64,000 nucleotides of DNA from Polytrichum commune (taxonomy: Eukaryota > Streptophyta > Polytrichopsida > Polytrichales > Polytrichaceae), in contig OX485804.1 of the NCBI GenBank assembly GCA_950295325.1, positions 57,104,001 to 57,168,000 of the forward strand, written 5' to 3'. A program made the translations under genes and the position numbers. A model generated the notes under the pieces. The model was not told the DNA's origin and did no database searches. It saw only the letters and a list, made by a program, of their open reading frames with translations. Numbering within the stretch: position 1 is the first letter of the stretch; every line of letters starts with the position of its first letter. Below, in pieces: positions 1 through 64,000 of this stretch.

Positions 1-24
1 GTGTGTGTGTGTGTGTGTGTGTGT
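1..24. repeat. (GT)n microsatellite at window edge
   Basis: Twelve GT units run into the left edge, so the true length is unknown. The sequence after it (about 36-80) recurs at about 51350-51415 in the same orientation and marks a dispersed repeat fragment. Confidence 0.9.
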
Positions 25-1720
25 ATATAATACCAACCACAGCCATATGTACGTGCAATAGCTTAAAGTGTTGGTGTAAGCACCCTTAAGTGGGTGCTAG
101 ATCCAACACCTCTTAATCATGTACCCAAATCACGCCTTAAATCATCCAAATGTCTCGGATGCAAAGTGGAGGCAGATCACGATGACAAGCGGGGTGGTTG
201 CGGAAAAATGCGGGGTTCATTTTGGGCAAAATTGGGATTGGATTTGAGCAAGCATTGAAATGTAGCTAGGCATGGCTCACTTTTATGTATTTATTAAGAT
301 TCCACATACAAAGGTTGTTTGCAATGGAAAAAATGGGAGTCTAGGACGGATTTAAAAAGTTAGGGGTAAGCGACCTTCAAAAAATTTGTAGTATGTTCAT
401 AAGATGTGTACTTTATTTTATTTTGTTTCTACTATGTCTAAGCCAATTTGCTAAGCCCAACATACATACCACTAATTCAAATAGACTCCAAAAATAAGCT
501 AAATTGCTTCAAGTGTTGGCTCAAGCACACTCTACCATACATTAACCAAAGATGTTGGTACACTAGCAAGCATGCAAGCACGACATGCACAAGCAGCCAA
601 GTTCTCCACCAGATATTAACCATCTTCGGATACCTAGGGTTAGGGCATGGGCCAGGAGTAGCTGCTGGGTGTAGAACGTGAACAGCAGAAACACCCCTCC
701 CCCCTCCTCTAAAGTTTCCAATTATGTTGACTATTGTGTCTTGAATGGTTAGTAAATTTAGAGCATGTGCTGTAATCACTTTTCAGCATGTATATTTTAG
801 GTGTGCACTATGAGATTCACACCCTATCATTCACCACTCATATAAAGGTGTCCATTTAAGATCAAACATTGAATTAGACACGTCTATCTTATTGCAATCT
901 ACAATTTGGCCAAGAAGTGCACGAAGAAAACATTTCAAGTCATTGTTTTCTCACCAACAGATGAAGGATATTGCATTTGATAATGACCGATTGAAATGTG
1001 AAAACAAAAAAGCTTTGTTGAAGGGAAAATGTACACACATAAAATATGCAAGTGACCAAAAAGAGATGCAAGTGATATTGGTATGTTAACAAGTAGGTAT
1101 AGAGTGGCTCGAAGTGCAAAAAGAAAAGAAAAAAAGGAATGTTTTTGAGATTTTCAACACAATGGTGCCATCAATATTATCATAGGCTTTAATATTTTAT
1201 TTTATTTTTTGAAATGAAGATTTTTTACATAGAGAAAAGTACATTCAAATGAAAATATTGTAGATGCATTACAAATAAACTTTCTCGTGTGTTATCTATC
1301 TATCTATTTATAGATTCCTTAAAAATTTGGGACCATGTTCATAAGAATGTAATTGCCGACAACATAAATACTTTATTTGGAGTAATGGCTAAACTTGCAT
1401 CAATTTCATGCTCTTGAATGAAACAAATTCAAAACTAAAATGATGGAGCCGTTTTTGGGTCTATTTTACCTTGCTTGGACCTAAGGGGGCGGGTCATTGG
1501 TGCTCCATTAGAAAACTCCTTACAACAATAAATAGGTCCTCCTTTAATATTTCTAAATAAAAATTCTAAATGTATATGAAAAGTCATCATATTGAAATTT
1601 CATTTTGAAAATGTATTATATATATTCCAAGAATATTTCTTGAGGGAGTGCCACCCCACCCACCCCCAATGTACATTGTGCAACAATTTCTTCCACCATT
1701 CCCCCCTCCCCACCCCGAAT
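25..1720. other. AT-rich intergenic DNA, no gene recognised
   Basis: No open frame here resembles a known protein. The stretch holds a fragment (about 820-900) of the repeat family whose ends read AGGTGTCC, also seen near 29447 and 58600, and C-rich runs near 1650-1720. The rest is AT-rich sequence without visible structure. Confidence 0.6.
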
Positions 1721-2370
1721 GGGTGGGGCACACTATAGTATTTTTGTCTGCCACGTGTGACGGAGGGGTATTTGTTTAGAGGTATTTACTTCCAAATCAT
1801 GAATTAAAAGTTCCGTATAATTACTTAATACTCTAAAATGACCTATTTGTTTGCACCCTACCATTACTTATGCTTCCCATCCCAATGTGATTCATTATAG
1901 TTCATATTCCTTTCAAGTATAAGAAAAATAATCACGTCCATACATAAAACCATGTCCATATGTACCACTACATACATACAAAAACTTTGTCCACACATAG
2001 TATTGCAAACAAGCTTCCATACAAGCCATTGCAAAAATATTGTGCTTGAGGATCATATTACATAACACAACAACACTATTTGGCCACCTGAACTCCAAGC
2101 TCGCAACACCTAAACCAACAAGCATCCAGCATGCAACATGCTGACAAACAAATCATAGTAAACACAAACCCTAGGATCTTAAAATTCGGCCCCTATATTA
2201 ATTACACTTAACAATAATGGCACACATTAAGACCTATCTACTTTACTTCTAATAGGATTATTTACTTTTAATAGACTCTATTTTGCAGTTCCTTTATGAT
2301 ATTTATTTGGAATGAATTTAATCCTCTCCATGTTATGCTGGACATCATTTGTAAAATGCACTAAGCCCCC
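1721..2370 (+). repeat. Dispersed repeat, copy 1 (inverted copy near 52980-54520)
   Basis: Two blocks, about 1721-1890 and 2217-2368, match the reverse complement of about 54345-54520 and 53050-53205, in the same relative order. Here the blocks are about 330 bp apart; in the right-hand copy they are about 1.1 kb apart. The two are therefore copies of one element that differ by a large insertion or deletion. No coding capacity was recognised. By eye the similarity is about 75-85%. Confidence 0.7.
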
Positions 2371-4035
2371 CCCCCCACGGAAAGTCTAGAGGCAAATTAA
2401 AGAGGGCAATCCCTTGAAAGAATTATAAATACTAAAAATACCTATAGACCCCAAGGTAGGAAAACTACACCTTCTACCTGTATTACTATGGCCCACTGTA
2501 ACTTTGTCACACCACAATAATTTTGGTCTATGTAGCTTTTAGCAACTCATGTCATTTTTGAACCCACAATATTATATGTTCAAAACTAAGAATATGGTAT
2601 CACATGTCTTTAAAATGAATTTAAAGTATCGTGGGTTCAAGAATAGAATATCATACCAAGAATATTGTTATTTTGTTGATACATCATTCTTTCATAATTC
2701 ATTCTTAAGATTTTATTAATTATCAACCCATACATAAATTACAGCAGGCCACGATATTTCTATCCATGCCAATTTTCAGCCCATCGTAGTAGGTGTAAAA
2801 GCTGAACTTGCTACTTTTGTGGGCTCCATTTGTTTGAGCCTCCTCACTTTTAGTATTTAGAATTGCATTTTTCAATGCAACACATGATCGATGTCTATAA
2901 GATCACTTTTGTGTGCTTGTCTTGACTTCCATTGTATGCATGTATGTATGATGTAGTAAGTCTACAATTAGAAGTTGGAATTCACATAGGGATCAAAATA
3001 GTATGTCCTTTTTAAACTTAGAGTTATGTTGTAGGGTGCAGATAACCTCTCTCACTTGGAAACTTAATTAACAATAGGACAAGAAAAAGAAATTGAAATG
3101 ACGACTAATAACCCCCAATCAAATATCCTTTTTGACACACATGATATCGCAAACAAGTGAGCCAAATGGGAGGCTCAGTAAATCATCCTCCAATGTCAAA
3201 CATGTTACCAATCATTGATCAATGAGTGTAAATGTAGACAAAGAGAGAGAGAAGAAACGTTGACCTTAGTGGGAAGTGTGTAGACAAACATATATAACAA
3301 GTTCTTCCAACATTTTGGCATATCAACCGTTTTTTGTTTTTTCTTCTTTTCTTTTTTGGGTGGGTGGGGGGGATCTCCCTCTTGTACAAATTTAAACCAC
3401 TTGAAATAACAGGGTGTTTTAGGGGGTTCCAAGGAAAAATCTGATGTTTTAAGAGAATACACCAAGTATATTCTCAACCATTGAATTGTTTTTTTTTTGT
3501 TTTTCTTCCTAAATTTTGCACTTTGGAACATGAAATGACACTATATCTTTGATTGCACAACATTTTCTAGAGAAACATTGATGACCCTCCTGTTAAACAT
3601 ATGCATGGATGCATGAGCATCTTAGCAAATTCAAATGAAGATTATAAAATGTTCAGATTGGAGATGAATATGTTTTGAACTCTAAAAGTCTTGCTTGCGA
3701 TTATCTATATGCATTTTCAGCCATATATGTATCAGTGTTGGTAACCATTTAGGACTAAACAGTGTTTGTTGAAAAGGGCTTCTTTAGAGCAATGGATGTT
3801 AAAGTGGCAAAATTTGTCAAATGCCCCAAATCTCAAATTTAAAAAAGTGATAAAAAAAATTGCAGAAAAATCGATTTCCCATTATAAAATCTCTCCAATT
3901 TTAAGATAGAAGAAATCACCAAAGATATGAGCTTATTGTTAGGAAGTAAGCTTGTAGATGAAAGTGACATTCTATCCCAAGAATGCCATGGACAAGGATC
4001 CTTACCATGTAATGATAGCGGGCCCCACTTTGGGT
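2371..4035. other. Intergenic, nothing recognised
   Basis: AT-rich DNA with short homopolymers (poly-C near 2367, poly-T near 3490) and no coding, RNA or transposon signal that I can support. Confidence 0.5.
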
Positions 4036-4506
4036 ACTACACCGTTTATGGTCGTTAGCTAGTGTCACATACACTATTTGCCAAGGGCCTAAACTAGACG
4101 CCTAGAGGTCTCAAAGTGTCATGTCCACTAACTATCAACACGATACTATTTGTCAACATAAGTAATCTTTTCGAAGTTGCTATTTATCTATAGTTGACAT
4201 CTAGGGTAGCATATTGGGATACTTGAGATTACGTTTTTGCAATTTTGTATGCAACGGGAAGACGTTCTTGAGCATACTAACGCCACGTGTCATTAGTGCA
4301 CACTTTAGTCAACTTGTAGACCATTGTGTAACATAGGCATCCACCTCATACCATTGTTGAACATACACATGCCAAGACATGAGTAAGCACATTGAAACGC
4401 CAAGTGTCACGAGTGACACTTATGGTGAAGTGATTGATCATTAGTGTAACCTAACATATACCTGAAAATAAGGTAAGTGACACTAAATACCATAAACCAC
4501 TTACAC
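4036..4506 (-). mobile_element. MITE-like element, family A, copy 1
   Basis: The left end reads ACTACACCGTTTATGG and continues to AGTGTCAC. The right end reads GTGACACTAAATACCATAAA and then degenerates, so the two ends are inverted repeats. The interior matches the reverse complement of 15469-16009; for example 4086-4125 matches the region near 15915-15965. No coding sequence is present, so it is a non-autonomous DNA element. The superfamily cannot be assigned from the ends. Confidence 0.8.
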
Positions 4507-4550
4507 CAAGATGGGAAAAAAAAATTCACCCTAGACATTACCTGTAAGGC

Positions 4551-5618
4551 TTATGCCCCCTTCCCACATGACTTTACCAAATAACCAAAGTATTTCCTAA
4601 AAACCGGGTAAAGCTCCCTCGGTTGTAGCGGAGGCATCCGCCTATCCCAATGCACCTACATGAACTTGCTCTGGAGATTTTCAAGTAGGTGTTAGTTAAG
4701 TAGCTTTCACACATGTTCATTGTTTTATCTACCAAGCAATGAATGTTGGGTAGTTTTTGTCCCATCCCCAAATGCCTTACTACTCACCTATCTTACCATC
4801 AGTTTTTGTTAATGAAGCTCCTCATGCCCTCATAGCTAAGACTAAAAAGCAACCAGTCACAAGGGCGGGAGGCGACACTTTTAAAAGTCCTATATTCTTT
4901 CCTCATGTTTAGATACCGATGGGAGGGTCGGTGCTTGAAGCTTAAAACCTCCACTCTTAAACCATGCCACATCATTTGCCAACTAATGCCCCCTTCCCAC
5001 CTGACTTTAGCTAAGACTAAAAGTTGGTTCTAACAAACCGGCCTTCACACCATCGACATTATCTAGTGCCGAGCCTAGTTGGCAAATGATGTGGCATGGC
5101 TCAAAAGTGGAGGTTTTAAGCCTCAACCACCGACCCTCCCATCGGTACCTAAACATGAGGAAAGAATATAGGAGCTTTAAAAGTGTCGCCTCCCACCCTT
5201 GTGATTGGTTGCTTTTTAGTCTTAGCTACGAGGGCACGAGGAGCCCCATTAACAAAAACCAATGGTAAGATAGGTGAGTAGTAAGACATTTGGGGATGGG
5301 ACAAAAACTACCCAACATTCATTGCTTGGTAGATAAAACCATGAACATGTGTGAAAGCTACTTAACTAAAAGCTACTTGAAAATCTCCAGAGCAAGTTCT
5401 TGTAGGTGCATTGGGATAGGCAGATGCCTCCGCTACAACCGAGGGAGCTTTACCCGGTTTTTAGAAAACACTTTGGGTCTTAACTAAAGTCAGGTGGGAA
5501 GGGGGCATAAGCTCAGCACTAGATAATGTCGATGGTGTGATGGTGTGATGGTGTGAAGGCCGGGTTGTTAGAATCCACTTTTAGGCTTTGCTAAAGTCAG
5601 GTGGGGAGGGGGGCATTA
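4551..5618. mobile_element. Interlocked foldback element (order A-B-A'-B')
   Basis: Arm A (4551-4983) is inverted as A' (5077-5510), about 430 bp at high identity. Segment B (4984-5075) is inverted as B' (about 5513-5618). All four outer ends carry the same terminus, TTATGCCCCC or TAATGCCCCC followed by a TCCCAC-TGACTTTA block. The arrangement gives two mutually exclusive hairpins, A:A' and B:B'. The two near-identical 65-codon frames in the arms (4574-4771 minus, 5290-5487 plus) are mirror images of non-coding arm sequence. It was probably made by two related TIR elements joining in opposite orientation. Confidence 0.9.
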
Positions 5619-6498
5619 GGGTGTTCCCATTCCATGTTCATGTTGGGTCATGTAGGGGTCTGACCGGACCGATATTTTTGAAGGTGTTGGGGGAGTAGGC
5701 CGGCTCTGCTCTTGTTCTAAGGACAGAGCCATTAGAATCGCGCTCTTCCTTGGGATTGGCTCTAGAACAGTATTAAATATAGATATATATGCACGCACCA
5801 ATAAATATATACTCTGATCTTATGTGTGTCCACTGCGAAAGCCAACTACACAGGCTGGCTGAGGGCAAAGATTAGGCATGGGTCATATCATCATTCAAAT
5901 GTACAGGAGACAGTCACAGAAGCTACAATTGTAAGGAATAACGGTCGAGCTCGGACTCAAGATTGTGAGTTAAGGGCCACTTCACACACGAGACTGAGAG
6001 CCCGTGACCAAGTGCACTTCAAGCACTCTCGTTGGTGGGAGCCGGTCCAAGTTCGCTTCACTCTAGGCTTGAGGGGCCGGCGGAGTATGTGAATGGTATG
6101 CGAGATGATGGATGTGGAGTCTACATGGATTCCTACGTGGCATCCAATGGATTGTGTTTTGTGGTTACTTGGACTATTTTCAAGAGCCACCTCTTGGAGG
6201 TAGGCCTGATGCAAAACCCCTGGGAGACCATGGCACTCCGAATGCTCACAACCGTTGATTTATTCTACTTTACCATGCGTGACGACCCGCATGAATAGAA
6301 ATTCGTTGAAATAGCATCTGGTTGAGGGCCCGGTCACATATGACTTCACACTATATATACTTGAGGGTGTGTGACCACACTACATGATCTTGGAGGTGTC
6401 TTGGGACGGCCTTTCGACACTTTCTTTTGGGCTCTCACAATTTCATGGCCACGGCTCTTGGCTCGTGTGTAAAGTGGCCCTAATTTATAACTTATATA
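5619..6498. repeat. Intergenic with a diverged direct repeat (5990-6095 versus 7278-7400)
   Basis: About 5990-6095 and 7278-7400 share blocks such as CGGTCCAAGTTC and GAGGGCC with similar spacing, in the same orientation, on either side of the 6499-7254 element. The open frames in this stretch overlap one another on both strands, show no family features and are treated as chance. Confidence 0.5.
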
Positions 6499-7254
6499 TC
6501 GTAGACATGCTACTGACCGTGCATATTTGGGTTTCAAACGGTTTTCCACAAGGTGGGTTAAACCTTTTTTAATTTTAAAAAAAAAATTGTAATTAGTAAA
6601 TGAGATGAGAGTATTGTGGTAAAATGAAATGACAATTGTATTTGAAAAGTTGTAACCTTTCTACAATCAAGTTCACAACTATATGCATCAATGTGTGATC
6701 AATGTGCCATTCACTAACCGTGCATGTTAGGTTTCACTAAAGGAGCTACAAATGTTGCCCTCTTCTTTGTAGGCATAGGAAATTGATGAGGTTTTGATAT
6801 TGTCCTTTTGACTTGTGTAGCCATTTTCTTCTCAAGTTGTTGTTGAATTTTTGCTTCTTTTTTGGCCCTGGCAAGGTCTGCTCTTCTCTTCTTCTTGTCC
6901 TCTTTCTCATAAAACATTTCCTCTTCTTCTTTTGCTGCTTTCAACCTATTTAAGGTAAATTCTTCTGAAGTGAGGCATTTGCCATGGGGAAGAACATTGC
7001 TACATCTTCATCAAATTGCTACATCTACACCTTGCTATGTGATTTGAGTGAAGGAGACTCCATGATGAGTGTGAGTTGACAGTGACGTTTTAGGTCATTG
7101 GCGCGGTCATGATTGAGTTTGAGAGACATCGGACGGTTGAGATTGCATGTGATATAATTTGACGGCTGAGATTAAAAGTACATGGTAAGTGGCATGGTGG
7201 AGTATCGTGACATGCACGGTAAGTGGTGCTGCACGGTCAGTAGCATGTCTACGA
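6499..7254 (-). mobile_element. Tc1/mariner-like element with perfect 25-bp TIRs and flanking TA
   Basis: Positions 6499-6523 and 7230-7254 are perfect 25-nt inverted repeats; the left one starts TCGTAGACATGC. TA dinucleotides flank both ends (6497-6498 and 7255-7256), as expected of a TA target-site duplication. The 756-bp body is far too short for a transposase but holds a 97-codon frame on the minus strand (6714-7007) with a Lys/Glu-rich tail. The superfamily assignment rests on the TA flanks and on that tail, and is an inference. Confidence 0.75.
6714..7007 (-). pseudogene. Fragment of a basic, coiled tail, possibly from a pogo/CENP-B-type transposase
   Basis: The frame is open from 7007 to the stop at 6714, about 97 residues. 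It begins RCSNVLPHGKCLTSEEF and runs into a long charged stretch rich in Glu and Lys (AAKEEEE, KEDKKKRRA). It lacks a start methionine and any DDE-type catalytic region. Pogo/Tigger-type transposases often end in a segment of the form LTS-E followed by a Lys/Glu coiled tail, which would fit both the flanking TA and the pogo-like ends elsewhere in the window. A captured host-gene fragment is equally possible, because low-complexity tails are easy to match by chance. Confidence 0.35.
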
Positions 7255-8779
7255 TAGTGGAGCCACTTTATAATAGAGGCTTGAGGGCCCTTGACCTGTG
7301 ATATACAAGTTGATGCGATTGGTCAAGAAGCCGGAGACGGTCCAAGTTCTTCACTTCACGGTAAGCTTAGACCTTCAAGGCAAGGGGACCGACATAATTT
7401 GAATGGATGGAAAATCTACATCACACAACATAAATGACTTTACTTGGTAAATAATCTCATTCTTAAGAAATAGTTATGGCATTGCGTAATTTCGAACAGT
7501 AAATGACACTAAATACCATAAATGGTGTAGTATAATAATTGTTGTCTATGCATCCTGGGCTTGGATATTGACATGGGGTGTTGAAGGATAATGTTATGAA
7601 TGCTCAACAAATATTGCGTTACTTAGCAATTAGCAAGATTACATGGTCTGAAGTTATAGAGTGCTATAGCTTTTGACCAAGGATGCCATATATTTTTAAT
7701 GAGTGTAACATAAATAGTAAGTGAAATTATGGAGTAGTGGATTATGGTGTGGCTACATTATCGAGTTAGTCTAAGTCCATATGTAATCCCAAAATGAGCA
7801 TTCCGAGAAGAGGGCCCCTAAAGACAATTGCCTTCATTTGAAGTTGAACACCTTCAACAAGCGTGGACAAGGGAGCCAACACCTATCACCCCCAAGGGCA
7901 AGCCTCTAGGTTCCCACATGGCCATGGATGTGTAAATGGATGTTACATGACTTTTGGTTGTCATCACACATCACACCCACCCTTGACCCAATGTGACAAT
8001 CCATGACATGTACTGTTTTTAAATATAGTAATGATTAAAGTTTTAAAAAATTACCTATTTCATTGATTGCTTTATAGTCAAGTCCAAAACCAGGAACCCC
8101 CGAAATCCAAATCCTTAGATCTTATTGGTTGCAAAATCAAACACGCCAATTTTTATTTATTGGTCTTCTTTCTTTCTTTCTTTCTTTCTTTCTTAAAGTT
8201 GACTAGTGCTAGCAATCGACAAGCAATCGACTACTCAAAGCTAAGATTGCAACATAACAAATATGCGAGTAGAGTATAAAGATCCAATCAAGCTCATGAA
8301 GTGACCTTTGAATTTATAAACATGATCATCTTCGTATTAAAAGTCAGATGGCTCAATGTGGACTTAAGATTTGACTAACCAAACCATGGTATACTTGAAA
8401 ACAACAATCGTGTCATTGGCTACAACAACATTCATGGTAGGAACTGATTTATATTAGAAAAAAATCCAATGGATGAAAAAAAACATTTCATGACTTCATC
8501 AAGCAATAATATTGTATTTTTGCCTACAAATATTGGAAGCCTTTTAATTGCAAGTTGTTATTCAATTTTTTTTGCCTTGTATGGTTTGGGTACTACATTT
8601 TTATTTGGTTTCTGTGTGGTATATATTTTTCTTGCTATTTTATTTATTTATGTATAATTATTTATGTGCTTTTATTTTGGTCAATCCAAAAACAATACAA
8701 AAAGGTGTTAAATTGAAGGTGATGCATACACGTGATATATTATGATTTTCAATGATTACACATCGGCATCCGTCATAAC
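7255..8779. other. Intergenic with a MITE end fragment and a (TTCT)n microsatellite
   Basis: About 7480-7535 (GACACTAAATACCATAAATG then GTGTAGT) is a right end of the ACTACAC family. It shares its inner flank GCATTGCGTAATT with the fragment near 12300, and no matching left end was found. A TTCT run lies at about 8167-8193. The rest shows no gene; the stretch up to about 8780 may include further decayed pol sequence. Confidence 0.5.
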
Positions 8780-10330
8780 CATATATTTATCGAGAATGCG
8801 TCAATGAAAGTCATGAAATGTCTTGCACCGCCCATGGATGTGGTCTTTTTATAGGGTCACACATGTTGGAATGCACAATTTCCAAAAGGCTTGGTTGCTC
8901 GCCTCCACACTTGTTCGGAAATACAACCCTATGTTATTTGCCTTCAATATATGCTTCATAAAACAATGAGAGTATGGGGCAAAAAAAATCTGCCAAAGTT
9001 CATGCACTCACCATGTTTTGGAGTGTATGAATATTCTTTATCTTCAAATAACGGAGGTGGTGGTGCTAAAGCTTAAGCACACCATCTTTCATTGGAGATT
9101 GCACCAAGTTGGCCACATCCACTCTGTGCAACTTCGTTAAAGGTATTTCATATAAATTGCCTTCACGTGATACAATTGCAATGATTTTACTATCGCAAGC
9201 TTTTACAAAACAATCATTTAGGTTGAATTGCACGTTCAAATCATTCAATGTAAGTTTGCTCACCGAAGGAAAATTGGTTTATAACTTGGGTACATGGAGT
9301 GCATTTATGATACAAAATTCGGTTAATTTTATCTCTTACGATTGTTTTCATGATAATGGATCCTATTCCGATGGATTCGACAACACTATCATTATCCAAA
9401 TACATATTGTATGAAACGATTACCTCATACGTCTCAAATGTCCCTATATGAAGTCATGTGCATGATGGCTCCCGAATTCATATTCTATTTGGACACACTC
9501 TTGGATTGTGCCTATTACGCATTACAAATGCGTCATCGTCATCGTCATCGTCATCGTTTTTCATATTTCTCACATTTTTACACTCATTGTTATTTGTTTC
9601 ATAGCAAAACGTGTAATGTGGCCTGGTTTACCGCAATAGAAGCATGACATTGTGTCTTCGCACGGAAATGAATTGCTCGCTTTGTTTTGTCCCAACATCA
9701 TGGCGGCATCCTCATCTTGGACTCCTCCTTCTTGTACTTCGATATCTTTTACATTATACGCTCCGTCACGTAGTCCATTATAAGTTTCTTCATTGGTATC
9801 GTCTACAAGGCGGTGATCAAATACTCGTATGACGCTGACAATCTCTTGAATAATGTCATGATGATGTTTTTATATCTCATGGATACCTCCAAACAAACAA
9901 GCTAATTCACGAGTGCCTTAACCTTATTGAAGTGGTCCAACAAATCATCATCTTCTTGTATCTTGCATATGAACTTGGGGCGAATGAATAGGATGTTGGA
10001 TAAACTCTTCGTCTTGTGGATGTTGCAAAAGGTCTTCCACTTCTTTGCATGTCCTTTGCAACTCTTAATGTGCACAAGTCAGTTGTCCGCCAAGTTGAGG
10101 CCAATGATGGACATGACCTTCTTGATGTGCCTTTGGTATTCTTTGTTGACCTTGCGATTTGCATTGGAAGGTGGAACTTCCTCAAATTTGTCCACAATAT
10201 TTCAAAGATCAATGGATACCAAAGTGTTGAAGTTCTTTCCATTGAACTTGCCAATGATTTTAGCGGCCTCGCTATCAAATAATACCATTGTACGCTTGGA
10301 TATACTCTCAAAATACTTAAACTAGCATTT
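8780..10330 (-). pseudogene. Decayed Ty1/copia gag-pol
   Basis: Read on the minus strand, the order is that of copia. Gag (about 10330-9900) includes MVLFDSEAAKIIGKFNGKNF. A zinc knuckle CFYCGKPGHITRF follows near 9646-9606; its fourth ligand is Phe instead of Cys. A pre-protease stretch SYRDIFETYEV lies near 9450, then the GAG-pre-integrase region (about 9420-9066) with SVVESIGIGSIIMKT and MSKLTLNDLNVQFNLND. The integrase start (about 8890-8780) is seen as LEIVHSN and, in another frame, GGARHFMTFIDAFS. Several stops and frameshifts separate these blocks, and reverse transcriptase and RNase H were not found. It is a dead, truncated copy. LTRs were not identified. Confidence 0.85.
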
Positions 10331-10339
10331 CTTGATCTA

Positions 10340-11120
10340 CAATCAACCCAATTCAAATTTAAAAATAAACCTCTTACATTCAATATATACATTTGCATCT
10401 CAATATAGCAGAAATATGCCCATATGTTCTCAAATCAATCTCTTGGTATCTAAAATGTGCACGATTATCTCAAACCACTCAAGACAACTTTGTTTTCTTC
10501 AAATAAATCTTAGGACACTCAAAGTACTCAAATAAGATTTTTCCCACCTCAAATATATCAAGTTACATCTTCTACATCTCAAGAGAAGTCTTAAAGCATT
10601 CAAATCATTCAAATGAGATCTCATTTACTTCAAATGTGCCTTACACTCTCAAATACCTCAAGAGAGGTCTTAAGATACTCAAATCATCCATATGAGATCT
10701 TCTTCACTTCAAATGTGCCTTATACTCTCCAATTCCTCGAGTCAAATCTTCTACACCACAAGGCACTCAAACAATAGTTCCTTCGACTCAAAACATCTTG
10801 AATGATTTTAAACAAACCTTACAAATAAGCCCTAAATCATTCAAAACATTCAAGTCATATGTTTTTGAAGTCTAAACACATTCAAAAATTTCAAATAAAC
10901 TTCTCAACACTCAAGCCTCTCAAGTCACGTGCTTGTGAGGTTTCAACACCTTCAAAGCTTTGAAATAGGCCCTTAAACGCTTAAAACACTGATGTCAAAT
11001 GCTTTTGAACTCTAAAGACCTCTAAACCTCTCAAGTAAACCTCCTAAAACTCAAAACACTAAATTCATAAGCTCTTGCATCAAACATACATTCAAGTAAA
11101 ACCAAAAGACAAATAAACAC
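10340..11120. repeat. Strand-asymmetric, G-poor region of degenerate CTCAAA-type repeats
   Basis: For about 780 bp the plus strand is poor in G and carries dozens of ACTCAAA, TTCAAAT and CTCAAG words. Longer units are visible: a block near 10590-10665 (CAAATCATTCAAATGAGATC) recurs near 10680-10755. It directly abuts the gag end of the copia relic, so it could be the 5' leader of that element or an unrelated degenerate tandem array. Confidence 0.6.
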
Positions 11121-12894
11121 TTACAATAACCAAATGTGCTCTCGGACACCTCCAACACTCCGAAGCTTCAAAGTGCCACCCCTCAAGATCCATTCCGCAA
11201 CCTCAAAACAATCAAATCTTTGGGCACTTCACTTGCATGCGTGGGCCCATGACCTGTCGTAAGTCAATAGGACCATAGATGAGATTGCACAAGCATATAT
11301 ACATACACAAAGGCATATGAACAATGTTTGGAGTGAGATAGTCTCACACTTTTTTTTAAATAATTTAATAAATAAATTTTTATTGGTTATTTATTGTCCT
11401 TTTTCCTTAGTTCGTACAAACAATATGGGATAAGTCTTATCCCACTTTGGACTAGCGTTGTGGCCTTATTCTAACTTTTTGTTTCTCATACCTCTTCCAT
11501 TACATTTCTATGGACCATGAGCAATCTAATGCTCTACCTTCTGCAACGCTTAATTAAGTTTGAATGTGTATGAAAAAGGAAGACGTAATCTACACTATTA
11601 TAATGTAAACATAAGAAAAAAAATCAAGCCTTCAAGAATGCAAGGGCAATTTATTTGGAAGTTGGGTGGGGCGGGCATAAATTTCTGGTTGGGATTAGAA
11701 AATTTTGAAATTTTTCTAGGGGGATGTTTTAGGTTGGCAGATCGCATGCCCTTGCTCCTATCCACCTCCCCCTAAAATATACTTACTAGGGGTTTAACAT
11801 CTTGAAGTTAGTATACCCAAAGCCCTAGGTAATGTTTCTCACACTTGGGGAGTTTATTTTATCCAATTTATGCCTTAGAACCCCCAAAAATCATATGTGT
11901 TAATCCACAAAGCAATGGTTGTCATTATACTTCAATAACTTTATCAACAGAAAGTAGTTTATGAGAACATATTCAAAGAAGGTTGATTTGTTTCAATTGC
12001 GTATACTTTGCATACATGACCAAAGCAATTCACTCTAAGTCTACAAAATTTCTCATATAAATACATGTAGTTCATGATTTGTATGTACAATCTTCTTTTT
12101 TGTTATGAAAATTTGGTATATATAAGTTGTTGTTGTTTTTGTTGTTTTCTTTCCAAACATCACCGATTCTTTTCCAAATATCAAAATCTTGAGCAGGGAG
12201 ATGTTTCTTAAGAAACACCCACCAAGGCCTTGCATTCTTGATAAGAAGTTATGGATATTATAGAACATAAACATCTTCACTGGATAGTAAAAATATATAG
12301 CATTGTGTAATTCCAAATAATAAGTGATACTAAATACATTATTTAGTGTAGTACTTTAGTGACAATGTAATTGCAGACTTGCATCGAATAGTTGCAAAGA
12401 ATGATCAAAAGTTCAATGTAAGTTAGGGCTTGTTTGACAAAGTTTTTGCAAGTTTTTCACTTTTGACACGCAAAAACTCACACAAAAAAAAAATGTACGT
12501 CAATTGACATGCCCAATTTAGAAGTTGACACGTATTGTGACTTGTGAAGAAAAAATATACACATCAATTGACCTGCTACAAATTGAAATGACACATATAG
12601 GCAACTTAAGTATTATAAACTACAGCTCAAGTATCCGGAAACATAACCCATAACAGTAGGAGAACTTCCTAAACTCACTTATATACTTAAGTTCAACCTT
12701 GTTCTTGTAATTTCCTTTGTAACCGGGGAGGCTCTACATTTGAAACAGTGATCAAAGAGGTGGTGGAGGCTATGTACAAGGCTGACAAGACCATTGTTCC
12801 TTGTCTCTTGTGGATGTATTTTCATGACTGTTTTGTGCAAATATGTGAATGAACAATTTGCCCCAACAGATCTCAAAGAGTGATGCTTTGGTTG
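11121..12894. other. Intergenic, MITE end fragment near 12300-12355
   Basis: AT-rich DNA. About 12300-12355 carries GCATTGTGTAATTCC followed by TGATACTAAATACATTATTT and AGTGTAGTA, the same right-end structure as at 7480-7535. Nothing else was recognised. Confidence 0.5.
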
Positions 12895-13720
12895 GTTGAA
12901 TATTAGGTTAATTCTAAGGCGTCTCAGCTTGACACTAGAATGATTTGAGGTACACTTTGCATAGTGCAGAGATCCACTTCAAATTGAGTTTAATGTACAA
13001 TGTACAATTTACAATGCTTGAATTGAAGCTAGATTGGAAGCAATATTGTTGTTGGGTATGTGATTAGAATACCATTAGCGCTGACATGTCCCTAAGGGTC
13101 ACGTACTCTAAGCCAGTGGTAGATAATCCACTCTCACCAGTGGCACTACCTACACCTGTGATAGATACTTTTGTATGATCAATTCCTAAGTCACTTGATT
13201 TGATGTTTTAAAAGTGGGAGGAGATCTAAAGTGCTTTGTTTGATTAAATATTGGGAAAAGTAGCCATCTCAACTCATTATGATTTGACTTTTGAGGTCTT
13301 GCATAGGGCAAAGATCCCCTTCAATTGAGTTTAATATACAATGTGAAATTCTCATTCAATGCAATGCTTGAATTGATGTTAAATTGGAATCAATAGTGTT
13401 GTTGAGTCTGTGAGTGGAATCCTATCAGTGTTCACAAGGCCCTAAAGTTCATCCCCTAAGTCTGTCTCAATATCTAGGATAATGGTAGACATTCCACTCT
13501 GACTAGTTGTACCATCTACACTCCTGCTAGGTACTTTGTTTTGGTCAATTCCCACCTAGTCCAATCTTTGGTCATTTAGGTTGATTAACCATCTCAACTT
13601 GACATGATGATTTGAGGTGGTAGACTTGCATAATGCAAAATTCTTTCAATTGAGTTCAATGTACGATGTGAAAATCATAATGTTTCAATACAACACTTGA
13701 ATTGAAGGTCAAGGGATCAC
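12895..13720 (+). repeat. Three-unit tandem repeat, period about 325-342 bp
   Basis: The motif ATTGAGTTTAAT recurs at about 12982, 13324 and 13649 (ATTGAGTTCAAT), with collinear flanks such as the GCTTGAATTGA block and a CCACTCT-CACCAG-type block in the first two units. The third unit is partial. The array leads directly into the hAT transposase fragment, so it may be internal or subterminal sequence of that element. Confidence 0.75.
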
Positions 13721-13944
13721 ATAGGATATGAAGAAAGAGGAATTGTGGCTCAAAAGCATATCGTTGAAGTTTCAATACACTGAAGAAGAAAGTGACATGT
13801 GTAAGGGAGAACTCTTGGAATTTATGTAAACACTTCGACATGAGTGTGAGAACAAAACGATATTTGAAGCTTGGCGCATATGTAGTAGCAATTTGGAATG
13901 GCACACAAATTGGCCTAAACTTATGCAAATTTGATAGAAAATTA

Positions 13945-14156
13945 TACTCATTCCATCATGTGTAGCTATTTGTGAGAGAGGATTTTCCAAGCAAATTACA
14001 ATTAAAAGCCACTTGCATAATAGGTTGAACTTGAAGACCCTTGATGCTCTTATGCGGGTCTCTCTTGGTAGGCTTGAAGCGGATGCAATGGATTGGGCTA
14101 TCATCTTCAATATTTGGAGAAACATGCAAGACCGAAGGATACTTACGCTCGATTGA
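13945..14156 (+). pseudogene. hAT transposase C-terminal dimerisation region, relic
   Basis: The plus frame ending at the stop 14154-14156 reads IPSCVAICERGFSKQ, then IKSHLHNRLNLKTLDALMRV and SLGRLEADAMDWAIIFNIWR. This is the signature C-terminal segment of hAT-family transposases, where the usual form is S-A-ERGFS followed by a basic NRL--TL--LMR block. The frame immediately upstream is broken by stops near 13935, and no BED zinc finger or catalytic core was recognised in the window. It is the 3' stub of a decayed hAT transposase. The domain identity is strong; its link to any of the nearby MITEs is not shown. Confidence 0.85.
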
Positions 14157-14567
14157 TAATTTTTTTGTTACAAATCAAGATCATATTTTGATTATTCAAA
14201 TATTAGTTTTCTAAAATATTGTGTAACCCAAAATTGAGATGACATTTTAAAATAAAATGTATATTTCGATTGACATTCATTTTTGTTTATGAAAACTTCA
14301 CGTGACACTTTGGATTTGAAGTTGAATGTCAAATGAAATTTGTCAAACATACACACTTGTAAGCATTACATTCTAGCCTCTTGAGTCTGAAAACCATGTC
14401 CTGAAGAGTACATCAAAGGACAAAGGAGGTAATACAGCTCAAAGGACAAAGGAGGTAATATATATATATAATTATTTGGTTTTTGTGCAGAGAATTTATC
14501 AACAGGTGATCAATGCTTTTTTCTTAGTAATTTCTTTTACAGTGTTTATTACTTGAACTCGTTTGTA

Positions 14568-14956
14568 ACTACACTAAATATTATATTAAGTGTCATATGG
14601 TATTTTATGTCACTGTGATAACTTTTTTATTAACACTTTCTATGAATACAAATGCTGTCATCCAAACTTACTTTTAGTTTATCCAAATGCCAATTATTGA
14701 AGCAAAGTTTGGTATGGTAACATCTTTTGTAATGAAAAGTTGTCATGGATGATTGAAATTTGGACATAAATTCTCTAAGTAAGTGATAACTTTTGCAACA
14801 TTACAAATTTATAATGCCCACTTTTTTTCCTTCCAAGAAATGACAAATAATGTTATGTTTACATTTAGTGTTGGTGACACTACACGGGAGGGTTACAATA
14901 AGTATTTAGCAAGATAAATAGAATTGGTGACACTAAATACATTATTTAGTGTAGTA
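14568..14956 (+). mobile_element. MITE, family B, copy 1 (ACTACACTAAAT ends)
   Basis: The left end ACTACACTAAATATTA and the right end CATTATTTAGTGTAGTA are inverted repeats. The interior is AT-rich and matches 49344-49741 in the same orientation, including GTCATGGATGATTGAAA and TGACAAATAATGTTA. There is no coding sequence. Its outer termini resemble family A (ACTACAC), so the two may be mobilised by one transposase. Confidence 0.85.
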
Positions 14957-15468
14957 TCTCTTTTGAATTTTCCTTCAAGATTTCTATTTTTTCATTTTCC
15001 TTCTCATTTTAGGTTGCCTTTCTTCGTGCAAGAGATGTTTTAAGGCATGCTCAACCCCTCGCTCTTTCTCAGGTTCCATGGCCTTGCTTTGTTTTTGTGA
15101 ATAAGTGAAGTTTGTTTCATTTGTCTCAAAAATAGAATAAATATAAAAGTGCATGCTCAAGAGTCAACAGCAGGAGTTACAAGCAGTTCTATTTTATGGA
15201 AAGGCTCAGTTCTTCACAAACACCACTAGTGTAAGTGCGGCTTGTGAAGGGTGAAGCTGCAACTCGACTGTCAGGATTTCAGTTTCCTGCATGCTAAAAC
15301 ACATAATCCTGGCATGGGTTCCATAATATCAGACTTGCAGAGGGCAGGTAAAACTCTCCAAAAACCAGTGACACTCGTCCCCCATTATGCTCCACAAATA
15401 TGTATTTAACAAAATTGACTGACGCAAAGAACGATTTGGGCCGGATTCCACAAACTTTAAAGTGTAGT

Positions 15469-16010
15469 ACACCGTTTATGGTATAGTGTCACATGTGTAA
15501 GTAGTGTCACTTACTCTATTTTGAGGCATATGCTAGGTTACATCGATGATCAACTACTTCACCATAGTGTCACCTCCTGACTCTTGGCGTTCAAGTGCGC
15601 AAATTGATGTCTTGGCATGAGTATGTTCAATAGTGTTAGGAGGTGCATGCTTATGTTACACAATGGTCTATAAGTTGACTAAAGTGTACACAAATGACAC
15701 TTGCCATTAGTATGCTCAAGAATATCTTCTTCTTGCATACTAAAATGTAAACACATGACGCTTGCCATTAGTACGCTAAAACATATCTTTCCCTTACATA
15801 CTAAATCGCAAGACTGACATCTAAATATCCCATCGTGCTACTCTAATATGTCACAATGCAAATAATTTTTCACTTAAAAGAAGTTACTTATGTTGATAAA
15901 TGGAATCTTATTGGCATTTGACGGGCATGACACTCTTAGACCTCTAGGCATGTAGTTTAGGCCCTCCACAGATTGTGTACGTGACACTAAATACCTTAAA
16001 CGGTGTAGTC
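15469..16010 (+). mobile_element. MITE-like element, family A, copy 2
   Basis: The left end TACACCGTTTATGGTATAGT and the right end GTGACACTAAATACCTTAAA then CGGTGTAGT are inverted repeats. The interior is the reverse complement of 4036-4506. It lies about 2 kb upstream of the EPFL start codon, at the edge of the GC-richer island. Confidence 0.85.
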
Positions 16011-16515
16011 CATCTCCAGCAGTATGAGATCCGAAATTTTACTGCTGCAGCACTGTAACTACCCGTGTGAGTCTGTCCGGACACTCGCTGTCTATCGTGT
16101 GAATGACGATACTATATAAAATGAAGGCGCAATCTGTTTCGGGGTAGTATTCTCCTCCTTGTGATGCAGTGCAGCATATGATAGCATGCGAGCAGGGAAG
16201 TTCATGGGCTGGGTTGAGTAGTGAGCGAGCGAGCGGAAGGTTGTGAAATCTATCCACCTCTCGTGTTGACTGTCGACCCACCAGTGACAATTGATCTGAG
16301 GAGGCTGCGTGCCCTATTTGTTGTGTGAAAGCAGGAGACCAAGGGAACCATTTGAAGCCAGATGCCTGAGCTCCAGTACTGTCAGGCTTTGTCAGGGCTA
16401 CCAAGAGGCGAAGCCTCCCCCCGTCTGCTGAATCTATCTTAGGACTCTAGGTGTAGAGCTCTATATGTCTCTGCCTGTCCGTCTGTAGAGGGAGAGAAAG
16501 ACGAAGCAGAGTTTA

Positions 16516-16554
<39 letters not shown>

Positions 16555-17315
16555 CGAGCGAGCAGGCAGGCAGGCACAAGGAAGGGAGAGTGAGGAGTCT
16601 GCAGGGAAGAGGGGCAGCAGAAGATTGGGTAATTGAGCGGTAGCTTAGCGCCGTGTAGAAGGATTGAGATTTGATGAGAAAGCCATATTGAGCTGTAGCC
16701 GTACTCATCGACATTTAGGTGGTAGCAGCTGGCAAAGAGTGACAGGCATATTCAGGCTGGGTTACAGAAGAAGTAGCAGTAGTCGTAGAAGTAGTAGTAC
16801 CGGCACTGTCTGTTGCCTCCCTCTCACCAGGCAGCTCCCACCTCCACCCACACACACATACACACACAGAGACACACTTGATTGATTCTTCATCCCTGCG
16901 GATCCTACCCATTCGGAGTTGACAATTTGCCTCCGGCTTCTCTTAAGTCAAGTGCATGACTCGATTGAAGCCTGCACTGCACCTAGTAGAGTGACGGCGT
17001 TGCGAGAGACAGTCTACAGACAGACGGAAAGACAGACAGACAGACACACACTAGACTCCTCCAGAGAGACATTGCAAAGATTATTCCGAGATAGAACTTG
17101 ATTCAGGCTCTTCGTAGCTGGCCTTGAACCGCGATAGATAACTCAGTACTTCCTTCGTACACACCGATCAGTCTGCACCTGACATATTTCTTGAATACCG
17201 GGAAGCCTAGATCATTCAAAGAGTGCGAGTGAAGAAGTGCGGCTGTTTGAACGGTTTGATTGAAAACTGGTGAAGTTTCGCTCCACATTGAGTGCTTGCC
17301 ACAAGATTTCACTTT

Positions 17316-17378
<63 letters not shown>

Positions 17379-17900
17379 GTTGTTACATTGATCGGCGGCA
17401 AAACTCGACTTGTTTACATTACCATCAAAAGAGTTCACTTTTGAGAAAGTTCCACAAGTGGAGCATTGGTATGAAGTAGGGATCATTACATAGCTGCAAG
17501 TCATTCCTAGCTACACTTGTGAAAGAAGGCAGGAAAGCAAATTAGGGAGCGGAGTAGCTTTCGTGATGCAGAGTTGTCTGACGGCCACATGAGAAAAAGC
17601 TGAGTGGAGTGTAGTGGACATCCCTCTCCCTTCCCCTCTCCCTCACTGCACTCTGCCGCTCGCCGTATCACATTGTACTGGAGCCTTGTTGTTGATAAAC
17701 ACCTCGAGATGACGGGCCTGACATAGCCATATCCCTCCTTACCGCGCACAGTTGTCATCTGGCAGTTCTCTACCTCCTCATTTGGTTTCGCCTTCGGTGA
17801 CATCATTCATCCAAGCTCAGCAGCAGCATTGCCGCCTGCACAGACTTCAAAGCAATCAATTCTAAAACAGGTGGAACCACTTCCTTCCGGAATCAGTTGA
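16011..17900 (+). promoter_or_regulatory. GA/CT-microsatellite-rich upstream region of the EPFL gene
   Basis: This region is GC-richer than its left flank and dense in simple repeats: (GT)n followed by (GA)n at about 16517-16560, an AGGC run near 16560-16575, a CA run near 16848-16868, a GACA run near 17025-17048 and 28 GA units at 17318-17374. In plants GA tracts are bound by BASIC PENTACYSTEINE factors, which is a plausible but untested role. The open frames here are read through repeats and look non-coding. An upstream untranslated exon cannot be excluded. Confidence 0.5.
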
Positions 17901-17917
17901 GATTCGATACCATCTTC

Positions 17918-17926
17918 TTATATATC
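17918..17926 (+). promoter_or_regulatory. Probable TATA box of the EPFL gene
   Basis: TTATATATC lies 82-90 nt before the start codon. A start site about 30 nt downstream (near 17950) would leave a leader of about 55-60 nt. The assignment is by position only. Confidence 0.5.
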
Positions 17927-18007
17927 CCTACATCAAGTTGTATCCATTCTCCAACCGAGAAGACATTGAAAGAAGCACAGGACGCAGCAGCAGCTGTTGC
18001 ATCGACC

Positions 18008-20252
18008 ATGTCGTCCATTAAGTGGATTTATTGCTGCCTCTTCCTGCTCGTCGCCCTTGCTCCTGCATCCGTCATTGCACGCCTCCATCCTGGTAATTGA
18101 ATCCTCTGCAAGCCTTGTCATAATTGTTCCTAACCTTCCTCAATCGAGCCTGCCCGGCATTTTGTTACCGTGGATGGTTTGTAGCTTTGACACATTACAA
18201 GTTCTTTTCTTTAGCTCTCTTAACCCTCTTAGTCCTCTTAACCCGAAAAGGAGAACATACCTTAACTGGTCGGTTCCTTCTTCCTGAGGTCGAAGAGTTC
18301 TTGTATGCAGACTAGTTTAGCACTCGCATTTGACAAGAGTTGGGGGATAAATGCTGGATCATCCATCAACGAGTGATCGAGAATGCTAACTGCAGCTTAA
18401 CTCTCTCCCCTATGTGAATAGGATAGGAATTCCACACGATGTGCCTTGGCAGCTACATTTTTTCTTTTGATGCAGAACCGGACCTACCCCTCCTATGCCT
18501 CCCTCATATTTCATCTCTTCAAAGCTCAGAATCCACTAACCACTTGTAGATCAGGGTAAAGGACGGCAGCTTCCTCAGTCGCATACATACTTCTTGGTCA
18601 TGTACGTGAACTCTGAGTGACCTGTAGGAATTCAGGCGGTAGTGAAAAATTAGAATCGTTGGCCTTACATTTCAGCCTCGCACATCTCTTTTCGGCGGTT
18701 TTGAATCCTACATTAAGAAATAATGTCTCACACATGGCGCACAAGTGCTGCAATCTACTCCTTTTTGGTTGCCAATCACGCATGAGTGCTCCAGAGCTCA
18801 CAGGATGGTGCTTGAATGGGAAGGTCAATTTCGTTTCGTAGCATGTCTGAAGCAAGTCTTCACAGTAAGAAAGATCTGTCGAGTTGAAATTCTGACGAGC
18901 GATAGGCTCCGAGTCTATAAGATGGTAGTCGGTCTTAACACTGTGGCATCGACTGTGCGTGCAGGTGCATCATCCACAGAGTCGACGATGATCCTGTCGG
19001 AGGGACAAAACCAAGTTCCAGTTTGCGATGAATCGGCCACAGCGACCACATCGCAAGCTTCGTCTACAGAGCTTAAAAGAGAGGTATTAGCCCCACCCAC
19101 CGGACTCTTACACAGAAGGTTGGGTTCATTTTGGCCGGTTAATTGGACGTAGGCTTGAACTCAAATTAGAGCCTTACGCTTGTGAAAAGCGAAGTGATCG
19201 AAAGTTTTGGACATTCCATTTCGGTCAGAGTTTAGGACATTCCATTTCGCTTTTTATTTTCCTAATTTGCCAGCTTCTATTGGAAATTTTAGAATAATAT
19301 CCGCTTTATAGCTGGTAGATAGGTGCTTCTGCACCCAAGGTCGGCTCCTCATGGTTCAACAAGGTTAACCTGGCTTCATTTCCGGTTTCGAAATGTAAGA
19401 ATCCTATGTGTGAGGATGTGTTTCCTGATCTCACCAAGGGTACAGGAAGATTTGAACTGACATGAAACTGCCTGGTTAGTACAGTATCTTTCTGGAAGAC
19501 TGCAGTTGAACTAATCTGCCTAGCGATGCCTCTCTCAAGTTTTATTACATCTCCAGGCGCCATTTTAAACTTCACATGAATATCCAAATTACAGCACTGA
19601 CATCATCTCAATTACAGCACTGACAGTGGGTCAAAACCCGATATTTTGTGGCTCAATTTGGAGATGAACTACACTACTTTCACAGTAGAGTGGTCTGGAA
19701 TACTACCTGTAGATCGTTGACAAATCCTCTCAAATTGTCAATTCAATGTCAATTGTAGCACATTCATGTATCGTCCCAACATTGGGCTCTATACAGCTTC
19801 GAGGAAAGATCTTTAAAAAATGCTACATGTGACTCTCTAGGCTTCATGCACTGAAAGAAATTTTGTCAATCGAATGAGAGGATGATTCTCTTACAGCCCT
19901 GTAAAGACTGTAGTGTTAGACAATGCCTATTTAGGATTATAAACTTGTGCTACTGATGTCTTCCTGAGTCTAACAAGGTGAAATTGGTTCTGTACAGACC
20001 GTAGACTTTACATCCCCCCAGGAAGATTCCATCGTTTTCTTCCATCAAAATAGCAGAGGTGCGGCGAGCACCCGGAGGTGGCTGGTGGGACCAGGGTCGT
20101 CGCCTCCGACGTGCCGGCAGAAATGTGGGATGTGCCAGCCCTGCAAGCCGGTGCACATTGCAATTGGCAGCCCACATGGTGTCATCTCCGAAACCGAGTA
20201 CTATCCTGAGGTTTGGCGATGCCAGTGTGGCAACAAACTATACATGCCCTAA
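18008..20252 (+). CDS. EPF/EPFL-family secreted cysteine-rich peptide precursor (3 exons)
   Basis: The CDS is join(18008..18092, 18965..19083, 20022..20252), 144 residues, with GT-AG introns and consistent phases (1, then 0). Residues 1-25 are a signal peptide with hydrophobic core [16 protein letters not shown]. Residues 30-68 are a polar propeptide. A dibasic RR at 86-87 precedes [12 protein letters not shown]. The mature domain has six cysteines (99, 103, 106, 109, 135, 137) in the pattern C-x3-C-x2-C-x2-C, then a 25-residue loop, then C-x-C; it includes [15 protein letters not shown] and ends [18 protein letters not shown]. That pattern and ending are diagnostic of the EPIDERMAL PATTERNING FACTOR family, which signals through ERECTA-type receptors and TMM to control stomatal and organ patterning. 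It lacks the extra cysteines of stomagen. The exact subfamily needs a tree. The acceptor at 20020-20021 has a strong C-run. An in-frame upstream ATG at 17897 exists, but 18008 fits the signal peptide. Confidence 0.95.
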
Positions 20253-23200
20253 GGATGATGGCCTGCCTGCTTGAGATCGACTACCAGCTTATTTCGCTTC
20301 CAGAAACCCTTGTCAATCCCTCTCCTGTCTGTTTGTCTCACACTCCCACCAGAAACCCTAGCTCCAAGAATGACTACTTGTCCTTGAGCAGGAGGAGGCT
20401 ATGTGGACTGGCATCATCAACCAAATCAAGTTGATTAGCTGATCATCATCTTCTTCTCACCACGAATTACACAGTTCATCAGCTGCCTCTAACATACCTA
20501 GTAGAGAGTTTTTACATTTAGGATCCTTGAAACGAAGGCAATCAAGGCTGTGCCGCCAGCTGAGTTTTGACGACAATTGCAGAGTAACCCCCGACCGACC
20601 GACCGACCGACGGACGACTGTGGCAAGTGCATATGGTGAGAGTTAATAATCTGTAACATAGTTGGAGAGTATGCAGACAAAGTGGCGATCAGGTTTGGAC
20701 CTTGCGCTGATTTCATGTCAGACTGCTCGGTGCGGATCAATCTGGAGCCGGACATTACTTATAATTATGATGTAAACAAGATTTGATTGAGGATAGACGT
20801 GAAGAATAAGACCTAGTAAGTTTGACAGTAGTGTTAGCTAGGATCGAATACTACAAAAGGCTCAGTAATTCAGCCCTGATGATTCGTGACGCCCCAGCTG
20901 AGCAGGTGGGAGCGCCCTAAACCCCAGAGGCTGCTGGGACCAACACTATACGGTAGTTCTGGAGAGTACTTTGTGTTTGATCTTCAAGGCAGGGAGGATC
21001 CTTTCCTCACTGTCAGAAAATCTGGAATCGTTTGAGGCGTTGTTGTTTTTCTGCGCTAGCTAGCTGGCTGGCTAGCTAGGGTTTATAGCAGCAGGCAGCG
21101 AATTAGAGGTAGAACGATGTAGGTGATCTCCTGCATGATACTTGACATGTAACCTGGTATGAATCACAACCATCATCATAGCTCTCAATCTGGGGCGTGA
21201 AGTCCCAAGCAGCTTAAATCATGTATATGTCAGTAATTACGGCTCTCTGTTTAAGTTGTAAAACTGTATGACCAAATCTAGCATCGAGTCTTGAGCTGAC
21301 TGGCGGGCTTTGGGAGACGAGGATGGATTTTCTACGTGTACTTATGATTCAATTTTGCGTATTTGCAAATTTCCAACTGTTCTTACATTGTTTCTAACTG
21401 CCTATGTGTATATTAGATTCTGCCTGTGGTGGTCAGTATGCATGTGAACATGGTCTTCCTTTTTTGTAATCCTACAATTTATGCCCATGTGAGGTGATGA
21501 GAACAGGCGGCCACAAGCGACATTTAACTGCAGAGCTCATAGCTTGTATATAATCACCACTGATTTGGAGTGTTGGTGGAGTTAGGTATATATTCATTGG
21601 TTGAATTCAGGACTCTACATTAGAGGCACACAATAATTTTTTCTGAACAAACGAACTTGCACCTGGCAGTTACTGTTATAATCCGTGCAGATTCAGTATT
21701 CAAGGTAGAGTGTCGCTCAAGATAAGATTACTAGAAGTCTGCTGCTGGAAACAGGACACAAATGTCTGGCCACTTATTTGGAGTTACTGTTTTCTGACAA
21801 ATTCATGCAGATAGAAATACACCAGCTGGGATTTGTGTTATAGCTAAGTTTGTGAAGCGGTCTTAGTCCTTCAATCTTGCCAGAATTTCCGTCAAGTTGG
21901 AGAACTTTGTGTGGAGATTTACATGCTTAATGTGGGGAGATGGCGAGGTACGACGACTACCGATATGAAAGTACTGAGTCTATAGAAATTCAGCTTAATT
22001 ACATATGTGCAATTTGGTAATTGATTTTCCTAAAGCAGAATTATTGGATTCGCACAAAGTCCAGAACACAATCCCGACCGTACACTACAATATGAGGGAC
22101 TACGAATCCACTGAATGGATTCATTCTGAATTCTGATTTTCTCAGTTCTAGAAGGTTTCCTTGAGGACGTTGCAATGTCGCCGGGGAGTGATTCTCTACA
22201 ACTACATTCAGCAACAGATCAAAGAACCTTGTTGAGAATTATACGTACTACAGATCACTACTATTTGCGAAATTGGGAGGTGATCCAATGTTGACAGGAT
22301 GGGGGGTGCCATGTAATTATTCTTGACATATGTTAAAGCTAGCCACCTTGGTTGTGAATTTGATTGCAATTGAATCAGAGCAGCTAGCCCAACTTAATTA
22401 GCATCAGACCCCAGTGCCATTACTTCCAACTTCATGGCATTTCAACTCTTTGTGACAGCATCGACCTGATCGAGTACGTCACTCCAGAAAGTTACAGTGC
22501 CGATGAATGTCTTGATTCTGCAGCAGCTGGGATCTTTTGGACTACTCCTATGGGGCAACTGTTCCAGGTATCTTTTACTTATGGCAGAATTCCAGCCATC
22601 AAGGACTTCCATTTTTTTTAAATCACCCAGGTGTGGACTCTGCATGCGTTTATGGCAAAGACTTTGACATGAATGCGGAGATAAGAAATGCGGGAGATGT
22701 CCTGGGTGGGGAGCAGCTAGGCAGCCCGCGGCCTGTCCCCACACCCACCCAACGTTCATGGGTTGCGGTGACCGAGACCAAGGACCCACAAGAAGGTGGT
22801 CCAGGGATTTTTTCATAAAGACTGGGCCAAGCTTAAAGCAGAGGACCACCCGAAGCGTCATGCTGAGGTGGGGCGGACACCTCGGCCACCTTCTTCAATA
22901 TCTGTTGGGCCAGTAAGGCTTCCTCTCAAAGTAGGCCATCAATCCCCCCACTCATACATTTTTTTCTGGCCAAGGGGATTGTATTCGAATCTGAGGATTG
23001 GGTGTTTCTTGCTCAAATAGTGTTCCTGAAAATTCAAGCTAGCCATGATGCAAAGATGTATCTTATATCAAAAACTTGAAGAATTGAGTAACTGATGAGC
23101 CGGTGACATTTGTAGCCAAGGTGGCTCTCAAAATGAAACTAGAATCGCATGGAGTCACTCGAGCTCTGAGTGTTCCTGCTAGAGCCACATTTCCATTACT

Positions 23201-25490
23201 TGAGCAGAAAAGGAGCAGCTTCAACATAGTGGCAAACTTAGTAGAATGGCTCACTTGCAGAAATGGACAAGATGATCCGATAGAATAATATGGGTTTTTG
23301 GAATGTTAGATTCAGCTTCTGGGAGGTAGGTGTGAGCGCCAGCTCTGGAAGGTACCTATGAGTGCCAGTGTTTCTCTTATCTCTGAAATAGATAAATAAA
23401 GTGCGTGTGATCAGCTTCTAATTAGGTCGCCTTTGCATTTATTTCCAAAGTTAAACGGGGAAAAATATTGGCATTCATACCACACTTTCTCTGGATTAAA
23501 ATCCACATTTCAAGGCTGGCGCATCCCATACTCTGTCGATTAAATTCCACAGTACGAGTGCCAATGAAATACAGAGCGGGGAGCGCAGCTATTCAAACAC
23601 TTGGAAGACTGCACCTCAATGAAGGGAACCACTATACATTGTCAGTCAGTCTGATGCTCACAGATCAATTACCGTGGCCATGAATTTCATATATGTATAT
23701 ATTCCTCAATAATATATCTGATAGAGACACAGGTCAAAGAGTTACTCTGAACTCCTTATTCGAGGCACACCGCTGTGTTGAACGTAAAGATCATATATCG
23801 GCAGAAAGAGGTGCATATTGCATTCGCTTACACAGTTCCCTACCACAACATAACCCACAGCGGTGTCATATACTCTGTATTGAAGTCAAAGTACTAGTGA
23901 AGGTATGAGAGAAATACGTATGCGGTGTGCAATTGATCGACTTTGTCACCAAGCTGCCGGATTGTGGAGGAGCCAAGGTGCATGCAAGATGAGTTACATT
24001 GCGTGTCTCCGGCAGTGGTACTGTAATAATGGTGGTGGGTGTACAATAAACTGGTGAGTGGGGTACTAGTTCCGTAGAGCTGGTTCACTTTTATGGCAAA
24101 TAGGAATTTGAGAAGGCGCATGGGAGGATTGGTTTTGTCAACTGATGGCTGGGGCGGCCTCGATCCGCGAGCCACTAAAGGTAAATAGCAATTTGGCAGA
24201 AGAAGATGAAGAGCGACTAACTTAGCTTATAAGTGTCCAGTAGATTTACAAGCAGGAGACCAAGGTTTTCCTTCTCTCTGACATACGCTGATGTGGCCTG
24301 CCCAAGCAGGCTCTTATAACAGACAACATTGGATTGCTCCGAGCTTCGGTGGAACTACTCATTAAGCTAAGTCTAGCTACGTCCTCAACGCTGCTTCCGC
24401 CTATAATATTTCGCAATAAGTGATGACTCAGCCTGCTTATTACTCATCCGTGGTTATGAAGGTATTTCTCCGTAGAATATCTCCAACACCAACACTTAAA
24501 AGTAAGTATGTAAGTAATTGAGGCCCCCTTTTCATTAAAGCTCGAGTTGATATTAGCTTGCAATTACAACGTTTAGGGAATTCGGTACAGCTTGTAGTTG
24601 ACAAGCTCAGACTGTTATTGGGAGCGTCACCAATCCTCTAGTGTAAAGGGGGCCTAAGTGAGTATGAACTTGAGGTTTTTTCTTTGACCTGGTGGACATG
24701 TTGCCCATTGGCCAAGGCCTCCCTCCAGCGCCGTGGGTGGAGGTCAACCTACGTGTGACAGAATCAAGGCATAGAATAGTCCAAGAGTAGGAGTAGTGGT
24801 TCTCACCCAGGAGTAAGTACACCCATGATTTCTTCTCCGTCCTGGCATGGGGTGGATGCAGCCAGCAGCTGCCTCTTCATTTCGTAACCTTCTTCTTTTC
24901 CAAAAGCTGGTCCAGTAGCCTGTACTACCGTCTGGGATCACCAAGTCAGCCCACTCAGGACGACGATTATATTACCGCCTTCTCCAGTGTGAAACAGGCT
25001 GGCTTCCTCTTCACAATGATATGATAGTCCAGGAGCCACCTAGCAGGTTTGTTCAGAATTCACTCAGACTGCAAGAAGTTAATTAAGGTAGGCAACGGTA
25101 GTTCTGCTTGCAGTAGCGGCTTCATAACTTAATTATAATTAACGATGGCGGCCGCCCCCATTACCAAGTTCAAACTTCTGCACCTTCAAGGTGTCCTGGC
25201 CATCGTACGAACTGGCAGGCCGCCAAGCGGATCCTTCTGACATCCATGCATTTCATGTATAGGAGGTATATGCGCAGCAGCAAAATACTATAACTCTTGA
25301 GAGTTGATTCTTGCTGCAGCATAATTAAGCAGGGAGAAAGCCATCGACCTCTGCATCCATCTGACTTTTCTGTCCTTTCCTTGATCCTCAGCTTTGTCCC
25401 CTTGTTCTACAGTAGTCGTCTCACCTTAGCTGTCAAAGTATAAGCAAGCAATTACCAGCAGCAGCAGCAGCCGTAGATGTTCATTGGGCA
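20253..25490. other. 3' flank of EPFL and long intergenic region, no further gene recognised
   Basis: The 3' UTR starts at 20253; its end was not fixed. The region is GC-richer than the window average and keeps short motifs such as (GACC)n at about 20586-20610 and GCTAGC-type palindromes at 21055-21080. Overlapping opposite-strand frames at 22442-22861 and 22537-22818 show no domain, signal peptide or splice structure. They are treated as chance frames. Confidence 0.5.
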
Positions 25491-25496
25491 TCGGGT

Positions 25497-25920
25497 CCAG
25501 CTTCTTCTCCGAGGATTTACATTGCCCTTAACTTAATTAGCTCCTCTCTGATGTAGCTACCCTCACTTGACAAGCTTTCATCGCAGTGACTCTGAATGCT
25601 CTATTATAAATAGCAGCTAGCGACAATCCTCGGATCACCCCAGGTTCCTCCCGAGGGTGAAGGATCTTATATTTTATAAGCATCCAGCAGCAGATTGGCC
25701 AATGCATTCATCTTCTTCTTCTCCTCCTTCTCCGATCTGAACTTACATTGCCCGGCCAGTGCCAAGTTGGCCACCACCCTGCGCACTCAGACTCACATTT
25801 CATCGCAGTGACTGAGTCTCAATATAACTCTCAAGTAGACTAATATTATAAGTAGCAGGCAGCAGCGACATTGCTCGGATCAGCCTGCAACAAGTTCCTC
25901 CGGAGGGCGGGGGATCTGCT
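25497..25920 (+). repeat. Diverged tandem duplication with TATA-like core (about 222-250 bp offset)
   Basis: Two collinear blocks, about 25497-25672 and 25719-25920, share in order TCTCCGA, TTACATTGCCC, TCGCAGTGAC (25581 and 25803), ATTATAA-TAGCA, CTCGGATCA, GTTCCTCC-GAGGG (25644 and 25894) and GGATCT. The order is conserved although the spacers differ. This could be a duplicated regulatory block or a decayed duplicated exon; no open frame runs through both. Confidence 0.65.
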
Positions 25921-25951
25921 GACACCGAGGTACAGGGAGGGAATCATCTGC

Positions 25952-25981
25952 AGAGGCAGCAGCAGCAGCAGCAGCAGCAGG
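25952..25981 (+). repeat. (CAG)n microsatellite
   Basis: About nine CAG units lie here and a shorter CAG run lies near 25458-25472. They are not inside a supported reading frame. Confidence 0.9.
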
Positions 25982-26171
25982 GACAAGCAGGCGACATGGT
26001 CTTGAGCTTTAGCAGGTGCAATTGCAAGGAAAGAACATGGCGCGGGTGTGATCGAGGAAGGAGACTAGAGGTAGGAAGCTGCAGCTGAGACACTGACCTG
26101 CAGTTCCAGGCACATGACATGAGCAGACGCTAAATCTGAGCCGACCCAGCAGCAAGCAGGTTCCTGCCACC

Positions 26172-26375
26172 ATGGTCGCTCGCTCGTTGATCACCACCTC
26201 GTCTGCCATGACCTCTCTCTCTCTCTCTCTCTGTCTCTCCTATTTGCGAAGTGCGACAAAAGAGTCGATGCAGCAATCCAACAAACAACAAGGTGCAGCA
26301 CATGACTCATCAGCTTCCCCTGCGGCGTCGATCTCTTCCTCGGCTCAATCATGGCCTGCTTCATTGTACATGTAA
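26172..26375 (+). other. Weak small-ORF candidate, 67 codons
   Basis: The ATG sits in a strong context (CTGCCACCATGG), and the frame reads MVARSLITTSSAMTSLSLSL, a weak hydrophobic run made by a TCTC microsatellite, then a Ser/Gln-rich tail. It has no cysteine pattern, no known peptide motif and no evident splice partner. It most likely arises by chance from the CT repeat. It is listed because the start context and the non-repetitive GC-rich flank are unusual for this window. Confidence 0.15.
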
Positions 26376-26879
26376 GTTAGGCCGTGGCTGAATCAATTCA
26401 CCACTACATGATGAAGTAGTAGGTAGATCGATCGCCCTTGCTTGCGTCGGAAGCGGCTCAGCTCTTTGTCGTCGATCTATCGCCTAGATGTTCTTCATCC
26501 TTTCGCACCCCTCGTCACACATAACTTAGTACTCGTCCATACCCACTTCCTGAGCTGGTGATTCTTACAGACCAGTGTGCACTGAACATGAAATAATTAC
26601 TGGCGTGAAAAGTGTTTCCCCAGATCGATTCCATATACTGTATGTGATCATCACCAACGGTGCTCGTTCACGGATGGTGCCCCCAAGAACGTCAATCAAG
26701 CCGAGGCCCCCCTTCACACTGAAAGGCTAGAGCTCCAAGATTGAGCTTTTGAAGAAAGAACAAGCCTTCTCAGTGGCAGCAAGGAGCCTCGGAGTGACAC
26801 GCTTGTTTACTCAACTCCGCTTGCTTTACACTTGAGAGCTGAGTCAGCTTCTCTTTACCGAGCTTACAACACTTGAGGT

Positions 26880-27270
26880 AGATGTGCCAAATTCAGTTCC
26901 TGATCTTACACGGGGACCTATATTTGAGTGGTGTGTGGATCTACGAACTGGCACCAAAAAGATCTTCAAAAGAAATTGACTCCGTCCTCAATTTAATATG
27001 CTAACCGTTTTTACTAGCTAAATAGTCAACATGACTGGGGGTACCTATATGAGCACTCGAAGAACACGAACATTGTCACTTTGATAATGAACGAGATATT
27101 CGTATGAACTGCAAAAATTGAGAGACAAATGGGTACGGGCATGATTTGAATTGTTAATCATCTTTGCACTAATAATTGTGTGTTTCATATCATACGAGAA
27201 GTGGGTGCAGATAGAAAGTATCCATCTAAAACAGATTTGCCTTACTCCCCCTTGATATCTCACCTTGAAC
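26880..27270 (-). repeat. Half copy of the AGGTGTCC foldback family
   Basis: About 26890-26980 (with TATTTGAGTGGTGTGTGG) matches the reverse complement of 58540-58640. About 27030-27265 (including TTGTGTGTTTCATATC) matches 58080-58262. It is one arm of the foldback family that is complete at 57915-58645. Confidence 0.7.
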
Positions 27271-29426
27271 ATCTGATTCAGTGGCCACTTTACACTTCCT
27301 CAACCTATTGAGAGCTTGACCAATCGACAAACTCACAATAGTTTAAGTTTTTGGATGAAAGTTTTAATTTTGATCGATCTCAACTTGAGCTGGAGTGGAA
27401 AGGGAGCCGACATTAGAATGATGATGGATAGATCCAGTGTCATCCAGGGACCAGTGACAATGGAGGTTCATCGGGAGATGCGAATCAGTCTGCACCTTGG
27501 AATGGGTGTTTCATTTGTTCATTGGTGGGTAGGCTTGGAACAAACTTTTTCTTGATGTTCATGATCAAGAGTCAACCTAGCCTATCATAAGCGAAACAAG
27601 TTATAGTTAAGTTGACCTTCAATCCATTATCACACTGTCCAAGTGGGGGCCAAGTAGTTCTTGTATCCAAGAAGTATGATTACAAGAAGTCCCTTGAACA
27701 TTCATAAGGAGCTTTGGGTAATTTACCACATGGGGGAGACGTGTGTACATGTTACACTACAAGGATCCAAGTGTTGTTGCTATTGGTTTTTTTTGCCACT
27801 ATGAGGTAGATTTTATATATCTAGATCAATTAGATAGTATAGTTAATTCCTAGGGTGGAACAACTGGGATCATAATATGAAATTAGTACTTTGTATATCA
27901 CTTTATGATGGCATTAGTATGATTCTTTATTTAGCATTTCTAAAATTTTGATAAAAAGGAAGTCAAGATGAATCCAATGGTATCAAAACTTATGTAAATA
28001 AACAAGTTTTGAGGTAAAATATAATGGTTTAAAATTATATAATTGTTTTTTTGGTTATATTATGGGGGTCCTAGTCCAAGCCTTGAGTTTTTTTCCATCT
28101 CATTAATAGTTATAGTAAGATCTTCAAATAAAAATTGAGGATTTTAGTATACAAGCATCATAGTATTTTCAATCTAGCTCTTATTTTTTAGTCTTCTATA
28201 ATAACTCTGTAATACGTTATTATAAAAACCATTATCAACTCTAATGTGGTCTTATTATTCAAGGACCCCTATAGTATATCCCACTTGTTTTCACCTCGGA
28301 AGTTGATTTATGTGTCAAAAATCTATCTCATAATGACAAAGAATCAAATGACAATGCTACACAATCCTTGTAGTGGTAAAGTGGACAAACCCTACGGAAT
28401 GGGTCAAAGTTCCTTGTGAATAAAATGAAGGTTGTAAAGTGCTCTATGCAATGTTAAGCAAACTTGTTGGCACTATTAAGTGATAGCTCATTATCCACAT
28501 TTGATGATTCATGTGAGCTACATGTAGCTTAATAAAACTTAACACATTTCCCATCTGGCAACTCTCACATCCTAATAGTTGAGTTATAGCACCTTATAGT
28601 GTAATAAACTCAATAAATGTATTATTTTAAAACCACTCATCACATTTATTGAGTTACATTATTGATCCCCTTTATTTTTGTGGAAAAATTTGCATGATAA
28701 ATGGTCTGATGATAATCAAGAGGTGGAAAATCTTTTTAGCTTGATGGCACTATGGCAGGACATGCTTTGTGGAATACCTATAATTTATTGGAATCTAAAC
28801 AAGTCAAATTGTTAGCATCATATTATGTCATGTAGGGATGCCATAGCAGTTTGTGTGTACTTTGTTCTTAGACCCCAATCTAAGCATATAAGAATTTGGA
28901 AGGTCTACATGGCACCATCATTACTCGAATTGAAGATTGCAAATGTGTTCGAGATTCTAACTGCAAATAATGTGATGTATGTGACAATATCTTGCGCACT
29001 TAAAAGCTTGCAAGTATAGCCTATCATACGGACCTATTCCTTAACAACTTTTTCTACATTGACTGGAACAATGTGCTATTGCAAGTATATCTAAGGCATG
29101 CGGCCCTACTGTGGGTAGTGGCCACTTCCGACTCTACATACATTTATTTTGTTAGTCTATCGACTTACAAAATTTCTCTCGTCCACTTGACAATCGCAAA
29201 TCACATAGTCCGTCATTTCAAATCTCAAAAACAAAGTCAAGATGAAAAAATTCTAAGTGGTCAAGGTGAACTTATTCTCTCGCTCTTTAATTGATCACAT
29301 CCACCCTTTTAATCATGTGCTTATTGAACCAAGAATGATGTCTATATTTTGAGCATGTTAACTAGACTCCAATTTCATCAATGTAGCACATGTCATTTTG
29401 ATGTCCGTCCACTACTAAAGACTTGC
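27271..29426. other. AT-rich intergenic stretch between two ends of the AGGTGTCC family
   Basis: This 2.2-kb stretch lies between an arm of the family at 26880-27270 and an opposite-facing end at about 29400-29450, so it could be the interior of a longer relative. Frames such as 28825-29019 and 29073-29294 have no recognisable domain. No gene is called. Confidence 0.4.
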
Positions 29427-29430
29427 CATA

Positions 29431-30230
29431 TATCATTCAAATATAGGTGTCCAATTAAGAAGAGAGACCACATAAGGCTTACATGCCTATCTTATGCTTG
29501 TATGCAACATTGCACATAACATTACTCAACTTAGCCATGGTGTTTTGGCCCACAAAACACCATGACTAAGTTGAGTAATGTTATGTCACATATCATTCAA
29601 ATATAGGTGTCCAATTAAGAAGAGAGACCACATAAGGCTTACATGCCTATCTTATGCTTGTATGCAACATTGCACATAACATTACTCAACTTAGCCATGG
29701 TGTTTTGGCCCACAAAACACCATGGCTAAGCTGAGTAATGTTATGTCATATATCATTCAAATATAGGTGTCCAATTAAGAAGAGAGACCACATAAGGCTT
29801 ACATGCCTATCTTATGCTTGTATGCAACATTGCACATAACATTACTCAACTTAGCCATGATGTTTTGGCCCACAAAACACCATGGCTAAGCTGAGTAATA
29901 ATATGTCATATATCATTCAAATATAGGTGTCCAATTAAGAAGAGAGACCACATAAGGCTTACATGCCTATCTTACGCTTGTATGCAACATTGCACATAAC
30001 ATTACTCAACTTAGCCATGGTGTTTTGGCCCATAAAACACCATGACTAAGCTGAGTAATGTTATGTCATATATCATTCAAATATAGGTATCTATTTGAGA
30101 GGAGAAACCACATAAGGCTTACATACCTATCTTATGCTTGTATGCAACACTGCACATAACATTACTCAACTTAGCCATGGTGTTTTGGCCCACATAACGC
30201 CATGGCCAAGCTAAGTAATGTTATGCAAAG
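29431..30230 (+). repeat. Five-unit tandem array, 160-bp period, each with a 33-bp hairpin
   Basis: The word TATCATTCAA starts at 29431, 29591, 29751, 29911 and 30071, exactly 160 bp apart. Units 1-4 are nearly identical; unit 5 is more diverged. Each unit holds an inverted repeat whose left arm starts CATAACATTACTCAACTTAG, with a loop of about 4 nt (near GCCC) and 33-nt arms that differ by one base or a few. The start of each unit (AGGTGTCCAATTAAGA) is an end of the foldback family at 57915-58645. The array therefore looks like a tandemly amplified transposon end carrying a small palindrome. Confidence 0.95.
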
Positions 30231-31557
30231 GTCTAGCTTACATTATACACAAACTACAGGTACAACATACCTATGGGAAGCTTAGCCCAGCACTAGCCTA
30301 GAACCCCATGTGGTTTGAGAAATGGAAAACAGTAGGGCACTTTGTTCTGATAAACATCAATAAATCCACATAGAATTTAATTATTCATATTTTTACACAG
30401 AAGGCACTACTGCTCATTGCAAAAGACAACAATATATCCAGGAAGATAGTATCATAGTTTCATGCGATAGAATTCAATTCTCAGAAACAAATTTTTGGAA
30501 TCAACACTATCCATCTTGTAATCATTCGTCTGAACTGGTGATACTCGAGAGCACATATATATATATATATATATACACTCCCTAGCTATTCATTCTAGAA
30601 TGTATGCCAAATTGAAAGCTTCTGATCTGCAATGCAATGAATTATGACATGATGATGAGCATCCAGCAGTCCTGGAAACTACGCGCGCTCCACCTTCTGT
30701 CTGTCATGTGATTGGTTCAACAGTATCTAAATGAATGTGTTCAGAGATCTCCAGGCCTCCATGCATTTGCAGCCTACGAAACCATCATGAGTGCCAGCTT
30801 CAAGACTTCCTCTGGAAGCTGACAAACGGAATCTACATGTTTAGGGTACCCTAAAACTGGAAATTGGTACGTTGTGTTGGAAACTATAGCAAAGCATTTA
30901 GTGGCGGAACGTCACCAGAGCAAAAAGGAATATGACACACTTATTTTCTTGAGGCGCATTGATCCATACTCCACTCTAAGAGCTTCTCAACGAATAATAA
31001 TAATAATAATAATAATAACACTACCATTAAATGCTCCTGATTACTGCAGATTAATACTTAAGTTTGTTCCATGATTCTGGTTTCATGAACATTGCAGAAA
31101 CGAGGTATGTGAACCTTATGTGGGCAGCCTTCTTGATTGGGTTTACGAAATTGGAAGTGCCCAAATGGGGTCACATAGCTCATGGGACGATATGAAACAG
31201 TTCTATGGCCAAAGCAAACAACCCTAAGAAGGGTACGAATCCTAAGCATGAGCGACTAATCCACCATTAGGCGCCGCAGTTTTCCAACACATTTTCCTAT
31301 TCCTCATGTGGTAGAGAAGCTTTGATGGGCCCCCAAAGCCCGTTGAAGTAGTTAGGACTTCATCATAGATGTAACCTTTCGTAGCTTCAACTATGGTTTA
31401 AGTAGATCTAGACTTATTCGTGCGTTCTAGACAAAATGAAATCTTATATGTTCATTTTTATATCAGCATACCCTATGATAGAAATGACAACAACTATTCT
31501 TAGATGTGGACTACATCTCTTGTTGTAGCACGTGTTAGTTGCATGCACATTGTCTCA
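30231..31557. other. Intergenic, (AT)n and (AAT)n microsatellites
   Basis: An AT run lies at about 30557-30577 and an AAT run at about 30993-31017. No gene or transposon was recognised in the remainder. Confidence 0.5.
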
Positions 31558-32093
31558 CCCCCGGGGTGGACTCTTCATACCATGTATGAACTAACGTGAG
31601 CGTAAGAAGGGGTATTATTTGAGGCATTAGTGTACATAGTATACATAAAGGTTAGATTCTTTTTTCTTTCCTAGTGGACACATTTAAGAAGGGTATGAAT
31701 TTTTTGGAAGTAAAGGTAGATGTACTTCTCGATTTTTTCTCTCTGGAGTATGATTAAGTTAGTCTGCTCTAATCTTTGTATGTTTAGTGCAATTGTTGAG
31801 TTACATGCTATGGATGAAAATTTGTTCAATGACTTTCGCATTGGAAAGTGAAAGTGGATTTTATATGTAATAAGGGCCTATTTAAGTTGTAATTTATATT
31901 GTGTATATGTAGTGGAGGCATTCATCACAATCAATTGAATAGCATAAATTATAAATACATGAATCCAATTGCTAGCTTGCCATTAGTACGTATACACATG
32001 TTTTCTTCATGAAATTTCCGTGTATAGGGGGGTTTAATTTCAAAGTGACCCATGCACGTCATTTAGGTATCCAATGAAGAGTCCACCCCCTAG
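31558..32093 (+). mobile_element. TIR element, family C, copy 1 (internally deleted)
   Basis: The left end reads CCCGGGGTGGACTCTTCAT and the right end ATGAAGAGTCCACCCCCTAG, inverted repeats of about 20 bp. The subterminal blocks match 37257-37954, but about 160 bp of the interior present there is missing here. It is non-coding. Confidence 0.9.
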
Positions 32094-33690
32094 GTTATAT
32101 CATTTGTGAAAAATACACATCTAGAGGGAATATTCAATTCTCAAAGTACATATAATTGGGATTTTCATCACATTCTTCTGATTTCTTCCTTCAAATAATG
32201 TGTTATGTAATGTGCAATTCTCAACTTTGCAAAAAAATGCTCTCGAATGCATAATGAAATTTGGACAAACCTCTTGTCCATATTTACCCAAATCCCAGTT
32301 CTTCTTTCAAGGTTTTTCTCCCATGCAATCCAAGCGTAGTCAAGAAGTCCCTAGCAAATAGGCCAACGAACTCTCTTCACATCCCACCCAATGTTGTTAA
32401 AGGTGAGGTGTTCAATCCAATGGTCCACCCAAAAGTGGAATGCCTCAAAGTAAGAGCCGGATCCTAGCATATTTGCTAAGGGAAGAGGAGATTTTCTTTC
32501 GAGAGATCCCATGGTGCCAATCCAGAGGGTACCAAGGGCCTTTTCAATTAGTTTTTCGTTCCATACTATCCAAAATTATGCCAGTAGAAAATTACCACAC
32601 TCTTCTAGTCACCCGGCAATCCCATAAATCTATTAGCGATGGTCTCCGGGATATCTACGACGCATATATATATGTGACATTTATCGTCGATCTCGGTGAA
32701 GAACTGCACCCTCTGAGAGTTCATAGCCATGGCTTTGTGCCAATTGACCGTAGAGAGTTTTGCACCCTAGCTAGAAGGTTCCTCATCTTCCAGTTTTGGG
32801 TCTTGGTGACCTTGTACGTACGCTGTTTTGGCAATCATGAAATAAAGCCTTGTTTCATTTGTCTCTAAATGAATAAAGATAACACACACATACAGACTAG
32901 AGTCGTACAAGCAGCTAGCTGCATTTGAGTATTTGCACAAGCCCCTAATGAGTTACGACGAAGGTTTGATGGTCACGGTGCCCAAGACGGGTGTGACTGG
33001 CATACCCCAACAAGTAACCAGCATTAAAGTCTTGGCATTAAAGGCAACTTGTGATGGGCCTGTAAGCAGGTCCCCCCTCGGTATGGCACGCGCCCGCTGG
33101 CTGGCCGGCCACCCCCTCCCTCCCTCCCTCCCTCCCTCCCTCTCTTCCTTGTAAGCTCCAGCTCGATCTTCTGGAGTACCTGATCATGCTTGTCCAAGCT
33201 ATTTAGTTCATTACTCCAACGGCTTTGGACGGCCTCTTGCGGTCGGTCGGTCGCTCTGTCTGCACACATATATATCTATACAGACAGCCATTGCTAGCTT
33301 GCTTGATCACCCGTTTTGTCATGGCAGGGACTTAGTTTTACACGCGTCTTTCAACCCCACCTCCCCTCCTTCCCTTCCCTCTTTATATATATATATATAG
33401 ATAGATATATTTCATTTATATGTATGCCCCCTTTCCAAGGCACCCCTTTGTCTCCTGCAGTGATGTTTCCGGCTTTGGAGGCAAGTTGGGTTTGAGACAT
33501 CTTACAGTGACGGTGGGAGAGTCAGCTCCTACTGCCGTGACAGGACCACGCGCAACGCCCTTAATTAATTTACTACCACTAATTACCTCATCCTCACAAA
33601 TCTTCAACACAGAGATAGATAGACATATATATGTATATATGTGATGATCTACTGTAGCTCGTTGTCTGTAAGGCACTGAGGGAGGCCTTG
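32094..33690. other. Intergenic; open frame at 32440-32868 not supported
   Basis: A 142-codon plus frame (32440-32868) has no recognisable domain. A CCCT run lies at about 33112-33142 and TA runs near 33384. The region 33040-33660 is GC-richer. I cannot assign a gene. Confidence 0.4.
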
Positions 33691-33693
33691 AAG

Positions 33694-33725
33694 TACAGTA
33701 ACACCTCCCTTTTGGTGACGCGTAT
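33694..33725 (+). repeat. Lone pogo-like transposon end
   Basis: TACAGTAACACCTCCC then TTTTGGTGACGCG resembles the CAGT-AACCTC ends of pogo/Lemi1-type Tc1/mariner elements. No partner end was found nearby. Confidence 0.4.
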
Positions 33726-33803
33726 TTTTAATGCTTAAGCCGTCGACAAGTGAGTGCAACGGTGCCTCGAGTAAGGTAGAGAGGCTAATTCGGTTAGCTT
33801 CTA

Positions 33804-34027
33804 TGATCGGGGAGAACCGGGAGTTAGGTAGGTACAGATGAGTCGGTTGAGTTTGAGAAATAACCGGATGAAGTTCCAGACTTCAGGAGAATTATGGATC
33901 ACTTTAGAGGAATTTATGGAATGTACCTCAAATTGATATAGAAAAACCAAAGGATGTCAACATGTGACCGGTTGGACTTGCAAGCATTAGGATCTCAACC
34001 GATTATGCCCAAAAATCTCCCCGATCA
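33804..34027 (+). mobile_element. Short TIR element, family D, copy 1
   Basis: The first 12 bases TGATCGGGGAGA and the last 12 TCTCCCCGATCA are a perfect inverted repeat, and CTA flanks both sides, a possible 3-bp target duplication. The 224-bp body is about 80% identical to 56967-57189 in the same orientation. There is no coding capacity. Confidence 0.85.
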
Positions 34028-34292
34028 CTAGTTAGTTTCATTATCATACACCTATTTTTGGCTCTTACTTGGTGGTACAATCGCTTTGGTTCGGTGGGTG
34101 AGTAATACATGGTGATTTAGCCGCCACCTTAATGATATTTGGGTTAGTCACCTTCACAAAACTCAAACTACACCCTTCATAATGAGGAGTGTTATTCACC
34201 GAGCGATGACACCCTTGATTTGTGTGTCCGAGATGGGCAAATTAGGAGGCGGCATGTGTCTATGAGGTGCCAACCAGAGCCCTACATCGGGC

Positions 34293-34600
34293 GCCCATAC
34301 CCATGCCCATGCCCATACCCACCCATGCCCATGGGTTTTGGGTGGGCATGGGTGCAATATTATTGTTCATGGGCGGGCATGGGTGGGCATGGGTGGGGCA
34401 TAATTACACAATTACACAATTACACAATACACATTACATAATTTTTTAATACATGGGCGCAATTTGAATAGCATGGGTGGGCATGGGTGGGCACATGTCA
34501 TGCTATGTGTGGGCATGGGTGGGCATGGGTGCGCACATGTCATGCTATGGGTGGGCATGGGTGGGCATAGGTTGTTGCTGATGGGCATGGTCTGGGTATG
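34293..34600 (+). repeat. GGGCATGGGTG minisatellite with inverted segment
   Basis: About 34296-34335 carries CCCATGCCCAT units; from about 34330 the complementary GGGCATGGGTG unit repeats more than ten times, interrupted by a short ACAATTAC array near 34402-34430. The G-runs could form quadruplexes or a large hairpin. Frames through it (34220-34449 and 34412-34639) are repeat-encoded and not genes. Confidence 0.9.
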
Positions 34601-35110
34601 GGTGCAATTAGAAAGGAAAATGTTGGGCTCTGGTGCCAACTAACTTGTATTATGGGTATTCTATAATGAAAAAGCAATTCAACAACATTTTATCTTACAT
34701 GTGACCACTTTAGAGACATGACACTTCCAATATTGGCATTAAACTTGGTTTTCATTGGCAAATGACCCATGTAGAATTTGCTATTGACGTTGTCCACTTA
34801 CACAACATGGAACAATAAAAGATTTCCCCCCCTATAACGGCACATTGGAAAGTAGAGAATTTTTTATTATGGAGACTAGATCAACACCTTCCTCAACTCC
34901 GTTTTCAATGATTTTAAATTTTTTTTGGTCTTGATTCGCAATTGCTAACTTGCTCAAGCTTCTAATGCTCGAATCCACCAGCTAATTGATTCCACAATGC
35001 TAGAGGTGTCCACATTAGCCTCATCTACCTGAAGTTATTGGCGTTGTTAAAAACATCTAATCATATGCAACATTAAGTATATAATAGTACCACTTTGACA
35101 ATTCATAATA
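34601..35110. other. Intergenic, nothing recognised
   Basis: AT-rich sequence between the minisatellite and the pogo-like element. No coding or structural signal was seen. Confidence 0.5.
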
Positions 35111-35940
35111 CAATTCTACCTCTTTATTACGACGCTTGATAATACGACAACCTCCATATAATGACACAAATTTTATAAAATGGACTTTCTAGTTAGAATA
35201 TTCCTTGATAATATGACTATGACATTGTTAATATGGCACTCATGAATCCCAAGGTAATAAATGCATATAGGAAGGGTCCCACACATATATATAAGTACAT
35301 AGTTAATATGAAACATATGTAACTTTCACATATGAAATGTGGATAAAAGAAAAAATTAATGTAAAATGATGTTAAAACATGGGAACTAAGGGAACTAGGT
35401 TCTCTATCCCAAAACCTAATCAAGAGATTCATTAGCTTTTCTCTTTTTTTGTAGTAGTTTTTCACCTAAACCCTAAAGCAAGGTGCACAATTTGTTTTTG
35501 AGCATTTTGAACTCTATATTTATCATATTGCTTTGAATTCCATATTGTTGGAAAGCTATTGAAATGAAGCTTCTTATGGTGGTAGTTTTTCTTAGTTTTG
35601 AGTTGTATTGGCAAAGATAGACAGTAATGGGTGTTGTACAAACTGTGCTTTGGTGATTTTATTGTGAAGTGGCAACATCAATGGATTAATGATTCTTTCT
35701 TCAAGTTCACATAGATTTCATGAGAGAAATTTACATTTTTGTGAAGACATTTTAAAGAATATTTATTTTGTATATGTGGTTTAAATATCTATGTGTGTTT
35801 TCATACAATACCTCATTATTATAACTAAGTGGTCCAATTTGTCATATTAATGAGTTTGTGACACCTCGATAACATGACGGTTTTCTCATTTCCCAAGTGT
35901 GTCATATTAAATATGTAGGATTATAGTGGTGTAAGAAGGA
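35111..35940 (+). mobile_element. Pogo-like (Tc1/mariner) non-autonomous element, copy 1
   Basis: After TA, the left end reads CAATTCTACCTCTTTATTAC then GACG, with a second block CGACAACCTCCATATAATGA. The right end (about 35900-35940) reads GTGTCATATTAAATATGTAG then GATTATAGTG. Both sides match the reverse complement of 48460-49218. The family's cleanest end, at 49218, is CAGTATAACCTCG, which resembles plant pogo-like (Lemi1/Emigrant) termini. There is no transposase frame. Confidence 0.7.
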
Positions 35941-37256
35941 TCCAAGAACACTTTTAATAGAGCACCAACTTTAGCCAATCATAGTGGCTAATCAGAGATT
36001 TGGTGGATAGTTTCCATTGTTTCTATTATTATTAATGATGTAGGGATATGTAGGTTATCGAGGAGTTTTAAACTTGTGTGTGTGGCTCCCCTTACTTCAT
36101 TGGTGATAACTATGAGGGGTCTAGCTTTCCAACCTTGTGCTCTTATTGCATTTATCAACGGCTTGTACTTGTTTTCTTTTGTTTGTATGGCTTAGTCAAG
36201 GAATTTATCATGTTAAAGTGAATTCAAAGATTTGGATGATTAGGTCCGGTGTAAGTATTAGCGGACCATTTTGTATGTATGGAGCACCTTGTATGTATAC
36301 GATATCTAATCTTAGTTTTGCAAGGCATTCACATCGTGTAGTGTTGTAAGTGCAACTAGTATCCGTGGTTAAATGGTGTTGTCTTAGTGGTTGCCATGTT
36401 GGTTACCAATATTAATGAGTGTGAGGTGTCTAGTGTGTACACTTGATTATAGTTACAAGTTGGTGAATTGGTGGGCAATGCATTGTATCTTGTGATTCTT
36501 AGGCCTTTAAAAAAAATTATTGTTGCATAGAGAGAGTAGATGCGGCCAAGTATCCCAGTCGTTACTTCGGCACAATGTGCACTTGGGGTTGGTTTGTGTG
36601 TGTGGCCTGAAGAAGTTTTCCTATGGTTGCGGGATGGATGCCCATGTATTGTGCGAATCAAAACTTGAGGAGTTGTGTAATTTGTGTGTCCACAGTTTGT
36701 GATGTTTTCCAAAGTGGTTAGAAAGTTCTACGGTACAAAAGGTTTCTACCTTTACTTCAAAATTCTTAATGGTCTTGTTTAAATATACACACTAGAGAAA
36801 CAATGCCTCTCCCTTATGTATATTATGTACACTAATGCCTCAAATGATACCCTTCTTTACACTCATGTTAGTTTGACTCCGGTATGTCCTTGGGATCCTC
36901 ATTGCACATGTTAGGTTGGAGTTTGAGGGAGGTTTGGCAAATCTATATGGTATGTTTGTGGGTTATGTGTATATGTGGTATAGGTGTTATGGTGTCTTGT
37001 ATGGTGTTGTTAATTGCTAGTGAATCAGCCATATCATTTCCCTTGAATCATGCGTGAGCTCTAACTTTTGGATCAAGTTCTTTGGAGTTAAAACCATCTT
37101 CTGTGTTGAACTATGGTTGTTATTAGTGGTCTGTCGGGTGATTATGTTTGGAGGATGGGCATCTTACATGGTTGTTGATAAGGTAGATGCTATAATTTGA
37201 GGCTATCCCGTTAATATAGGTAGGTCATCATGATTAATTTCTTGTAAGTTGGCAAC
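35941..37256. other. Intergenic with a fragment of family C (about 36780-36875)
   Basis: About 36780-36875 (ATTATGTACACTAATGCCTC) is an inverted fragment of the family C subterminal region. The overlapping frames at 36356-36712 and 36520-36702 are on opposite strands and show no domain. Confidence 0.5.
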
Positions 37257-37954
37257 CTAGGGGGTGGACTCTTCATACCACATATGAACTAAATGTGAGT
37301 GCAAGTAGGGGTATAATTGAGGCATTAGCGTACATAATATATATATATATATAAGGGAGAAGTACATTTAAAAAGGCTATTAAGAATGTTGAAGTAAAGG
37401 TAGATGTACAAAAGGGGGCCCGAGGGTTTGGAGAAAAAAATGACAATGAATGTGCTAGTTCCATCCAATTCCTGTTTTCATCCATTATTGTCATATGGTA
37501 ATAGTCCTCATTGACTACCTTGTCCATTCTTGTTGGGGTTTGCATTTGGATTCTAGGTTTCTAGAAAGCAGAGGCTCATGGAGCACTCATGGACTTTCTT
37601 GAGTTTTGCTCTCCAGATTGTGGCTACATTATTGTGCTCTTGTCTTTGTTTGCTTGATGTCATCGTTGAGTTAAACAATGCTATGGATGAAATTTGTTCA
37701 ATAACTTTCTTATTGGAAATTGAGAGTGGATTTTAGATGTAATATATGCTTATTTAATTATTTAATTATATTTTATATATGTAATCAAGGCATTTATTAC
37801 GTTACATTGAAAAGCTTAGTATAAATACATGACTCCATTTTCTAGCATGCCCTTAGTACATATATACACATTTGCTTTGCTCTACAGGGGGTTTAATTTC
37901 ATCGCAACTCATGCACGTCAATTAAATTTCCAATGAAGAGTCCACCCCCCGGGG
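37257..37954 (+). mobile_element. TIR element, family C, copy 2 (longest copy)
   Basis: The left end CTAGGGGGTGGACTCTTCAT and the right end ATGAAGAGTCCACCCCCCGG are inverted repeats. The 698-bp body shares its ends with 31558-32093 and its centre (for example TTGTTGGGGTTTGCATTTGG) with the inverted copy at 39156-39813. It is non-coding. Confidence 0.9.
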
Positions 37955-39155
37955 TTGGAAAGTGTTATCAAATAGCTTATGGTTATGCTCTAAGAATATT
38001 TTGAAATCATGAGAGTCTTCCTACTATTTGTGTGTTGTTGAGTAGGCTATATACTCTTGAATGTTGATGTTGCGAGGTTTCCGTTTCCTTTACCATATGA
38101 TGGGATAAAGGACTTGTATGTAGATGCTTTGGGATGAGTTGCGTGCAAGCATGGTAAAGTGGACCAAACAAATGCTCCGGTAAACTAAATCCATGATGTT
38201 TTGGTCAAATGCCTAAAAATAATAGTAAAATGTTGTTTAAATTTGGGTTTTCATGATGCCTTGTATTGTTGTGTTAAGTATCCAATTATAAAATATCAAG
38301 ATAATCTCTTTAGAATTTATCATTAAAAGTAATGCTAAAAAAAATGACTAAATTTGGTTCCCAACATAAATTTTTGACCTTAAATATTTTGAACTTGGTA
38401 TTTTTCTCATATTCCTTGTGTTTATTATAGACTTGAGGGCATCATTAAATTTTTTAGAAAATCATCAATTCATGGAAATATATTAAATTTTGAACCAAAT
38501 ATAGAAACTTTACATTCAACATCACGTACTTGCACAAATTGACATTTAAGTATATTTGGACAAATTACTTATCCAAAATTAATAAGGGGATGGACACTTG
38601 TGGGGACAAAAACATCAAACAACAACAACAAAAGCAACAACACAACAAGCACAACTTCAAATGTTTGTATTCCATTCATATTCCATGTTCACCAACCACC
38701 ATTTTGTGTAGTTTTTGCAATTTGGTGTACACCATATTGGCAGTTGGAATTGTCTAAAATTCATGCATAAATCCGCATATACTCAAATCTTGGTTACACC
38801 ACTTGCACCATCTATCTATCTATCTATCTATTATCTATCAACATAAACCGCTTGGCATTGTAAATCGACATGATATTCTTTTCTTAACTTATCATGATTT
38901 TTTATTTGACAAAATTCAAAGTTAGTATACAATTTTGAATCACTTTCACTTGAATCTTTGCAAGGATCAAGAGTTGTTTACTTTATTGTGCTTGCACCCA
39001 GTTTTATTCCGATGGTTGGGGGGTATAGAACTCGGTTGGTATTTGGTGGGCATGTGTTAGAGGTACTGTGGTAGTGGACATGGTTTTTAGGAGAATTTGT
39101 CCATTTGTCTGATGAATTGAGTTTGTATGGTCTATTGGTAAATGTGGGGTCATGT
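37955..39155. other. Intergenic, (TCTA)n microsatellite
   Basis: A TCTA run lies at about 38811-38831. The rest is AT-rich, with no gene recognised. Confidence 0.5.
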
Positions 39156-39813
39156 CTTGGGGGTGAACTCTTCATTGGAAACCTAAATGTTGTGCGTGGG
39201 TCACTATGAAAATAAACCCCGTATATATGGGAATCCTATGCAGGAAGAAAAAAATGTATACGTACTAACGGTAGGCTAGGAAATGTATTCATGTATTCAT
39301 ACTATGCTTTTCAATTGAATGTGATAAATGCATCCACTACATATACAAAATGTAAACCGTGATGAAAATAAGCTTTTATTACATATAAAATTCACTTTTA
39401 GTTTCCAATGAGAAAGTCATTGAACAAATTTTCATCCATAGCATGCAACTCAACAATTGAATCAAACGAACAAAGATGAAAGAAAAATAACAACCACAAT
39501 CTGGAGAGCACCCATGAGCACTCCAAGAGCTTTTAATTTATAAAAATCTAGAACCCAAATGCAAATTCTAACAAGAATGGGCATGCTAGTCATTGAGGAC
39601 TATTACCCTATAACAACAATGGTTGCAAACGTGAATTGGATGAGACTAACACATCAGTTGTCAATCTTTTCTCTAAACCTTAGGGTCCCCTTTTGTACAT
39701 CCACCTTTGCTTCCAAAAAAAAAATACTATCCTTTTTGAATGCACACACTAGAGAAAACAATACCTTTCCCTTACGTATATTATGTACACTAACGCCTCA
39801 AATAATACCCCTT
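39156..39813 (-). mobile_element. TIR element, family C, copy 3 (inverted, one end lost)
   Basis: It starts CTTGGGGGTGAACTCTTCAT and runs through the family C centre in reverse orientation. It stops after GCCTCAAATAATACCCCTTC, about 55 bp short of the expected second terminus, where unrelated sequence begins. Confidence 0.85.
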
Positions 39814-40794
39814 CGTGCTGGAGGGTTATGTGTTGGCTGGGAGCTTCTCAAATGATTGGTTGGAGTCGTGGGGTGAAGGTGTAATGTGTGGGTGGGGAGT
39901 CTTGGCTATGTAGAAACCAAGTGCAATATTACCCATTGCTAGGATGCAATACTTGTATCTCAAAAGCATGTGAGGCATCATGGAACCAATTTACCTATGG
40001 AGCCTTCTTAGAAACTACCTATGGAAATATATCCAAGTGATATCCTAGGCCCAGGCTGAGAAGAGTAGTAGGTAGAGTCATGTAAACCCATGATCCTGAA
40101 GGCTTTCATTTTGCAGAATCTGGCCCATCTTGCCCTTCCGTATTCGTCACCAAACACAATGCCACCAAGGTCATGACAACGGCAGAGGTGGATTGACAGG
40201 TTGTGTTTTTTTCCTTCTCTTGAAGGCTCTTCAACTACACTCGAATGTCCGTCATATCAACCTCCTTAATGTCACTCCTTCTCTGATATCTCAAAACTTT
40301 AGGGAACTGATGTTCTAATGTCCAATTATCACTCCTTGTTGTCATGCTTCCGTTTTATATATCACAAGTTTTTTCATTAATATAAACCACACGCTCGCGC
40401 ACATCATGTTGTCATCATTGTAGTTATTGTCATCAACGCAACATTGATTTTTGTTGTTCCAACTGTCACATGTTACATTGTTTCTCTTTTACCTCGCGTC
40501 GATGTTAACACTACATAGCTTCTTAATATCACGTGCACTTTGGTTGCCAAAAAGTGTGATATTAGAGAGTTTAGAGTTTACTTACATGATTCTGGATTTG
40601 ACTTGCCAACCAAGACATAGACTTGGCTCATATGCTAACACAGAACGGAGTTACGGGTCTTCTGGCCTATAAACCAAGTGGTCCTGCCTATTGTCACAAA
40701 GTGGTCTCTTTTGGGCTACTATTTTTTAATAATAAAATTTTGATGTGCAGCTTTCCTCTTTGTTGATTAAGCCAACATTGTCAATGTTGTCACG
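39814..40794. other. Intergenic before the carboxypeptidase relic
   Basis: Frames at 40130-40318 and 40451-40672 have no recognised domain. Upstream exons of the carboxypeptidase would be expected here in an intact gene, but none could be identified. Confidence 0.4.
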
Positions 40795-42430
40795 ACAGGT
40801 CTCGCAACATTACTAGACATGGGACAAAGTGTCTCCTATTATTGTTCATTGGATGGAACCGACTTTTTGGCATAATTCCTTAATTAAGGATTGTGAAGGA
40901 GGTGCTAATCACCAATACAACTTCCGAAAGGGTTTCATGCACCCTGAAGGTTTGAGGGTTAGATCTGTAACTCACTGATTATGATTCTAGGCTATGGCCA
41001 AGTGTTACTGTCTCTTGCTGGAGGTGGTCTCTTTTGGACATTTGTTAAAAATAAACACGTGTGACTAAATCATTGTTTGTCAATTGAGCTAGCAAGCATT
41101 TGAGTCTTAGACAATTATCATGCATCACGAAAAGATCTGTAATGTATCATCATGGTAGATTTGTATTGTACTTTCACCAACGAAGGACGATTGCCCAAGA
41201 CTCATATGTTGGTAATGTAGGAGTCTCAATTTTATCACAACAAGTCTTGCGACACCACTAGACATGAGATGGAGCAATCCATTCCCTTGTTATTTTGATG
41301 GCATTGACTATTTAGCACAATTTCCTTTATCAAAGGAGTTTGAAGCATGTGTTGATGGCCAACACAGACTCCAAACGTGGTACAAGGGTGATCGAAGTTC
41401 ATAACCAGGAATGGGATTACTTTCGAAGTTACGAGTCTAGGCTATTTCCTCCTATCCTATGTGTTATAAAAATTTGTCAATATTAAGATATGTGGGTGTT
41501 ATTCGGTTCATTTTTCATGTTCTCCAACTTCTACCGATTAGGCTCACACAACAAAACTTGTGTTACATTAGCAAATCCACAATGAAGCATCAACAAAAAT
41601 TGGATTGAAAATAAAAAATCTCCCCTTATTTAATTATAGTTATTGGAAGTGCGCATTTGTTGATTTCTTAATTGAATACCTCATAGGTCCTCCCAATTGT
41701 GTTCACAATCGAGTGTGCAGTGATTAACAAAATTTGAGAACGTAGTCCAGTTTCTTTAAACATGTGACTTTCTGGTGTTTATTCTTTGATCTTGACTGAA
41801 TCTTACAACAATCAAATATAAGGGTTCAATGAAGGAAAAAGTAAGCGAATAACACGCGCGTACGTTAGGCAAGTGTAGATGAATCCTTTTTGGGGGCTTT
41901 AACCAGTGTTGAATTTGTTGTGACAGGTCTCTCCTTCTCTCGCAACCCTGTTCGACATGTGACTAAGTGTCCCCTACCATTGTTCATTGGATGGCACCGA
42001 CTTTGTAGCACAATTTCTCAACCAACAGAGTGTGAAGGAGGCCCTAATGGCCAGTGTGGCCTCTGAATGGGTATTGTGCAGATCCGCGTTGGCTGGGGAT
42101 ACAATGAAGAGCGTGAAGTAAATGGTGGGCAAGCTGCTTCCCGTGATCCCCGTTCTCCTGTACCAGTGAATATGTGGCATGAAGGATGGTGTGGCTTGTA
42201 ACAAGGCATGGATGCAAACTCCAACGTGGAATGGCACCCGAGCCTTTTTTGCCACCCACCATAGCCCATGGCTAGTCAAGGGTGATAGTAATAAAGTGGC
42301 TGGGTATTGGCAAACCTATCACACGTTATCGCATGTGGTGCTTTTGGGAGCTGGACACCTCGTTCCCGGCCGATCAGGGGCTCCAACTCGCAGAAGATGA
42401 TCGAGAGTTGGATCGGAGAGGAGCTGGTCC
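40795..42430 (+). pseudogene. Serine carboxypeptidase-like (SCPL50-type) pseudogene with a triplicated exon start
   Basis: The 3' copy (about 41929-42430) reads DGTDFVAQFLNQQSVKEALM, GDTMKSVK, a stop, VIPVLLYQ, a stop, MKDGVACNKAWMQTPTWNG, GYWQTYHTLSHVVLLGAGHL then VP. This is the C-terminal half of a peptidase S10 protein. The catalytic His is in GAGHLVP and the Asp would fall near YQ-ICGMKDGV, where the normal pattern is YQG--DLRDGV. The frame shifts twice after GHLVP: ADQG is in a second frame and SQKMIESWIGEELVQ in a third. Two in-frame stops are present. The exon start (GLATLLDM, then LDGTDF) occurs also at about 40795-40860 and 41235-41300, so there are three decayed copies. The N-terminal half with the nucleophile Ser was not found. 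Confidence 0.85.
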
Positions 42431-45314
42431 AGGTGCCTCGTGCATGAATGCAATATTTTCGTGATGGGCTTCTTTTTGGTGCAATTTGTGATGAGTTTCA
42501 GTGGACAAAGGTGGGAGCAAACGGTAACAGAATCTTTCTTACATCACACAGGTACTCATCTCAGAAATGCAAGCGACATATGGGCAGTGATTACTGTTGA
42601 TGAGTCAGTGTCGGCATTTACTTAGGCACCTACCCTTCAGGGTTTTGATTGTTTTGTCAGTGCTTATAGATCAACATTACAGAAGGATGAGGTAATTCAT
42701 CAGCACTTAATTCAACTTGTGCAGACGTTTCATCCCTTTTAGATATTCCAACTGTAAAATAATGTAGAAACAAAAAGAATGAAATTGCAACCCTGCTATG
42801 TCACTGATACAGTTGCAGTTTAGTGTGATTGAAACGATGTGGAACAAGCTGTTGATGTATGGGTCTAAGGGTCTGAGATGTTCATCAGTAAATTTCTTCT
42901 TCATGGATTGCAGTGACATATTTTTGGTCTGGAGTACACAACTGCAATCTGAGGAAGTTGGAGTCCTATAGTCCACAGCTGCACTCTGAGTATGTTGCAA
43001 TGAATGTTATTACTCAAGTACGAACGTACACATTCTGCCACTGTCACGTCACATCATAGTGATGTTCTTCGTTCTTCTACATATGTAAGTTAAACATTCT
43101 TCAAGGCCTATCTCTGTTCCTCCCAAATCATCCAGACTTTCAATTCACATTCTAAATGATTTTTTTAGAATGTGCAGATCTCACAATGAACAGGTAACTT
43201 ATCATATTGCGGAAGGAGAATACTAAACTGATCCAAGTCCTGCTACCGTAACAAAATCATCAACTGGCACAGCACCTAGAAATCGGGCCCTTTAATCTTT
43301 AGTTAAACATTAGGGAAGATGATGACATCATCTGATCCTAAATATCCAAGAACGGTCAAGATTCACTGAAGGAACATCAATGATTATTTGTTATCAAAAT
43401 GCTAGAAGATGTAGGGTTAGAATAGGTGCATAGCATGTTCATGTCCTCCCAAAGGGACTTGGAAGTTTCACTTACTTGCTGATCTTTTCTAGGGACCAAA
43501 TTATCCAGAGTAGGTACAAGATAGATTTGCAATGAATACCTACTCACATTTGAAACTTTCATATCCAAGAATCCCCATCTAGCACTCAATTTTCAGGATC
43601 TTGACAAGTAATAGAGCTAAAAAAGGCAATTATCTTCCCAGAGGATCAGTAAGCAACACACTTGAATAGTATCTGTTGCAAAACTTGGTAGATCCAAAAT
43701 GATTGAATGTGGAGAAGAATATTCCTCTTTCTAGTCTAAAGATTGAACACGAGGTCCACACATACAAAAGCACAAAGAACCAAAAGAAATACAATTATTG
43801 AGCTCTTTTATATCCAATCATTTGAAGGCTGGAGCATAATTCACATAAAGGTTGATGCAGTCCACTTCATGTAAGATGGGAGGACTTGACAAGGGATTCA
43901 AATGCTTTTGTTGAGCAAGAGGACACAATCTAAACCTCTACTAAGTACCAAATCAGCAAAGAAGCCAATGCAATTGAGCTCCTGAATATTGGACATCTTA
44001 CAATGAAAAATTAAGTTGAAGGTCAAGATACTTAATGGCCTGAAAGTGATTCTACAAGATGAACACGAGATGAACACTTCAGAGCATACGAGATGAACAC
44101 TTCAGAGCAAGTATGCCAATGACATGTCTTCAATCCGAGTTGGAACAACATAGCAAATTTATTTTCACAACCTCTCATTTTTACCTCAAAAGGAAGCGGT
44201 CGTTATGGGGTCCATTTAGAAATTTGATGAGGACATAACTCAAGACAACAGGTTGCCAACTACCTAACCAACTCCTTATTAAGTCAATAGCCATTTCCCA
44301 GACTTGATCTACAGTGATGAATAATCCGGAAACAGAATTCCAGCACTCCACACTTTCTGCTTCTGTGTTGCACCTCTGCAGCTGATCCCACAAGTGACTC
44401 CACTGCTCCTTAAAACATATCCACAGACTGAAACTGTGGCTCAAGATGAAATTGCAACACTGAACATTCCCATACAACATAATCCCAGCATGCACAATGT
44501 ATTATGAAGTGCAAGGGATCTCTGTAAGCATTCTGAAATGCTCATGGGTACTATGATTCAAGTAACAGAATAATTCGAAGGAAAGCATGCCTCAAAATTC
44601 ATTCTCTTATCAACCAGTTTGACCCATCCTTTTCCTAAAAAAAAAAAAAAAAAAAACCCTTCTCATAAGCAGATAAGCCAAGTACAGTCTCAACCTACTG
44701 AGCACCCTTGCCATGGAAAAGAGTCCAATAAGCAACTATATGTAGATTCTCGCTGCAATTGTACAGAGACAATGAACAAACACAATTGCAAATACCATGC
44801 AACCAAATACAGGAACACATCGTCCAGCAAGAAGAGAAAGAATAAGTTCCTTTGAAGGGAAGAATAAGACACAACTCCTGCCCAGGGTACCAAAATACCA
44901 TGGAACCGCTGGCATTCCAAAAAAAGACTTCAGAAAAATAAGAAGCTTTAAATGCTTTCTGTCTAACTGTATAAACAACTTTACATGCATGAATGGCAAA
45001 GAGGTGAAATGCGCCCCAAAACACTCATTAAATGCATAGACCTGGATCAATGCACTTGAGCACCAGCAACCTAAGCTAGTCGACATGGTTGCAGGTGGTC
45101 ACAGGAGCATTTGCTAGGCTGCTGCTTTCCAATCCCCTTATCACTTCTTCTCCAGCCCTGCTCAAGTATCCAACCATCAACGCCCAAGCCACTGCCTATT
45201 CACGGTGACAAGTGCAAAGAAGAGGGACACCTCTGTGATGTACTCACATTATTGTCAATCCCCAAATATCAGGTGTTGCCAGATTCTGTCAACACCTCCC
45301 TAACTAGAGTCGCA
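42431..45314. other. Intergenic and probable 3' UTR of RABF2; possible LINE tail at 44181-44495
   Basis: The right end of this stretch is 3' UTR of the minus-strand Rab gene; its poly(A) site was not fixed. A long minus frame near 44181-44495 (LFITVDQVWEMAIDLIRSWL) faintly resembles the zinc-binding tail of LINE reverse transcriptases (xVW--AxxLI-SW). That resemblance is weak and no reverse transcriptase core was found. A poly-A run lies at about 44637-44657. Confidence 0.3.
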
Positions 45315-47919
<2,605 letters not shown>

Positions 47920-48459
47920 CGTTCCGTTGCGTGTCTGTTACTTCTGAATTCGGCACGGACAAGCAATACAACAGAAGAAAAAGAAAAAACACAAAAAATC
48001 GGAGCCCCGATCTTCCCAGAAGACTGAGAATCCTACACCGACATCTCCAAAAAATCTCTACAAATTAACATACGAGCATCGAGCTTCCGCAATTAGGGTT
48101 TGATTTTTGTCACCGATATGGTCCACGGAAAGGGGGACAAAACGTGGGTGATGTGATATATCTGAGGGGATGAAATATAGTGTTAGGAGAGGTGCGACAA
48201 CGAGATTGAAGCGATGAGTTCAAAGAATTTGAGGCGAATGGCAGAGAGAAAGTCGGAAAGAGGTTGAAGGGAAGCGTGTTGAGAGGAGACGTCGAAGGCG
48301 ACCAACTCCAGTGAGTCGTCCCATGCTTCCTGTCCCCCCGACCCCGATCTTCGGATGATCTGCCACTTGGGCTTCTCTTGACCGTCCGATCTCCCTGCCC
48401 ACTTAGAATACTCCCCTCTACCCGGGTGGAAAATTTTGACTTTGGTGGTGGGTTCAATT
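47920..48459 (-). promoter_or_regulatory. 5' leader and promoter of RABF2, with telo-box
   Basis: Read on the minus strand, the leader upstream of the ATG is T- and C-rich. AAACCCTAA (48093-48101 on the plus strand as TTAGGGTTT), a telo-box typical of constitutive plant promoters near the transcription start, lies about 175-180 nt before the start codon. No TATA box is evident. The far end is bounded by a pogo-like element at 48460. The frames at 48110-48457 and 48220-48402 are not supported as genes. Confidence 0.6.
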
Positions 48460-49218
48460 CACGGTACCATTCTCCTTCTTTAGTTTGACATGTTTAGGAA
48501 ACACAAAAAAAGTCGTAATCTCGAGGTGTCTTCTTCTCAATAATATGACAAATGGCATAAAGTTGTCGTATTATTGAGGGAATACGAAAACATAAGTAAT
48601 ATGAGCTTCAAAATATATACAACAAGTTTAAGCAATATACATGGTATGAAATAATTACTTATAACTCCAAACAAATACAAATATTAACAAGAACTCTTGA
48701 AATAGGACTCCAAAGATCTTTGGTGTTGCCTACCCAAGTTAACAATTGTCATCTTATCTAAATTTTTTACTAACTTTTGAAAATTAAGAATTTCATTAAC
48801 ATCAAAATATAAAGGTTTCTCTAATAAGAAACTAGACAACAATGATGCATGACATTTAGCATCAAGATACCGGTGATACATATCACCCATGTACAAGGCA
48901 ACATACTAGGCAGGAGGCCATTTTAATCCTAAACATGTCCATTTTACACTAATAACCCTACTTATCATTAAGTTCCCAATGATAAGTGAAGTTCCCAAGT
49001 AGTTCCCAAGTGAAAATGGATGTATTTTAGATGTACATAACATAGATGAAAATAAATTTAGCATTAACTAACCTCTTTAATATGAAAAAACAAAGATTCT
49101 AAATGTCGCATTATCGAGTGTCATAGTTGTATAAAGGAGGGACTTTTGAATTAAAAAGTTTGGTCTCGCAAAAAATATGCCGTAATATGGAGGGTGTCGC
49201 ATTAACGAGGTTATACTG
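48460..49218 (-). mobile_element. Pogo-like (Tc1/mariner) non-autonomous element, copy 2
   Basis: The right end, read inward on the minus strand, is CAGTATAACCTCGTTAATGC preceded by TA (49219-49220). The left end (about 48460-48500: CATTCTCCTTCTTTAGTTTG, then ACATG) is diverged but collinear with the right end of 35111-35940. The interior shares GAGGTGTC and AATATGACAAAT blocks with that copy in inverted orientation. It abuts the RABF2 promoter. Confidence 0.75.
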
Positions 49219-49343
49219 TATTCCCAAAAGTCGTGGTGCATAAGTTAGTTATAAAGGAGAATATGACACTTATGTGTGTATCATTCACTGAATATTGGTA
49301 GTGTAATGGACCCTTTGGTGGTGTCGGGATGAGTTATGGCAAC

Positions 49344-49741
49344 ACTACACTAAATGTTGTATTTAGTTTCATATGGTATATTATGTCATTGTGATAATGA
49401 TTCTAGTGATATTTCTTACAATTAAGTTCATAAGTATTTTCATGGATGATTGAAACTTGGATGAAATCCATGCGAATCATTGAAACAAAGTTTGATGTAT
49501 TTTGCATCCTAACAATTCCATAATGAAATATTGTCTTGGATGATTGAAACTTGGATGAAAACTCACTTAGCAAGTGATAGTATTTGCATCATTCTAAATT
49601 TGTAATGCCCAAATTTGTTTACAAGGATGACAAATAATGTTAGGTTTTACATTTAGTGTTGGTGATACTACACATGCGGTTACAATTAGTATTGAGCAAG
49701 ACAAATAAAATTGGTGACACTAAATAATATTTAGTGTAGTA
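49344..49741 (+). mobile_element. MITE, family B, copy 2
   Basis: The ends ACTACACTAAATGTTGTATT and AATATTTAGTGTAGT are inverted, and the body is collinear with 14568-14956. GATGATTGAAACTTGGATGA occurs twice within this copy (near 49443 and 49540), a small internal duplication. Confidence 0.85.
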
Positions 49742-52700
49742 GGAAGCATGGTCTTTGAACACATTTCCCATTTGACACGGGTGGTCATTAGAACATGATC
49801 GGATTGGCAAAAATTGTGTTTAATTTACAACTACCAAAGGTTTTATTTGACCATTGTCAATCAGGTCATGTGCTAACAACCGCCCATTTGAAATGGGAAG
49901 TACATTTCAAAGCCAAGTTTCTTTTTAGTGCAAGTCCAATTTGGATTTTGGTCTTTGACACATCGTTAGAGGGAGCACTTCGACATGTGGTGGATAGCAA
50001 CTTACTTGTCGAGAAGAAGTCTATGGGCGATGAAAGCAGCTTCTGGTGAGGCCACCTTGCCTGTGCATTCTCGACCGTCGGATTTGACCGATGTAAGATC
50101 TCCACCGTTCCTGCCACCACTCATCCACTACGTTGAACACCCACCATCGAGGAATGTGAAGAGGTGGCATATTTGAAGGTGGGAAGTGTTGGATGTTACA
50201 CACTCTTTATCAAACCTTGGTTGTCAATAGATAGCACTTCATGCTAGCCCAACTATTTGCCACATTAAATCGCCTACGTGGATTATGGGAGTGCTAACAT
50301 GTGAGTGGTGAGCGGTAACTTGTGAGCAGTGAGGTTGGCAAAATATTTGGAGATACACTCACTAGTATTCTATAATCGTGGTATTTTGGCATAAATAATA
50401 ACATCTTTGTTCATAATAATGTATGTGGGAAGTTCACACAATGAATGCCTTACTTTACTCTTAGAATCAACAACTGCAAGCTTCGCATGAGAGTTTGGAA
50501 ATGATTTTTAACATTGTTGTTAAATTCAACACTTAGATTTCACAAAAAATCCAAGTATCAAGCATGCTATAGACTATGCTTCTAGAATACACGTGTGTTT
50601 TTTTAAATGAATCGATGAAGGCATTGGGGAAATTTTAGAAATTAAAGTTTTTGGACATAGATGGAAGCACCAAAGGAAATTACTCACACATATCAATGTT
50701 CACAAAGTAATGAGCACGTTCAAGGTAAGGTAGAGGGTGCTAAAACCAACACCCAACCCAAAACCAAGACCTATAAATGCCTCCCAACTGCCAACATTTT
50801 ACAACCTTGAACCATACCCCGTGCTGTAGGTTGGGGCCCACATAGTGACGGTGTTAGGTGCCATAAGTGGTGGCATCTCATACCGGCCTCCACTACCTCC
50901 ATATAAGGTAGGTAATGGGCTCCACCCTATCTCGGGTTGGTTCAAGGTGGCTTTAGGGTGGCTTGTCAATGTTATTTTAGCCATTCTATTCACAAAGCCA
51001 AGAAGGTAGCCCCACAAAACACAAAGGGGGTTGGTTCTAGGCATAAAGGGGGTCAGTACCTAGGATGCAATGTGACAATTTTGCAATTAAACTAGGTGGG
51101 ATCATGAAGGTGGTCATGTTACTAGTTGGGCTTTGATCTAGCTTGGGTCTAGTATCCAACTATGTTATGTTGGTTCTAGACAATGAAGGTGGGGGTCCTC
51201 ATCATATGCAAGGTCATCATACAAAATGCCTAGGAATTGGTTAAAGGAAGCTCGTAGTTTTGACTTTGAATATTCATGAATACACATTGAGGTTTGAACT
51301 AGTTTTTCTCTATACCTATATTTAGCCCAAAGGCTAATATGGTTTTTTTATCAACCACATAGCCATATGTATGTGCAATAGCTTAAAGTGTTGGTTTAAG
51401 CACCCTCTACCTTAATCAATGTGGAACCATGCATAGAAGCTCAATAACTACCCCTATCGTCTTCTATTCCCTCCTCCACTTTGTCACTAACATGTTCATT
51501 ACACTCCTTCACCTCGACATCTATGAATGGCCAGATGTGATGAGCATAACCGACGACTTACAATAATGTGATGGTGTTGAGGTTGGATCCATAAACTTTG
51601 TGACCACCTTTGCATGTAATGGAATAATTATGCAAGTAGGAGGGGACATATTTCTTATTATAAAAAATCATATAATAGCATATAATATCATATAATACAT
51701 TAAAAAAATCAAATGGTCATCATTCATTATTGGAGAATAACATGTTGACTGATTTCAAAACCGAACAAACATGGGAAAAATGGCAAACTTATGTGATCCA
51801 TTGGGATTTTTGTGAAAACTTTCCAAATAAGTTCCTCATCCTCATCAAGGGAGATTATATGATGGTGCCGAGATGACATCAAATATGGCATAGTCTCTCT
51901 CGAATGTGACGAAATAACGCTACTACACCAACAAGCATGTAGAAATGCATGTACAATCCACGTAGACATAGATATTATATTCAACATTTGAAATCCACAA
52001 TTATATATTTTTTAAATTCACAAGGGACCGGATATTCGTGTTATAACGTAGGTAACATATTTGGAATTGTTATGTAAAAGTGTGAAGGTCTAGATGTACC
52101 CAAGCTTAGTCAACGCCTTTATTAAAAATTGCAAAGACTTATTTATTTATTTATTTTTCTTTTCCACCTCTTCACGACACAATTTTTTTTCAAAATTTGC
52201 GTTTATGCAGTAATGCGAATGAAAAAGATTTAGTAGCTCTAATGGAATGATCTCTATTGCCCATCATAGCTACTCATCTTAGCTACCCTTCTACTTCACA
52301 TTACCCTACTACCTAAACCTTGTTACTACCATGTTACTAGTGATATTATTCTTTAAGGTCGTATCGGTACTGTCCACCCCATGCTATTGGTCAAAACTCA
52401 TAGACGCACTACCTTATAGTTTGACCTACTCAAAACCATATCTCTATGTTGGTTATATGATATATCTTATGATATACACCCTATTCTACCGACATGGTTA
52501 TAACTTGTGTTGGACAAGTATCGTTTTTATTGAATACCATTTGGGTATCATTAATGAGGAAGTCACATGTTTTTGATAATAATAGGGTTCGGTTATTTGA
52601 TGGTATTTTTGTTTTCGATACCATTTGGGTATATATACCGTGCAAAGACCTTCATACCTTGGTAAAATCGTATTAGTAACAATATGGTTTAGAATGGTAT

Positions 52701-52979
52701 TGACCCAAACAATAATCCAAGTATACAAAGATTCTTTCACCTTGACATACCCACCAAATATCAATATTTGATTGGTATTACAATTTGAATACCTATAAGT
52801 AGGTTCTTTGATATCATTAATGATGTTCATTATTGAGACCATGCATTCATCCATATACATGTCCAACATTGGTTATAACCCTCCAACCTATGATTATGCA
52901 CTTCTACCCTTGTTGATCTACCATATTTACTTATAGCTTCCTAACTTAGTCTATAATGACCAAGATTACCGCTTTATAC
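49742..52979. other. Intergenic, nothing recognised as a gene
   Basis: AT-rich. About 51350-51415 repeats the sequence found at about 36-80 (CATAGCCATATGTATGTGCA). Frames at 49795-50049, 50799-51044 and 52331-52869 lack any recognisable domain and overlap others on the opposite strand. Confidence 0.5.
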
Positions 52980-54520
52980 TATAGAGGGTGGGTTCCTAGC
53001 CGGTAGTGATATTGAGGCATTAACCAACTTAGTTCTCTTAACTCACGGGTAGTTCACTTAGTGCATTTTAAGAATGATGTGCGGCATAATGTAGGGAGGA
53101 TTAAATTCATTTGACATAAATTTTATATAAGAATTCCAAATAATGAAGGGTCCACTAAAAGTAGACAATCTCATTACAAGTAAGGTAGATTGGTATAATA
53201 TGTGGGCCATTCCTTTTTTGTAAAGATTATACAAGGGTTGAAAATAAGGATTCTAGAATGTATGTTTAGTAGGATCAATTTTGTACGCATGCCTCGTGAA
53301 GAGATGGATGAAAAATGGCTCATTGTTTGCCTGGAAATGGATGAAATTGTAAGCCTAACCCTAACTCTCTTCCCAACTTCTCTTGGTGGCTTCTCTCCCT
53401 AGCTTCTCTTGGTGACTTCTCTCAATGGCCTCTCATTTTTCTTGTGGCTTCTCATTTTTCGGTGACTTCTCTACTCCGGCATCGTCATCTCCAACATGTA
53501 TGTCCACTTCCACCACTGCTTCATTGCACCTTCGCAGTTTTGTCAACGTCCATTCACCTTCACGGTTCTTTGTGAGATTGAAGTGTATGTTGACCTTAAG
53601 ATTTGAAATAAAACATAGAGTGGAGTGTTCCATGACAAAAATATTTGGAAACGTTGAGATGCTTTTGATTTCAATCAAGTTTTAGTATAAATGCATCACT
53701 TCTTGTTACTTAGTCGGATTGTTATATGGTTGCAAGGTTTCAAGCTATTGGGCTTAACTTACTCGTCAATTTCTTGGCTAGTGTTATCATTAATGTGGTA
53801 TCTAGCTATGCCACCTTGGAGGCAAGGGGATTGGCTTTGATTTGTATTGATAGAATATTAGAAAATGAAGAAATAACAAACCGTAACAAGTTTAAGTGTG
53901 ATCACACGGATAGCAAATGAATTGATGTAAATTGCATTATATCTACTGTAACCTTGAGCTACAATTCTACAAATGAAGTGTACACTCTAGATAGGAAAGA
54001 TTTAGAGCATCTGTCCAAGCTTGTGATAAAACGAACTATATAGGGTTCATGGCCAAGCTTGGTTGATCTTCAAGTGTTTCACACTATGTAAGTATATACA
54101 CTATGTTTTTGGTCTTCACTAGTATGTAACTTGACTTCAAATGAAGGACTTTTATAGAGCAGATGTTGTGTTTGTGAACACACGCTCACTCTTGTTGTGT
54201 TTCCACCTAACGTTTTTGCACTTAGTTTTTGCAATGATATGTATTCTTTATACGTTTTTGTTGCGATGTTTTTTCCCACCATTTTTACATTGCATACACT
54301 TTTAAATGAATTTTTTTAATTAAAAGGAATGTAGATTACAAAAAATTGCAATGACATGGGCATTATAAGTAATGATAGGGTGCAAAACAATAGGCCATTT
54401 TAGAAATGTTTAAGTAGTTATAGGGAGCTTTTAATTCATGCCTTGGAGGTAAATAGCCCCTAAACAAATATCCCTCCTCCCCATGTGGTGCATAGAAATC
54501 CTATAGAGTGACCTACCCGT
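52980..54520 (-). repeat. Dispersed repeat, copy 2, with a 1.1-kb interior insertion
   Basis: About 53050-53205 and 54345-54520 are the inverted counterparts of 2217-2368 and 1721-1890. The material between them (about 53206-54344) is absent from copy 1. It contains CTTCTCTTGGTG-type short repeats (about 53370-53470) and several frames without domains. It could be an insertion here or a deletion in copy 1. Confidence 0.65.
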
Positions 54521-56163
54521 GTCTTAACTATAACACTAATGTGATAGATTCTTCTTGTTATTAGGAAAATTGAAGTTTAGACGTATATAAGTCTATTCCC
54601 TCCCCTTTTTTTGGACCTAATTGCTTATACAATAATAAGTTGTACTACAACCACAAACAAGTCAAGAATCCCTTCCAACCAAAATAATATTCCAAGGAAC
54701 ACCACTATCACATTCATAAGCAAGGTCATATACAATAAAACTTCACCACCCCCATATATTGCTCACCCACTTTCACACTTTCTAAGCAAGAATTTTGGCC
54801 TAAGAAACACTCAATTCACTATCCAAACCACCACTTCTTATATGGTCATCTCAAAGGGTTACCATGACTGCTCTTATATTTATCCTTCGTAAATCTTCTC
54901 CTTCGCCAATAATTATGATTACCTCCTCAAAAAGAACCCAATTCTACCTTGGCTGATTACCTAGTAAAAAAATACTTTTGTCATAGGAGCCCATACGGAA
55001 GTTTTGACAAACCTTACCATAGTTTTGACAAAACCTTATGGGCTCCGAACCACTTATTGCATTGCTCAAAAATAAATTAATGCCTATCTCAGTGAGATGG
55101 AGCAGCCACCAAATACATCCTCATCAATAGTGAAGTACATTTAACAATCATGCAAGCAATCCACAATTTAAAGGGCCTCAATAACGATGCAATTAAACAT
55201 CTTCACCTCCAAATCTCGAGTTTGGCTTTTAAAGAGCACTTGCCACTTTGCTAGGAGTTCTTCCTCCTCCTTGGCACACATGAAAAATCACATGAGAATG
55301 CAAGTTTGTTTTAAAGTGTTACTATTAGCATGGATTGCATAAAAATGAAACCAATGCCAACAAATAAAGTTTTAAAAAATCTATAAGGAGTTGAAGGAGA
55401 AGTGAGAGATGAGGAGAGAATTGAAATGATATTGATTTAGTTTCTCAAAATAAAAACATGCATAGAAGGAGTTACAAACCTCCCCAACTACAAAAGATGG
55501 CAACATGTGTTAAAACAACCTTAAAATGAAAGAGGTCACAAAGAGGTGGCAACATGCACCCTCAAAGGTGGCGCCATGCATCAAGAGGTACAATTTCTAA
55601 CACGTGAAATTTCATTATTTATGTGTTAAATTTAGAGCATATTCTAGATAAAACTACAAATTGTTCATGTTGCTAAAACAAGGGTATGTTCACTTGTATT
55701 TGGTTACTTGTTCTAACCATGTTCAAAACAACAAAACATTCTTGAAGCAATATTATGGTTTAGCTAAGGAACCCCCAAATTTATATCATGCATCAAGATT
55801 TCTACTCAAATTGTTGATGGAGTGGGGCATTTCTAACTTGCACTTTGACTACCTAACCTTGAGTCATTTCACAACAAACTTAGCATTGTCTTGGTTAACT
55901 CAAGTCCACCTTCTTTGTTGCTCCTTTGTTGTGGCAATCAATGATTATTCTTTGCAATGCGGCAGGGCAATGTTAGCATGTTAACATGCACATTCTCACG
56001 TTAGTGATATCAAAAAAGAAGGTGTATGGAGGAGAAAACATGGGATTGGCACGAGCCCCCTAGTAGTGTGCACGGTTCAAAGAGCCTAGATCGATGATGT
56101 GCTATTGCATTCACTCCCATTGAATAGCCACATCATGTCAAGTAATGTGAGCGAATTCATTTT
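54521..56163. other. Intergenic, no gene recognised
   Basis: AT-rich. A short inverted repeat (GGAGCCCATA at about 54987 and TATGGGCTCC at about 55028) is present. Frames at 54611-54892 and 55661-55984 show no known domain. Confidence 0.45.
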
Positions 56164-56868
56164 ATGTTAAACTATACATGGCATTGTGATTTTGAGTTGG
56201 AGTTAACTCCATTTTTCAAAGATCACAAATTGAAATTGGTGGGTATACCATTAGCTTTAGATACTCCCTCCCCCCTAGTAGTGGACCCAAAATGTTTATT
56301 GAATGCAATGAAACTTAGGAAAAGAAATCAACATAGAGAGGTTTTTGTTGAGCATGTAAACCCTTGCATGTGTACCCAATCTCCAAAGATTGTTGAAATT
56401 TTGCATACATTTGGCCGCTACAATCCCCTATAATTTAGGTTTCTCCAACTTGTAGCCTCTAATTGAAACCGGGCACGTGCCTCGTGTAATTGAAAATTCA
56501 TTGCACCACTTTTGGAGGTAGATGACATCATGGCATGACACATGCCTTGCGTTTCCATGGCCCCATCATATAGGCCATTATTTCTTAAGAACACTTGGAC
56601 CCAAGAACCATGTCTATGGCTAGCCACCTTCCTAGGTGTACAATAAACCATGCCACAAGTTCAATGGGAAGTTGGGAACCAATCTACATGGGGGCTATCA
56701 AATTATGCAACATGTCATGGACGATCATGTCTCGTGGTCCATGGATATAATCCGTTAAGGGTATTGAATATGAGAAATAAAACATGCGGAACAAAGAAGA
56801 AAAAGAAGCAACAAAAGGTCACGAATCCCAAAGTTGAGGCACTCAAACAACAACATTCACCTAAGTGA
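56164..56868 (+). pseudogene. Possible decayed coding region of unknown family
   Basis: A plus frame runs from 56164 to 56433 (starting MLNYTWHCDFELELTPFF). After stops it continues in a protein-like way (APLLEVDDIMA, HMPCVSMAPSYRPLFLKN, LWLATFLGVQ) to MPQVQWEVGNQSTWGLSNYA and a Lys-rich end KKKKKQQKVTNPKVEALKQQ, with the stop at about 56866. Several stops lie where single C-to-T or G-to-A changes would remove a Trp or Gln codon, as in a decayed gene. I do not recognise the family; a transposon protein is the most likely origin. Confidence 0.35.
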
Positions 56869-56966
56869 TAGTGTCACTCTCTAGGGCTGGGGCGAACCAA
56901 CATGTACACTCATTCCTTGGAGGCAAGGGTTTAGACATCCAACAAGGAACGAGTGTATGGAATCTA

Positions 56967-57189
56967 TGATCGGGGAGAACCAACAGTTAATTACAGATGA
57001 ACTGGTTGAATTTGAAAAATAACCGGTTGAAATTCAAGACTACACAAAATTTACTGATCACTTGGAAGGAATTTGTAAAAGAATATACCCCAATTTAATG
57101 AAGGAAAACCAAAGGATGTCAACTTGTGACCAGTTAGACTTGCAAACACTAGGATTTCAACCAATTATGCCCAAAAATCTCCCTGATCA
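56967..57189 (+). mobile_element. Short TIR element, family D, copy 2
   Basis: The ends TGATCGGGGAGA and TCTCCCTGATCA differ from a perfect inverted repeat at one base. The body is collinear with 33804-34027. It lies about 410 bp upstream of the start codon at 57600. A small inverted repeat around TACACTCATTCC and GGAACGAGTGTA lies just to its left (about 56905-56956). Confidence 0.85.
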
Positions 57190-57599
57190 CTGTATGGGTT
57201 GGTTCGCCCAAATCCACTCTCTAGTGGAGCATAATGTAACTTTGGACAACCGAAGTGGATGAAAGTCGACTGGGACATGGATGACGAATAGATGAACTCT
57301 GTTGGTCTTATCCTCTCTCTCGGTCTCTGTCCTCGGAGCTTCGTCTCTCACTCGCTTCAGCAGGCACCCGTCTCTCACTCGCATTCCGGAGAATCACCCT
57401 CAAGAATAACTGCACATCAATTAGTCATCACATAGCTCCTGAAGATTCCAGGTACCATCTGTGATTGAATTGCTGATTCGGGGTCTCCGATTATTTAATT
57501 CCTGTTTGGTCGCGAGGTACATTGTGTGTGTTGATAAATTGGCAGAGTTTTGCATGCAAGTGTAGGCAGCGGTGTTGAATTTGAGGGCGTTCCCATTCC
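57190..57599 (+). promoter_or_regulatory. Leader and promoter of the 57600 gene
   Basis: A pyrimidine-rich block (CCTCTCTCTCGGTCTCTGTC near 57310) resembles the Y-patch of plant core promoters. GC content rises sharply towards the start codon. The context CATTCCATGGCG is a good initiation site. No TATA box is evident. Confidence 0.5.
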
Positions 57600-57851
57600 A
57601 TGGCGACGCTCTCCCTCCACCTCGCTGCTGCTGCGAGGGTGGGGCTTCGCAATTCATTGGGCTGTGAGCCTTTGGCAAACTCGAGGGCTCCATCCTTATC
57701 GGCTGCGGGAATAAGAAAGGTAGCCGGATCGAGGCTCACGAGAGCCGTCTCCGATGTGGGGGCGAAGAGATTGCGGTTGAGGTGCGCGGCGATGGTGGAT
57801 TCCGAATTTGAAGCGGATTTGAGCTCTGTCAGTCCCTCGGTTGAAGCGGAG
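57600..57851 (+). CDS. First exon of a probable plastid-targeted protein of unknown function
   Basis: The exon encodes 84 residues from MATLSLHLAAAARVGL and ends at GAG before the donor GTAAGC (phase 0). Residues 1-62 are rich in Ala, Ser, Arg and Leu and almost free of acidic residues, and end LRLRCAAM, a typical plastid transit peptide with a cleavage-site-like RCAA. Residues 63-84 switch to an acidic stretch (DSEFEADLSSVSPSVEAE). GC content and codon use differ clearly from the surrounding repeats, which supports a real gene. The mature protein is not identifiable from this exon. Later exons were not established; one candidate is at 59147-59294. Transit-peptide character is seen; function is unknown. 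Confidence 0.6.
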
Positions 57852-57914
57852 GTAAGCAGTCAATTCGGAGGGTTGCTGGACTTGTGGGTTTTGCTGCTGC
57901 AGAATTGGTGAATC

Positions 57915-58645
57915 AATTTATACATACGGCAAGACCGGTGTTAATCCAGCACTTCTGAAATGTGGACACCTACATTCGAGTGTGGTGTGTGGTTAGGTGT
58001 GGATCTAAGAACGGACATTTGAAAGTGGTTGTATTACGTGATTATAATTTGTCAACCAGTCTAGGTTTTATAGTCAAATAGTTGGGGGATCTATATGATC
58101 AGTCAATAAGAAGGAGAATCTTCACTTTGACAACTTACAAATGAGATATTTTTATGAGCTCCAAAATTTATGAGGAAAATCGACGTGGGCATGTTTTGCA
58201 TTTGCTATTCATCTTGCACTCATTGTGTGTTTCATATCTTAAGAGACGTGGGTCCAATTGAGTGTAAGCGGGCCTTAAACATACACTTTTAGGTTTGCAC
58301 CCACTTTTTGTAGGATATGAAACATGCAATTAGTGTGAGATGATTAGCAGATCCAAATTGTCTCCATAGCCATATTCGTCATAATTTGTAGTGCTAAAAT
58401 TAATACCTTATTCATTGTCAGAGTGAATATTTTCTTTCCCTTTAAATGATCATATAGTTCCCCCTAGTTATATTGACCATGGAGCGGAGAATGGTTAAAG
58501 AAATTTTGAACATGTACTTCAATCTCTTTCAAACACATGATGTCTTTTTGGTGTCCATTCTTAGATCCATATCTAACCACACACCACTCAAATATACTAG
58601 GTGTCTGTTTAAGATGAGTAACTGAATTAGGCCTGCTTTCCTTAT
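57915..58645. mobile_element. AGGTGTCC-family foldback element inside the first intron
   Basis: The left arm (about 57915-58260) and right arm (about 58285-58645) are inverted repeats around 58280. Examples are GAGTGTGGTGTGTGGTTAGG with its inverse CTAACCACACACCACTC, and GTGTGTTTCATATC (58230) with GATATGAAAC (58315). Arms are roughly 340 bp at perhaps 75-80% identity. Partial copies lie at 820-900, 26880-27270 and 29300-29450. It starts about 65 bp after the exon 1 donor. If transcribed in the intron, it would form a long hairpin. Confidence 0.85.
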
Positions 58646-59146
58646 GCATAGTGGAATGTGGGAGGGAGTTGAGGCAAATTCAACAGTGTCTGTCCATCTT
58701 GGTAATGTTCATCGCCTTTTTTTCCTTTCTTGCCCCGAACTCTATGATGGAGATCAAAGCCATTGAAGAAGTGGATCTTGGGCTGGAAAACATGTGCACA
58801 ATTGTGTCTGGCAGTGGGGGCGGCAATTTTCCTCTTTAGAACAGTTGTTTTAAAAATCACTTCTAATGCTTCTACTGAATTGACAACCTTCTATTTCACA
58901 AAGGAGAAGAGCAACGTGCTTGGAAAGAGGGAGAGGAACCTTGACCTGATTTGTGTCTGAATCAGGAAAGGGTTGCAGTCTCGTGTCATTTTCTGAAAAA
59001 ATTAGCAGAAATTATTTTCTGAAGTGGGCTAAGTATTTGATTTCACTTCTACGAAAACTTAGAGTTTATAGTTAAAAGAATTTTTATGATGGGAAAGCAG
59101 CTCCAAAATAGTGATTCTTACAAATGTTTCAGCAGCTACAAACCAG
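58646..59146 (+). other. Probable intron of the 57600 gene
   Basis: Short overlapping frames (58651-58839, 58763-58960) have no recognisable domain. A good acceptor (TTACAAATGTTTCAG) ends at 59132 and another AG at 59146. Confidence 0.4.
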
Positions 59147-59294
59147 GTTCCCTCTCATGCTCGGGACCTTTTTATTGACGAAGACCTGTTGCACCCGCAC
59201 TTGTCCGAAATATCAACAAATATCAGAGACCAGGTTTATGATCCCAACTTTCTCATACTTGGGAGGACTACTTGCATGTTCCTGGATGTAGCAG
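59147..59294 (+). CDS. Candidate second exon of the 57600 gene
   Basis: From 59147 the frame reads VPSHARDLFIDEDLLHPHL, SEISTNIRDQVYDPNFLILG and RTTCMFLDVAG, up to the donor GTAATG at 59295. The first base follows an AG and keeps phase 0 with exon 1. The sequence is balanced and protein-like with no stop, but matches no family I know. The stronger acceptor at 59131-59132 would need a different phase, so another exon may intervene. Treat it as a hypothesis. Confidence 0.3.
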
Positions 59295-59584
59295 GTAATG
59301 GGATTTGAAGCGATGGATGATGTGGAATTGGAGCAAGGCAAGGAGAGCTGGCTTCCACTTGAGAAAGTTATGGCGCTGTCAATGGCTGCCTTCGCTGTGG
59401 TGCGGTCTGACTTACTCCATTTAAGATGTCATCTCAGTTTTGTGAAGTAGGAATTGATGTGAGGAGCCCTGCTTGCCATAGGTGTAGTAGGTATCCAACC
59501 TACTGAGTCACAATAGTGGCAAGGTAGATATTGGGTGTCTATTACAACAAATGGCATGATGACATGTGTCCATTGCAAGATGTA

Positions 59585-60010
59585 GTGGTCAAACCATGGG
59601 AAGGGTGATATTGTGTTTTTGCGTATTGTATTCAATCAAGAATATACGTTTCAAAAAAATCACTTGGCCTCATCATTACAACCTTTTGAGTAGTCTTGGT
59701 ATCACAACATGAACGTGATGAATGCACTAGAGTCTCTTTATAATGATACAAGTGGTTGATATGTTGTGTTTGTTTGCATTTCATTTATGTAGTGATCAGG
59801 CCATGGGAAGGTCACCAATTAGGGGTGATAGTGTGCATCCTTGTATTGCATCCAATCAGGAATAAACATGTCAACAAAAGTGCTTGGTCTTATCACTAGG
59901 ACCTATTGAGTAGTCTTGGTATTGCAACTTGAACATGATGAATAGAGGCTTCTTGTAATCATACAAATGGTTGATATGCTGTGTTTGTTTGCCTTTTCAT
60001 GTATGTAGTG
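59585..60010 (+). repeat. Two-unit tandem repeat, period 217 bp
   Basis: CCATGGGAAGG occurs at 59594 and 59811. Both units share CATCCAATCAGGAATA-type, TTGAGTAGTCTTGGTAT and TGTGTTTGTTTGC blocks and end in ATGTAGTG. There is no coding role. Confidence 0.85.
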
Positions 60011-62728
60011 AATTTGGACTATGCTTGCACAATGGCAACAATAAATTTCTTGGAGATTATTCTTGCAAGTGATGAGTACTCTTTAGAATCTCACTTGAGT
60101 ATTGTGGACCTGATAACATGGTTGGGAAAATGGGTAGGCAGGGGGCCCCGCGCTCGCAAGAGAGGATATAACAAGGTTCACACCTGATCAATGGATCAAC
60201 ATCTACATTACCACATGCATCTGGGTTGTCCTCTACTTTTTGGTCATTCCTGTAAGAAAATTCTTGACCATTGCTTGTGACAAACATTTTACCTTTTGTT
60301 TTGTTTTTGTTTTGTTTTTGTTGTTTCTTCTTTCTAAAGTATGATCTCAATAAATTCAATAATTGTTTTCCCTTACTTTGTGTGCCCTTAATCCCAAAGC
60401 TCATTGCTTCAGGAACTGTACTTGTTAGTATCTGATTGTGGTGCTCAACTCGTTGGCTCTTCTTGCCCTCTACCTAGTTCTAGCCTGAACAATTGGGTTG
60501 GAAGAAAATTGATCTTGGAAGCATTTGCAATCTCAACCTTGGACAGGCAGATGAATAGTATCCAGGTGTAGAAGATGAGTAGACATGTAGATTGATGACT
60601 ACATGGTGAACCCAAGTGATGCAACTTTGTGCCAGAAACGTAGGTTAATGAATCTTCAGAAAGATTATGAAATTGAGACAATCAGAAACTTTGATCTGGG
60701 TTGGCATATGAACCTGCTGGAATCTTGAACTCCATCATTTTCTGATTTGTTAAGATTAGTGGCTTTCTCTTAGTACAGCAGCTGGCTCCTATTCTCCAGA
60801 GCCTTATCAATTCTATAATCAACCCCTTCTTTGATCCTTGAAAGAAACTGAGAATGTGTGGGCCTTGGATCTCTGCAGATTGTGATTTATAATTATCTTC
60901 GGTTGCGTTGGTATAAAAGGAGCACATTGGAGACATTCTTTCAGTTCTTACTCGTCTTCCTATTCTTTCCTGGGTTGGTGCTGTTCTCACTTCACACTCT
61001 CTGTAGCATTTCAATAGGTCTCCTGCTGCAAATTTTGGACTTTCCACTGTTGAAAAGAACATATGTGACGGAACAATTGGTAAAAGTTTTAACACCGAAA
61101 CAGACATCCAAAACACTTGGCTAATATATTAGATGCTCGTCATATACACAAGGTATAACTGAGGTTGTGGAGCATGGAGGTGATAGGTTGACTACATTTC
61201 AATCATGGCATTCAGAGCTGAAATATTGATAGGTGCATAACCAGGTTATAATTTAAATTGTTGGTGAGTCTGTCATTTTAATTATTTAGGGACTTTATTA
61301 CGATGTTTCCTGCCTTGTCAGACTTATGCATGTTCATAGCTATAGGTAATGTAGGGCCATATGAGGTCTAAGAGACTGTTCAAATTGCATTCAAACTCCA
61401 AACCGGTCTTCTGAATCTGTTTTTTTAATTTTCTCATTGCAGGATGTTGATATTGGCACCATTCATCAATTTCCGGCGCTTGCCAAATGATGGTGCTGAT
61501 GGACCTTGACAACCTTCTTAAAATTGTCTACATCATGCGCTCTGGTGAATCATTTAAAAATCTTATATTTGTACCTCATCACCTTATTCTATGTTTGGTA
61601 TGTTTGATCATGATTCCGCAAATTTTCTGTTGTGTCCACTGTGCCTGAAACGTCTGGTCCACATCACAAACCTCTAAATTCGTATGTCGTCAGCCATTTC
61701 ACATTGATTCAAACACTTCAACCTCCAATATTGAAACAAACACATTTAACAAGAATACAGGAATCCACTTCAATTCTAAAGGTAGGCAGACTATGACTCT
61801 TATAGAAGAAAGTGTGGTAGCGTTATAAAGCGATCTAGGCTTTTTTAATCCAAATTATAATTCAATGAGGAGCTTAACCAATTTACTGCTAAATCATGTT
61901 CAATAAAACATATCCAATGATCAGTTTTAGGATTGTGATTTATTTATATTATATGAGAGCCCTTTCCATAGCAATAAATAGAAGTTCAAAATACAACTCC
62001 CTAGAGGCTTTACCACTTAAGGCATGGACGATGGAGACATTGATTGGTTTCCTTTCATTTCAAGGCACATATTAGTCAATGATAAGCTTGGTATGGTAAT
62101 TGAACAAATTCAATGTTTGCAATGGAGATTTCGAAAGGCATGCACAAGACCCCTATGTATGTTGTAGCTCAAGTATGTGCCTCACCATAGCCTGCAAAAG
62201 TGTATGCCCCATTTGACCTTGTTCTCTCCCTGGGCCTTGAGCCAATTTTGAGAACTTGAAATTCAAAACCTAAGGAGGGTCTACAGTAAGCATGTTCACC
62301 ATTGACATGTGAAAATGACTTATAGAATGCTTGGATTTGGGTTCCAAGTGACTTATCATGGGTGTGAAGTATTTCCATTAGAAGATGAGCAAGCTATTTG
62401 ATACATTATTTTTGAATGTACCAAAAATATTGATTTGCACTAATGCACAAATTCAAAGTCATAATGCTACAAAAGTGTTGGATTCATAAATCTCTTGGCA
62501 TTGAATCCAGTCTAGGCTAGAGCAATGTTTTGATTGATGTAAACTAAGATCTCTACACAAGATGTAACCCACATCCAGTCATTCTTCTTCAAAATTCTTT
62601 TGATGCAATAAAGGAACCTGGTGAAGTCAAGTGATGTGAACACAAGTAGTGTGCTTTTGTGTAAGCGTCCATCACGTCACGCCATGTAACATCACATGAA
62701 CAATTGACATAAGGGAAAAGTTCTTGCA
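60011..62728. other. Intergenic or downstream introns; 3' UTR of SWEET at the right end
   Basis: Possible exon-like signals are an acceptor TTTTCTCATTGCAG at 61442, and a TATAAAAG near 60912. Neither can be tied to a gene. The 144-codon minus frame at 60682-61116 shows no domain. The right part is downstream of the SWEET stop at 62729 and probably includes its 3' UTR. Confidence 0.4.
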
Positions 62729-63331
62729 TCAAACATCCTCAGGCCCTGTGATCTTTCTTTGTGTTTGTTCTTGTCCTTGGGCGCCCTCCTTGGATTCCTC
62801 GGCAAATCCATCCCGCACACCTTCTTTTGTTCCCTCTCTTTCAAATGTGGAGTCCTTGGGTTGGTTTGAAACAGTCATCGCTGCAAGCTTCTCTTGTGGG
62901 GCAATGTGTTGCATTCGAGGTGTCGACTTAAAATATATTCCATATAAAATGAGTTGCCCTCCTCCAAGCAGCATGCCTAGTCCATTGGGCACCTGCTCAG
63001 AAGAATTTGCAATATCAAATTGACACCCCAACTTTTCAAGTCGTGGATTTCCTCATTCGACCTAACATTAGTACTGCACTTGCTCATGCATGTCGTTGAT
63101 GAAAACTTCGAATTCTCTCATCAACTTTTTTGCCACTCAACCAATTGCTACCAAATGAGAATAGCTAGCTTTCAAGGCAATTTACAAAAAGGGGATTGAT
63201 TGACGTACTGCAATGAATATGTCCATTTCTGGAATAATTGCATAGGCCAACCAAACTGTGCCATTCAAGAAGATGAATAAGGAAAGAAGAAAGGGCATGT
63301 ACTCCACACTCTTTGTCTTGATCACCATCAT
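62729..63331 (-). CDS. SWEET sugar transporter, last two exons (5' part outside the window)
   Basis: The exons are complement(62729..62992) and complement(63209..63331), with an intron of 216 nt (GTACGT donor, AG acceptor), phase 0. The first encodes 41 residues with [20 protein letters not shown] and ends DIFIA, the sixth membrane segment of a SWEET. The second starts [20 protein letters not shown], the seventh segment, and then has a hydrophilic cytosolic tail of about 60 residues ([17 protein letters not shown] and on) ending GPEDV. SWEETs are bidirectional sugar uniporters with two three-helix MtN3 bundles and a linker helix. Both exons have intact frames and family-typical boundaries. 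The upstream exons were not found between 63332 and 64000, so they should lie past the right edge, or this is a 3' fragment. Confidence 0.9.
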
Positions 63332-64000
63332 CTGCCCCACTCAAAAAGGAGTTGTGTCCGATTAGGAAGACACACACACTAAACTCAACAAGACAAAATT
63401 AGTGGGTCAAAATCATTGTTGTAAGGGAACTGCAAGCTTGCCTTCAGTAGCTGCATTTGTATACAATGATAAATTATCACCAATCTCTCAAAAGGCACTT
63501 ATCAATTGGTTGGATTGGTGTATAGCATCCAAACGGCATTACCCACATATTATTATGTATAGCCCTACGTCTCATCTCACCCTGTGATGGCATCATTGAC
63601 TTGGATATATCAACGATGTCCAGTCAAATGGAAATGTCAATTTCGGCTCTTGAAAAGAGAGTTCCACCAAAAAATGCTAAGCTTCATATTCCCTCAACCT
63701 CTCTAAATACGAGTTTATGTTTCATGTAGACCTTCCCTCAACATTAAGACTTGGGCCGTTGTTTTTTAAGAATCACAACATGTTTTTTCGACCTTTGACT
63801 ATATTAGTCTCATGCGTAGGATGTAGGAGCATTAGGCTTAGCAATGTTATGTCAAACTCACATACGTTACACTGGGTTAGATTGTCAATCAATGTCTATG
63901 AGACAATTGTTGACCATTCTTTTGTAGCAAATAATTTTGTGATTCTAAAGCTACAATTTGAAGAGCACTTGTTTCAAAGATTGTGTGCATACCATGATAG
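63332..64000 (-). other. Probable SWEET intron, open at the window edge
   Basis: No SWEET exon was found here on the minus strand, although the preceding exon (containing the fifth membrane segment) should lie upstream. The frame at 63402-63587 on the plus strand has no recognised domain. Confidence 0.5.

Follow-up and report, generated by a model that had tools for sequence, protein, structure and literature searches.

A predicted EPFL4/5/6-type peptide gene with three small exons, and its small family, in the moss Polytrichum commune

The window analysed here, by which the whole 64-kb stretch of Polytrichum commune DNA is meant, carries what its sequence marks as a real and intact nuclear gene, whose cysteine-rich product is of the EPFL4/5/6 type and is predicted to be secreted. 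The best explanation, at a probability of roughly 0.88, is that this intact EPFL4/5/6(/8)-type gene encodes a secreted peptide which, by analogy with known members of the type, would act as a TMM-independent ERECTA ligand in growth or patterning rather than mainly in stomatal spacing. The gene looks well conserved but ordinary, and its biology is the expected one apart from a trap in the list of open reading frames and the small size of the family. The family itself and the membership of moss and hornwort genes in this clade were already known; what is new is a further bryophyte-type EPFL4/6 gene whose exon structure can be read cleanly.

The window gene consists of three exons on the + strand, with a coding sequence of 435 nt including the stop codon and a 144-aa prepropeptide as product. 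Exon 1 (18008..18092, 85 nt) contains the ATG and a predicted signal peptide and is followed by a phase 1 intron; exon 2 (18965..19083, 119 nt) encodes a Ser/Thr-rich pro-domain and is followed by a phase 0 intron; exon 3 (20022..20252, 231 nt) encodes the end of the pro-domain, an Arg-Arg site, the mature peptide and the TAA stop. Both introns (18093..18964, 872 nt, and 19084..20021, 938 nt, on the same strand) are GT-AG introns, with donors CCTG/gtaatt and AGAG/gtatta and acceptors tgcag/GTGC and cccag/GAAG. The G+C content is 0.51-0.56 in the exons versus 0.41-0.45 in the introns. The ATG at 18008 is the sole ATG within 17900-18010, and a pattern scan placed a TATA-box-like TATATA (17919..17924, +) 89 bases 5' of it, which may represent the core promoter. 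Farther upstream, Tandem Repeats Finder detected an (AG)28.5 simple repeat (17318..17374). A complete EPF/EPFL gene divided among three small exons had been proposed in an earlier sequence-only reading, and all of its coordinates hold; the splice sites are GT-AG, the product matches Pfam EPF, and two paralogues can be read with the same intron phases.

The same reading had warned that a simple ORF scan misses the frame of the mature peptide, and this is correct. Over exon 3 the longest start-to-stop frame of the + strand is 20059..20274, which runs for 71 aa from a GTG in another phase and outranks the true frame, listed at only 55 aa from the GTG at 20085. At this EPFL exon 3, the frame that passes the usual 60-aa limit of an ORF list is the wrong one.

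Assignment to the family is clear. The Pfam search of the 144-residue product, as had been proposed, matched the EPF profile (PF17181) over residues 92-144 with an E-value of 5.5e-21 (74.7 bits, the cut-off being 27; profile positions 2-52 of 52), and the same locus was matched at 7.7e-19 when all six frames of the genome were searched. This match is far beyond chance. The mature EPFL domain (20091..20249, +), whose N-terminal boundary was set from the match to EPFL4, contains the six cysteines that had been read in it, at residues 99, 103, 106, 109, 135 and 137, with the spacing C-x3-C-x2-C-x2-C-x25-C-x-C; the 12-residue C-terminal ending that had been given for the product was also found. 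Among PDB sequences, Arabidopsis EPFL4 (5xkn chain E) ranked first (1.3e-20, 76.9 bits), followed by EPF1 (7.8e-5, 25.8 bits) and EPF2 (8.3e-3, 19.2 bits), and the other four of the seven sequences at E up to 1 (WhiB3 and others, E at least 0.04) appear chance-like. All six cysteines align with those of known EPFs, including EPFL4, a member of the EPFL4-5-6-8/CHALLAH clade. EPFL4 is 73% identical over the aligned part of the domain and shows the same six-cysteine order in GSSPPTC...CQPCKPVH...EYYPE.WRC.CGNKL.MP; the loop between the fourth and fifth cysteines is 25 residues long in the window gene and 23 in EPFL4. A single-sequence AlphaFold model of a 59-residue stretch was poor (mean pLDDT 59.6, pTM 0.36) and gives no structural support.

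A tree with EPF/EPFL proteins had also been proposed. The tree built here contains eight sequences (IQ-TREE maximum likelihood, LG+G4): three six-cysteine genes of this genome including the window gene, an eight-cysteine gene of the same genome, AtEPFL4, EPF1, EPF2 and EPFL9. Among the Arabidopsis proteins included, the window gene groups with AtEPFL4; EPFL1-3, 5, 6, 7 and 8 are absent from the tree, and the EPFL4-6-EPFL8 placement within the six-cysteine group is read from EPFL4 alone. The six-cysteine genes and AtEPFL4 are split from the eight-cysteine gene, EPF1, EPF2 and EPFL9; support for this split is 99.9 by SH-aLRT and a modest 78 by UFBoot. Within these groups the two six-cysteine paralogues (L001 and L002) form the only well-supported pair (94.7/90). 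The placement of EPFL9 differs by method, and FastTree puts it beside the six-cysteine group, in conflict with IQ-TREE. Of EPFL4, EPF1, EPF2 and EPFL9, the one nearest to the predicted peptide of the window gene is EPFL4. At E up to 1, EPF is the one Pfam family that the window protein matches, Stomagen being absent, and the seven PDB sequences within the same limit do not include Stomagen 2liy; genome-wide, the Pfam Stomagen profile gave 0 matches in a search run without a positive control. In the account of PMC3670920, the EPFL4-6-EPFL8 clade contains bryophyte genes and the EPFL9 and EPFL1-3 clades are confined to vascular plants. The set of genes found here, with no Stomagen match, fits that distribution.

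A Pfam EPF search of the moss's own genome (408 Mb in 64 contigs; 9 of 9 candidates scored; 14 control genomes without a match) detected four EPF loci: the window gene on contig C2, L001 also on C2 (6.55 Mb), L002 on C5 (46.8 Mb) and L004 on C6 (28.6 Mb). The PsaA encoded by the plastome contig C8 (146,561 bases) also speaks for a moss: among the best 60 of 84 PDB matches, 8htu ranks first, followed by 6l35 (identical in sequence to 7ksq, 7kux and 7xqp) and 9lut, and 8htu and the 6l35 group are Physcomitrium patens structures. The large contigs include C1-C7, as would suit a moss with seven chromosomes such as one of the Polytrichaceae. L001 and L002 are six-cysteine genes, and Pfam EPF matches their products at 8.9e-22 and 1.5e-21, respectively. 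L004 is an eight-cysteine gene; its peptide exon, of the EPF1/EPF2 type, lies at G000:C6:28595638-28595793 (+), and its PDB matches are EPF1 at 1.4e-12, EPF2 at 5.2e-10 and EPFL4 at just 0.017. In the 9.4 kb upstream of this exon, six candidate signal-peptide ATGs were listed, the most hydrophobic of them about 4.6 kb upstream. When the window domain was used as genome query, the three six-cysteine genes were returned and the matches then dropped to E 0.02; the eight-cysteine domain as query returned nothing further below E 0.9. By their predicted peptides, the genes found are one EPF1/2-type gene and three EPFL4-type genes. With four members found, the family is small, and stomatal and non-stomatal EPF signalling could be easier to separate by genetics here than in Physcomitrium, which has roughly eleven such genes.

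The value of the gene for stomatal control, which had been put forward earlier, stands in part: the gene belongs to the EPF/EPFL family, but it is of the EPFL4/5/6 (CHALLAH) type and not of the EPF1/2 stomatal type, and its relevance to stomata is indirect. The window peptide might nevertheless be read as a stomatal negative regulator like EPF1/EPF2, spacing stomata via ERECTA with or without TMM. It belongs to the same Pfam family, shares the cysteine core of the EPF1/EPF2/PpEPF1 type, and has EPF1 as its second-best PDB match. In addition, Arabidopsis EPFL4/5/6 are described as inhibiting stomata, an effect that is stronger where TMM is lacking (PMC12620614), and nine PpEPFL genes, reported as up in the developing moss sporophyte, have been proposed as inhibitors of stomata in the absence of PpTMM (PMC5047656). 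We regard this reading as very unlikely, however. Members of the EPF1/EPF2/PpEPF1 type are described as having an additional disulfide within the loop (PMC12755873), and the extra loop cysteine pair of the eight-cysteine EPF1-EPF2-EPFL7 clade is absent from the window domain, which has six cysteines; EPFL4 beats EPF1 by 51 bits, and the maximum likelihood tree splits both types. The counterpart of the EPF1/EPF2/PpEPF1 type in this genome would be the separate eight-cysteine gene on C6, which is 30% identical to the window domain, has EPF1 as its best PDB match and is the likelier stomatal-control gene of the two.

For a TMM-independent, mainly non-stomatal peptide of the EPFL4/5/6 type, the following course may be proposed. 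The precursor would enter the secretory pathway, its pro-domain would be removed near Arg86-Arg87, and three disulfides would form in the mature domain. The peptide of about 53 aa would then bind ERECTA-family receptor kinases of neighbouring cells, with TMM not needed, and a MAPK cascade would steer growth or the patterning of cell divisions rather than mainly stomatal spacing. The classical stomatal role would fall to the separate EPF1/2-type gene, and ERECTA-like receptors appear to be present in the genome. According to PMC12755873, EPFL4 does not need TMM to bind ERECTA-family receptors, whereas EPF1/2 bind these receptors only in complex with TMM; PMC12620614 describes TMM as impairing signalling by EPFL4/5/6, and names the three Arabidopsis peptides also as inhibitors of stomatal development. 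The non-stomatal roles of ERECTA are considered in PMC3390899 as likely served by CHAL/EPFL4/EPFL5. Of the moss genes, only PpEPF1 'appears to play a role' in stomata in the wording of PMC7261847. The hornwort Anthoceros, likened here by description, has one EPFL4-6-clade gene beside a separate EPF gene (PMC8075897); the hornwort EPFL4-6-clade gene is described there as expressed in the gametophyte, and its authors suggest a non-stomatal role. Because of these accounts of TMM-free EPFL4, of hornwort gametophyte expression and of a stomatal role for PpEPF1 only, a mainly non-stomatal role is put first and a stomatal role second. The CHALLAH-like PpEPFL genes of Physcomitrium patens are likened to the window gene by clade only, as bryophyte genes of EPFL4-6-EPFL8 (PMC3670920), and their function is largely uncharacterised. 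Three six-cysteine genes were found in the genome studied here, versus a PpEPFL count of nine in PMC5047656 or ten in PMC12755873.

Candidate receptors were sought with a juxtamembrane-kinase query of AtERECTA, at a limit of 1e-18 and with 150 of 304 candidates scored. Four loci matched across the full 112 residues with identities of 55-64%, and the next stood at 44%: L019 on C5 (20.15 Mb), L020 on C3 (16.38 Mb), L021 on C1 (46.22 Mb) and L022 on C7 (10.05 Mb). A six-frame look at each of the four found GN..LC in an upstream frame and YIDPEYA in a downstream frame, with two GN..LC frames each in L021 and L022 and a multi-exon context; the other motifs tried in this look at the four loci gave no match. 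These loci are probably ERECTA-family genes. Queries with the ERECTA ectodomain and with the whole kinase were set aside, as they were swamped by other receptor kinases; the whole kinase gave six matches under 1e-60 at 41-47% identity. TMM was not found with four Arabidopsis TMM queries (an LRR-domain segment and three shorter ones) run without a positive control. One short query gave no match, and the other three returned generic-looking LRR proteins, with top identities of 46%, 43% and 52% over part of the query, from 134 of 2084, 150 of 1054 and 150 of 2563 first-look candidates scored. No firm conclusion on TMM follows from these searches, since many of the LRR candidates went unscored and a positive control was lacking. 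It is tempting to see in the four ligands (three of the EPFL4-6 type and one of the EPF1 type) and the ERECTA-like receptors a system without TMM, in which the window peptide and its paralogues would represent the ancestral TMM-free set of ERECTA ligands; this idea is tentative, and we consider it unlikely.

The gene structure can be compared among the six-cysteine genes. L001 and L002 are both readable as three exons with GT-AG introns in phases 1 and then 0, as in the window gene, and the signal-peptide first exon ends in CCTG/gt in all three alike; the exons of the two paralogues were placed by eye under the guidance of the window gene, and the agreement is not a blind one. Because L001 and L002 share the three-exon layout and the phases 1 and 0, both junctions of the window gene are supported, and this agreement gives strong support to the predicted three-exon model. 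It also bears on the reading in which the first two exons are part of another transcript, with exon 3 joined to some other first exon. The Pfam match covers residues 92-144 only and does not reach exons 1 and 2, which are identified by splice sites and comparison. Yet both paralogues can be read with a phase 1 signal-peptide exon and a phase 0 second exon in the same arrangement, and the exon 1 ATG is the first downstream of the TATA-like box, so that this reading is highly improbable. Three exons differ from the structure in oat, for which PMC12128535 gives two exons in 31 of 33 family genes.

The N-terminus of the predicted precursor is hydrophobic, with a mean hydropathy over 12 residues of up to 2.83, and signal-peptide cleavage is possible after residue 24 (ASVIA/RLHP), where the (-3,-1) site is one of seven places that fit a loose signal-peptidase rule. 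The dibasic site announced at residues 86-87 is present as Arg-Arg (codons 20073..20078, +) and may serve for processing; a second pair, Lys-Arg, occupies residues 66-67. In L001 and L002 the Arg-Arg is replaced by His-Arg. The place of cleavage is uncertain because of this His-Arg in both paralogues and the second dibasic pair. Cysteines 9, 10 and 49 are additional cysteines of the precursor outside the domain. The pro-domains of the window gene and of L001/L002 hardly align.

Over 156 aligned nucleotides of the mature domain, third positions account for 34 of 58 differences between the window gene and L001, 35 of 55 between the window gene and L002, and 29 of 35 between L001 and L002. NG86 dN values are 0.28, 0.23 and 0.06 for these three pairs, and dS is not computable, as in saturation. 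This third-position excess suggests purifying selection. A decayed or silent duplicate whose peptide is no longer made, to which the strongly different pro-region might point, is scarcely credible given a frame open from ATG to stop, two GT-AG introns, six cysteines all kept and the third-position bias against both six-cysteine paralogues.

In the surroundings of the gene, the window has 23 stop-to-stop ORFs that reach 110 aa or more; 20 of them were scanned against Pfam (those at 17106, 18601 and 18724, in or next to the gene, were left out), and none of the 20 exceeded a curated cut-off. Weak matches below the cut-off were MTABC_N at E 0.0099 (ORF 13775-14167) and FKBP_N at E 0.034 (ORF 60060-60473). 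Among the best 22 ORFs with lengths of 60-109 aa in the region from 12 to 34 kb, ten were scanned in the same way and gave no Pfam match. Small exons of neighbours could have escaped these scans. Searches for tRNA genes and Rfam families gave no match in the window. At 25849-26376 several small frames overlap on the two strands, and a GCA repeat there reads as a run of leucines; four of these frames were scanned without a Pfam match. A tandem array with a 160-base unit lies at 29427-30225 (5.0 copies, 95% matches), and short imperfect tandem repeats of the GCATGGGTGG type, with periods of 6-42, are clustered at 34293-34572.
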